Shown here: positions 1 through 64,000 of the stretch, one piece after another
Layout of the letters: each line of letters begins with the position of its first letter
Numbering within the stretch: position 1 is the stretch's first letter
Source of the DNA: Artemia franciscana
Lineage: Eukaryota; Arthropoda; Branchiopoda; Anostraca; Artemiidae
DNA length: 64,000 nucleotides
Direction: 5' to 3'
Assembly: GCF_032884065.1 (NCBI RefSeq)
Contig: NC_088880.1
Location: forward strand, 34,846,008 to 34,910,007
The notes under the pieces: generated by a model
Seen by the model: the letters and a program-made list of their open reading frames with translations, nothing else
What the model was told of the DNA's origin: nothing
The model's database searches: none
Made by a program: the position numbers and the translations under genes

Positions 1-1170
1 TCTGAGTTACAATTTCCTTCTAAATATTAAATTTCATTAAGATCTAATCACTCCTTTGTAAGTTAAAAATACCTCATTTTTTCTAATTTTCAGAATTAAC
101 CCCCCCCCCCCCACAACTCCCCTAAAAAGAGCAGATCCGTTCTGGTTATGTCAATCATGTATCTAGGACTTCTGCTTATTTTTCCCACCAAGTTTCATCC
201 CAATCCCTCCACTCTAAGCATTTTCCAAGATTTTAGGTTCCCCCCCTCAACTCCTCCAATGTCGCTGGATCCAGTCAGGATCAAAGTAAGAGCTCTGAGA
301 CACGATATTCTTCCAAACTTCAAATTTCATTAAGATCCAATTACTCCTTTGTAAGTCAAAAATACCTCATTTTTTCTAATTTTTCAGAATTAACCCTCCC
401 CCCCAACTCCCCCAAAGAGAGCAGATCTGTTCTGGTTATGTCAATCATGTATCTAGGACTCGTGCTTATTTTTCCCACCAAGTTTCATCCTGATCCCTCC
501 ACTCTAAGCGTTTTCCAATATTTTAGCTCCCCCCACCCCTCAATTCCCCCCAATGTCACTGGATCCAGTCAGGATTTAAAACAAGAGCTCTGACACACGA
601 TATTCTTCCACACTTCAAATTTCATTAAGATCCAATCACTCCTTTGAAAGTTAAATATACCTCATTTTTTCTAATTTTTCAGAATTAACAATCCCCCCAC
701 CCCAAAACAGAGCAGATCCATTCTGGTTATGTCAATTATGTATCTAGGACTTCTGCTTATTTTTCCCACCAAGTTTCATCCCAATTCCTCTATTCTAAGC
801 ATTTTCTAAAATTTTAGGTTACCCCCTCCAACTCTCCCCAATGTCACCAGATCTGGTCAGGATTTAAAAAAGAGCTCTGAGACACGATATCTTCCAAACA
901 TCAAATTTCATTAAGATCCCATCACCTGTTCATAAGTTAAAAATACTTCATCTTTTCTATTTTTTCCAGATCAACTGGCCCCCTACTCCCCCCAGATGGT
1001 CAAAATGGGAAAACAAATACTTCTAATTTAATCTGGTCCGGTCCCTGATACACCAGCCAAATTTCATTGTCCTAGCTTACCTAGAAGTGCCTAAAGTAGC
1101 AAAACCAGGACCAAGAGACAGACCAATAGAATTTGCAATTGCTATATATCACTTTGTTAATGCCAAGTGC
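1..1170 (+). mobile_element. 290-bp-repeat element, copy A (truncated by window edge)
   Basis: Four ~290-bp tandem units, each with 'gagcagatccgttctggt', 'ccaccaagtttcatccc', 'agagctctgagacacgatat' and a C-rich spacer. They are followed by the terminal block 'ccagatggtcaaa...tcctagcttacctagaagtg', a short gacagacc remnant and a degenerate terminal hairpin at 1150-1169 ending in ccataaaa. The array orientation is plus. The short open frames inside (about 61 codons) recur in every unit and are repeat shadows, not genes. Confidence 0.8.
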
Positions 1171-1175
1171 CATAA

Positions 1176-1574
1176 AAAGATGTTAAAATTCTTGAAGATA
1201 TCTGGAGAAGAGCCACTAAGATGGTGAGTGGACTGCATGAACTTCCTTACCCTACAAGGCTATGCAAGCTGAAACTCCCAACTCTGGTTTATAGAAGAAG
1301 ACAGGGTGAAGCCATTCTGGTTCATAAACTTATTAATTCAAAGACACTTCCTGAACTCCTTCCTCTGGCATCTCAAGACTCTTGTACAAGGGGACATAAA
1401 TTAGAGTTATCAAGGCATTTCTCCTCAAAGTGGCAACATGCCCATTTTCTTACCAACCAAATTGCCAACCTCTGGAACAAATTACTGCCAGATACCATTA
1501 CTGCCCAGACCACAAACAGCTTTAAGAAACATCTTGACAATGAATGGTCAACAACAGATTGGAAGTATAACTAG
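1176..1574 (+). pseudogene. LINE reverse transcriptase C-terminal tail fragment
   Basis: An open frame from 1176 to the TAG at 1572 reads KDVKILEDIWRRATKMVSGL, then HELPYPTRLCKLKLPTLVYR and RRQGEAILVHKLIN. It ends with an NLWNKLLPDTITAQTTNSFK-type tail. WRRATK, LPTLVYRRRQGE and the W-N-L-P-D motif are typical of the extreme C-terminus of CR1-like LINE ORF2 proteins. The upstream RT core is absent. It abuts the terminal hairpin of the 290-bp-repeat element (1170), so one element inserted at the edge of the other. Confidence 0.8.
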
Positions 1575-2483
1575 GAAGCACTCAAATCAGAAACATCAAA
1601 CCATTAGTCAGGTGTACATATTCAACTATGTGTTATGCATTATCAACTCTGGAGTTTCTACAAGGAAAATCCCTTAGATTGATCCAAGCTGCAATTTAAG
1701 GTAATCACCTGATGCCTTTTTATGCTCTTTCTAAATATAATAATTGCTTCAGGGGCAAATTCTTTCTTTTGCCTTTAATTGGGCACCAAAATATATAGTT
1801 TTTAAACTATAATTTAAAATTTTAAAAATTAAATATGATTTGGTAAATTTCTTTGGAGGCTGTATTTTTCCTGTTTATAGCATTCAATAATGGAGTTATC
1901 TTTGTTCTGCTCTGATGTCATCTCAAGGAGGGGTCAGGCTCTTTTTAAAATTACTCCAAAATAGATTTTCAAAATAACATATTACTATTAAGAAAAGGTA
2001 AAATAATAATTTAGATTCCTGAATCACCTACAAATGGCAATTTATCCTTGCTGGAGTTTTTTTTTTTAGAAGTACATCATAAACCCTGTGGTTACTATGA
2101 GCTATTTTGAGCCCCTTTATGATTGAAAAAAAAATTGCCACAGAAGCAATTATTATATTTGGAAGGGCATAAAAAAGGTGGCAAGTGATATAGTCCTTGA
2201 CTTTCCTTCTACCAAAACTACATGAAAAAGTGTAATGTCTCATGTTAATATGTCATTTGTGTTTTTAATGTGTTGGTTGGGTTCAGGCTTTACATTTTTA
2301 TAATGTACTTCCATATGAATGTTTTTTTTTTAATCTATATAATGCAGGCTAGGTGACAGAAAACAACAGGTTCAGCAGTTAATGTTGTGAGAGTTTGCTT
2401 GTTAATAAAGGATTTTCTATCCTTGTGATGCTCCAGTGATGAAAAAAATTTGTTTGTGGTAGATTGTGGCTGTTTCATCTAGA

Positions 2484-2519
2484 CTCTTGTGGAGGACTCT
2501 GTAGAGTTCTCCACAAGAG
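2484..2519. other. Hairpin with 17-bp stem
   Basis: ctcttgtggaggactct pairs with agagttctccacaagag (one G-T type mismatch) around a 2-nt loop. It is isolated, with no RNA gene features around it. Confidence 0.5.
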
Positions 2520-2639
2520 ACTCTTGATGATTGAACTTGTTTAGTGACCAGGTGCAGTATGCTTATCAATAGCTTCCCAGTTGAGTTTCAACTTCTTCAA
2601 GGACTACATAGCATCCAGGCCTTTATTTAGAAAACCAAC

Positions 2640-3270
2640 ATAGGGTAAAATTCTAGTTAATTGACTTCTTGCTATCTCAAAAAGAGTTTATGTTAGAAAA
2701 ATGAAACTTTCAGGGATGAATCTACAGATTAAAGTATGTCCTGGGAAGGTATTTTGAAGCAACTACCTCCACTCCTTCTCCCTCTAGAGGGCCCTGACCT
2801 TTAAAAATATGTGTGTCATAAAAGTGAAACCTTGCAAAATAAATCTTCTGTTTAATTAAAGTACAAAAAAATTGTTTTCAACTTCATAACTTTGCTCAAT
2901 TCCATTTTATAAGGTTTTAAAGATATGCACATACATTTCCTAAATTTTGAAAAAAAAAACACTGATATGGCTCAAAATTCTACTCAAATAACAGGAATTG
3001 CATTTTCATAACTAAAGGCAGAGAAAAAGCAACTAGTAACTGAAATTTAAGGTAAAATATTGTTTTGTCAAAATTTCAATAGGTGTAGACCTGTCATGTA
3101 GGCAAATTTCAGGGCCCTCTAGAGGAAGGAGTGGAGGTGGGTATTTTAAAATACCTTCCCAGGATACCTTCTAGCCTGTAGACCTATCCCTGTAAGTTTG
3201 ATTTTTCCTAACCTGAACCCTTTCCAAGATAGCAAGAAGTCAATTAACTAGAATTTTACCCCAACATAGC
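2640..3270. repeat. ~630-bp foldback element
   Basis: 2640-2810 reappears inverted at about 3105-3268. Landmarks are 'taaaattctagttaattgac' against 'gtcaattaactagaatttta', and 'ccctctagagggccctga' against 'tcagggccctctagagg'. The spacer of about 290 bp is AT-rich and shows no coding sequence. Confidence 0.65.
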
Positions 3271-4184
3271 CTATTCAGCAAAAATAGCCTATTGTCTTCG
3301 GTGTTTTTAATTTTTGAGAAAAAGAGCTGAATATTGGCTCTGGTTAGGGTGGACTACTTTATCATCCTTGGCTATTGAACTTTGGTTCTTGAATTAGGCT
3401 AGAACCAACAATAGAAATAATGCTGGGAGCATGTTGATTAGCTTGTAGGTTACACAATGGAATTATTATGATGTTATAACTTTTACCCAGAACTACTACT
3501 TTATTTTAGCACATTCCCTTCAGAAATGGCCAACCACTAGCCTAGCCTACTTAGCCTATAGGCTTATATTACCCCACATTTTTAGGTTTATAACAAAAGG
3601 TGGGTAAAAACATAACTACCTAACTGAAAATTCATCAGCCCTTAGCTCAAATCCAACCTAACCAAAACCCAGCCAACCTAACCAAAAAACCTTAACTTCA
3701 CCCAAAATCATCAAGGAAAACCAAGTCTGTTGGGCCTGGCTTCTCCTAATAGACATCATACACCTAAAATTATGAGTAGATTTATAGAAGGTTATAGTAA
3801 CTCTAGATTCCTTATTACCTCAATATCTTTCCATTTGCTGTAATCAACCATTATTAAAATATTCCAGATCCTTCTAAGAGTTTTTTGAAATTTTCAATCT
3901 CTTTAAAACTACCGATGAGCTATCGAGTTTAATAATTGTAGATGGCACTACAATTATCCACAACGTACTCTACTGCTATACATAGTGAGAGGCAAAGCCG
4001 GCATAAACTACTTGTGTTTGTAACCCCTGGTTCCCACTGCTGCGATTTCGCACAAAACCCTGTGACATGCAACAAATGACATAAATCGTACGACAAACGC
4101 CGCAAAACCATTCGTTTTGCTGAAATGTCGGATACGTTGAATAATTTCAACTCATACGACAAATCTTATGCAATATTCTGATTA
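3271..4184. other. Intergenic; minor AACCTAACC-like words
   Basis: 3640-3710 has repeated 'aacctaaccaaaa' words. A 77-codon minus-strand frame (3929-4162) contains TGFCAKSQQWEPGV but is not recognised. Nothing else is supported. Confidence 0.5.
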
Positions 4185-6156
4185 AAACAAGAGCTAAGAG
4201 CTCATATGGCACTTGTGACGAGGTCGGAAGAGCCGAGAGCTCATATGGTACGAGGTCGGAAGAGCCAAGAGCTCATTTGGACGAGGTCGGAAGAGCCAAG
4301 AGCTCATTTGGCACTTGTGAGAAGGTCAGAACCTAAAGTTAAACTTTATAGCACAAGATCCTTCTAAATATCAAATTTCATTAAGATCTGGTCACCCTTT
4401 CGTAAGTTACAAATACCTCAATTTTCAAAATTACCTCCCCCCTCCCAATTCCACCAAAGAGAGCAGATCCGGTCCAGTTATGTCAGTCACGTATCTTAGA
4501 CAGGTTTCTATTCTTCCCATCCAGTTTCATCCTGATCTCACCGCTTTAAGTATTTTCTAAGATTTCCGGTCCCCCCAACTGTCCCCCCCCCAATTACGTT
4601 TGATCCGGTTGAGATTTAAAATAAGATATCAGAGTTACGAGGTCCTTCTAAATATGAAGTTTCATGAAGATCCGATCACTCCTTCGTAAGTTAAAAATAC
4701 GTTATTTTTCTTATTTTTCAGAATTACCCCCCCCCCCCCGCAATTGAGCGGATCCGTTCCAATTATGTAAATTACGTATGCAAGACTTTTGCTTATTTTT
4801 CCAACCAAGTTTCATCCCAATCCTTCCAATCTAAGGGTTTCCCATCATTTTAGGTCTCCCCACCCCAAACTTCCCCCAATGTCACCAGATCCGGTCAGGA
4901 TTTAAAATAAGAGCTTTGAGCCACGATATCCTTCTAAAAATCAAATTTCATGGAGATCCAATCACCCATTCGTAAGTTAAAAATACCTCATTTTTTCTAA
5001 TTTTTCAGAATTAACCCCCCCCCCCCAACTACCCAAAAGAGAGCGGATCCGTTCCGTTTATGTCAATCATCTATCTAGGACTTGTGTTTATTTTTCCCAC
5101 CATGTTTCATCCCGATCCCTCCACTCTAAGTGTTTTCCAAGTTTTAGGTTTCCCCCTCCCAACTCCCCGCCCCCATCACCAGATCCGGTCGGGATTTAAA
5201 ATAAGAGCTCTAAGACACGATATCCTTCTAAACATCAAATTTCATTGAGATCCGATCACCCGTTCGTAAGTTGAAAATACCTCATTTTTCTAATTTTTAA
5301 GACTTACTCCCCCCCTCCCAACTACCCCAAAGAGAGCAAATAAGTTCCGATTATGTCAATCATGTATCTGGGACTTGCGCTTATTTTTCCCATCAAGTTT
5401 CATCCCGATCCCTCTACTCTAAGTGTTTTCCAAGATTTTAGGTTTCCCCCCTCCAACTCCCCCCAATGTCATCAGACCCAGTCGGGATTTAAAATAAGAG
5501 CTCTGAGACACAATATCATTCCAAACATCAAATTTCATTAAGATCCAATCACCCGCTCATAAGTTAAAAATACTTCATTTTTTCTATTTTTCCGAATTAA
5601 CCGGCCCCTTCTCCCCCCCCCAGATGGTCAAATCGGGAAAACGACTATTTCTAATTTAATCTGGTCCGGTCCCTGATACGCTTGCCAAATTTCATCGTCC
5701 TAGCTTACCTGGAAGTGCCTAAAGTAGCAAAACCGGGACTTTAGGTTTTCCCCCTCCAACTCCCCCCAATGTCATCAGATCCGGTCGGGATTAAAAATAA
5801 GAGCTCTAAGACACAATATCATTCCAAACATCAAATTTCATTAAGATCCAAATACCCGCTGATAAGTTAAAAATACTTCATTTTTTCTATTTTTTGCGAA
5901 TTAACCGGGCCCCCACTCCCCCCCAGATGGTCAAATCGGGAAAACGACTATTTCTAATTTAATCTGGTCCGGTCCCTGATACGCTTGCCAAATTTCATCG
6001 TCCTAGCTTACCTGGAAGTGCCTAAAGTAGCAAAACCGGGACCGACAGACAGACCGACAGACAGACCGACAGACAGACCGACAGACAGACCGACAGACCG
6101 ACAGAATTGGCGACTGCTATATGTCACTTGGTTAATACCAAGTGCCATAAAAATAT
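4185..6156 (+). mobile_element. 290-bp-repeat element, copy B (most complete)
   Basis: The head begins aaaacaagagctaagagctc and contains three short repeats of gacgaggtcggaagagcc-type sequence. About four to five ~290-bp units follow, with the terminal block present twice (5625-5740 and 5928-6040). A 12-bp (ACCGACAGACAG)n microsatellite is at 6041-6106. It ends with a hairpin CACTTGGT-taat-ACCAAGTG at 6125-6144 and ccataaaaat. There is no transposase or Rep/helicase coding capacity, so it is non-autonomous. The architecture (head, satellite-like core, GACA microsatellite, terminal hairpin) resembles Helentron-related DINE-1/HINE and bivalve pearl elements; that class assignment is inference. 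Confidence 0.8.
6041..6106. repeat. (ACCGACAGACAG)n microsatellite
   Basis: About five copies of a 12-bp GACC/GACA unit immediately before the terminal hairpin of copy B. Shorter remnants occupy the same place in the other copies, so it is an inherited part of the element. Confidence 0.9.
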
Positions 6157-6166
6157 ATATAACCAG

Positions 6167-6562
6167 TCATGGAGCTGATTGAAAAGCTAATTTTGGCTGG
6201 TTTGTTGCTTTTAGTTTCTTTATGTAAAATTCGTCCGAGTCACTACCGTCTCCGTCAATCGGTTCTACAGCAGCATCTACTACAAAAGTCTGCGTTTCTT
6301 TTGTGAACCTCCATCTGATTCTGTCGTACGTATGTTCCGTCAGTAAAAAATCGTGTTGGGATTTACGCAGCTGTGGGAACCAGGGGTTGCAGTAGGAACC
6401 AGGGGTCGCAGGGGTTGCAGTGGGAACCAGGGGTAAAAAGTAAGCCTTCAAAAAAGATCTACAGCTCAAATCAGCAAAGGAAATATTCTTAAACCTTGTA
6501 CATTGGCTTAATCCCGATTTGTCACATGTTAAACATTTCCGAAAATATTGCTGTAAATTCAA
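6167..6562 (-). other. Unrecognised 131-codon open frame
   Basis: An open frame with an acidic stretch (DGDGSDSDEFYIKKLK) and an internal Pro/Thr-rich part produced by a small tandem repeat (ggaaccaggggttgcag, 6373-6433). It ends a few bases past the end of element B. A related 'aacccctggttcccactgctgcga' word occurs at 4021, on the other side of element B. No domain is recognised; it may be a remnant of an unknown transposable element. Confidence 0.2.
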
Positions 6563-7784
6563 TCAGTCCGAATTATTTTAAAAGGATCGTCGTTCAGAAA
6601 AAAAAAACCTATTTCCAATTAGCTAGACATAATTAACACTTGAGGATATATAGAATTTGATAATCCAGCATCTTGAATCCAAAGAGGTACTGCAAGATGC
6701 ATAAAATTTCGTAAGCTGGGCCAGAATAATATTCCTCGTTGAGATGGGAAGGTGCTAGAAGGGCTAAATTACTAAAAGGGCTAAAAGGGTGATCTGTTAC
6801 TAGATCACCAAAGAAAAGAAAAAGACACATTTTAAATGGAAGTCTGAAAACTTTAATATTACACATTAATTTTTTTTTCCAGTTTTACAGATAAATTAAA
6901 CTTAAGATACACAGAAGTAATATTTAAATATAAATACATAGAACATGTAAAGAGTCCCAAGTTGAAGTCCCTTCTACAAAGTATATGACTTCAATAGAGG
7001 CCCTTACTCTACTAACTGTGCCTGTCAAACAAAGAGACATAGCCAGCTTTTCCATTAATTTTTGGATGTCCCTACTAGAGTTGATCCATAACTGGATACA
7101 CTTTTTTCTGTAAAAAGTAGACTATATTGAAGTGCTTGCGACAAGCCATATTTTAACGATGGAAAAGTCTCAGCCGTGAATATCCAAGGGAATGGAAAGT
7201 AGGCTTTTAGGCCTGTCTGGTGAAAATGCTGCGCATAGTGACTGAAGAAGTAATCTCACTGCAATCTTGTCACACTTAATTCCAAATTTATTATATCTTT
7301 GTTCACCTTTACCCTAATTAACATATTTCAACAAACACAGACCCAACTTTATTCACGTTAACTTATGTCAGCACACTGGCACTTGCAGTCTAAATTTATT
7401 TTCCCATTTCGGCTTAATGTTCACGAACTCACCAATATTATTCAACCAGATTCTCTCGCAAACTTTCCAATCTTACCCTTAGAAGTAAACACAATATTGC
7501 ATTTAAAAGCTAAAAGAAAACTCCAGAAAATTTGATATCCCAAAACTGATGCCTATTGGGCAACACAGCATTGCCTATACTACACATTTTCATTTCCGTT
7601 GACGTTCTAAAGAGACTAAAAATCCGTCTGTCTATAACAAACACACTAGTATCCTGAAAGAGGATAGGTCAATTCCTCAATTCTTCTTTTAGTCATTCCT
7701 CAGAGAACACGGAATTATAACAAAATAATTTTTTTTTTAGTGAAGTTATTATTTTGGCAAAGTTGTTATTATTATTTGTGACTT
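6563..7784. other. No feature seen
   Basis: AT-rich intergenic DNA. I find no convincing frame, RNA gene or repeat in it. Confidence 0.6.
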
Positions 7785-7960
7785 TGTAAGCTCAAGCAGT
7801 GTCGACCGAGCTTTAAATGGGTACCTGGAGAAATCTGGGGGGAAAAGCGAGAAGCACCGGATGATTTGCCCCCAACCATGCATTGCACCCACGCAGAGGT
7901 GGTTTTAGAGGAGGAACTGAGAGGCACTTGCCCCGGGTGAAGAAATTTTAGGGATACAGA
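7785..7960 (-). repeat. SINE-like dispersed repeat, copy 3 (3' half, inverted)
   Basis: 'tgtaagctcaagcagtgtcgaccgagctttaaatgggtacctgg' is the reverse complement of the end of the 14108-14400 copy, with substitutions. The sequence past 7860 (agcaccggatgatttgcccc) has no counterpart in the other two copies. Confidence 0.5.
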
Positions 7961-8198
7961 TTTTCAAATGAATAATCTAACGATTATAATCATTTTGTAA
8001 TTTTAGAAATTTCATTTTTATTGAAATTCAGTAGAGAGTGCTGTTGACAAACGAAAGAAATTCATGAATTATTAATTAATTAATAAAGTAAAAAAGATTA
8101 GATATTAATAATTAAAATAATGAAATAATAAATTTACAAATAATTAAAAATAAATCATTATTAGTTATGAAATTGAAAACAGTTTCGTTAATAAAGAA

Positions 8199-8241
8199 AT
8201 TGATATTCCCGCCAGGGGAATATCAAGATATTCCCCTGGCG
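8199..8241. other. Two mutually exclusive hairpins sharing one arm
   Basis: CGCCAGGGGAATATC-aa-GATATTCCCCTGGCG (8210-8241) is a perfect 15-bp palindrome. Its left arm can instead pair with TTGATATTCCC immediately upstream (from about 8200), giving an 11-bp stem. So three half-sites compete for two helices. No adjacent gene is visible. Confidence 0.55.
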
Positions 8242-8851
8242 CAATCTCTAATTGCAAGGTTCATTATCCAGCCTTAGGTTATTAGAAACACTGAGAGAAA
8301 AGAAAAGTATTAAGTTCTGTTTGAAGAAGCTTAAAATGGTCTAGGTCCTTTTTCGATCTAGCTTATACCTGCCTGAAATACGAAAAAGGAAAAGAGCTTT
8401 TCCTTAGCTTTGGTTTGAGTCTGCCTTTTTTATAGTTAAACAACATAGTTCTGTAACATAGAAATGAAAAACTGTCCTAGAGCAGCCCAGTTAATCTGAT
8501 ACTGACAAAATAGTAAAAACAATTAGAAGGACATCAATTTGATATTGATTATTAGCTGCCTGTTTACCTAGCACGTAAATACGCAGCTAAAACCGGCTTG
8601 CCTTGCCTGTGCCAAATGTTTATGATTCAATTGTTTTATAAATTGACCTTAGTTCCTTCTTTAGATGGCAAAAAACCAATTCCAGGTTATAAACCAATCA
8701 AAATATGCAGCGATTCTTTTTCGATAAACATATTAAACCCATGTTCGATAAACATATTGCTAAGGTTATAAAAATCATCAATTTTAGGCCTTTGTCTCTG
8801 AAAAGATATTCTACGAAGCTCCATTCTCGTACCTTACAGTATACAAATCCT

Positions 8852-9019
8852 GTTTTAACGCCACCGCGGTTTTCCGCCACCTTTGAATTCAGGTGGGTCA
8901 GAGTAGACATAGACAAAATCATAGACATAGACTAACCTAGCCTGTCTATTCGGACCCAACTAATCCTCTTGATGATACAATATTTCCTGGGTGGCGGAAA
9001 ACCACGGCGGCGTTAAAAC
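8852..9019. repeat. 168-bp palindromic element with 30-bp inverted ends
   Basis: 8852-8881 and 8990-9019 are 30-bp inverted repeats (gttttaacgcc.ccg.ggtt) with two mismatches. The 108-bp interior includes the repeated word 'agacatagac'. The size and structure fit a small MITE or foldback element. No target-site duplication is evident. Confidence 0.65.
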
Positions 9020-10094
9020 ACCCACACCACAATTCCGATATTCGACCTCATATAGAGCGTAACTTGAATGGATTCCGGACAATGGAGCGATTTAATCACA
9101 GAGGCGGATCCGGGAGGTGGGTTACCACGGCCCCACCTCGATATTTTTCTAGCGTCTTCATTTGTTTTTTTCCCTTTTTTCAAAAAATAAATGGTCAATT
9201 ATTAGTACCCTTTTCACATGATCCCCCCCCCCCCTGTCAAGTTTTACTCTAGATCTGCCTTTGCGTTAGGTCAAGCAAATACGTTTATGTCTTTATCTTT
9301 TTTTCAATCATTCATTTTTCTTCTCTTTCTTCATATCCAGTTCGGTCATTTTATTTATTTTATAAATGACAAGCATTGTGCTTACCGCTATCTGTATTTA
9401 TAAAAATTAAATAAAACCAATCGAATTATTTATTTCTCATCCGACATTCCCCCATTTCATCACCATTCCCATTAATGATATATTTATTGCTATGTCACCT
9501 GTATCTTCACTCACACATTCCTTTAGTTTTGCAACAGAGTATTTTCAGGTCGACCTAAATTTGCAAAAAAAAAAACAACATTTTATTACCTATTGAAACA
9601 AGATTACTTGGGAGGGGGAGGAGCACGCTCAAGAACTTGGGAGTTTAAGCTTTAAAACTCCGGAGCATAATGGGTTTCTAGCTCAGTAAATTATCATTTC
9701 TCTGCAAGAAAATGTATAAATCGGTGAAAGCATTTTGTCTTCTATTAAAAGCCAGATTATAATGAAGGTTATTCAAAATTTAATATTTCAAGCTAAATCA
9801 ATATTCTAACCACTTCAAAAAGTAAGAGCACGCCAGCGATATTCAAATCTACAAAGTAAAGCAAAATGAAAAAAAAATTGTGAAGAAAAAGCAAGGATAA
9901 TTCCTGCCAGTGAAAAACAAAAACATAGATCGTACACTAGCAAATCTGGCGTGGTGCCAGGATTAATTGCGAAAAAAAGTGTAGCTTACTCCACAGATAA
10001 TACTTATTACGTTCCCTCTGTTGTATACGATAACCATTTGTTAGTTATTATTAAAATCTGTTTTACTAATAAATTTGTTTTAAAGACTAAATAT

Positions 10095-10251
10095 CCTTAC
10101 CTTACCTTAGATCCTCCTGTGCCTCCAGAGGCGCCCAGGGCATCAACGAGAAGTCGCCAGTCATCCCTCATGTGCGCCGCAGTAAGGACATCTTCCCACA
10201 CCGGTTGAAGGGAAGCATTTATGTTTCGCAGGTCCGTCTGATAGGTCTGCC
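10095..10251 (-). mobile_element. Short 5'-truncated LINE tail with 13-bp target-site duplication
   Basis: The minus strand reads TYQTDLRNINASLQPVWEDV, then LTAAHMRDDWRLLVDALG. The W...R..WR.LV.AL pattern is seen at the C-terminus of many invertebrate RTE-like LINEs. It ends in ctaaggtaaggtaagg, a short-repeat 3' tail. The fragment is flanked by the 13-bp direct repeat aaagactaaatat at 10082-10094 and 10252-10264, consistent with target-primed insertion. The clade assignment is tentative. Confidence 0.65.
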
Positions 10252-10979
10252 AAAGACTAAATATACTCATGTTAAATATACTTTATAATCATTGGGTGAA
10301 ATTTCTTGACTACTTACATCACTTTTCAACAATAGGAACTTCTACTTCTAACAGAAGTATTCTCCAGCAGGAGTTTCAAATTTATTTTAAATTTTAAAAA
10401 GAGGTTCAATAATGCGTACCATCAATATTTTATTGATTTGAAAGCTGCAAAAAAGAAAAGATTTGATATCCTCATACCGTTTCTAAGTGGTCGGCATATC
10501 GATTTATCTTGAAAGGCTTAAATTTGAAAATTATCATTAGAATCGGGTTTTTAGCAAAAGAAATAAGAATGCTTAAAAACACTTTTTTATTTCTATATAT
10601 ATACAAAAGAGTTCAATATTCATTTTAAATATTAAATCACGCAATCATCCATGATATTGCAGTTTCCAAATGTGAAAAGATTTATCAGGGAAATATTACT
10701 TTTTTTTCCAAGAAATAAAATTGGACGTGAAAGTGGTTCCACTGCGATGGCGTTAAGTGCAATGGCATGAAGTACATACATTTTTAAAACTTTCATTAAA
10801 GTTGACTGTGTGGATTAAAGGAGCGTGAAAAGTTACTGACCAAAATTCTACCCACTTCCAGGGCTCCAATTGTACTCGAATTTTGCTAAAGTTTTGGTTT
10901 CTAATAAAAATACATTTTATCGGGTCCGTGATTTTTCCAACATCACCAGACGGCCAACTTAAGGTTAAGGCTCATACCT

Positions 10980-12050
10980 AGACAATTATAATCATATTTG
11001 GATTTTCATTATTTATTATATTATATTGGATTTTTATTATTTATATACTTGCTATTTTTTTTGTGCCACTGTTTTAATTAAATTGTACCTGTTTTTTTCT
11101 CTTGAAATCCTGCAAATGGAAAAGCAGCTCTGTCTAAGAAATGGTTTGATTTTATACCTTATTATTTATTAGCCTTATTATTACCTTTATTATTATTATT
11201 ACCTTATTAATTATATAGTTATTTAATTATATAAGATTTTGATCATATTTAGATTTTTATTATTTATTATATTTTACTATAGTGGACTTGTTTATTATTT
11301 ATATATTTGTTGTTTTTTGTGCCACTGTTTTAATTAAATTATATCTATTTTTCTCTCTTGAAATTCTGCAAATGGAAAAGGTGTTCTGTCTAAGAAAAAT
11401 TTAATTTTATATCTTATTATTTATTAGCCTTATTATTATTACATAATTAATTATATAGTTATTTAATTATATACGATTTTAATCATATTTAGATTTTTAT
11501 TATTTATTATATTTTACTATACTGGACTTGTTTATCATTTATATATTTGTTGTTTTTCTTTTATTCCACTGTTTTAATTAAATTATACCCGTTTTTCTTT
11601 ATTCAAATTCTGTAAATGAAAAAGCAGCTTTGTCTAAAAAATTATTTAATTATATACCTTATTACTTATAAGCTTTGTTATTACCTTGGTTATTATTATT
11701 ACTTTCTTAATTATATAATTATATACGATTTTATAAAAAGCTTTTTTTGTTCCACTGTTTTAATTAGATTATACACGTTTTTCTTTCTTGAAATTTTGTA
11801 AATGGAAAAGCAGCTTTATCTAAGAAATTATTTAATTATATACCTTATTAATTATATACGATTTTAATTAGATTTGGATTTTTATTATTTATTATCATAT
11901 ATTTTATTCTATTAGATTTTTTTTTATTATTTATAAAATTTTTTTTTTGTTCCACTGTATTAATTAAATTACACCCGTTTTTCTCTCTTGAAATTCTGTA
12001 AATGAAAAAGTATAATTAATTAATTATTTAATTATATACCTAGACGACGA
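10980..12050 (+). repeat. AT-rich tandem array, 5 units of ~190-256 bp
   Basis: Each unit has 'ccactgttttaattaaatta', then 'gtttttctctcttgaaattc' and 'aaatggaaaagcagctttg'. Units begin at about 11066, 11322, 11566, 11752 and 11952. The array ends about 260 bp before the SNRNP70 poly(A) signal, so it lies in the immediate 3' flank. No coding potential. Confidence 0.75.
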
Positions 12051-12308
12051 TCCTAAGTGTTTTAAACATTGTTCTGTCAGCCTAATGTCAAATGACCTGT
12101 TGTGTGAAAGCTTAGATTTGTGAAAATTGGTAAGCTTAGAGTTAGGATGACGTAACTTATCTACTTATCATAAAAAATTACGTAAGTAGTGTGGAAGCCG
12201 CTTAAGAAACCCTTTTGACAAAAATTCACAGAAATTACCACTGCCAAAACGACATCTACCTTCCAAGAAAAACTAACGTCAACTGAATATAAAATAGCTA
12301 CTTTTCCT

Positions 12309-12314
12309 TTTATT
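12309..12314 (-). terminator. SNRNP70: Poly(A) signal AATAAA of SNRNP70
   Basis: The minus strand reads CCTAATAAAAGG 98 nt after the stop codon, giving a short 3' UTR of roughly 110-130 nt. A T/G-rich stretch (gttgacgttagtttttc) follows at about 12250-12285 and would serve as the downstream element. It is the nearest AATAAA past the stop, so it is the likely major site. Confidence 0.8.
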
Positions 12315-12411
12315 AGGAAACACAATATAAAAGCAAGAACATAAATCTATTCTTTATGAATACATAATACAAAAACGAATAAGAGAAGAAGCATTAGCAC
12401 CAAAATTAATT

Positions 12412-12596
12412 CTAATAATAAGCTTCCCCCTCAGTTTCCTCAGTTGGGTACGGGTACTGCACATTATTTTGATATTCCGTTTCTTCTGTAGCATCTTGTT
12501 CATAAGTTTCTTCTGCTTCTTGCTTAATCCCCATTGAATCATATTGATTATACTCTCCTTCTTCGTATCCACCTTCATAGCCTTCCTGGTAGTAGC
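12412..12596 (-). CDS. SNRNP70: U1-70K terminal coding exon: acidic Tyr/Glu-rich C-terminus
   Basis: A 185-nt exon (2 nt, 60 codons, TAG). The peptide begins YYQEGYEGGYEEGEYNQYDS, continues MGIKQEAEETYEQDATEETE and ends YPYPTEETEGEAYY. This acidic, Tyr-rich tail is lineage-variable in the family. It has no close match I recognise, so it is placed by splicing phase and position rather than by strong homology. The acceptor is ttgtttttcag, a strong pyrimidine tract. The frame stays open after joining to the upstream exon (A|GC giving Ser). The stop is at 12412-12414. Confidence 0.9.
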
Positions 12597-12861
12597 CTGA
12601 AAAACAAAGCAGGGGTTATTGAAATCCACAGCATCTCAGGGACAAAACCATGTTCGAAAAAAAGAAATAATAAAAAATAGAAAAATAATTCAACTTTGAA
12701 TAAAAAAAATCTCCACATGCAGTTATGCAATTTTTGGTAATAGCGGGTGCAAAATAAAAAAAAGAACGTATGAAAAATCAGAGAAGATGAGAAAAAAAGA
12801 AGACATATTAAAAGGAATACCATAGATAAATACAATAAATGCTTACACAGTGTGATCCTGC

Positions 12862-12906
12862 AAAGCCCCTAACTGGGGCTTTATTGCACCTCACTGGTGC
12901 AATAAA
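12862..12906. other. Two overlapping hairpins, one enclosing AATAAA, in the last intron
   Basis: AAAGCCCC taact GGGGCTTT (12862-12882) forms an 8-bp stem. TTTATTGCACC tcact GGTGCAATAAA (12880-12906) forms a perfect 11-bp stem. They share three bases, so the full stems compete at their junction. Both loops are 5 nt. On the transcribed strand the second stem contains AATAAA, 270-310 nt upstream of the last exon's acceptor. Confidence 0.6.
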
Positions 12907-13949
12907 GGGCATAGGGGTCATAAACATTAGTTAGTTTAAGCCCCACCACAGTCCTACCAATCAATAAAAAGATTTTAAAAAACTTTTTCAAAATGAACCA
13001 CAATCCAAAATTAATTTCTTATTCAAGAATCTATGAATATAAGTGAAAACGAGCGACACAAAAAGGATTGGGATTTACATAACATAAATATCAAATTGGT
13101 CTAAATTATAAATGCATACATGAGAAAAAGGTGATTCGAGAACTGTAGCCATGATTTCGACTAGTCTCAATGGTTAAGTTTATTGCAAAAACAAATTTAT
13201 GGTAATTTAGAAAAACAGCCAGAAACCCCCGAAAAATTCCGTCGGATCAAAATGAAAAGCTCACCATTGGAATCGCTATGGCCAAAAATTCCATACAGGA
13301 GCTTGCAACCCCCCACCCTGAACAACAAGGAAGCTACTTTTTGTATAGGTAGAACTAATGTCCTCTTTTTTTCCTAGCCACTAGTTCATCTTAAAAAACA
13401 ATTCGAAGAGACCTCAGCTTGTTTCCTTTTCCAGTCTCTCTATAAGTAAATTAATAGTAATAAAAAAAAAACTTTCCAAAGAAAAACCAAAAAGAGCCAT
13501 GATAAAACCGAAAAGCACCAGAAATAAAATCATATAACAAGACAAACTTAAAACAAACAGAATTAGAATGAATAAAGAGAGCTGTAAACCTCAAGACAAC
13601 AGTTTTATGCCATGAAAAATCGACTGGTTAATTCAGAATTTACGTTCTCTGGTATTTTGACACTACTAGGGCTAAAATTAATATTTCGAGGCACAAAATG
13701 TAATTTATCAGGGGCTGATAAAGAAACATTTATAGACCATAGTAAAGGAAGATTAGAAATCGTGTTTAAACGATCATCCCTGGTTCAGAAAAGGTGACAA
13801 TATTACATCAGCAAACACGTGATTTTCCTTCCTGTTTCAGGTGGGGGACTGTTACAACCCCATTGAAGGGTTTTCGACAATGGTAATTTGCTAGACTGCA
13901 AGGCTAGCTAACCCCATGTATTTCTATAAGCTATTTATTTTTATTTTAC

Positions 13950-14105
13950 CCCAGTGCGTATATGAAGGTGCATATGGCAATATTATCCAAACTGTGTAAA
14001 GTAGAGTCTGACAAAGCACTTATGTGTAACAAACCCCATCCAGGAACAGAGTTTGTCCGGATAATCAACCCTCATGATCCTGAAATAGACTACTGCACAG
14101 ATCTT
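13950..14105 (+). other. Unrecognised exon-like open segment
   Basis: A strong acceptor-like tract (tatttttattttaccccag) is followed by an open frame reading MKVHMAILSKLCKVESDKAL, then MCNKPHPGTEFVRIINPHDP and EIDYCTDLG, before running into the SINE-like repeat at 14108. The composition is protein-like and more GC-rich than the flanks. An alternative frame (VYEGAYGNIIQTV) in the first part also looks protein-like, so a frameshifted relic of a transposed gene piece is possible. I do not recognise the family. It lies antisense to SNRNP70 in its last intron. Confidence 0.3.
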
Positions 14106-14107
14106 GG

Positions 14108-14400
14108 TTTTCTTTATTCTTTTCTTCCCTTTCCCTACCCCCTTTTCGCTGCTTTTCCAAGTGGTAATTTAGAACAGTGAGTAAGTAAGTAAGTATGACG
14201 GCACTAGACCCTCAAGGTCCAAACCGGCGGTGCTGATCTCCGTTCCGTGACCCTTCAGCGACGAAGGGCAAGTGGGGGGTTACGGGCAGCCATTATATGC
14301 TTTCGCACACCCTTCCTGCTTATCTTCTCCAGATTTTTTCAGGTACCCATTTAGAGATGGGTCGACTCTGCCTGAGCTTACAGACCTGTTCTAATATAGA
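14108..14400 (+). repeat. SINE-like dispersed repeat, copy 1
   Basis: A pyrimidine-rich start (ctttattcttttcttccc), then 'ttttccaagtggtaattta', a (GTAA) run and 'gacggcactagaccctcaag', then 'gtccaaaccggcggtgctga', ending in a 'gggtcgactctgcctgagct' part. It shares its first half with 14880-15080 and its second half (inverted) with 7785-7960. The gtccaaacc word is B-box-like, but no full tRNA head is seen. Confidence 0.65.
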
Positions 14401-14879
14401 ACAGGCAGTATCGGTAATAGTGCGTGTAACGGTGAACTAAAGGATCATTTTTTTTCCGCCACGAATTTGAATATTTGAATTGTGCTAAACAGTGTTAACG
14501 CAGTATCGAAAAAAATGCAAGCATTATATTTCTTGGCAAATTCTGTTCTAAATAATACCGTTTACCAAGGTGATTGATGTTTCGTTTTTACTCTGAAACC
14601 TATTGCCGTTACGGAGATGGGAGTCAAAGCGCCAAAGACAATGCAAATGAAATCGCATTGTTGGAATTGGTTGGATAGAAACTTATAAAACCATGTGAAC
14701 AAAAAAAAAAAAAAATCAACTTTTAATAAAAAAAAAATTCCATATGCAGTTTTGCAATTTTTGGTAATAGCAGGTGCAAAATAAAAAAAGGACGTGTGAA
14801 AAATGAGGAAAAGATAAAGTAAAATAAGGATAAAGATAAGGAGGAGGTATTTGTATTTGTCTTTCACCCGTTATAGTGG

Positions 14880-15080
14880 ATATTTCTTTATTCTTCTTTT
14901 CTTCCCTTTTCAACCCCCCCTCCCCTTAGCTGTTTTTCCAAGTGGTAATCTAGAACAGCAAGTAAGCAGGAATGACGGCACTAGAACCCCAAGGTCCAAA
15001 CCGGCGGTGCTGATCTCCGTTTCGTTGCCCTTCAGTTACAAAGTGCGATGGGGGATTAGGGCCTAACCATCTTGTGCTTT
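14880..15080 (+). repeat. SINE-like dispersed repeat, copy 2 (3' shortened)
   Basis: Follows copy 1 from the 'ttctttattcttcttttc' start to 'gttgcccttcag', then diverges. The (GTAA) run is reduced to 'agtaagcagg'. Confidence 0.65.
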
Positions 15081-15688
15081 CACCTTAAATCAAAATATAC
15101 AATTTACAATCAATCGATTTCAGGTATACAAAACGGTGATATCGATTAAAATAAGGGAGGGGGGATAAGCTTCTCATTTTTCCAATAAGATATAAAAAAA
15201 AAACTTTTTAATGAAAAAACCCCGGAAAGGTTTTTTTTAAAGTTTAGGAGGGGGGATCCAGGGCGCACATGCTCTCCACCAAATGACGCCACTGATGAAG
15301 AAACATAAGGTCTAGGAAGTGAAGAATTACTTTTATTTTGATTGCCGAGGCACCCTTAGTATCTTAAGCATGTGCCGCCAAGCAATTGAAACTCTCAGAC
15401 GAGAAATTCTTAACATAAAAAAAATAAATTAAAAATATATATAAAGCGGAATATTTCATAGGGAAAATATGGATCATTTAGGGCTGAAAGTATACTTTTC
15501 GTAATGGTAGATTCCCAAGAGAAAACTTGAAGATCCCCCCAACGTCGGACACGTATTCTCCGGTTTAAAATAAATTCTTATTTTATGAGCTGCTGTAATA
15601 AACATGGATAATTAATTACCCAAATGATAATAGATTACCTAACTACGTATCAATAAACAACCTAAATGATATTAAAGAAAAAACTCAC

Positions 15689-15939
15689 TCTCTTCAGCGG
15701 GCTCCTCTTTGACTCGCATAATATCCTCTTTGCTTTCAACCTCTTCTTCTTTCCTTTTCTCTCGGCGTTCTCTCTTCCTGTCACGGTCACCTCGGTCCCT
15801 CGACTTTGATCTAGAGCGACGCCTCCTATCCCTATCACGTCGTCGGTCACGATCCCTATCTCGATCAGATCGATCGCGTTTTCTTTCGTCAGTAATCTCA
15901 AGGGAGCGGCTTCGGTAACGTTTGCGGTCACGGCTTCGG
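15689..15939 (-). CDS. SNRNP70: U1-70K exon: second RS/RD-rich block and KEEP-type motif
   Basis: A 251-nt exon (1 nt, 83 codons, 1 nt). It encodes SRSRDRKRYRSRSLEITDER, a long RDRDRD/RRRRSRSKSRDRGDRDRK tract, then REKRKEEEVESK and EDIMRVKEEPAEE. The end resembles the IKIKEEPVDD segment near the C-terminus of fly U1-70K; K-E-E-P fits the core of a sumoylation-type psi-K-x-E site, which is inference. The acceptor is cttgttgcag and the donor is GAGA|gtgagt, strong. An ATG-initiated frame in another phase runs through the same bases and is only a shadow of this exon. Confidence 0.96.
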
Positions 15940-17889
15940 CTGCAACAAGATTTATTTTATGTCGATCATGCAAATTTATTATAACACTACACAGTAGTAC
16001 TTGCAAGCTGAGGAGAGAGGGACCCCCTTGAAGACAAACTGTGCCCATATACAACGTTTTTGGTGTAGTGAATCCTCCCTTAAAAATTATCTACTACCCC
16101 TTCAAAGGGCTAGATATATTTGTATGTTTTTACGCTCAAGGCATTGTACAAGTGCAAAGAAGAAGTAGAAATCCCCCTCCCTGCTAGACTGGTCAAAAAG
16201 GCTTCCCGGAAAATTTCTTGCTCCTCCCGACGGGTTATAAAGACCTCCACAAATCCTCCCTCAGTCTTACATAGGGATCACCCAGCAGGCTTAATATCGC
16301 TACGTCAATTTTCAAGGTTTAACGTTAAACTAGCAATAAGACAGAGACTTCATTAAAAACATATTAATATCGCTGATTTACATTTTTCTTTCAAAATAAT
16401 CCACACAATAAAACCAAAATCTAATTCCTTTTTTTGTATAACTCGACGAAAACAAGAATAAATAGATTAGAATATCAGTTCGTGCTGTCTTTAACCGGAA
16501 CTACTTTTTGTTACTTTCTTGACGTAGATGCTTGAGCGGGTAGGATTTCACGGTGCTGGGTTTTAGACAGCAAACATTATCCAAAACCCAATATGAGAGT
16601 CGACCTGGTGCATCTTATCCAACTGTGTAAGATAACATAATACCCTGGAATGGGGAGAGAAGTGAAAGGGAAGTTTACACACAAAGCCTACTGTAGTTTA
16701 GAAAACTACGGTAGGAACAACCTATTAAAGGACGAAACTCATCCAATAGCAGCCCAAAACTAATCATTTTGAAACCAAATCAGAGCGAAGTAAAACGTAC
16801 AGCATTAAAATTGCCATGACAGAAAATCTATTATACGAAACTTACAGTCTCCTGGATGGAACAACAGGTAAAACCACTTTTTTTTCCATGGCACCTTTTC
16901 TTTTTTTTTCTGAGCCCCTTAAGCATCTTCTTTTTTCCCCTAAAAAATGATAGCCACTGCATAAGCTGAAAACTAATTCCAAACTCTTTTCCACCAGACG
17001 ATCTTTTTTCATTAAAAGCAAATGAAAGCCAAGCATGAAAATTCAACGAGGAGAAAGACAATTTCAATTTCCTGAAAGCGATTCCAGGTTATTGTTCTCT
17101 CCCCAACAGAGAAACATATTTCGAAGAGAAAAACTTTTGTTATACAACAGTGAGGTAAAATGAGAAGCAAATACACAAGCTGTCTTTTCTCTTTCTTGTT
17201 CAGCATGAAGAGAGTTTGTACCGCAAAAATAGATTACAAAAAAAAGAGCAATACATTAACTGTAAGAAGGGGAGAGGGCTAGGCTTACCTGGGAAATTTC
17301 CTCTTCTCCCATCAGCACATATTTATTGGAAGTCTTTCATTTTTAATTTTCAATTTCGGGTACCCGAATTAGCAGCTAGACAACAAAATAGAAAAACGAA
17401 AAAAGAGTGTTGATCTTCTTTAGCTCTTTCATATAGGGTTAACAAAATTATTTTTGTAATTTTAGCACATTAAGAGATAAAAAATACAAATTATTTGTTT
17501 TTTTTTCTTTTAACATTTTTATTTACTTGCATAATGCTTTGTCTTACCAAAACTGATGGAGATTTGCATACGAATCATAAACTAATTTTCCTTTAATGAA
17601 TTTTAAACGCTTTAATATTTAGTTTTTACATTAGATATGCAAGTAAGCCAAACTGCAAACTCTAAAATAATTTTTTTTTGTATTCTATACGCATATAATA
17701 AACATTTAGATCACAAACTCGTTAATAAGTTAAACTTGTTACAAATTCCCATTTAAACAGAAAAACAGAACATAAAACGAGACACAAATAATAACTACAG
17801 GAGAAACTTGTAAAAAACCTCAAAAAAGTCTAGAGTTGAGCCAGGACATCCGAAAAAAAAAAAAAAAATTCACAAACGTTTTGAATTAC
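15940..17889 (-). other. SNRNP70: SNRNP70 intron of 1.95 kb
   Basis: A 1,950-bp intron between the two RS-rich exons. It is AT-rich with short homopolymers. I see no repeats, RNA gene or other exon in it. Confidence 0.85.
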
Positions 17890-18079
17890 CTTCTTGATCT
17901 TTTCCTTCTCTCGCGATCTCTGCTTCTGGACCGTCGACGCTCATCTCTGTCTCTTCCTCCTGCTTCCCTTCCACCCCGTTCTCTTTCATACCTTTCACGT
18001 TCTCTCTCGTTATCTTCTCGTCCAGAATGTTTAATGTTGACATCTACTCCACCCCGACGAGTTCCTCCAAGTCCACCCC
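17890..18079 (-). CDS. SNRNP70: U1-70K exon: Gly-rich linker and first RE/RD-rich block
   Basis: A 190-nt exon (2 nt, 62 codons, 2 nt). It reads [20 protein letters not shown], then [20 protein letters not shown], then an [20 protein letters not shown] tract. The [11 protein letters not shown] linker is a hallmark of U1-70K. The following Arg/Glu and Arg/Asp/Ser dipeptides are the low-complexity region used for contacts with SR proteins and regulated by SR-protein kinases. The acceptor is tttcttttag and the donor is AAG|gtaatt. Codon choice within the repeats mixes CGA, AGA and CGT, so this is protein-level rather than DNA-level repetition. Confidence 0.97.
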
Positions 18080-19659
18080 CTAAAAGAAAGGAGAACATAT
18101 ACTGACAGCATCAATCATTTTTTTCTGGAGCAAAAATAAAAAAAATATATAATATGTATAATATGTATGTATTATACATATATAATATGCAATATATAAT
18201 ATATTAATATAATATAAAAAAGATATAACAAATAAGACATAAATATAAATATAATAAACAAATTATAATAAATATAGTAGTAAAAATTGTACGCTGTTTT
18301 AAACATTCCACAGTACCCTCTCATTACATCCCTGCAACTAAAACACCTAAATTTAGACGTATCCATAACGATTAAGCGAATGGTTCACCTTTTAATTTAT
18401 TTATGCGAATTACAAGCTTAGTTTTTTGGAGGAGGCATGAATTATTAAAGCTTAAAATCTACCCCCCCCCCCTAAAAAAACAACACACACGAATATTTGT
18501 TAATTTCAAGGAATGTGTATGCCGAATGAGTGTTGTTGCCTTCCTAATGCTGTAACATGATACGTAACATAGTAAAAAAATCATGTGGCGTTTTAATATC
18601 TCACGGCATACATTACGTCGCCCTAATCAGACCACCATGGCCAAGCCCATATTACTAACCTTTCCAAACATCTCTACTGACAATTACAGGAATACAAAAA
18701 ATATTATGAAGTTACAACCAATTAATAAAGATACAGCCCCCCCCCCGGGGGGGGAGAATGGATAAGAGTACCTGTCTTAAGCAGAGGCTAAATCAGAAAA
18801 TAAAATACATTGCTAGGCCTCTTTTTTTAAACCTTTCCAAGGACCTTTTAAACTCTCCATTGGTTCCTCTGATCGATCTCAACCCTCCCCCTCCCCTCAG
18901 TGGTCAGGTATGTTCCAGAAGAATATCAATTCCTAGATGTAAGTTTCCTTTCTTAGCCAAGTAACAATATTAAAAACAAGGAATTCTCCAGAAGGATTAA
19001 AAACCTAACTGCTAACCTCACAGAATGTTGTCACTTCGTCTTGGAGAAAGAATTGCTGGCAAACGATGTTAAAAATGAAATACAATCTTAAAAAGAAATG
19101 TATTACCGACTATATTTTGCTTCGACATTTTAACTCCACGTATTGAAAAATTAAACATTACGATGAAATATCTAACAAAAACACAAGGAACCGTGACCCA
19201 GGAGCATAGACAAGAATAAAAATAGACAATAGAAGAAGACAAAGAAAGAATATAAATAAAAATAATTTTTGCTTAGATATCATAACTACGAACATCGAAA
19301 GATTGAACTTTAACATCAAATCTCTAACAAAGAAACTGAGGCCAAGGAACAGCGACAAGAATACGAATAGGTAAAAGAAGAAAGAATAGAAACAAATAAG
19401 AATAAAAGAGAAACCATTGCAACCCATAAACTTAAATACAAATATTAATTTTGAGCCCAAGGGGAGAGGCATAAAAACAACAAGGAAATGTATGCCATAA
19501 CATAGAAGGACATCTTGCAACCAATTAGTACGAAATGCACAATTATTTTACCCACACCGGGGTCAATTCAGAGTCAAAGTGAAAAATTGGATCCCCAGCC
19601 ACGGCGTCCTCCCATCCACGTCACCCCGGGTAGATACCCGTTTACCCCTCCCCATAGGA

Positions 19660-20570
19660 ACAACTCTGCACAAACACATACACAAGCAAGTAAATGAAAA
19701 TGTTTTTATTATTTCTGACAGCTGCAGTAGATCTGTTGGAAGCAACAGCTGGAATGGTAGCAGCAATACCTGCTAGTCAGCGAAATCTATTTAAGAGCAT
19801 GGAACCGGCGATTTTTAATTAAACCTCTTTAAACTAATTAAACCTCTTTAACTAAACCCTTTAATTTTTAATTAAAATGATCTTTTGATTGTCATTTGAC
19901 CTCTATCTCCTCCCCAACCTAAATCTTGTCTGATCATTAAAGACATAAGTTTTCACAGACACCCCCACCCCACTCTTTGTCTCTACAGCACAATTCAACC
20001 CGATCGACCCAGATAAAACACACCTACGCAAGCAATGAAATTGAAATGTTTTCGCTTTTCCCAACAGCTGTTATCCATTGCCACTGTCCGTGCGAAGAAC
20101 ACCAAATAGATCTTACAGAATACACCTAGACGAATTAATTAAACAGCGAAAAAATTAAAAACGGCTTCTCGTTTGGTTGCTTATTTTGCAATACAAAACA
20201 AATTACAGTTTACTGAGAACACAGAAGATAACTGACAACAGACAATCCAGGCATTCCTCCCTCCTCCTCCTCCTCTCTCTCTTTCTGTCTATATAGCACA
20301 ATTCCCGCCAGACTGATCCCAATAAATACAAACATACACGAGGCAGCAAATTGAAATGTTTTCATTTTTCCCAACAGCTGTTATCGATTGCCGCTGCCCG
20401 TGCAGACAAACGACTTAAAGTACATAAACGGATGCCTTTTAATTAAACCTACAATAAAACAGGACCAACAAATTAAAATGACTCCTTCTGTGTCTGCTTA
20501 TTTACCACTACAAAAAAGAAATTACAGTATACTGACAACATAGCTTATATCTAGAATAAATGTATGGATA
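19660..20570. repeat. ~310-bp tandem repeat, three units
   Basis: Landmarks 'cacaattc.acccgatcgac'/'cacaattcccgccagactga' at 19990 and 20299, and 'gaaatgttttc.ttttcccaacagctgttatc' at 20043 and 20354 with a diverged form near 19694, give a period near 310 bp. Units are diverged, with some internal CT-rich expansion (20256-20290). Confidence 0.65.
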
Positions 20571-20846
20571 CGACTGAATCTAAATGACCCCTGTTCTATC
20601 TTTAATTTCGATGCAGATAAATCAGTAAGTTTACAATTTTATCGGTAGTGACTGGCCTAAATAAAATTCAAATACGATTACACTAATAAATAAATAGAAT
20701 TGTGTCCTTTAGCACAGAGGAGGGAAATAAATTAACAGCTAACACTAAAAGATGATCGAAAAAGAACGAAGAAAGGACTACACAAGATTTTTATTTATTT
20801 ATCTGTATTCACTTTATTTGTATATAGTCAGAACTATATTTATATT

Positions 20847-21243
20847 GCAAATATTTATACACAAACATTTATTTGTATATAGTCTACGACCAAATGAATG
20901 ATCTAGTAAGTTTACACTTTTTTAGGATTGGCGAGAAACTGCATTTCCTGATGCAAATCTTCTGTTTCAAATAACCATATATCATGTTACCTGGGTATTT
21001 TTTTAAATACCCAGATATTTTAAATACAGATATTTTTGTTACCTGGGTAGACTGGTTGACTGAAGTATATGATGCTGGAGCAGTAAAGCATTAATATGTA
21101 TTGCCGGTCAGTGCCCCCGGGGTCCCTCAATGACTAAGTGGCCAGTACTCCCAATGCATCTGGTCTGTCGTGCATCTGGTATTGCGTAATCATTCCTGTT
21201 ATCGATGAAACAATACCATGGATACAAGCACACAGTACCCCGA
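20847..21243 (+). repeat. ~390-bp direct repeat, copy 1
   Basis: 'tatagtctacgaccaaatgaatgatctag' through 'cacagtaccccgaag' recurs at about 25343-25699. Copy 1 has an extra ~50 bp around 20991-21045, which includes the palindrome CTGGGTATTT-tttt-AAATACCCAG. Confidence 0.75.
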
Positions 21244-21690
21244 AGGCCTACACAAATACAAGCGCAAAGTGCTCCCACATTCCTACGACATAAATGTTGT
21301 TATTTCAAATTCAAGTGATAAGAATAATTGAAGGAAACGCTCGCAGTTGTTATTTCTCGGTGAAAAGGCACCTTGGATACAGTCGCAGCCCTAACCCAAT
21401 GTACTACAGGAGTTCTTAACACATTCTATTGGCATCGTTCCAAGAGTATTGCATCCCCGTTTCCGAGAATTTCATTAATAATGCGCTAAATGTTAAGGTA
21501 TTGCGTAATCATTCGTGTTGTCTATGCAACAATGCAAGGAACATAAGCGGGCTCATATCCCGTGTTCCTAGAATTCCTTGGTATATTTCCAAGAATTTCA
21601 AGAATGATACATTATCTGGTATTGCGTAAGCATTTATGTCGTCGGTGAAACAATACAACACGTCCTGTGACAGCCCTCACATCTGGTCTT
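21105..21690 (+). repeat. Inverted arm, left (pairs with 24540-25125)
   Basis: Read in reverse complement, this stretch follows 24540-25125 (and 27720-28320) almost continuously. Shared landmarks are 'ccctcaatgact', 'gcatctggtattgcgtaat', 'gctgttatttctcggtgaaaag' and 'cctgtgacagccctcacatctgg'. The arms are visibly diverged and separated by about 2.8 kb. Together they form a foldback-like structure whose interior holds the CT-rich minisatellite, an ATCAAT tract and element C. Confidence 0.7.
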
Positions 21691-22289
21691 CGAGAATATG
21701 CATACCATGGCGATGAGGTGCTTGCTGGACAGACATATTCTTTCAAAGGCAAATGAAAGTTTGAATGAGTAAACTCATTCAAACCTAGCTGTCAGTAACT
21801 AAACACTCGGAATTCACCAGTTAGCTGAGTTTATTCTTGTCAAAAGTGCATTTATTATTTTTTTGGTACTTAGCCAGCAACTAAAACACGCTTACTAAGC
21901 CCAAATGAACCTAACTCAAAATCAGTTAACAAAATGTAACCTAAGTAAAAAAATCAGATGTGGTTATATCTATAACTTCGGCATTTTTTGGACATTTTTG
22001 GACTTGAAGTTTTCATTCAGCGTTATCCGTCACGCCAAGTGAACCTAAAAAAAACTAACTTGAAAGCAGTTAACTCATTCTGACCTAGCTTTCGATAGCT
22101 AAAGCACTCAGAAATTACCAGTTAGCTGAGTTTATTCTAATCAAAATAACATTTATTAATATTTTGGTACTAAGCCCAAACGAACCCAACCCAAATCGGT
22201 TAAAAAAATGTAACCTAATTAAAAAAAACAGTTGCGATTCCATCTAACTTCAGAATTTTTCGGGACATTGTGCGTTTCTGTGTCTGATT

Positions 22290-22745
22290 CTGTGAGTTTG
22301 TAAGTGTTTTTTGTCTCTCTCGCTCTCTATGTTGGTGTGTCTGAGAGGGTGTTTGCCTGTCTCTGTGTCAATCTTGTGTTTAACTATGTTCGTTTACATA
22401 AGTTTTCTCTCTCTGTTGCTCTCGGTGCCTGTGCCCGAGGGGCTGTTTCAAAGTCTCTTTTTCAGTCCCTGTGCGTCTAGGCAGGTATTTACTTTTCTCT
22501 GTGTCTAATTCTGTGTGTTTGTATATGTTTTTTCTCTTTCTTTCCCTCTCCCTCTCTCTCTCTGTGCCTGTGTGTCTGAGCGGGTGTTTATTTGTCTTTT
22601 TGTTTGTCTTTGTGCGTTTGTATAGGTTTTTGTATCACTCACTCTCTCTCTGCGCCTGTGTGTCTGAGCGGCTGTTTGCTTGTCACTCTCTCTCTCTCAG
22701 TGCCTATGTGTATGATCAGGTGTTAGCTTGTCTGTGTGTCTGACT
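22290..22745 (+). repeat. CT-rich minisatellite
   Basis: Repeated blocks of 'ctctctctctctgtgcctgtgtgtctgagcggg', 'tgtttgcttgtct' and 'gtgtttgtatatgttttttct' in four to five imperfect units of about 80-120 bp. The frames across it (65 and 90 codons) are low-complexity Ser/Leu/Cys/Val strings and not genes. Confidence 0.75.
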
Positions 22746-22977
22746 CTATGTTTTGTCATTTCTAAGTCTTTTTTAAGAAGACCTAGAATTAAAAAAATGT
22801 TTAAATATTCATTTATGTTAAAGTTTCTGAATTTCAAATTCAAATTTCTAAGTTCAAAAAAAATAATTTATAAGAAAATTCTATCCCAAAAAAGAGAATT
22901 CTAACTTAGAAAAAAATTATAAGTCCCAAAAAATTTCAAGTCCGAAAAATTTTAAGCCTCAAAATAATTCTAAGTTT

Positions 22978-23165
22978 AAAAAAATCAATAATTGATAATC
23001 AATAACCAATAATAAATAATCGATAATCAATATCGATAATCAGTAATCATTATTGATAATCAATATCTGTAATCAATAATTAACATCGATAATCAACAAT
23101 TAATAGCCAATAATTAATTTCGATAATCAATAGTGAAAATCAATTATCAATAATCGACAATCAAT
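22978..23165. repeat. ATCAAT/ATCGAT low-complexity tract
   Basis: A nearly pure mix of aatcaata and atcgataatc words over about 190 bp. Many ATCGAT palindromes occur. Confidence 0.8.
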
Positions 23166-23297
23166 CGAAGTTACAAAAACTGGAGGGCATTTGGGCTCTG
23201 GAGGGGGACACGAGGCCCTAGATTGGAATGTAGGAGCCCAAACTCATGCGCAAGCTCCAGTAACGAAAAACCAATGTGCTCAGGACCACTACAATAC

Positions 23298-24123
23298 AAA
23301 CAAGAGCTAAAAGCTCATATGGGGCTTGTGACTAGGTCGGCAGAGCCAAGAGCTTATATGACATTAGCTCTAGAAAAATTCTAAGAATCAAGAGATTAAT
23401 TTAAAAGCAAAATCAGAGGCTTAATGTCAGTCGGGGTTTAAAATAAGAGCTCTGAGACACGAAGTCCTTCTAATATCAAAACTAATTAAGATCCGATCAC
23501 CCACTCGCCAGGTAATAATACCTAATTTTTCCTCTCCCTTTAGCCCCCAGATGGTCGAATCGAATAAAGACATTATCAAGTCACTTTGTGCTGGTTCCTG
23601 ACACGCCAACCAATTTGCATCGTCCTAACACATCCAGAATCACCGAACTCGCTAAAGCACTGGACCCCCTAACTCCCCCAAAGAGAGCAGATCCAGTCCG
23701 GTTACGTAAATCACGTTTCTACGACATTTGCTTATTCTACCCACCAAGTTTCATCCTGATCACTCCACTAAGCGTTTTCCAAGATTTCGGTTTTCCCCTC
23801 CAGCTCCCCCCAATGTCACCAGATCTGGTCGGGATCTAAAATAAGAGCTCTGAGACATGAGTTCCTTCTAAATATCAAATTTCATTAAGATCTGGTAACC
23901 GGGTTCTTAAGTTAAAAATTCCTCAATTTTCTAATTTTTATGAATTAACACCCTCTCCCCCAGGATTGTCGAATCGGGAAAACGACTATTTCTAATTTAA
24001 TTTGGTCTCGTCCCTAATATGCCTGCCAAATTGCACCGTCCTAGCTTATCTAGAAGTGCCTAAACTAGCAAAACCGGGACAGACAGACCGAATGTCACTT
24101 GGTAAATACCAAGTGCCACAAAA
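23298..24123 (+). mobile_element. 290-bp-repeat element, copy C
   Basis: It starts aaacaagagctaaaagctc at about 23298, has shortened units and the terminal block, and lacks most of the microsatellite. It ends with hairpin CACTTGGTaaatACCAAGTG at 24096-24115 and ccacaaaaat. The stretch 23690-23960 is nearly identical to 25713-25998 in copy D, so C and D are linked by the local duplication. Confidence 0.75.
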
Positions 24124-24415
24124 ATGATCCCTGGCCGGATGTAGTCCTTATAATTTTTAGAGATCGAGACAAGTTTCATTAACCATCAAAAGAATATGTC
24201 TGTCCAGCAACCATCACAAATGACCGTGGTATGCATATTCTCAGAATGATGCCAAAAAAGGTACCCACCAACAAATCTTTAAAAGCATTTATCATACATC
24301 CAACTGCATTTGAAAAATCGATTTCGCAATTAACTTGTTACGATGTAGTGACGCTTAACATCAGAAACAATACATTGATTGACTAGAATGTATTTATAAG
24401 AACACAATATCATCA

Positions 24416-24500
24416 ATGACTTGTTGGCTGAGTGGAGGAACGTGTCGTTCTTTTTCCATAGGAAATAACAGGTCTCACGTTCAATTCCTATAGAAGTCAT
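24416..24500 (+). pseudogene. Class II tRNA-like (Ser/Leu-type) module, copy 1
   Basis: An 85-nt segment bounded by a perfect 7-bp pairing ATGACTT/AAGTCAT. It includes an A-box-like TGGCTGAGTGGAGG, typical of the D-arm of serine or leucine tRNAs, and a B-box-like CGTTCAATTCC. The anticodon and T stems do not fold cleanly. It is most simply a tRNA-derived SINE head or decayed tRNA. An exact duplicate of the architecture is at 27600. Confidence 0.45.
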
Positions 24501-24539
24501 AAATTTCATAAAATCAATAGAAAACTACTTAGAAGCTAA

Positions 24540-25125
24540 AAACGTTGTTAGCTCAGTTGTTATCTCAAAACCAGATGTGAGGGCTGTCACAGGACATTTT
24601 GTATTGTTTCACCGACAACATGAATGATCACACAATACCGGATAACGCATCACATACCCAAAATTTCCCGGAAACCGAGATATGGACCCGCTTGTATTCC
24701 TTGCATTGTTTCATCGACAACATAAATGATCAGGTAATACCAGATAACGTATCATTAATTAAATTCTCAGAAATTGGGATGCATATTCTTGGATCGATTC
24801 CAAAAAAAGGACTCAAATAACACATCGGGGTTGGGCTATGGCTGTATCCAAAGGGGCTTTTCACCGAGAAATAACAGCTGGGAAGCGTTTCCTGGAATTT
24901 TTCTTATCACCAGAGGTTGAGATAACACCATGTGGGTCGTAGGAATGATGGGAGTACTCTGCGCTTGTATCTGTGTAGGCATTCGGGGGTACTGTGCGCT
25001 TCCATTCATGGCACTGTTTCATGGGCAATATGAATAATTACGCAATACCAGATGCTCGACAGACCAGATGCGATGGGAGCACTGGCCACTTAAAGTCATT
25101 GAGGGACACCGAGGTACTGACTGAT
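24540..25125 (+). repeat. Inverted arm, right (pairs with 21105-21690)
   Basis: Right arm of the foldback-like structure, lying within the first 1.2-kb direct repeat. It contains several internal ~100-bp sub-repeats built on a 'gtttcatcgacaacataaatgatca' type core, which recur in the left arm in reverse. Confidence 0.7.
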
Positions 25126-25342
25126 AATACATATTAAGGCCATACTACTTGCTGGTAATAACGATGTTTTGTCTATCCATTTTAAAGTTGCCAACTTTAA
25201 AATTTCTGTTGCGCATGTCAGGACACAAATGTGTCTGCTTATTCGCCAGGTACGCATCGCAATTAATAGATTTTAGCTATTCTGATTCTATCTCCCACTA
25301 AACTGCTGATATAACGAGTAAGACCACATTTTATACACATTT

Positions 25343-25699
25343 TTATACACAAACATTTATTTGTATATAGTCTACGACCAAATGAATGATCTAGTAAGTT
25401 TACACTTTTTTAGGATTGGCGAGAAACTGCATTTCCTGATGCAAATCTTCTGTTTCAAATAACCAGATATCATGTATTGATATTTTTGTTACCTGGGTAG
25501 ACTGGTTGACTGAAGTATATGATGCTGGAGCAGTAAAGCATTAATATGTATTGCCGGTCAGTGCCCCCGGGGTCCCTCAATGATTTTAAGTGGCCAGTAC
25601 TCCCCATGCATCTGGTCTGTCGTGCATCTGGTATTGCGTAATCATTCCTGTTATCGATGAAACAATACAATTGATACAAGCACACAGTACCCCGAAGGG
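25343..25699 (+). repeat. ~390-bp direct repeat, copy 2
   Basis: Nearly identical to 20847-21243 apart from the missing ~50-bp palindromic insert. It ends exactly where the headless 290-bp-repeat element D begins, marking a recombination junction near 25700-25712. Confidence 0.75.
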
Positions 25700-25712
25700 G
25701 TACTGTGTGCTA

Positions 25713-27308
25713 CAGAGAGCAGATCCAGCCCGGTTACGTAAATCACGTTTCTACGACATTTGCTTATTCTACCCACCAAGTTTCATCCTGATCACTCCAC
25801 TAAACACTTTCCAAGATTTCGGTTTTCCCCTCCAGCTCCCCCCAATATCACCAGATCTGGTCGGGATCTAAAATAAGAGCTCTGAGACATGAGTTCCTTC
25901 TAAATATAAAATTTCATTAAGATCTGGTAACCGGGTTCTTAAGTTAAAAAATCCTCAATTTTCTAATTTTTATGAATTAACACCCTCTCCCCCAGCTCCC
26001 AAAAAGAGAGCGGATTCAGTCCGATTATGTCAGTCACGTATCTAGGACTTGTGCTTATGCTTCCCACCAAGTTTCATCCCGATCTCTCCACTCTAAGTGT
26101 TTTCCAAGATTTCCCTTTTGCCCCTCCAACTCCCCCAATATCACCAGATACGTTAGGATTTAAAATAAGAGCTCTGAGACACGAGGTCCTTCTAAGTATC
26201 AAATTTCATTAAGATCCGATCACCCATTCGTAAGTTAGAAATACCTCATTTTTTCAATTTTTCCTCTCCCTCAAGGCCTCCCAGATGGTCGAATCGGGGA
26301 AACGACTGTTATCAAGTCAATTTGTGCAGGTCCTGACATGCCTACCAATTTTCATCGTCCTAGCACGTCCAGAAGCACCGAACTCACCAAAGCACTGGAA
26401 ATTCCCCCCTCCCAAAGACAGTGGATCCGTTCCAATGATTTCAATCATGTATATAGAACTTGTGCTTATTCTTCCCATCAAGTTTCATCCTGATCTCTCC
26501 ACTCTAAGCGTTTACCAAGATTGTATTTCCCCCCTCTAACCCCCTATGTACCCGGATGCGATTCGAGTCAAAAATGAGGCATCTGAGACATACGATCTTT
26601 CCATATATCAAGTTTCACGAAAGGTAATATCAAGTTCCCCAAATGTAAGAAAAAGCGTTTTCCAAGATTTCCGCCCCCCAACTCCCCCCAATGACACTGG
26701 ATCCGGTCGGGATTTAAAATAAGTATTCTGAGTTACGAGGTCCTTCTAAATATGAAATTTAATTAAGATCCGATCACTCCTTCATAAATTAAAATACTTA
26801 ATTTTTTTACTAATTTTTCAGAATTAACTAACTCCCCCACAGAGAGCGTATCCGTTCCGGTTATGTCAATCACGTATCTCGGACTTGTGCTTATTTTTCC
26901 CACCAAGTTTCACCCCGATCCCTCCACTCTAAGCATTTTCCAAGATTTTAGGTTTCCCCTCCAACTCCCCCCAATGTCACCAGATCTGGCCGGCATTTAA
27001 AATAAAAGCTCTGAGACACGATATCCTTCTGAATATCAAATTTCATTAAGATCTGATCACCCGTTCGTAGGTTAAAAATACCTCATTTTTTAATTTTTTT
27101 CCGAATTAACCGCCTCCATTCCCCCCAGCATTATCGAATCGGGAAAACGACTATTTCTAATTTAATCTGGTCTCGTCCCTGATATGCCTGCCAAATTTCA
27201 TCGTCCTAGCTTATCTAGAAGTGCCTAAACTAGCAAAACCGGGACAGACAGACCGACAGAATTTGCGATTGCTATATGTCACTTGGTAAATACCAAGTGC
27301 CATAAAAA
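25713..27308 (+). mobile_element. 290-bp-repeat element, copy D (head missing)
   Basis: It joins abruptly to the sequence ending 'gtactgtgtgct' at about 25712 and enters mid-unit at 'acagagagcagatcc'. About four units follow, then the terminal block, a short gacagaccgacag remnant and a hairpin at 27280-27299 with ccataaaaat. The missing head and sharp junction suggest recombination between copies rather than clean insertion. Confidence 0.75.
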
Positions 27309-28531
27309 TGATCCCTGGTCGGATGTAGTCCTTATAATTTTTAGAGATCGAGACAAGTTTCATTAACCATCAAAAGAATATGTCTGTCCAGCAACCATCA
27401 CAAATGACCATGGTATGCATATTCTCAGAATGATGCCGAAAAAGGTACCCAGAAACAAATCTTTAAAAGCATTTATCATACATCCAACTGAATTTGAGAA
27501 ATCGATTTCGCAATTAACTTGTTACGATGTAGTGACGCTTAACATCAGAAACAATACATTGATTGACTAGAATGTATTTATAAGAACACAATATCATCAA
27601 TGACTTGTTGGCTGAGTGGAGGAACGTGTCGTTCTTTTACCATAGGAAATAACAGGTCTCACGTTCAATTCCTATAAAAGTCATAAATTTCATAAAATCA
27701 ATAAAAAACTACTTAGAAGCTAAAAACGTTGTTAGCTCTGTTGTTATCTCAAAACCAGATGTGAGGGCTGTCACAGGACATTTTGTATTGTTTCACCGAC
27801 AACAAGAATGATCACACAATACCGGATAACGTATCACTCCTGAAATTCTTGGAACATACCCAAAATTTCCCGGAAACCGAGATATGGACCCGCTTGTATT
27901 CCTTGCATTGTTTCATCGACAACATAAATGATCAAGTAATACCAGATAATGTATCATTCATTAAATTCTCAGAAAATGGGAAGCATATTCTTGGAACGAT
28001 GCCAAAAAAAGGACTCAAATAATACATCGGGGTTGGGCTATGGCTGTATCCAAAGGGGCTTTTCACTGAGAAATAACAGCTGGGAAGCGTTTCCTGGAAT
28101 TTTTCTTATCACCAGAGGTTGAGATAACACCATGTGGGTCGTAGGAATGATGGGAGTACTCTGCGCTTGTATCTGTGTAGGCATTCGGGGGTGCTGTGCG
28201 CTTCCATTCATGGTATTGTTTCATGGGCAATATGAATAATTACGCAATACCAGACGCTCGACAGACCAGATGCAATGGGAGTACTGGCCACTTACAGTCA
28301 TTGAGGGACACCGAGGTACTGACTGATAATACGTATTAAGGCCATACTACTTGCTGGTAATAACGATGTTTTGTCTATCCATATTAAAGTTGCCAACTTT
28401 AAAATTTCTGTTGCGCATGTCAGGACACAAATGTGTCTGCTTATTCGCCAGGTACGCATCGCGATTAATAGATTTGAGCTATTCTGATTCTATCTCCCAC
28501 TAAACTGCTGATATAACGAGTAAGACCACAT
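27308..28531 (+). repeat. ~1.2-kb direct repeat, copy 2
   Basis: Partner of 24124-25330, 3.18 kb downstream in the same orientation. Both copies directly follow the terminal hairpin of a 290-bp-repeat element (24123 and 27308), so element and flank were duplicated together. The low divergence suggests a recent event. Confidence 0.8.
27600..27684 (+). pseudogene. Class II tRNA-like module, copy 2
   Basis: Same 85-nt module as at 24416 within the second 1.2-kb copy. The 7-bp terminal pairing and both box-like motifs are intact, with only a few substitutions (for example tataaaag for tatagaag near the 3' end). Confidence 0.45.
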
Positions 28532-30310
28532 TACCTTTTCATTATACAAATGACAAAAGGTAACATAACGAGAAATTGATTTTTTTAACAGTAGAATTTA
28601 GACAGAACTAAACGAATATTTCGGCTCTATGCCACGGAGCTGTCTTCAGAAAAATAAATAAATAAATATAAAACTAAACTTACAATAAAACACGTGAAAA
28701 TTAAAACTAGAACCAACAATAAAACAGACCCAACATCACGACTTATAACAAGTTCAGCTAGGTCTCATTAAGGTTAACAAACTCCTATCATTACCAAATT
28801 GATAACCTTTCGCATAAAATAGACCGTCGAAGTCTTTATGCAGCCGAATTTACTTACTTACGAATAAATTTGCTTCCTTTATATTAGATATTAAAATCAA
28901 GTCAATTTTTTTTTGTAAAATATGACAGGTTTTAGATTGATCTGAAAAACTTGCAATCTCTGCACAACTTGCACAAGCTTTTTTTAAGGTTACAAAAAAG
29001 AGCCAAACAACTCCTAAAATGACGACTGATCTCAATGAGAACTACACCATCAAATCAGCATATTACAGAACTCTAATATACAGGTTTCCGGCCCATATCT
29101 ACAATAAAGTGAAATATGGCGCTTTTCCCGAGAAGAAGGATCAATGATGCATGTTAAATTATTTTGCTTGTTTTCCCCCATGGGTGATTGTATCCAATGG
29201 ATGTTCCTATAAGATCGGGAGAAGACTCATTCGGACGGGAATTAAAATTTCTAGTGCTCGTTTAGAAAAGAAGAAGTGTCACATAAATTGGCGTTTTCTG
29301 CCACTTATAGTCGAAAACAATAATTTTGCCCTAAGAGAAGAGAAGACTATCAATTGAAAATTCATATGGTCAATTAATTCAAAATTATCGAAAAATTACG
29401 TGAGTTTTTCACTTTCAGAGGCAGTAATACCATGCGGGATCATATTCGTTTCTAAGGATGCACATAGCCCTTACAGGTATACAGTTAGTGTGGACATTTA
29501 TTCGGTCAATATCTGAAATCAGGGTTATACGATCAGGCCATCTATTTTATTCTTTTTTTCCTTAGGGTTCCGTAATCGGCACACAGTTGTTTGAACTTAA
29601 GATGCCTTTGGGTCCTGAAATTCCCAAATTCCAAACTACTACCCTGGTTTTACGTCGCAAAGAACAGCGGCAAGGGTGCCAGAAACCTGAGTTTATGAAG
29701 ACTCCCTGAGTTTAGGAAGTCGTATACCTAATAATTAACAAAAACTAATTTCTACATATACAAGACACTGTCACAGACACCTCAAATAAACTTTAAAATA
29801 GGAGTTGTAACTTATTGCTCCATATGCAAGAATAAAACCGATCTAATAAATTAAATTCCTTAAATCCTAAATTACTATGATAGGGATTCGCTATTCACAA
29901 ATATCAGAATTGGTTAAACTCAATCGTGTCTTTTAGAATAATAGAAAAAACCCTAATTTTTTTTTAGAGAAGTAAGACCTTTCAGGTCTTTACAAATTTT
30001 ATAGGCAATAAAAAGTTCTGGCGATTTTCCACGAGCTTTTACTGAAAACGCGGCTCTTCATCGAGCATTCTTAGAGAAAAATTTAAAATTCAACGACCAA
30101 GAATTCATAGTATAAGACCACCTATTAGGCTAAAACCGGAAAGAGGGAATCAGCAGCGGATTCAGAGGGGGGGGGGGGCGTCTTTCCCCTCGCTTGAGCT
30201 TGCTTGAATCACTTTTTCAATTCGCTTCTCTCTTTATCTTCTATTTTCTATCTTATAAACATGTCGATCAGAAAAAAAGAAAAAATAATAAAAAGAAGAA
30301 AAAGAAATAC

Positions 30311-30412
30311 CTAATCGCCTTGGCAACCATCCTTTTACTGTTCTGGCCCTCTCTACATCCACCAGTACTCTTCTTCCATCGATTTTCTTTCCGTCAGCAT
30401 GTTTATAGGCGG
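30311..30412 (-). CDS. SNRNP70: U1-70K exon: end of RRM ([20 protein letters not shown])
   Basis: A 102-nt exon entered in phase 1 and left in phase 1. With the split Ser codon from the previous exon it reads [21 protein letters not shown], then [14 protein letters not shown]. These are the last helix and strand of the RRM and the start of the conserved linker that contacts U1 snRNA and U1C. The acceptor atgatttag has a T-rich tract upstream; the donor is TTAG|gtattt, a weak match to consensus. WLPRR, rather than the human WRPRR, is an arthropod-like residue choice from memory. No frame damage or stop is present. Confidence 0.98.
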
Positions 30413-33258
30413 CTAAATCATAAAAAAAAACAAATGAAATAAATAGTCCTGAATAAGAAAGATAAAAAAAAACAAATGTCTTCCATCAATTTGCATTTCT
30501 ATTACAGAAATTATGGAGACTATTTTCGGTGGAGTTACTTATACTACATATTTTATTATGGAATGAAGGACTCTAGACGGGGCATGAAATTAGAATTCTA
30601 GGGAAATGAACTACGCACAAGAAACTGCTATGAATAAAGATTTAATCATCAAAATGAAATAGCAACAAAAAGCTGATGTTTTTAAGAGTTATGACGAAAA
30701 ATCAAACAAAGCTCCGTCGCCAAACACATCCCCCACAAAAACAAGTTTATAACAATTTTACTTTTAAGTTATTATATGTAGAATATTCGCACCCTGAAAA
30801 ATGTAAATAAAAAAGAAGACGTCTTAAAGATTTTGAAGCCGTTGTATACTAATACTACAGGTTTCATAACTATATTTAACTAAAGACTTCTTTTAGGGAA
30901 TGCGATATGATTTAGGAGTACCAATCAGTCAGTGATTGACAATAGGTCAGATGTGGTTAAATATGGATTAGCTCCAGTAGCAGAAGTAAATAAAAATGTA
31001 ATATGACCAACATAGCTAAGCTGCTATCCAGGAGGGAGGCCAAGATTTTTCTTTCTCTTTTTACACCACCATTTTAAAATAAACTTGTCAATTTGGTCAA
31101 TTTTTGGCACCCTTTCCACATTGCCCCCCGCCCCCTAGATTGTAATCTAGATCCACCTTTGCTGGTATGACTCACTTATCAGAATTTTCACACTTATTCC
31201 GTTAAAAAGTGAAACATGGTGTATTTTCGTTTCATCTGCACAATAGTATTGTACATTAAAAAAAAGAAAAAAGAAGTATTAAAACGAGTCGATTTGCAGT
31301 GGGTCATATCGCTTTGTACCTCGGAAAATTAGAAATGTAACCACAATACTGTCCCGTTAATTAGCAAACAACAAGTTATGAACCTTCAAAATTTAATTGG
31401 TAGGGGGGCTCTAAACCCTGCCACTAGAAATTTACCCACGTTATCCGCAAGTAAAAACCAAAAATAAGATATCACAAACAAAACTTTCAATAGTTCCAAT
31501 ATAATCAAACGTTAGATCTAAAAAAAGGAAAAACACAGTTAAAAGTTCCTTAGGAACATCGTTTCCAAGCTAGAAATAAGAACCGCATCAAAAGGTAGCC
31601 AATGGGGATCATTACTCCATAGGGCAAATGTGGGATTTTCCAGTGAATAACCAGAAAACACTGCGGAAAAATTTCCAGCGACTTGAAAAATCAATTTAAC
31701 TGCTCTGTGAACAAAAAGGAAGAAATGCAATAAGTTTTGCTTTACGTCTTAGAAACTCAAAGGCTACAATTTGCACATTTTGAGAACTAAGAAGGGAAGC
31801 AAATAAGAAGTAATAATCAATTTTTGGGCGTGAGATTACTACATTATTTTTTAAATACTACACAACAAATGAATGGAACCAAAATCATTACCCAAGTCAA
31901 ACGAACCTCCATAAACGGCAACGCCAATCAAAGTCATTTACAGGAAATTTAGTCACATGAAACCATCTAACTTGACCTAACCAATATTTCAAGCATTACT
32001 AATAAAAGCATTTTTAATCTTCAGATTTTTAGCCGAGGTTGTCACATACTGTACGGTCGAATTTTCCGTTTGTTTAGCTCTTAGGTAGTAAGTAGTACTA
32101 GAGACCTGTATGTCTTCTGATGCAAAGTTCTACTAAAGCTGAATAGAAAAAAAGATCCCATTCCTATTTCGGACCAAAAGTCGCATCCACTGACGTGACA
32201 ACCTGAATTTGACAACTAAGAAGCTAACGTGACAACTAAGACAGTCAGGTCCTTTCACAGGAGTGTCAGCTTAAATCATGACCCAAAATTGGTTATTAGA
32301 TACACTATGAAAAAATTATGGTCATAAATACTTAATAAGACCAGGTCTTAAGTACTAAATGAAGTACAAGTACTTCGCGTCTAGATTTAGAGATTATGAT
32401 CTCTCCAGAAATTTCCGTTTTTAAAGCTACTATAGGCGTCAAAATTTGAGCAAGCCTGATTCATCTTGATCGCTGAAAGATAGTAGCAAGACTAAAGCTC
32501 GTGGGAGGAAGAAAGAATCTTAAATTTAACGAGTTATAAAACGGCAACCACACTAAATACGTAAGCTTCTATACTAAGTGGTAAGTTGCGTTACATTAAA
32601 TATAACCGCTCACATTTAGATTTTCACTTGAAGTCCTTTCACACTGACCAACATAAATCATTACAAGAAAACTAATCAAAAATTTGGAATGCAGATAGAG
32701 CTTAAAGCTCTGATGACAAATGAAAGATTATCTAAAAAAAAAGTTTGCTAACTTATGCTGACTCTGTTGACTAACTTTTGACTATTCAATAATTTAGCAT
32801 AAGCTTACATAACGTAATATTCTATGTAAAGCAAGAGTTTTCTTGGTGTAGCCTACGCTATGGAAAAAAATTACTCAGTAACATTACATAAAGTAACTGT
32901 AAAATCTTCAGATATGCTAGCATGAAAGTTTCTACATGTAGATATGTTCAGATATGTAGCATGAAAGCACCATCATACTTAAACTAGTATATAGCCTTTA
33001 TCTATAGTATATAGTATATATTATTATATTATAGTATATAGTATATTATATTATTATTAGTATATTATTATATTATTAGTATATAGTATATAGCTTTTAG
33101 TATATTAGCCTTTATACGGTATAGCCTTTATCTTATATTTAATAGGCTCGATATAGCCTTTAATGTATATTTTCGTATTATATAAAAGATGCTTGTCATT
33201 TTTTTCATACTAATAGTTTCTTTATATAGTTTATCTTAATATAGAAAGTGGAAAGCAA

Positions 33259-33259
<1 letters not shown>

Positions 33260-33353
<94 letters not shown>

Positions 33354-33373
33354 CATATATATATATATATATA
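33260..33373. repeat. (AT)n microsatellite
   Basis: About 110 bp of nearly pure AT dinucleotide, interrupted by 'ttac' near 33351. The flank 32990-33110 is built of 'tatagtatat' words. Confidence 0.95.
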
Positions 33374-33548
33374 GAAATTTTATGTAGAAAGCAGTATACC
33401 TTTCATATACTATAAAACATTCATAACATTATATCTACACATATTAATAATGTCTAAAAGTGGAATATACCCCTTTTATGAATAAATAAGCCATACAACC
33501 CTTCAACATAATGGAAACATAGCCGAATAAGACGTAACCAGACAAGAC

Positions 33549-33582
33549 GTTTGTTGCAGTCATACATGTGACTGCAACAAAC
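33549..33582. other. Hairpin with perfect 14-bp stem
   Basis: GTTTGTTGCAGTCA pairs with TGACTGCAACAAAC around the 6-nt loop tacatg. No associated gene; possibly the remnant of a small inverted-repeat element. Confidence 0.6.
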
Positions 33583-33675
33583 AAACGTTCTCACTAAAAT
33601 GCTCATGACTTAAAATCCTGAATTCCGCTTTAAGGAGGAATTTCCATCCTCAATATCTAATAGAGAACCCAAACT

Positions 33676-33735
33676 TGTTTCAAGAAATACTTGAAATTAC
33701 TAACATGTTTCAAGAAATACTTGAAATTACTAACA
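33676..33735. repeat. 30-bp unit duplicated in tandem
   Basis: Two exact copies of a 30-bp unit containing the imperfectly palindromic TTTCAAG-aaata-CTTGAAA. Confidence 0.85.
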
Positions 33736-33844
33736 TGTGTCAGTTAAATAGGTACGATTGAAGACTTCATGAAAATAAAGACTACCAAAAGCAAGGCTTA
33801 TTGACATTCGTTTCTTTTGCTAAGCAAGGGATTATGCTGATGCT

Positions 33845-34265
33845 GAATTGGAATTAGAAAGAAGCCAGATCAATCAAGCTGTGGCGGTATCACTAGACCG
33901 ACTGTCACTAGATGGCCTTTGCGACGTAGAGTCGATCATTATAATGGCTAACGTCAAGCCAACGGCCAATAGATGATACTTGCGATGCTAAGTCAACACA
34001 GGATTAACTTCATGTCTTCTCTGTTCTTTTTCAAAAGGAAACAGGAGTATAGCAGAATTGAATTTGGTTTATAAAGAGCAAAAGAAGCTAGATAACGTAA
34101 GCTGCAGCCATATTACCAAACCGACGGTCACTAGAATGTCGTTTGCGAATCTGAGTCAATAGGAGTTACGTCTCAAATCCTCCATTTTTCTGGAAACTAA
34201 GGACAGGAGCATAGCAACACTACACTGGGGTTAAAAAGGCTCAAAGAAGCAACATTAATGAAGAT
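33845..34265. repeat. Two diverged ~200-bp tandem units
   Basis: 'agaagccagatcaatcaagctg...accgactgtcactagatgg' (from about 33850) and 'agaagctagataacgtaagctg...accgacggtcactagaatg' (from about 34083) align over their length, including 'aggagtatagca'/'aggagcatagca' near their ends. Confidence 0.6.
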
Positions 34266-34917
34266 ACGGCGTCAACCTTTAACAAATAGTCGGGGAGTTT
34301 TAATTCTTCCATATTCCCTATAGGTTTTTAGATAGACCGACATGATAATCCGTCTTATAGTTCTATCCTGACCAAGGTCACATCCAAGATTTTTGTTTTG
34401 AGGGGGGGGGGCGGATACAATAAAACTTTAAGCGCTGCTGGCTCATTTGAAGACAGTGCTGACATTTGACAACTCACCTATATGCTATCGCTTTATTTCG
34501 CTTGCAAACAATTAAACTGAAGTTTCACACGATAATTCAGACAGGCTAAACTATGAATAGGTTGCTTCTCTTCCTCTGTAAACAATTTATTAGACCACAC
34601 TGCCTTTCTATTTACGAATAAATCGAAATAAAAATATAGAAAACGGGAATAACATTTCAAACAAGACAGTGGAAAAAAAAACTTTTTTCACTATTAATAA
34701 TTTAAGTTCGAAAATTTCGGCTTATCACCGAGGATAAAAATTCGTTTGGCTATTCAAATTCATTTTGCTGCATTTCATTATCCAACCTACTGTGCCACTG
34801 TTGTTGCTTTGTGGCATTATAACATACTCGTGAGTCAAACGAATCAATTTAATTTTGCCTTTTTTGTTGCTATTGCACTGTGAATATTATTAAGATTTGA
34901 ATTTTTTGGGTATAAGC

Positions 34918-35412
34918 CCAGGGTTCCAGTAGCACATAAGGAAACGTGTTAAGAAAACAATTCGTATTGCACAGTATGCAGAATAATCCTATTTAACATA
35001 TGTTGCAGTGTGAGAATCTTTATCTTAATTTCTTTCATTGTTGTATAATTCTTCTAAACAAAAATTCTGAAAATTAAACATAGATTCGACTGCATTTGTC
35101 CGTTTTCAAATAATCTATATATGTGACAAAACACCATCAATGCCTTCTAATTGTTTCTCACAAAAGCATATCAATAGACAAATATTGATAGATTAGGTAG
35201 TCAGTTTAGATGGCGTTTATTTCTAAACGCTTTTCAAGACTTGGACAATAAACACAAATATTTAGAAATGTGATAGAAAAACTGGAAATACAAGGAAAGA
35301 AGTGAAGATAAAGGTCTTCTCCCTGCAAAATATGTTAACTAGGATTATTCTGCATATTACGAAGTAAGAATTGTTTTCTTAACACGTTTCCTTGTGTACT
35401 GCTGGAACTTCA
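34918..35412. repeat. Inverted-repeat element with ~85-bp arms
   Basis: 'cccagggttccagtagcaca' to 'cagaataatcctatttaaca' (34918-35005) recurs inverted at about 35332-35412. The spacer is about 330 bp. Just outside both arms lie inverted copies of a 'gataag-ccgaaat' motif (34715-34735 minus; 35439-35469 plus), so the full inverted structure may span about 34700-35500. Confidence 0.65.
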
Positions 35413-37880
35413 GACTTGTACCTTTTTTTTTGTTCCCGCTGATAAAGGCTTCCGGCCGTGAAGCCGAAATATATTGACTTTTATTGGCATTCATAAAAAA
35501 AGAATTTCTTGTTATTTTCAGTGCCTTATTTGAAATATCATATCCGTCATTTTATATTTTCATTTCGTTTTATTCCTCTTTCTCCGCTCTAAAATATAAC
35601 CAATTAAAATTAATTTATCTGAACTTAAAACCAAAGAGAAAAAGAGAGACTATTTTCATATAGTGATATGTTAAAAAGTAAGCTATAACTTCACTGGTTT
35701 ACGCCTATAGTACCTTTTTAAGCCAATCACATTATTCCTTGAGCATACGTAAAAAAAGAAAGCCAATTAACCCCCATCATTTCAAACCTGATTGTTTCTC
35801 CACTGTGAAATTTCAAGCCAGTAGAAATTAAGAAACATTTTTTAGTTATACAAACCTTTACAAGTAGCCCCTTTGTTGTTTTGAGTTGAAAGATTTTAGT
35901 TCCATCAATTTTGTAGATAATAGGATCCATCCAATTGTAGCAATTTATTTTAGAGTATTGCTTGAAAGAATTTTTCTATTTCCTCCTGCATTTAGCATAA
36001 TTTCCAGGAGGAGTTCAAGGGTAACTTTTCAATGGTAAGTTCAAGGGTAAGATTATTTTTACGCAATCAACTTTTCGTAAATCACCCAATGAGCCAAAAC
36101 ATCGAAATTCGTTAAAAGGTTCAAAGAAGAGGATCTTATGTTCAAAAATTCACGTCGTTTTTTGAAAGAAGAACTGCTATAGATTGCACATTCTTTTCTT
36201 TGTATTTATTTTTATTTTTATTAAGTTAGAAACAAAGAAAAGCTTCGAAAGAAGTTAATACTGAAAATATTACGCGATACTGCTAAGTAATATATTTTGA
36301 GACAATCTACTTCAATCATCCCCACTGAGAAAAAAAAACAAAAAAACTAGGCCGTACGTATACTTTCATGCACTTATCGGAATGTTGTCACTCTGTGCCC
36401 CCCCTCAAACAAACCAGCCATCTTGGAAGGCAGTGAAAGCCATATTTTCCAACCGCTTTTTAGAAGTGCGAAAAAGATATATTTAGCACAAAAAAATTCA
36501 CCTTGGGGAGAAACCTTAATAAAAGTGTAAAATTGACTGAAAATCGACACGCATCCAAAAGAAATCTTAACGCTTTTTTTAGGGCTATGTCCAAAGGTAG
36601 TTTTTTTCTTTATTTGGCACTGAGGACGACTTGGCAGAGTCTGGCTGAAATGTATTCTTTATTTTCGTAATTCATTGGTTAAAAAAATATATTGGTTACT
36701 CCCTTTTCCTTTTTTGATTTCATATATTTTGTTCTCCGTCTTTTTGTAGGCCATGTACATCCAGTGTGGTCTCAGAACCTATTTCTGAGACCACTTTCCA
36801 GAAAAACCCCTAGTTTCCAAAATAATTCAGCACCTCAGAGATTTACAGACATAAATACAATGTTCAATTAAGCTTATTTCCAACAAAATGTGTCTCTAGA
36901 TGTGCACATATTTGAAAAAACAAACAAAAAAAACTAGTACAGGTCAGGACATTTTGTCATGAGTAGCTTGGGGAGGGGAAAACAGGTCTTCGATATGGAA
37001 CGGTTTTCGCTTCAAGGAAAACCTTGATTTCAACAAATTGAGAGACCTTAAAATTTGAACGACTCGGCTTTTTTTTTTTTTACTTTTGAAAGGTACTTAG
37101 CTGTGAGTAGGTATGTCACAAAAATGAAGTAAGCAAATAGACGAGGTGGCAAAAAAAGAAAGTTGTGAAAAAAGCAATTTTCAAATCCGCAGACATTTTT
37201 ACTAATTCAGTTTTTCGGTCCTTAAAATTTTTCTTTATCCAAAGCTCATATTTTTAAGCTTCGATGTATCGATATGACAAAGCCTCAATATTCACTTAAC
37301 AATCATACCAAAAATATCGATCACCGAATGAATATACGTAAAAACATTACTCTTGGAGTGACCCCCCCCCCCCCAAAAAAAAACAAACAAAACACCAGAC
37401 CTTTTCATTGTTTTCTAAAATATCATTTTTGAGACAAAACAAGTCTTTTTTGAAAGCAAAACATCAAGTCTTTTTAATATTTAAGTCAGATTCTAGATCA
37501 TTCAGATTCTGCATAAATCCCCTTTCGTATAAAGATCTACAAATTATCTCCAAAGAGAACACTTGTGTACTAACAATAACTGCCGCACGAGGCTCGGATC
37601 GGTTTCCAGCAAGAGCAAGACAAAGGAACAGTCTAACCATATTTTTTATGAAAGTTCCAGAAAAGAACGATCTTGGAACAAATTCAAGAAATAGTGTCAA
37701 TGAATACAAAAAGGCTAAATAAAGTAAGAAAGAAGCACGGATGAACCTAGGGATCAGGTCAAATTTTAGAATGAACCTAGGGATCAGGTCCATATCGACA
37801 AATTTTTCAAGAAGCGCAGGTTTTTTCGGCACCCACATGTGTTTCAAAAATGAGAATTTCAAAAAAGGGCACAATAGCAC

Positions 37881-37881
37881 A

Positions 37882-37928
<47 letters not shown>

Positions 37929-37929
37929 A
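37881..37929. repeat. (TA)n-(CA)n-(TA)n compound microsatellite
   Basis: atatatatata, then cacacacacacacacacaca, then tatatatatata over about 49 bp. It creates the YIYIYVCVCVCVCVYIYI string in a long but unsupported minus-strand frame. Confidence 0.95.
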
Positions 37930-38451
37930 ACTGTGAGGAAATGGCGTAATTTCCGCCACCCAGAGGATGCTCCCTTCCTGGGTACGGAATGGGTTCTTGC
38001 TGGGTACTGGGTTCTTGCTGAGTAGCCTATACAAGTTATTAGTAAACATGGACTAAAAATTGGATTGTTTGCCAGCAAATCAACAAAAGTGTTATTTGAC
38101 ATCCTCATAATGAGGTTATAACCTAGTTTGAAGGAAAATTCTGTTTTTTTGTTCACATTTAAGATATTATTTCACTAATTAGTACCAAATTTGCCAAAAT
38201 TCTGACCAATTTTTAAGAATCCCAAATAAACAATCTAACTCCCCCACTTCTGCAATCCCATTAGAAATAATTGCAAAGCCGGATGTTTTACACAAATATG
38301 AGGTTATCAAATACTTGCTTTACTGGTAATTTTTTTTAAAGTCGAATCAGTAAACCAAGTTCTCAGAATTGAAATTAGTTATCTTACTAGTAAAATCAAC
38401 TCCCCGTCAAATATTAATAATTTTCCTTACAAACCTAAACATTAGTTGTGA

Positions 38452-39927
38452 CTTACCAAGTCCAGCTTCTATTTCACATGAAATTTGAAACTCAGCAGAA
38501 TACAACCTTAGCACCTAAATTTTTACTTTTTTCAATGTCTTACCGTTTCCGATTTCCTATCATTTTTTAATATAAAATTCTTCAAAGCCAAAATATGCTT
38601 ACGACAACCATTTTTATGAATATTTCCTCTTTTTTCCCTTTTTATTTCAGTTCTTACAACTTAAGTCGTATCCAAATCATTTCTTTGAACTCAATCCTCA
38701 ATCAGTAAAATGCCCTATAATAGTAGTTTGTCATTTTATCTTTCTCGTTTACAAGCAAATAGTTTTATTTTTCAGGATTATCTTTAATTTTTATCTAGAA
38801 CTCTTAGTCTTCAAATGTATTTTTATCTTACCACTTCCGAATTCCCTTCGGCTTAGAATATCAGATTACACCTAGCCAAAATAACATTCTGAAACTAGTT
38901 CATCTTACCTATTTCCTATAAATTTTTATTGGTCGATATTAACTTTTAAGGGATTATGTTAAAGCCCAAGAATTATTTACACCTTACCATTTCCGAGTAC
39001 TTTTTTTTGTATAGAGATCTTGCATTCTACTCAAAGAAAATATATCCGTGACAGTAATTTACCTTTTCACTTCCTTTATCCATTTTTAATATTACGTTTT
39101 TCAAGCTTGCAGTCCTCAAACTATTTTATCTTACCATTCACAGGTTCCTCTTGGATTACAATTCAAATCATATTCAATAAAACTATGTTTTTGAAAATAA
39201 TTTACCTTACCATTTCCCGTATTTCATTCTTTAATATTTACCATTAAAAAAATTAGCAGAACTATTCCAACCTTACCATTTTTCCAGTTCCTTTTGCATT
39301 AAAATCCCAAATCCTACTAATAAAAAAAAATTTGAAATTGATATACCTTATCGTTCCATTTACTTCATTTTTTAATAATTACCCTTACAAATTTATTGTT
39401 ACCTTACCATTTACCAGTTCCTTTTGGGTTGCAGTCCCAAATACTATTTAACAAAACTAAGCTTTTAAAAATTACTCAGCTTACCATTTCCCGTGTTTTA
39501 TTTCTTAATATTCACCATTATGAAATTTAACAAGCTTACATTTCCCAAATTACTGTTACCTTATCATCTTCGATTTCTTTTCGGATTACAGTCTCAAATC
39601 CTATTCAATTAAAATTCGCATCTAAAAATAATCTTACCACTTCTTTTCTTTGATTTTTTTTAATGTTTACCTTTAAAAATTTTAAAAGCTTACAATCTTA
39701 TAAATACTGTTCTCTTACCATTCCCGGTTCCTTCGAAATAACCATTCAACAGCTCTTACCGTTTCAAGACACGAATCAAGAGACCCCCCCCAGAAATATA
39801 GAACCCAAAACCTTACCAACTTGACTCCAGACTTACCATTAATTTGGAAAAATCAAGTTATCTCAATACTTACGTGAATTAATTTAAATCAAAAAAGAAA
39901 AAAAAAAATACTTACATAAATACTTAC
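38452..39927 (-). repeat. Degenerate ~75-bp tandem array of 5' splice-site-like sequences (GGTAAG x15, GTAAGTAT x3)
   Basis: On the transcribed (minus) strand GGTAAG occurs at plus positions 38452, 38539, 38827, 38904, 38983, 39130, 39206, 39272, 39403, 39480, 39633, 39714, 39755, 39812 and 39832. One-base variants fall in the same rhythm at 39058 (GGTAAA), 39347 and 39560 (GATAAG). From 38827 to 39714 the spacing is mostly 66-81 bp, with one gap of 56. Alternate units share longer sequence: one type has cttaccatttcccgt plus a T-rich stretch, the other cttaccatttccagttcc followed by a ggattacagtccc-like part. It is therefore an old ~150-bp dimeric minisatellite whose flanks have diverged while the GGTAAG core is kept. 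The array is followed by three GTAAGTAT octamers at 39866, 39908 and 39920. I saw no GGTAAG on the other strand within the array. Confidence 0.75.
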
Positions 39928-40241
39928 TTAAGAATTAGTCCCAAATAACCCACCCAATTTTAAGCAAAGCAATAATTATAGTTAAATCAATCTTCTGATT
40001 TGTTTAGTAAACAAAAATAAAAATAAGGAATCAACTTATTAGAAAAAACATAGAATGGAACTTCTTTAAGAGCTGGTAAGCAAATAGTTAGTTTTTATTT
40101 TTCATATATGCTACCCCCATCCAAGGAAAAGTGCCGAATGAGTATACATTTTCAAAACTTATATCCAGTCCTTTCCCCTCTTAGATCAAATCCTGACTGT
40201 TCACATTAAGTTTCTAAGTACCAACTGTCTCCTCAAAGTCT

Positions 40242-40268
40242 AAAAAAAAAAAAAAAAAAAAAAAAAAA
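40242..40268. repeat. Poly(A) tract, 27 bp
   Basis: A run of 27 A; a second A-rich stretch follows at 40326-40356. Confidence 0.9.
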
Positions 40269-40535
40269 CACAAGAAGCTTAAAACATCCTAGTAGTCTAA
40301 ATTGATATAACGTACTTTTCTGGACAAAAAAAAAAAAAACCAAAAAAAAAAAAACCGATTCCTCAAAACAGTGAATTTCTGAGAGTGTAAGAATCAAGTA
40401 GGAGTTTTCCAAGCTGACCTTATTATACCATATTAATTGTATTTTAGTTTTACACATATTTCTATCACGTAAAACTCACTCTTCATTATTTTTTATTCAC
40501 AATTTTGACTTCATTTACATTTTCAGCTATCGTTT

Positions 40536-40810
40536 TTTTACGGTTTAAAGGTTTTATTTGCATGCTAGAAAAATATAAATGAAGTCAAAAGCGTTACAAA
40601 AAAAAGTAAATAGGTTCAAAATTCCTATGGTAACTAGGAATATAAGTAATATACATTTGGAAAAATAAAGTATAATCAAAGGTTCTTAAAAATTAAATTT
40701 ATTTGTTATAACAAAAGCAAGTAACTAATAAGTGTTTTACGAGCTATACCAAACTGTTCCCTCATTTGCTTGTTCTTTTACGGTTTAAAGGTTTTATTTG
40801 CATGCTAGAA
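40536..40810 (+). repeat. 35-bp perfect direct repeat at 240-bp spacing
   Basis: 40536-40570 and 40776-40810 are identical (ttttacggtttaaaggtttt, then atttgcatgctagaa). Each contains ATTTGCAT, the POU/octamer word. The intervening sequence is not repeated. Confidence 0.8.
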
Positions 40811-42387
40811 TATAATGAAAAACACACACGACCAAAGGAGCCATTTTGAGTAAACAATGTTATATACTAACGATATTAAATGGATAAAAATCACTATACG
40901 GTGTTAATCAAGATTTCCAAACTTCAGAAAAGGGCAAATATGTGATATTAAATGTTTTTTTTTTCCAAATGTCGATTACATTATGTCAAATACCGAAGAG
41001 AAAAACATTAAGAAAGAATAAAAAACGAACGCCTTAGTCTTCATGGTCAAAGGGGCTTTTGGGGTCGAAAAGGGTCATTCCAAAGACAGTGACCTAATGG
41101 TCAATTCACCTTACATATACACAGAGTCGAATACCTGCTAAAAGCAACATTGTTAGACTATAAAGGCACTTTGCGGTTTCAGACCACCCCCTTTTTTTCA
41201 CTAAAAAAATTGATATCCATAGGATCTAGGATATGTGTTGTTTTTTTTTTTTTACATAAAATATAATATGAAAATTTATACTCATGGCATTCATCCTTAG
41301 TAGGGCAGCATATAGATGCAAAATCCGCCGAAAAATTGTCCAACAAGATTCGAACCCGCATCATACAGATTTGTTGTGCCACATTTTTACATTTATTACC
41401 TTTTTTGCACGGATTATTTTTATAATAAATTACAATAATTTTTGTTATTTAAGCCCACGTTTTATTAATCATGTATGTCGGTATCTTACCACAACATACA
41501 AACCTAAGTTTTGGGGGGGATGTCACGAATGAACGAAGAACATCGTGCCAAATTATCCTTCAATGACCGGAAATATAAACAAAAAATTAATATATAGAAG
41601 TGAAATATATACATATAAATACAGTCTAATCATTGGTACGATATTTTAGAAAAAGTATTACACATGTTTTATATAATATTTTACCACACAAGAGCATTTA
41701 CTTGTAAAATTTTCCCATGCTGCTTCTTTTGGGTATTAGCGTTAACCTAATTTTATACTATTTTCGACCATTCAAAAAAAAAAAAAAAAAAATTTTCACT
41801 TTTACCTTAATATTACGGATTGTAACCCTAGCAACTTATTATTATGTAGAAAATACTCTCCCGTATTCTTTTATCAGTCAGACTTCTTATACTTTTATTT
41901 CTCCTTACTCCTTAATTTTATTGATTTTCTTCCCTTTGTATAATTAATAAGTCATATATAATTGTCCTGATCGCTTTTATTTAAGAAACAAACCATAAGA
42001 AAAATATGGATGAAAAAAAAAACAACAACAACTATCAAGCCTTTAAATTGGCATTAAATAAAACAAAAGCCTACTAAATCAGGTTTAATGAGCCCCTTGT
42101 ATATTCAGATAGTATTCATGTAATTCTAAATTATTCTTTTTATGAATAATTAAAAATAAAAAGATTAATAATTAGATTCCTAGCATTCACCGATTTGATA
42201 ACCAAAGATTCTAGAAATTCCATTTTCATCTATATATTCACTATAAATAAGACGAATAATATCACAGTAAACATGCCTTGCAACTTTACGGGTTACTACA
42301 AATTATAACCACTGAAATTGAAAATACTACAACTAGACAGAGAGACAAGAGACACGGATAGAGAAAATGAGAGGAGAGAGAGTGAAA

Positions 42388-42393
<6 letters not shown>

Positions 42394-42464
<71 letters not shown>
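42394..42464. repeat. (AG)n microsatellite
   Basis: About 70 bp of pure AG in a wider purine-rich tract (42361-42540). The opposite-strand frames are Ser/Leu repeats and not genes. Confidence 0.95.
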
Positions 42465-42467
<3 letters not shown>

Positions 42468-43281
42468 GAACAGAGGGGAGAGAAAGGCTGATAGAGGCAG
42501 AAAGAGGGAGGGAGAGAGAAGAAGGGGGACAGAGGGAAAGAAATGGAGAAATAGAGTGAAAAAATCGAATAAATGTACCGACATGATTCAACATTACACA
42601 CATAAGCGGATCATTACACCCTAACCGGATGCTATTCATTGCAGAAGACAAGATTAACCTTAGATTAATCTATACAATCTTTAATCTTCTGTAATCTTTT
42701 AACACTGAACCACACAAAAGACAAAGAAAATATTTGCGAAATTTTATGAACTCGTGCTGAAATATGCCTGTATAAAGGGTCGTGAGGGGGAATGGAGCTA
42801 AAGAAAGGGTTCTCTCATAATATCTAACGGGAAATCCACCGACCACATGAAAATTTGGATCTCTCGGTATAAGATTCACTTTTCTCACGTGATAAATGAG
42901 CTATAAATGAATATTTTTTTTTTTTTGCATCCTAGGAAGAAAAAGAAATTCATTTCAGTGCATAATGTAAACGATTGAACAAAAAGTTTAAGATGTCTGG
43001 ATCTCCCTCTTCCATAAAAGATCATGAAACTACACATTTAACCCTTCACTCACACAGGTAGGGGTGTAGACGATACTTCTCCCTAGGAATATTGGGGTTA
43101 AGAAAGGAGCTATAAATGCAAAAAAAAAATATAAAAAAAAATCCTAAAATAAAACAAGGAAAAACCTTTTCATTAAGCCACCGATTCCCCACAAAAATAA
43201 ATCGGTCCCTACCCTAGAGGGTATTGGACAGCGTGGAAATATGAATTACATGATCAAAGCCCATACTGATAAAACACTTAC

Positions 43282-43363
43282 AATGCATATCCCTTTCATG
43301 CTCATACTCAATGAAAGCGTATCCTCGTGGCTTTCCAATGTTTTTGTCATGAATCAGGACAAT
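43282..43363 (-). CDS. SNRNP70: U1-70K exon: RRM core with RNP1 octamer
   Basis: An 82-nt exon of 27 codons plus one base (phase 1 out). The peptide runs [20 protein letters not shown], then EHERDMH. It contains the RNP1 octamer RGYAFIEY, whose aromatic residues stack on RNA bases in the RRM fold. The tract [15 protein letters not shown] is nearly invariant in U1-70K proteins from animals and plants. IVLIHDKN resembles arthropod U1-70K more than the vertebrate IHMVYSKR. The acceptor is tttatttacag and the donor is CATT|gtaagtg, the strongest donor in the window. The array of 5' splice-site-like sequences lies about 3.4-4.8 kb downstream in the intron that starts here. Confidence 0.98.
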
Positions 43364-43706
43364 CTGTAAATAAACGTAACATATCAACTTTCACCAATTC
43401 ATAGTACAAAATTTGCACCCTCTTCTACTCTCTTAAGTCTTAAGAAAGGCACACAAAAAACAAGAAAAGAGAAGAGAAAGGCGTGCTTTGAACAAGGAAA
43501 AATAAAACTAACGAATTCATCTTGGTCTACCGAAATTACGGACTGACTACTAACGTCGTTTAAAGAAAACAAGAGAAACAAAAAAGTTTTGGGTAACGAA
43601 CTCACAACCCTAGAAGGTATTCAGAGTTATAAATTCAACCTTTTAAGCATCATATCCTCATCTGTCCAAAATCCTATTTGTCTGAAATAAATAAATAATA
43701 ATAATA

Positions 43707-43708
<2 letters not shown>

Positions 43709-43759
<51 letters not shown>
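43709..43759. repeat. Poly(A) tract, ~51 bp, after (AAT)n
   Basis: A run of about 51 A preceded by aataataataat. It may be the tail of an old retroposed copy, but nothing recognisable precedes it. Confidence 0.9.
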
Positions 43760-43760
<1 letters not shown>

Positions 43761-43929
43761 AACTCAGTTCCACTCAATTCATCAAACTCCATCAATTAAA
43801 AAAAAAGTCAATTTCATCAAATATCAGATGAGGTGACAATTACCAAATTTAACATTTTAATATGATAATAGCAAAGCACAAGAGCAAAAGAAAGAGAAGG
43901 TTTGATTACACTTCTTGATTGGAATAGTA

Positions 43930-45840
43930 TATACGCCTGCGCAATCCCTTGATCACTTGATGGATCTTCGACTAATTTGGTCAAAGAAATATTCCCAGTT
44001 ATATCACCGGTTTTATGCCACATAATTAATCTTACATTTGTAACTGATGTCTATCCTTCAACATTTAAATCAGCAAGAATTGTGGCCCTACATAAAGGTG
44101 ATGACTCGAGGCTTCCTGCCTAATTATCGTCCTATATCGATACTCTCTGCTTTTTCGAAGGTTGTAGAGCGAGCACTGTATAACAGAATCTATTCTTTTT
44201 TTTTGAGAAATTTGATTACATTTCTAAACTTCAGTTTGGATTTAGAAACGAGCATTGCACTGATCATCCTATGGCTATTATTGTCCAACATATTAGTGAT
44301 TGTTTTGACCGTGGCTAAACGCCTGCAACTATATTTTTAGACCTACAGAAAGCTTTTGATTCCATTTCTCATGAAATTCTTTTGTATAAGCTTTCGAATG
44401 CTGGTATTTGTGGTAATTGCCTTAGGTTACTTGAATCGTATCTTCATGGGAGGCAGCATATACTTATAAATAATGATGTTAGATTTGATTCTTTACAGCA
44501 GTCAGATAAGGTTGGTGTTCCCCAGGGATCCGTATTAGGACCTCTGCTTTTCCTAGTTTACATTAACGATTTGTGCTCAGCTACTGAAGTTTCTTCTATA
44601 GACACTCAGTTTGCTGACGACACTGCAGCAACCGCTTCTGGTAAATCTCGTGATGAGCTAGTGGTCAATTTAACATCCACATACGATAGATTGTCTACTT
44701 GGCTCTCTGATAATAGACTACTTCTGAACAGAAAGAAGACGAAGTTTATTGTTTACAGCAGAACGGGTCACAAGTTTCCAGATATAGAATCAGTTTCCCT
44801 TTCTGCGAATGAACCTGAGTCTGTTATTGAAAGGGTTGTATCGATAAGATATTTGGGAGTTGTGTTTGATGAGAATTTGTCATGGAAAGAGCAAATTAAT
44901 CAGGTTAGAGCAAAAACTGCCCGTGGAGTTGGTATAATGTGCAGACTGAAAAACCTTCTTCCATATTGCGCTCTAAAATCCATTTACTTTTCCCTTGTGC
45001 AATCCCATTTTGATTATGCGTCTATTATTTTTTTGAACACTTTTAAAAGTAATGTTACCCCTTTACAGATTATCCAAAATAAAGCAGTTCGTATCCTTAA
45101 ACCTTTTCTGCCATCGCCATCAAACTTCCCCTTAAAATCCACAACAGAGACCCTTTTTTCACTTCATAATATTCTTCCTGTTCGGCAAAGTATCCAATTT
45201 TTAAGTGTTATGTTTAAGATTAAGCTTGAACGAGAAAAGCTCCCCAGATATTTTGCATCGATGGGTCTTATTTCTTCCCCTTCATCTTCACAAGTTGAAA
45301 CCCGTGGTAAATATAATCTGCGGACTCCTAAGGTAGTTACAGAGAGGTCGCGTTTTTGCCTGAGGTATTTGATTCCTCTACATTGGGAAAGATTGAAAAA
45401 TGAAATTGATTTTAATGTAAGCATAGATGCTATAAGACGGAAGTTGAAAAGAGTGCTGATTGAAAGTTATAAATCTAAATAATATGAAAAAGTGTTATTT
45501 TAAGGATGTTTATTATTTTTTTGAGTATTGGGTTGGTCTCCGGGGTTCGCCCATGAGGCCTCCAGATGTCTTATGACTCACTTGGTTTTAAGTTGTAATT
45601 TTAATTGTGTCTCAAAATGGTGCGAGGAGGATGGAAATGGTATCGTACGGCACGGGATTTGTTTTTTATTTATTTCTGCCAAGGTTGGTTAAGAAAACTA
45701 TTTATTTTTAATTTTTTTGCATATTTAGTGTTGTTTAAAGGTAGCTCAATTGCATTCGAGCTATACTCTCAGCCTTGAGTTACCTAATATTTTGTATATT
45801 TTGGTTATATTAAAAGAACCTTGAACCTTGTAAGCATGGA
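43930..45840 (+). mobile_element. 5'-truncated non-LTR retrotransposon (LINE), RT domain, broken
   Basis: Reverse-transcriptase homology starts near 43935 (SSTNLVKEIFPVISPVLCHI). It continues through ARIVALHKGDD, then NYRPISILSAFSKVVERA in another frame, then FLDLQKAFDSISH (motif A) and PQGSVLGPLLFLVYIND with the catalytic FADD (motif C) in the 366-codon frame 44382-45482. Two frameshifts (near 44110 and 44220) and a stop (near 44315) break the N-terminal half. No endonuclease domain is present. The 3' tail ends in a short repeat (gaaccttgaaccttg) at about 45840, as in CR1/Jockey-group LINEs with repeat tails. It is antisense to SNRNP70, within its intron, and about 570 bp from the RNP1 exon. 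Confidence 0.9.
44382..45482 (+). pseudogene. LINE reverse transcriptase, C-terminal 366 codons
   Basis: Longest open frame in the window, lying inside the LINE. It carries the PQGS motif, the FADD active site at about residue 77, NRKKTKFIVYS, the YLGVVFDENLSWKEQI thumb-proximal motif and a long C-terminal tail ending in a natural TAA. The enzyme primes cDNA synthesis at nicked target DNA. The catalytic motif A (DLQKAFD) lies upstream of the ATG in the same frame but after a stop, so the element is dead as it stands. The long undamaged 3' part indicates a fairly young insertion. Confidence 0.85.
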
Positions 45841-46760
45841 TTCGCTATCCTTTCCGACCTTAATCTTGGTTATCCCAATTGCAATTCCAGATGTGACCAA
45901 TCAATTATATAATCAAAAATTTTGAAATATTCCTTTTGCAATTAGAAATACGCCTGCGTTAGCATGGATTCCCTATCCTTTCCGACCTTAATCTTGGTCA
46001 TCCCAATTGCAATTCCAGATGTGACCAATCAATTATATAATCATAAATTTTGAAATATTATATCCGTTAATTTTTGAATTAAAAAAGGGAATAGTTGTGG
46101 TAAAAGTCAAAGTCATGGCCAATTGTAGAAAAAGCCAAGACAGATTGTCCAATTAAATGGGCATCAAGTGCAAGGTTAATTTTAACCCTTTGATTGCCAT
46201 TGTTACTGTCTCCCACTTATGCTACACCTCTCATGCATGTCACTCCTCAATGCCGAACTAGAGTCTTTTCGCAATATAATTGCCAAATTGACAATTATAA
46301 TTATAATTGACAATTGTCGATTATAACTGAGAAAGGCAAATTGTTTATATATATAGTCCAATTTGCCTATATATAGCCAAATTTGCCTATATATAGGCAG
46401 ATATTGTCAATATATCCATACTTTAAGCGGCGGGCATAGGCTAGATGGGATGAGGGTCTGACTGTCTGGTATTTATTAGTTAATTTAAAGAATCTAAATT
46501 AGAATTTAATTATTTGGAATTCCTTTTGCAATTAGAAATACGCCTGCGTTCCCTATCCTTTCCGACTTTAATCTTGGTCATCCCAATTACAATTCCAGAT
46601 GTGACCAATCAATTATATAATCAAAAATTTCGAAATATTCCTTTTGCAATTAGAAATACGCCTGCGTTAGCATGGATTCCCTATCCTTTCCGACCTTAAT
46701 CTTGGTCATCCCAATTGCAATTCCAGATGTGACCAATCAATTATATAATTATTGATTCTA
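45832..46760 (+). repeat. ~124-bp tandem repeat, two pairs split by ~590 bp
   Basis: Units with 'ccctatcctttccgacctta', 'atcttggtcatcccaattgc' and 'ccagatgtgaccaatcaatt' start near 45835, 45957, 46548 and 46671. The intervening 46046-46520 is different DNA with several 'tatatataggc' palindromes, so a 4-copy array may have been split by an insertion. The array follows directly on the LINE's 3' tail. Confidence 0.75.
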
Positions 46761-49700
46761 AAATATTCCTTTTGCAATTAGAAGACGAAAAAGGCTTTCC
46801 GACCTTCATTAAATATTCATGTTACATTTAGGCAATATTAAAGAAGAATTTTACAACTAGAGACTTTAGATGAACCCAGTTATCGAAGTCTCTCAGACAT
46901 ATGGAGCGAATGAACCCGAAGTTATTATTTGTTTTGTATAAATGTGTTAGTTTTAATTTTAATGCTTTATTATTTCAGCTGGAGACAATCGCTGTACATG
47001 TGGTTGAAATATCCGAACTTTTGTAGCCTTTTTCACTGTCTAAGAAATGGACGTATCCCCCTTTGAACGTTTAATGGAATAGTTCAAAGGTTCGTCATGG
47101 AAAGACAGTGTGGTCTTGAAAAAAACAACCTAATTTAAGGTATTAAGTCGAAAAAGCGGGCTTTCCCAGTAGGAAATAATTCATATTGTCAGTAGGAAAA
47201 TTCATAATTGTCAGCAAGTCTTGTGGACAGTGTCAGCCATAAAGCTTTGGATCACTTTTTAGGGTCTCCAATTGACTTCAAAGGGCTCACAGAACTGATA
47301 GACTATTTCAATTATTCCTACTCTATCCCTATCTACCTTAGTTCTAGCCTAGGATGGATGATAGACTATCTATCAACAAGTGAAATGAATCAATTTTAAC
47401 TCGGAAAATGTTATCTCAGCTTTGCCTCTCACAGAGACCGTCTGTATTGGCTTTATTTTATTTAGCATAGCTCTCAAGTTTTTATTCACTTCCACTAAGT
47501 TGATTTTAATACAAAAAATCATTGTCTCAAGGTAAAATTCTTATCATAATTTCATCAAATACTAAATGGGATGTACTTTGAGTAGGCCATTGCAAAACAA
47601 GCGAAGACTTGTTTTGTCTAACGATTTTTTTAGGCACTTGTTTGACTAGCCATGTATTTAAGAATAACCCCCAAGGAAAATATGGTTCGATCCCATTCCA
47701 AGGGATACACAAGGGACTTTAGGGCTATATAGAAAGGAAGGCAAAAATAACTAGATCACACTTTATGGATGACAAATTGCCAAATATCGTGAATTTTTTC
47801 ATCCTTCTGATTATGGGACAGACAGAAAGAAATTCGTCACTAAATGAGGCGGAATAGTGTCACAAAGCTATTTTAAAAGGAATTGGAACTTCATGAAGGA
47901 CTTAATGGAACAGCAATATATGAAACAGCTTTATGGGACTCCGTTTAAGGAACAGCAATTGCCACGTAATTATTATGGCCTAGCAAAAGTATTTTACTCC
48001 CTAGTCAATTCTTTTTCAGAGGCGGTAACTCGGTCAAAGACAAAGTTATCAGTTTTCTTCGTCGCCTCAACTAAATAAACATGAGAAGGTTGAACTTAAG
48101 GGGTTTACACTAAAAATACGAATAGGCGCAGGTTATATTTAGCAATTCTGCTTGCAATTATTTATACAATATAATTTTTTTTATGTATATTTATTGACCG
48201 GCAGTTTAGTGTCTTCACGCTACTGATTCTCCAGACTCTGTTTAAACCGGTTACAACTAACTAATACTTCAATGAATCGCTCTAGAACAATCCGAATGGT
48301 TAGTCCCTTGGTCTAACTTATGCATTCTTATGCGCTCCGATTACAGCTGCATCTAGTCTTCGGAGGGGAATATTACAGAAATAGGTTTCTGATTGTTGAA
48401 TAGAATATCTTTGCTCTATTTTTGGGGGGTACCCACAACAGCAGTGTCAAGTGTAGCAATCTAGAATGCAAACCCGAAACAGGTTTTATAATTATTTTGG
48501 AATTACAAAACAAATAATTGTATGTTTTAAGATTTGATCAAAATATTTACCAGATTCTGTTTTTATATCCGTTAAAATAAAAACCGCCAAAATCACTAAT
48601 TCAGGAACATCAGACAAAATCCAAATGTTTAATATGGGAGGTATAGGAAGATTCCTTGAGAGCCCGTCACGCCTTATCTAAAAAAGTTGAATATTCAAAT
48701 ACTGGCTGAAAATATACTATCCTGTTTAGGGGCGGATCTCCAAAGTTTTTATTGGGGGGGGGGGGTCATATCCGGATAGTCAAGGGGCATGGGCTATATA
48801 ATATTTTTTCCAATTAATGGGGGGAAATAATTCCAAATTACTACCAAAATTATTTCCCAACGGCCGTCTGTCCGCCAACGACACCCCTGATCATGTTCTC
48901 ACTTTGGTCAAAAGGCAATGTCGAATCCCAGAAAATAAATATTTCCCATTTTATCATTAATCCTGTGAAAATTAGTTATAAAAGAAATAAGTAAAAAATA
49001 ATCTTAATTACCCCAGCAATTCTTAAACAAAAATACAGCAACAACAAGCTGCATTCTTTGCACATAATTTAATTGTTTATAATTCCTAAGTTTGTCCATT
49101 TTTATCCCATATTCTTTGCAAGATGTTTGGTTTTACAATTACCTAGTTTGTTATACTTTATTAGTATTTTACATTCCTATTTCAATGTTCTATTTTAAAT
49201 TCGCGACAATAATTTTATATTATTGTTTTATAATCAAATCTTTTCTCAAAAGTTCTCTTCGGGTTCAATAGTTGGACAAGTCACTTTTCGTAGTAAATCT
49301 TGTCGCATCGCTTACGATCTGATTTGCCCATTCACCATGAAATTTTGCTAATACCGATATATAGCTAACGCAAATATAAGCCAATCAGAATTTTTTATAG
49401 AATCTTTCACCCAAACAAAATATCCAATAAGAAATCTGATTTGCTTAAATTAGCGCTAGCTAAATAGCGGTATTATCTACCAGCCGGCAAAGTCTCTGGA
49501 TTTGTACGTAGGGCGATGGGGTTTCTCAAGGACTGTCAGTGGCTACCAAAGGCTATGAACCTTCTGGGTTTGAACGCGAATGACTTCCTAGCAATCAACA
49601 AATACTAGACACAGTCACAGTCGATTGATTATAATAAATGAGGATGAGGCGGAGATTCGTGACGTTTTCCAGTGTTTCATCATCATTACTTACGGTTTGG

Positions 49701-50296
49701 ATGTAGAACGTCTCATTTAGGTGTAGAATTTGAAAACTCAAAACACTGAAAACAATATACTAATCGGAAAACAATCCAAGAGCTTTTGAAGTCAAAAAGC
49801 TGATAAGACTTTTGTCAATTGTGACTTTTGAAGTTAAAAGTGCCCCGGAAAAATCTATTATTTTTATACATTAATCTCAACTGCATTAATTGTAACGTTC
49901 GTTGAAGGCTGTCAACTTGATATTCGGCTAAGAATTAGTATTCTTTAATTATTTAACCAGCACAGTACAGACTAACTGGCTAACTGGCTGGTACACGGTT
50001 CTAACTGGCAAAATCTTATTTCTTAAAATTCAACAACGCAGCACAAATATCAAAAAAAAAAGAATCATCATTAATTATGATCGTGACGCGAAAAGAACCC
50101 TCTGTCTTCGCGTGAAAGCGATTAGACTGCTCTGTGCAATAAAGCCAGCACTAGGATATGGTGCGAAATTATAAAATCATTCGCCTAAACCAATAACTCT
50201 GCACAACTGCGAAGCGGTCTTGAGACGACAGCACAACTAAATAAAAAATCACTCATCGATTTGTCAAAGTCATCGGATGAAATTATACTAATGGTG

Positions 50297-52506
50297 TTGC
50301 GAGAGCAACACTTTGGTTTTGTCCCGTTTTTTTTTTCTATGCCGCCGATCTCAGCTTATTCCTGGAAACTGGTAAGGGTCTAAACTGTGCAGTTTTTACG
50401 GAAAGTGTGGACCTCGGGCCGGATTGATGAATATGACATTACATTTTGGAAAGCTCCGTAGAACTCTTGCCTGGGGCCAAAAAGGATGGTCTTTGCTTGT
50501 CCTCGAGCCAGAGCCTATGGTGTGCGAAGTGAAGTGGAGTTGTATAGCCTATGTCAGAAAGGAGTATCTGAAGTTGTGCAGCCAAGCTTTTGTTTCATCA
50601 AATCATGTTTCTGCTTTCGAGTAGAAAGCTCCGTTCTAGCAGGCAGGCACCAATTTCAAATTGAAGATGGACTAAAGTCTAAAAGTGTTAAATATATGCA
50701 GCAGTTCTCCGGTCCCACAGCCAATATATCTTCTTTGAGTGATAAATAGAAAAATTTACAGAAACAAAAAAGTGCGATTTTCCCACGGGTCCGAAAGTGC
50801 TGCCATCTATTGTTTCTGCCCATTTCTGTTCGTGATTTCAGCTGACTTTACCATTCTTTTTTTCTACTTGGGATTGCAATAGAGAAATGGTATCAGATAT
50901 GCTTCTTAAACGTTAAAAGTTCTCTCATTGCTAATGAAATTAGAGCTTATCCTTTGCTCATTTTTAAGTGGTGGTGTTAGCAAGTTGGCCTCCGGCAAAA
51001 AAGTCAACTTTTGAACTAAGACAGATATAATTTTTTTTTCAACGGCAATCGATAGACCTTAATGAGCTGATCAAAGTATATATAATCCATTTTTTAATAC
51101 AAAAATTCCTTCATGAAATACATCAGTTTGAAAGTTTCAAGGGGTTGACAACTTCAGTGGTAAGGTACACACTGAAACCAAAAATAGGCCGATACCAATT
51201 GTGAGATATGTAGGGGACTTTCAAGCAACAGCCGACTATTAGCTTATAATCATCTTTGGCAATGAGGGGTTTGCAACTTTTGCTGATTGGTGTACCTATT
51301 ATCTGTTTCTGGTGTAAATGATGGTAAGAACAACTTGGTTCCCGATTGTAAGACATGTAGGGGAGTTGTAAGTAATAATCAGCTGTTACACTACAATGAT
51401 CTTCAGCGAAGAGGGGTTTGCAACTTTTGCTAGTTGGTGTACCCATTATTTGTTTCCGGTAAATTTGATGAATATCACGGGAGAGGGACTTGTAAGTAAG
51501 AATCGTTTGCTAGAGGAGGCTCATGAAGGGCTACAAATTTGTGCAAGTTGGTACACATCTATGGTCTTTTGATCCTGAAAAGTTAGAGATAGCTTTATAA
51601 TACCAAGATTATATAAGATAATGTTCCAAGTTTCCATCGGTTACGATGTCTACGATTGAAAAGGATAAAGTTCAACCGGCTGCAAAGTGACATTTAGGGG
51701 CCTAGTAAGTAATAATCGGCTGTTAGGCTACAATTCTCTTCAACAATGAGGGGTTTGTGACTTTTGCCTGTTGGTGTATCCGTTTATTTGCTTCCGGTTG
51801 AACCTGATGTCTATCACGGAAGAGGGACTTGTAAGTAAGAGTCGGTTCACTTTAGGCTAGAAAATTGTGGAAATTGGTGCACATTGTATTCGATCCCTGT
51901 AAATCTACCAGTTTGAAAGTTTCAAGGGGTTGACAACTTCAGTGGTAAGGTACACACTTAAACCATAAATAGGCCGATACCAATTGTGAGATATGTAGGG
52001 GAGTTGTAAGTAATAATCAGCTGTTACGCTACAATGATCTTCAGCGACGAGGGGTTTGCAACTTTTGCTAGTTGGTGTACCCATTATTTGTTTCCGGTAA
52101 ACTAGATGTATATCACGGGAGAGGGACTTGTAAGTAAGAATCGGTTGCTAGAGGAGGCTCATGAAGGGCTACGAATTTGTGCAAATTGGTACACATCTAC
52201 TGTCTTTTGATCCTGAAAAGTTACAGATAGCTTTATAATACCAAGGTTATATAAGATATTGTTCCAAGTTTCCATCGGTCACGATGTCTACGATTGAAAA
52301 GGATAAAGTTCAACCGGCTGCAAAGTGACATTTAGGGGCCTAGTAAGTAATAATCGGCTGTTGTTTTTTCAACGCTGAAGAATTTGATCATGTCATTACT
52401 GATTGTGTTCTGCTTTGAATATGCCGCTTTGAATGCTTTGATAGTTTTGACAACTTCAGCATTTAACCGATAGCGAAGAAACAAAACCAAAGTGTTGCTC
52501 TCGCAA
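50297..52506. mobile_element. 2.2-kb element with perfect 26-bp terminal inverted repeats
   Basis: 50297-50322 and 52481-52506 are perfect 26-bp inverted repeats with core GCGAGAGCAACACTTTGG. The interior carries a ~785-bp direct repeat ('agtttgaaagtttcaagg' at 51125 and 51910). Within it are ~150-bp sub-repeats with 'gaggggtttgcaacttttgc' and 'agtaataatc.gctgtta'. No transposase frame is visible, so it would be a non-autonomous DNA transposon or foldback element. A further hairpin CGTTGCC-ca-GGCAACG lies just outside at 52551-52566. No clear target-site duplication is seen. Confidence 0.65.
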
Positions 52507-53407
52507 AACTTTGATCGGCGAAACCAGACAAAGGCTGCCGCAACACTTCACGTTGCCCAGGCAACGTAGGTCTAATTTTCAGTTAATATCTCCCTCGCAA
52601 AGCGCTAGAAAAAGGCTTCTCTTTCATCTTCTAATTAAATCATAAAGGCCTAAACTTTTCTCATGTCTTTTTTTTATTATAAAATGGTACATTTTATTCT
52701 AGAGGGAAGATATTTCCCTCTTCTTCTTCTGAAAAACAGCACCTGGAATCCATAATAGACTCCTTTCGGCTTCTAGAAAGTTTCTTCTGAATACACATTT
52801 GATATATCGAAACCCATGATAATCATCAGATAAACACAAAGGCTTTTTTTTGTTTTGCAATTGTTACAATTATTAAGAAATATATTTACCCGAAGTTAAG
52901 TTAATTAATATGTCCCTTTTTCATTTTTTTTAGTACTCCCTTTTCACCACATTAATTCCATGTTGCAAATACTTTCAATTTGGCTGTAATAATCCCTAAT
53001 TTAATGAAACCCTGTCTTGAAGATTATTCTTCTCAGGATGTGGGAACTTATGAATTATGGATTTCGCTCCCTGGGGTGGCCTCCATTCCTTTTTCAGAAA
53101 TATTTTTAATCATACAAGATGTCATATTCAAGAATAAATTCCAATTTAAAAGTGCTTGAACTTCCAATATTAAAAAAAAAGCTGGCCCAAGAGAAAGAGT
53201 AACTTACAGGAGCGAAAATTTGTGCGAGTGTTAAAAAAAAGAAATCACAAACACCATCTAGCACTTGGCATTTCTTAGCAGGTTTTCAGCGTAATAGCAA
53301 TGGCAAAATTAGTAGAGTGGTTAGTGTCTGTTCTTTCTTTCTTAAAAACATGATCCAAAGCTAAAAACACAGCCAAGTTACACAAAAACACTAGATGACG
53401 TTGGTTA

Positions 53408-53427
53408 TTTTTTTTTTTTTTTTTTTT
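53408..53427. repeat. Poly(T) tract, 20 bp
   Basis: A run of about 20 T, which would be an A tail on the transcribed strand. No retroposed gene is recognised next to it. Confidence 0.85.
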
Positions 53428-53946
53428 ACTAGCGGCAGGTGCAGTCCATATAGGTGGCCAATACTCTTTGAAGCGGACTAGTACTTGTTGATAATTAACA
53501 CATAATAAGGCACAAATGAATTTGATAAGCGTTTTGTTAAGACGGTATTCGGTTTTAATCTATCTCTGGATGCTCTATTTACTTTCATAATCATAGGTGG
53601 TGATTACGCACAGAATTATCTTAGCAGCTGTTTTTTTTTATAATGGCACGTTGTTCACTTAAGTAGCCAGCGTTGCTTTCCATTTTTATAGCACTTGGTA
53701 TTTACCAAGTGACATATAGCGATCGCAATTGCTGCCCATCTGTCTGTGTGGCGGTCCCGGCTTTGCTAGTTTGGGCACTTCCAGATAAGCTAGGACAACG
53801 AAAGTTGGCAGGCGACCAGACCAGATTAAAACTAGAAATAGCCTCTTCCCCGATTCGACCACCTTAGGAGGGGGACGGGGCGAGCAACCGATATAGTTGA
53901 GGAGATATTTATTTGTCAATAAAACAAATGATCGATCTTGTTAAGT

Positions 53947-54016
53947 GTGGTTGCTGGTCTAGGGGTATGATTCTCGCTTAGTGTGCGAGAGGTCTCAGGT
54001 CCGAGTCCCGAACCAC
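53947..54016 (+). pseudogene. tRNA-Pro-like sequence (anticodon loop reads AGT), copy 1
   Basis: It contains TGGTCTAGGGGTATGATTCT, identical as I recall it to the D-arm region of animal tRNA-Pro. It has a perfect 5-bp anticodon stem CTCGC/GCGAG around the loop TTAGTGT, a T-arm with loop TCCGAGT and one stem mismatch, and a GTGGTT/AACCAC acceptor pairing. Proline tRNA-AGG would have TTAGGGT in the loop; a single G-to-T change gives AGT here. The acceptor offset is irregular and the B box is degraded (GGTCCGAGTCCC). It is probably a tRNA-derived module, not a working tRNA. Confidence 0.6.
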
Positions 54017-54231
54017 TCCAATTTTTACATGAAGAAGATCCGAAACTAGATACGTGATCAATATAGCGATCGCTGAAAGTTGGCAGGCGTATCAGGGATC
54101 GGACCAGATTAAATTAGAAATAGTCTCTTCCCCGATTTGACCATCTGGGGGGGGGGGGAGGGAAGCGAGCGACCGAGATAGTAGAAAATAATTTTATTTG
54201 CCGATGAGACAGATGATTGTTCCTGTTAAGT

Positions 54232-54301
54232 GTGGTTGCTGATATAGGGGTATGATTATCGCTTAGGGTGCGAACTGTCTCAGGTTCGAATGCCAGACCA
54301 C
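54232..54301 (+). pseudogene. tRNA-Pro(AGG)-like sequence, copy 2
   Basis: Same module 285 bp downstream. The anticodon loop is TTAGGGT (AGG, Pro) but the outer stem pair is lost. The B box GGTTCGAATGCC is better preserved than in copy 1, whereas the D-arm has changed to TGATATAGGGGTATG. GTGGT pairs with ACCAC at the ends. The complementary pattern of losses shows that the two copies decayed independently after duplication. Confidence 0.55.
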
Positions 54302-55829
54302 AACGATTTTTACAGAAAGAAGATCCGGAACTAGATACGTGATCACTGAAAGTTGGCAGGTACGTCAGGGACCGGTCCATATTAAATTAGAAATAGTTGT
54401 TTCTCGATTCAAACATCTGGGGGGGGGGTGAAAGGACGGTTAATTTGAAAAAAATGCGTATTTTTAAATTACGAACGGGTTATGGATCTTAATGAAATTA
54501 AACAGTTCAAAATAGGGATGAAACCTTTATCTACTTAATGATATTTGATATTTAGAATGACCTCGTGTTGCAGAGCTCTCATTTTAAATCCTGAACGGAT
54601 CCGGTGACATTGGGCGGAGTTGGAGGGTGAACCAAAAAATTTGGAAAACGCTTAGAGTGAAAAGATCGGGATGATCGTGGGACCAACGTCACAATATCGA
54701 ACAAGAAGAGACTACAGGAACACTTAATTTTCAAGTTTATCTTTGCAATAGTTGCCAATAAAAAAAGAATAGGAAAATCGATACCAAGTTTAATTTTAGG
54801 TCCTGACATAACAAGTGCCAAATGAGCTCTTGACTCTTCCAGCCTCGTCACAAGTGTCATGTGAGCTCTTAGCTCTTGTTTTACGTGCAAAGCTATCAAA
54901 CTATGTTCACTGTTGGCTAGGGTTGCCATTTTGTTTTATTAATAAATATTTCATGTTCATTCTTTTCAAAATTCCGTAACTATTCAGCTCAATAAAATTA
55001 ATAACAAAAACCCTCCCTGTTCAGAATAGAAAGCTATATAGATAAGCAAAAAGTAATAAAAAATTCCACCATACATTTATTTCTGGAAAGGCCTCGTGCA
55101 GAACACATTTACATCAACAAAGCCAAGATAAACTCCTAAGGGAACCATAATCCAAGGAGGAATTATTTGATCCTATGCTAATCAGGGGAAAAGGAGACAT
55201 AAACTTATAATGGTGTTGTGACTCTAATTGGCATGATAATGGTTAGAACAAATGTGGTGGACATTAGGGATTTATGACTATTTCATTGACCAGAAAATGA
55301 TACTGAATTGCACAAAAGGGAAATATAGAATAAAAAACTAATTAAACTAATAGTGTTAATGACGTAAAAATCCCTAAATAGAAACTCGACAGTACTAGTT
55401 TAGATAAAAAAGGTCTGATAATTGGTGTTGTAGAAGTAGTTTTAAGCTTTGAAATTTAACAAAATATGACTTCCATTTAGCAAATGCCACTACAAACTCA
55501 AACCTAAATGGCATTAAACATTTTTTTTTCAACTAAAAGCAAGGAACAAAATTAAAACTTCAACGAATGGAGATTATTCCGTATATGCTGGCAGCTTCTC
55601 CCTTGTCAGTCCCTCACTTGCTACGCTAAAACGGCCCTTGTATTTCGAGAGTCAGTGTTATAGAATTGGCTCAAAAAGTCAAACATTAGCGTAACGAGCG
55701 AGGAATGGAGGAGTCCTCATACGCGGAACAAATTCAATTCGTTTTAAGTTTTAATGTTGTTCCTTACTTTTAGTTAAAAAGAAACTATTTAAAAAAAATT
55801 AATTTCTGATCACCTCGTAAATAACGCCG

Positions 55830-56340
55830 AGAAATCCACCCCCCCTCCATGGAAAATTCCCCCCCCACCCTACAAAAAATTACTCCCGTTTAAATCTACT
55901 CGAAGAATTCCCTCCTCGCTGAAAACTTCCTCAGGAACGACCCCTCCCCGAGAAATTTTCTTTGCTTTCACTAGAAAAAAGAGGCTCGTTTTCTATTTAA
56001 TTTCTGATAGTTTTTCAAATCATGCCGGAAATACCCCCAACTCTCAAAGGAATATTTTCCCTAGAAATCCCCCGCGAAAAATTTTCCACAGCACAATGAA
56101 AAGTTCCTCACATAGAAAATTTCTCCCGCGGAAAAATCTTCCAGACAATTCCCTCCCCACTGAAAATTTACCCCAGACAATCCTCCCGGATTTTTTTCTC
56201 CATAAGTAGAGCTGAGTCACCAGAGAAAAAGTAAGACAAATAAAAAGAAACTCCTTATATGAATTCTGGCAACTTTCCCCGTGTAAATCCTCCTTGAAAA
56301 TCCCTCTTTATACTTTCCTTCCTACAGAAAACAGCCCATG
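55830..56340. repeat. C-rich 'gaaaattccccc' degenerate repeat
   Basis: Alternating 'gaaaatt/gaaattt' and 'ccccctcc' words at roughly 20-30 bp spacing. A related block is at 61605-61730, and the upstream flanks (55690-55790 and 61311-61400) also resemble each other, so both are copies of one dispersed element. Confidence 0.55.
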
Positions 56341-56479
56341 TGTTTCGACTGTCAGTCTAAGGAATGACGTCTTTAGCGAGCCTATAGCTGTTTATGGACG
56401 GGAAATTTCACTGTTTTAGATATAAAATTGTGTGATTTGATTCGTTTAGTTCGATCGAAACTAGAGACAGATTCTGTGA

Positions 56480-58760
56480 TTGTCAGGGACGTTCACCTTA
56501 ATAGTGGTGCCACTACTCCCATTCCAGGTTATCATTCTGATAACCTGGATGATTACACAGACCAAATTCAATGTCCTCCTCAAAATTCTCTGAAAGTTTC
56601 AATTTAATACCCCTGACTATTCATGAATCACTACAAATGCTACTTTATCAACCTGGATACATATACTATATTTTGAATTAGTTCAACATCCACTGAATCT
56701 TCACCTAAATACCAATAGAGGTCCTTACCGAGTTATTGCAGATACGTCTTTCTGACAACTGGGATGCATACAGTGATTTTTGATTAAGTTCAACATACAC
56801 CTCAACAATCACTCTGAAAGTTTCAACTTAATACCCTTAACCATTCCTGAGTATTCATGAACCCTTACAAATACTATTTTATCAGCCCGGACACATTTAC
56901 TATTTTTTTGAATTAGTTCAACATTCATTGGAGTTATAACTAAATACCAATAGTAGTCCTTACCAAGATATTGCAGATACGTTCTTCTGACAACCAGGTT
57001 GCATAGAGTGTCTTTTGATTAAGTTCAACATGCCCCTCAACATTCTCTGAAAGTTTCAAATTAATACCCTGAACCGTTCCTGAGATGGTACAAGCACCAT
57101 TTTAACAACCTGGACGCACACAGTATCTTTTGATTTTGTTCAATACCCCCCTCAAACTACCCTGAAAGTTTTATCTAAACATATAGCCGTTCCTGAAATA
57201 TTACTGATATACCGTTTGAAAACCGGGATGCATATTGTTGAATTTTCATTAAGTTCTACATATCCCTTATCATTTTGAGAGTTTCAATTTAATGCCCCTA
57301 AATGCTACTGAGATATTGCAGACACACCATTTTGACAACCTGGATGTATATGGTGACATTAATATACATCCTACACATTCATATTATTAATATTGTACAT
57401 TAATATTAATATCCTAATCGATATTTCCTGAAAATTTCAACTTATGTATTATTAACAATATACATTAATATTAATATCCTATTCGATATTTCCTGAAAAT
57501 TTCAACTTATGTATCACAGCCGTCCTGAGATATTGCAGATACGCCTATTTGACAACCTGGATGCATATGGTGACTTTTGACTTAGCTTAATATTCTAATC
57601 GACATTTCCTGAAAATTTCAACCTATGTGTCACAGCCGTCCTGAGATACTGAGATACGCCCGTTTGACAACCTGGATGCATATGGTGACTTAGCTTAATA
57701 TCCTAATCAACATTTCCTGAAAATTTTAACTTATGTATCTAAGCTGTCCTGAGATATTGCAGATACGCCCATTTGACAACCTGGATGCATATGGTGACTT
57801 TTGACTTAGCTTAATATCCTAATCGACATTTCCTGAAAATTTCACCTTATGTGTCTAAGCTGTCCTGAGATATTGCACATATGCCCATTTGACAACCTGG
57901 ATGCATACGGTGAGTTTTGATTTAGCTTAATATCCTAATCGACATTTCCTGAAAATTTCAACTTATGTATCTCAGACATCCTGAGATATTGCAGATACGC
58001 CCATCTGACAACCTGGATGCATATGGTGACTTTTGACTTAGCTTAATATCATAATCGACATTTCCTGAAAATTTCAACTTTTGTGTCTAAGCCGTCCTGA
58101 GATATTGCAGATACGCCCATTTGACCAACAGGATGCATATCGTGTCTCTAAAGTTCGACATCCCCCTAAACATTCTCAGAATGTTTCAGTTTAAGACCCT
58201 TTTCTACCTGTTCTTGCAATACTAAAGATATGCTGTTTTTACAAACTGGTCTTAGTCAATTGGTTTAGTTTAACATCCCCGTTAGCATTCCCTGAATGTT
58301 TTAACTTATTACCAAGATTAGTGCCTAAGATCAATATAGATACGCCCACAAACGAATTTTGACAAACTTAATGCTCATGGTGTCTTTTGCTTTGGTTCAA
58401 GACCCCCCTTAAAATTTTCACTTTATGACCTTAGCCATTCGTGGGATATTTGAAATAAGCCCCTTTGAAAACCCGGATGCACTACGCCATTTGGACAAGC
58501 AGGATGTACTTATTCTATTTTATCTTAGTTCAACAATCACAAGTGTACTCACTGTCACAAGTAATCGCAGTAAGTCGCTTGCTAAGTCTTGCTAAGTCGC
58601 ATTAGAAGTAGTGGCTCTGAAAGTTTCAGGTTAATAGACTAAGCCTTTCCTAATATTTCGCAGATACACCCTTTTCGTAACCTAGATGCACGTTGTGTCT
58701 TTAGATCTAGTTCATCATATTTCTTAGCATTCCATGAAGTTTCACCTTAGTACCCTTAGC
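56480..58760. repeat. ~116-bp satellite array
   Basis: Units contain 'tttgacaacctggatgcata', 'ttagcttaatatcctaatcg', 'acatttcctgaaaatttcaac' and 'gtcctgagatattgcagata'. The gacaacc landmark falls at 57551, 57666, 57775, 57891, 58007 and 58123, giving periods of 109-116 bp. The core 57400-58140 is homogeneous; units towards both ends are more diverged. About 18-20 units in all. Confidence 0.85.
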
Positions 58761-59681
58761 CTTTTTGGACACACCTAGGATCAGACATTCCCCCTCCCTT
58801 TCTCAATTAAAAATCCTCCATACGTAAAGTATAGGCATATTGTATAATCATCAACTAGACTGCCATTCCTAGGGATTCCAGTCTTTAGAGGATCTTCACA
58901 CATTAAATTATGCATTACACATATATTATGCATTCATACATTTAAACATTAAACATACTTCAATATGCTTCAACTTCACACTTCAACAACATACTAAACA
59001 TACAGCAACATACTTCAACTTCATACATTAAACATTATCCTCCACAAGTATATTCAAGAAACGTATTATCCTCTTGTAACATCTCCTTTTTTTCAAGTTT
59101 CTTTTTCCTTTTAAAGAAACGTATTCCTATTAAAGTATCTTCATTTTTTTTTCAATCGTTAGGATTATTACAAGTAACTATTAGGACATTTTTAAATTCT
59201 CAGTGTCAGCCCTGCTTAACGGGCTTTCACCAAGAAGCCAAACTACCGTTCCCAATATTGGCTTGTTTTAGTTCATAATATAGAAATAGTAACTATTCCA
59301 GAAAACAAATTCTCCCTGTTCTCCGAACCTCATAGCGACGTAAATGTAAATCTTTATTCATTAGAAAAAAAAAAAAAACAAAAAACAATAATATTAGCTA
59401 GTCCCTGAATACAGTAAACAGAGCTTTCCTGTCCCGTATACCAAAAAATATTACATGAGCATAACATAAGCATAAACATGAGCATATTATTTTTACAAGC
59501 GTGTTATACTCTAGAGCATACTTCATATTCAGATACAAATGCTTTCCCCTTTATATTTCAGAGATTTCTTCCTCATACGTCAAGCATACTTGACCTCTTT
59601 CTTACGAAAGCTAAAACTAAAAAAAAGTTAACTTTTCTGTGGTAAAAAAGGAATGAGCAAGAAAAAGTTCAAAAACACTAC

Positions 59682-59744
59682 CTTTTTTATTGGTCCGTAA
59701 CCTTCGAACTCTCGTCTCAACTTGGTTTCAGACGTATCATAGTT
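59682..59744 (-). CDS. SNRNP70: U1-70K exon: RRM, residues after RNP2 (NYDTSETKLRREFEGYGPIKK)
   Basis: A 63-nt exon of 21 whole codons (phase 0 at both ends). The peptide starts NYDTSETKLRREFEGYGP and ends IKK. It corresponds to the first helix and second strand region of the U1-70K RRM; human has NYDTTESKLRREFEVYGP. The acceptor is tttcttttag, a good pyrimidine tract, and the donor is AAG|gtagtg, weaker than consensus. RNP2 (LFVARV in other animals) should sit at the end of the preceding exon, which is not visible in 59745-64000. The start is set by the acceptor and by the homology beginning exactly there. This is the rightmost exon that can be supported, and its weak donor precedes a 16.3-kb intron. 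Confidence 0.95.
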
Positions 59745-62187
59745 CTAAAAGAAATTTATAATTAGGGACCATTTAGATAATAGGGAACTAATTATGATAA
59801 GGTTAAAACTAGACCATGAAGTTTTATAAGGAGAAAAATAAATGTTTTATAATATATAAAATATAAGTCTAAAATATAAAATATGGTATAAAATATAAAT
59901 AATTATTTTAAATTATAAAAAAGCCTGGGTAGTACGAGTCCTGTCAAAGAAGTGAAAGAAATTTTTTTCTTTGCGACAGACAAAATTCACAGAATGATTA
60001 TACGAAATTAAAAGAGTCAAATAAGGAAAAAAAAAATGATTTAAAATTAACACTTTTAAGAACTGGCGCAAAAACGATTTAACGAAGGAAATGAAATTAT
60101 TTTCATACTTGACTTCACTAAAAACGCTCTACATAAATGTATATAAAGGAGACAGAGAGGCAACTCATTCCGTCGCCCTTAATAATAAAGAAAATGAAAA
60201 AAGTAATTAAACTTCAATAGCTCTCACGGAGCACAGAGATAAAGAATAAAAGAAGAGAAGACAAAAAAAATAAACTTCATTTTATAAGAGAAGTGTCAAA
60301 CAAGTTATTTGAACTTTGAGAGAGGCCTCCACCCCTTAAGGAAATCAAACAAAAACGTTTATATTTTTTTTTAAATTAATCCAATTGAAGATATTAGAAA
60401 CTTGTTAATAAAATATCAAGAGACAGTTTAAGCACAAAATACCGTGACAAGACTTATAATTACGGATAGAAAATGATGGGATTGAGATAGAAAAGGATTA
60501 AGATAACCTAACTACAAAAACAACCCTGACTATCCATCATAGAAGACTCGAGCAAGACCAATAATCGAGGTTTTGTAAACAATATCAATATATTTGAATA
60601 TTTCTACAAAACTCTCACTTCGTAACAAAATAAAGAAAACTTAATATGAACCTTTAAAATATCTTATAAAAAGAATCCCAAAAATAATTTTATTTCTGTA
60701 GAGGAGTTTTTAGTTGCGAGTTATTTTGCTGATTTTGGTTTAGTTTTTCTTCTTTTTCGAAAAGATAATGGATATGTAGGCAAAATAGATACTGATATAA
60801 AAAGAACTCGCTTCAGCTACTTGCTTTGTTGATCTTCAAAACAAAAAGGTATTAAAATTGTACGGTCCTTTTCCAATTGAAACAAACAAGATTAATATTT
60901 ACCTTTTTTTTCTTTTTTTTTAAATAGACCCTTTGCATCAACAATTTTTTTTTAGTTAAGTGCTGTAATTTGGGTCTGAGGATCTTCGAGGGTCAACTCA
61001 AAGAAACTTCAGATATGTGCAGTAGTTGTGCAGTAGTATATCAGAAAAAAAATACTAGCAAAAATAAAAAAAAAAGTTTAAGGCAAAGGAAAAAGACAAT
61101 AAAAACGAAGTACTTTTTAAAGAATAATTAAAAAGGCAGAAACAAAGACCAGTTAAAAAGAGGGAAACAAAACACATCTCAAAAGGCCAAGCAAAAAGAA
61201 AAGAAAAAAGAGACGCATAAACCGGCCTGTATTTTGTCAGTTGGTCTGATAACCCAAATACCATCGAACTTGAATGAAAAAGGGTTTTTAAAGAGTTTTG
61301 GGTAAAGAGCGATGGAAGGCCCCTCCTCTCATACGGAATAATTTCTGTTTGTTATAATTTTAAGGTCGCTTACTACTTTCAGTCAAAAAAGGTCACTGAT
61401 TTCATTTAATTCTTAAACAAAGCGCAACTTTATATTTCCTACAATACTGAATTCGGCTATGCGACTATGCAGTGCTATATCGTAATATACAGTAATATAT
61501 CGATTTTCTAGTACACCATACGAGCTCAGAGGCAAATTGTTATTATTGTAGGAAAAGGAAAGTCGCACTTTGTATAAAATCGATATATATAGTACATAGT
61601 TTTAGGCGTTTCACCCCCCCCCCGGAGGAAAATGTACCCCACTGAAAGAAAATTATCCCTAAAATTTTTATCACCACTGAAAATCCCCCCCCAACAATCG
61701 CTACTTGCAGACAACTCCACCGCGAAATATGCCCGTATGCTTCCCAATAATAAATACTATCTGTAAGCGAGGGTGAAGGTAGATGTATAATCCCCAGGGT
61801 CGTAACCAGGAATTATGTTTGTGGGAGAGGGTATTTTTCGAGGAGGGTGGGTACAAAAGACACTTTAAAAACACATCAAAAATGTGAAACTGATATCTGA
61901 TAGGAGACTACCCTACCACGGGGGGGGGAGATAAATTCCGGAGGGTGAACACCAGTCATCATAGTATATAGGCAACTATGGGTTCAATTAAGACACCAAA
62001 AATGTATTTTTCAATAATCCGGCGAGGAGGGAATACTCCTTCCAACCCCAATTGGCGGCACCGATTTCAACTATAAAATATTACAATGTAATAGTTGTAA
62101 TAGTTACATTACAATGTAACTATTAAAAGCAAATACCTTACTTCCATTATTAACTTTTTAATACAAGGAACAATTTAAAGACGAATT

Positions 62188-62480
62188 TGCATGGCAAATT
62201 CTTTGTTAAAGCTGATAGAAACAAATAAAATAAAGCCAGCTGCATTTATCTCACAGTTGTTAAAGCATTTCAAATTTTTATTTTTAGCCCTTGCAATGGA
62301 AAATTCTTTGTTAAAGCTGAGAGAAGCAAATAAAATAAAGCCAGCTGCATTTATCTCACAGTTGTTAAGCATTTCAAATTTTTATTTTTAACTCTTGCAA
62401 TGGAAAATTCTTTGTTAAAGCTGAGAGAAGCAAATAAAATAAAGCCAGCTGCTAAAGCAATTCAAATTTTTATTTTTAAC
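62188..62480 (+). repeat. ~105-bp tandem triplicate
   Basis: 'ctttgttaaa' recurs at 62201, 62306 and 62410 within units sharing 'aaataaaataaagccagctg' and 'catttatctcacagttgtta'. The third unit lacks the 'atttatctcacagtt' part. A 66-codon frame runs across two units but is explained by the repeat. Confidence 0.85.
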
Positions 62481-63136
62481 CCTTTGTCAACTGCTGAAAT
62501 ATCAACTGGTTGATGCATGAGTTAGAATTCAGTACGAGAATGCAATGACGAAAAAAATAATTTGAATTTCAGTAACTTGGGGCGACCACTACTTGGAATA
62601 CTTGGACACTACAGGAACGAAATAAAAAACAAAAACAAAACAAGAACTTGATTTGCCTTTAATCAAATTCTGCAGTTTTTTAATGGATTTCATGCAGTTT
62701 TTGGGCATAGTATCTTAAAATTTCGTCCATTCTGCATCACTAGCAATCAGAGTTAAAGAATAAACAAAAAAGAAAAAAACTTTTGACAATTCAAATAACT
62801 GTCTACATCCAACATATTTAGTTAATTAGTTCGATAAGTTCTCTTCTTTCTTAATCACACGAAATAATTTGCAAAAAAACATCCTCTTTTTACTTTAACT
62901 ATTACTTATTTAACTATTACTTTAAAATATGTATTCGATTCCTCCGATAGTCTCAGGATACAAATTTAGCATAGTCCAACCTCCAGAAACATCAAATGTA
63001 TTAATCAAGCCAAGAAACCGTTCCATTTTTGTTCCTTTGATTTCTTGAAATTTATAGCGAAAAGTTACCAAAACTATCCAAAAATTAGCGAAAAGTAGTA
63101 TGTGTAATAACTATTTTTTTTTCTCGTGCATCATAG

Positions 63137-63570
63137 TGAAGGAGAAATGCAAAGAATATATAAAAAAGCAAACTGATAAGATTACTGGGCGTGCCATCAT
63201 GTTATAAATTAGCTGTTGCAATATTTTGTTAAATCGCTACTCCAGAGTAATTGCTGACTATTAAAAAAGGTAATCATATTAATTAAAGGCTCTTAACATA
63301 ACTAGATTATGCCCCCTGGGACCAACATAGTTCAACTACAAGAAGGTTGTCATATCATAGAGGAGAAATGCAAAGAATATATAGAAAAGCAAGCTGATTA
63401 TAAGATTATTGGGCGTGCCATCATGTTACAAATAAGCTGTTGCAATATTTTGTCCAATCACTACTCTAGAGTAATTGCTGACTATTTAAAAAGGTATTCA
63501 TATTAATTAAAAGGTTCTTAATATAACTAGATTATGCCCCAATAGACCAACATAGTTCAATTGCAAGACA
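63137..63570 (+). repeat. ~221-bp tandem duplication
   Basis: 'gagaaatgcaaagaatatat' at 63141 and 63362 begins two units that also share 'gggcgtgccatcatgtta' and 'gttgcaatattttgt' and end with 'ccaacatagttcaa'. The second unit is open for 65 codons (63309-63506) but the first is not, so coding is unlikely. Confidence 0.8.
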
Positions 63571-64000
63571 ACATTTTTGTAGAATATTTCTCTGATTTTA
63601 TTATGGCATAGAATATTGCAATTTCCTTTAATAATAATAAAAAAAAAATTTTACCCACAAAAGAACTATAGAAGTATTAAAATGTGGAGTAAAAACAAAA
63701 AAATACTCTCAAAAAATACAAAACATACAAAAAACGAAAAATAATGACTATAGAATTTCTTTTACATAAAATAAACACACACATACATACATAAAAAAAC
63801 GAACTATAGAGAAATTAAAAAAAAACATTAAATACAAAAAAGAAATGGAAGTCACAAAAAAAGAAAGAAAGAAAATAAGGTCAACCAACGAAAGATAACT
63901 ATGGATTTTTTTACAATATGATTATGTGGAGAAAGCCCTTCAAGAGCAGTACCCCCCTGTGTAGCTTTTCCAACTTTAATGTTATATCAGGTATACCATA

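Follow-up and report, generated by a model that had tools for sequence, protein, structure and literature searches.

Does the U1-70K pre-mRNA of Artemia franciscana carry a landing platform for U1 snRNP, the particle to which the 70K protein itself belongs? The question is raised by a 64-kb window (the whole stretch of DNA analysed, 64,000 nucleotides), in which 5′ splice-site-like motifs crowd onto one strand within a long U1-70K intron. The window spans C18:34846008-34910007 of the assembly. The initial annotation read this array as a possible U1 sink or sensor controlling U1-70K output, or as a U1 platform protecting the intron, with a neutral minisatellite as the main alternative. To our knowledge, vertebrates are the only group in which cryptic 5′ splice sites have been proven to mediate feedback on U1-70K. 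Searching the literature, we found no U1-site array in an invertebrate U1-70K gene among the titles and abstract openings covered. Weighing the evidence below, we put the probability that the array is a U1-binding, poison-exon negative feedback element in the U1-70K pre-mRNA at roughly 0.5.

A one-strand cluster of U1-complementary sites in a U1-70K intron

Performing tblastn with the human protein and reading the borders from splice sites, we located four U1-70K exons (A-D, comprising the RRM and the region after it) and found that the minus strand is the transcribed (sense) strand of the gene hosting the array (Table 1). The joined exons match RRM_1 (Pfam), and 1353 of 1888 candidates match at E 0.001. 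U1-70K was found once in the 1.27-Gb genome: the six matches are exons A-D and two distant ones (46% and 39% identical). The gene call and the placement of the array in a 12.9-kb intron, both made in the initial annotation, are thus borne out by tblastn, the exon borders and the B-C join. According to PMC8406910, the Artemia franciscana genome has a mean intron length of 3458 bp and a repeat share of 58%, so long repeat-filled introns are normal in this species. The window also holds a reverse transcriptase frame on the plus strand (44319-45482; RVT_1, Pfam). Three Artemia franciscana proteins match 32-53% of its length at 84-90% identity, and the ENA-contig protein P0123 matches 55% at 99% identity.

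Table 1 Features of the U1-70K locus, in window coordinates; scores are from weight matrices not trained on Artemia
Feature	Position	Strand	Remarks
U1-70K exon A	59682..59744	-	encodes NYDTSETKLRREFEGYGPIKK
U1-70K exon B	43282..43363	-	precedes the array-bearing intron; ends DMH(S)
Intron B-C (hosts array)	30413..43281	-	12.9 kb
Candidate alternative 3′ splice site	40320..40356; first exon base 40319	-	T-tract and CAG; score 10.18, rank 1 of 661
Candidate alternative 3′ splice site	40240..40268; first exon base 40239	-	T-tract and AG; score 9.63, rank 2 of 661
Predicted poison exon	39928..40239	-	312 nt, assuming the first GTAAGTAT as its end; eight codons precede the stop
5′ edge, six U1-complementary sites	39741..39940	-	without detectable similarity to the repeat units
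Three GTAAGTAT	39866-39873, 39908-39915, 39920-39927	-	just 5′ of the array
GGTAAG at the 5′ edge (among the 15)	39755, 39812, 39832 (low coordinates)	-	exact matches
GGTAAG array	38452..39837	- (U1-70K sense)	15 cores, 0 on plus
Recognisable tandem part	38780..39740	-	decayed dimer of ~131-157 bp; 13 half-units (6 A, 7 B)
U1-70K exon C	30311..30412	-	AYKHADGKK...PRRLG; starts AYKH
U1-70K exon D	17890..18079	-	intron C-D is the counterpart of the vertebrate element's place
RS-rich stretch of U1-70K, beyond exon D	~15956-15672	-	from the ORF list

The array had been described as 15 exact GGTAAG on the transcribed strand with none opposite, mostly at 66-81-bp spacing. Our recount returned the same 15 on minus and 0 on plus. 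Near-miss cores within the array (GATAAG twice, GGTAAA five times) all lie on minus, and so do all 24 GTAAG in 38400-39990. A first-order chain predicts only 0.3 GGTAAG in 1386 bp when built from the whole window and 0.7 when built from the region itself. Among hexamers permuted from the same letters in 38452-39940, GGTAAG occurs 15 times, the runner-up GTAAGG, which overlaps it, 6 times, and the mean is 0.8. Moreover, the cluster extends past its annotated limit, with three GTAAGTAT directly on the 5′ side, at 39866-39927. These counts confirm that a dense one-strand cluster of U1-complementary sites exists in the U1-70K intron. The spacing claim held in part. Six of the 14 steps between GGTAAG cores fall at 66-81 bp and eight at 57-87 bp, the others being 20, 41, 131, 147, 153 and 288 bp. 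The near-misses do keep time, as each of the 131-, 147- and 153-bp steps contains a half-unit with GATAAG or GGTAAA, but with just 6/14 steps in the annotated range, the rhythm is looser than "mostly" implied.

We compared these sites with the U1 snRNA of the organism itself. The genome contains 42 matches to U1 snRNA, and all six of the loci read begin ATACTTACCTG, so the GGTAAG and GTAAGTAT sites fit the organism's own U1 and the annotated match of GTAAG cores to U1 stands. The U1 matches lie on C1, C14, C16, C19, C20 and others, several of them in runs with ~4.85-kb steps on C16, C19 and part of C1. Counting sites with at least six contiguous U1-complementary bases, we find 23 in the array's 1.5 kb, against a maximum of 12 per 1.5 kb, reached in a satellite-rich locus, among 20 random 10-kb loci read on both strands. 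We scored donors and acceptors with weight matrices rather than with an Artemia-trained model. On the donor matrix, 16 minus-strand sites in 38440-39940 score at least 8, compared with 4.9, 5.3, 2.5 and 6.8 for the donors of exons A-D. Other 1.5-kb stretches of the window hold at most eight sense donor-like sites scoring at least 7. In predicted accessibility, the cores do not depart from the average (0.16, against 0.16 for all 6-mers and 0.12 for 6-mers of like G+C), and an Rfam scan of the 64-kb window returned nothing at gathering scores.

A decayed repeat and the U1 sites at its 5′ edge

The larger part of the array is a decayed tandem repeat. TRF missed it at default settings and listed it with softened scores, and the dimer was also recovered by self-BLAST, in which self-alignments reach lengths of 1 kb at 57-63%. 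Pairwise identity between dimer copies is 47-75%. Half-units of like kind have a similarity of 0.67 in the 50 nt before the core and 0.62-0.63 after it. Between A and B half-units, the flanks are 0.60 (before) and 0.59 (after) alike, compared with 0.58 (sd 0.05) for shuffles, while the cores are 0.93 alike, so the units have indeed diverged more than the cores, as initially noted. The cores of the 13 half-units read GGTAAG in 10, GATAAG in two and GGTAAA in one. The best-conserved eight-column block is the B half-unit core (mean 0.964), and the next block elsewhere reaches 0.911. We simulated neutral decay on a tree built without the core block (2000 runs per rate setting). The probability that the core is the maximum by chance was 0 with no rate variation, 0.001 with gamma 2, 0.03 with gamma 1 and 0.30 with gamma 0.5. 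Neutral drift is beaten provided that rate variation is mild; as strong variation reproduces the core, we regard its conservation as no more than suggestive.

These features fit a neutral decayed minisatellite, which we regard as a serious possibility if short of an even bet. A founder with one or two GGTAAG would have been duplicated in tandem, duplication on one strand would give the strand bias, the edges would be further decayed copies, and the place in U1-70K would be coincidental. The similarity of like half-units on both sides of the core and the kilobase-long self-alignments are what such a history would leave, and the simulation with strong rate variation accounts for the core. Strand purity is also not rare, since 5 of the 20 random 10-kb loci contain a strand-pure hexamer at least 12 times in 1386 bp, and another array of the window carries TCCTGA 16 times, strand-pure. 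One of the 20, a satellite, carries GGTAAG 24 times over its 10 kb, though never more than 8 times within 1.5 kb. Two random loci, L016 and L017, are large tandem satellites (113 bp filling all 10 kb; 128 bp and 295 bp). Within U1-70K itself, a GTAAGT-bearing tandem repeat lies on the plus strand, antisense to the gene (51120-52380), and serves as a natural control; it has ten U1-like GTAAG sites in 1.5 kb.

Genome-wide, GGTAAG triples spaced 56-86 bp apart number 549, below the 953 of the reversed control word. Among the matches listed (C1-C4, 258 Mb), there are at least seven arrays with at least three rows, of at least six sequences and in both orientations, besides a dispersed G-rich family and singles. 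Unrelated GGTAAG-bearing minisatellites are thus common in this genome. The initial annotation took the same minisatellite at many unrelated loci in both orientations as a sign against its proposal and had suggested a search elsewhere. At BLAST sensitivity, the array DNA occurs at one place in the 1.27-Gb genome, which speaks against a dispersed satellite of this sequence. A 17-base word of the array matched two viral contigs, and by our own estimate we take this as chance.

How surprising, then, is the coincidence with U1-70K? Extrapolating from the matches listed, we expect ~35 comparable arrays genome-wide, a figure that is probably low. By coordinates, the U1-70K array itself would yield just two rows of the triple pattern, so the count is too low for arrays of similar irregularity. 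By our own low estimate, the chance that one such array lies in sense orientation within the 64 kb of U1-70K covered is ~0.001, which weighs against the neutral minisatellite, and for all U1-related genes it is several times 0.001. Many other coincidences could equally have struck the reader behind the initial annotation.

The neutral minisatellite has difficulty with the 5′ edge. Comparing 39741-39990 with the tandem part, we found a likeness no higher than shuffling of the stretch would give (z -1.1 raw and -0.7 masked, with 100 shuffles each). The six edge sites have differing neighbours, and two of the GTAAGTAT, 12 bp apart, may stem from one duplication. This edge is the densest 190-bp patch of U1 sites, with six against a best of four outside the array in the window and the 20 random loci (528 strand-kb). 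Triples of GTAAGTAT at edge-like spacing gave 35 matches, grouped into 14 loci of the 1.27-Gb genome, one of which is here; many of the other loci look like simple repeats, and the control word gave 12 matches. The six edge sites, unexplained by unit homology, lend support to the U1-sensor idea.

Upstream acceptor-like sequences and a predicted poison exon

A poison exon would also need a 3′ splice site upstream of the array. Ranking all 661 sense-strand AGs in intron B-C by the acceptor matrix, we find the two best at 40319 and 40239, 392 and 312 nt upstream of the first GTAAGTAT. The acceptors of exons A-D score -0.52, 3.79, 3.85 and 7.55 on the same matrix. Joining exon B to 40319 brings a stop at once, and joining it to 40239 brings a stop after eight codons. 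Scores of at least 9.6 occur 16 times in 400 random strand-kb, so the chance of such an acceptor within 400 nt is ~0.02, with the two adjacent acceptors counted as one event. The T-tracts preceding 40239 and 40319 could be the tails of an antisense retroposon. The productive exon C acceptor, which scores 3.85, is outscored by another one 36 nt upstream of it (9.37; window 30412-30448, minus). Splicing there would join T to GA and give an immediate stop, offering a further potential unproductive route.

Two lines of evidence for the sensor, the U1 sites outside the repeat and the acceptors, are independent of the repeat and were absent from the original claim. From these features we infer U1 binding, acceptor use, decay and feedback. 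The array would be a landing platform for U1 snRNP on the pre-mRNA of its own 70K protein. Intact U1 snRNP would pair with the many GGTAAG and GTAAGTAT sites, and bound U1 would, through exon definition, activate the 3′ splice site at 40319 or 40239. Exon B would then be spliced to a poison exon that ends translation early, or the remaining intron would stay unspliced, and the resulting transcript would undergo nonsense-mediated decay or nuclear retention. When U1-70K or U1C is scarce, the platform would be empty, and exon B would join exon C to give protein.

Two other readings keep U1 on the array but give it a different task, and we hold both to be very improbable. In one, the array acts through decoy exons, whose strong U1-bound donors pair unproductively with the weak acceptors inside the units and with the flanking splice sites, causing intron retention with no need for the upstream acceptors. 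The array donors do outscore the gene's real donors on the donor matrix, and 5/7 B half-units but 0/6 A half-units carry a TAG 36-40 nt ahead of the core. As acceptors, however, these TAGs get scores of only -1.7 to 3.3 (-0.5 to 7.55 for the gene's own), and the TAG is absent from the best-conserved blocks of the array units. Tandem micro-exons from B half-units, with the TAG in five of seven, are likewise very improbable given the same weak acceptor scores.

The other is the intron-protection variant of the initial annotation, telescripting, in which U1 along the intron would block premature polyadenylation in a long AT-rich intron; it found no support, since, although polyadenylation-like words occur on the sense strand inside the array (AATAAA 5, ATTAAA 6), the intron shows no strand asymmetry in them (AATAAA 27 sense and 26 antisense; ATTAAA 16 and 14), no comparable density of sense sites occurs elsewhere in the window though other introns of the gene are equally long, and the reach of telescripting in Drosophila is reported as ~500 nt (PMC4889658), so that one 1.5-kb array would shield a small part of 12.9 kb.

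Relation to known feedback elements

The closest precedent for a U1-sensing poison exon is in the same gene of vertebrates. As described in PMC3798272, whose exon and intron numbers we follow, intron 7 of human U1-70K contains three cryptic 5′ splice sites that are bound by U1 and activate a 3′ splice site lying upstream. The resulting RNA carries a premature stop and is degraded, and U1C is required, likewise in mouse cells and zebrafish. In mouse, poison-exon RNA from Snrnp70 is targeted by decay and partly held in the nucleus (PMC5062968); the feedback loop is not the main driver of the event in smooth muscle cells, which counts against simple feedback.

The array shares with this exon 7a/U1C element the U1-70K gene, the sense strand of an intron and a cluster of U1-complementary 5′ splice sites. 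The upstream 3′ splice site and the early stop of the vertebrate element have predicted counterparts in Artemia. Several features differ. The vertebrate element has three sites, plus a fourth further down, and Artemia has 18 (15 GGTAAG and three GTAAGTAT), most of which, unlike the vertebrate ones, sit in a tandem repeat. For the vertebrate element, U1 binding, U1C dependence and decay are demonstrated (PMC3798272); for the Artemia array they are predictions.

The position differs as well. In the predicted vertebrate isoforms P0042 (Carlito) and P0043 (Thamnophis), divergence sets in right after RRLG, which places the vertebrate event, by inference from isoforms, at the counterpart of intron C-D. 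The array lies one intron earlier, in intron B-C, so the resemblance is one of gene and logic. Intron C-D contains no cluster, only 14 scattered donor-like sites scoring at least 7 on the donor matrix. The proteins P0044 (Leptidea) and P0041 (Elysia) terminate in RRLGEQI and RRLGK, the kind of end expected if translation ran past RRLG into the following intron up to a stop; this may be a sign that an event at intron C-D predates vertebrates, or it may reflect gene-model errors. We also considered U1C as a second target and rejected it, as the 10 kb read at this gene (C1:17853509-17861476) has no U1-site cluster but 10 scattered sense sites.

A second parallel is the USSE of U11-48K and U11/U12-65K. 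According to PMC5473595, its tandem U12-type donors are bound by the gene's own snRNP and switch on an upstream 3′ splice site, while the tandem sites are not themselves used in splicing. The array resembles it in having tandem 5′ splice sites and a candidate upstream 3′ splice site, with binding by the gene's own snRNP predicted here. The USSE, however, has U12-type sites for the U11 snRNP and is called ultraconserved (PMC5473595), and the sites of the array are of the GTAAG type and fit U1. With the other GGTAAG minisatellites of the genome, the array shares a tandem structure with at least one GGTAAG per unit; it differs from them in its single place, its strong decay and the extra U1 sites outside the recognisable units.

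In summary, the sink-or-sensor idea of the initial annotation is strengthened by the non-repeat U1 sites, the two best acceptors upstream and the vertebrate precedent (PMC3798272), and it stops short of proof. We tentatively suggest, as a conjecture more doubtful than the feedback element itself, that a crustacean U1 sensor arose independently of that of vertebrates, in another intron, with a minisatellite multiplying its sites to 18. If so, through the graded number of sites, U1-70K output would report directly on free U1 snRNP, and the high-copy crustacean version would be a natural element in which to measure the effect of site number. It would also suggest more than one evolutionary origin for titratable donor sites as a way for the spliceosome to measure itself.
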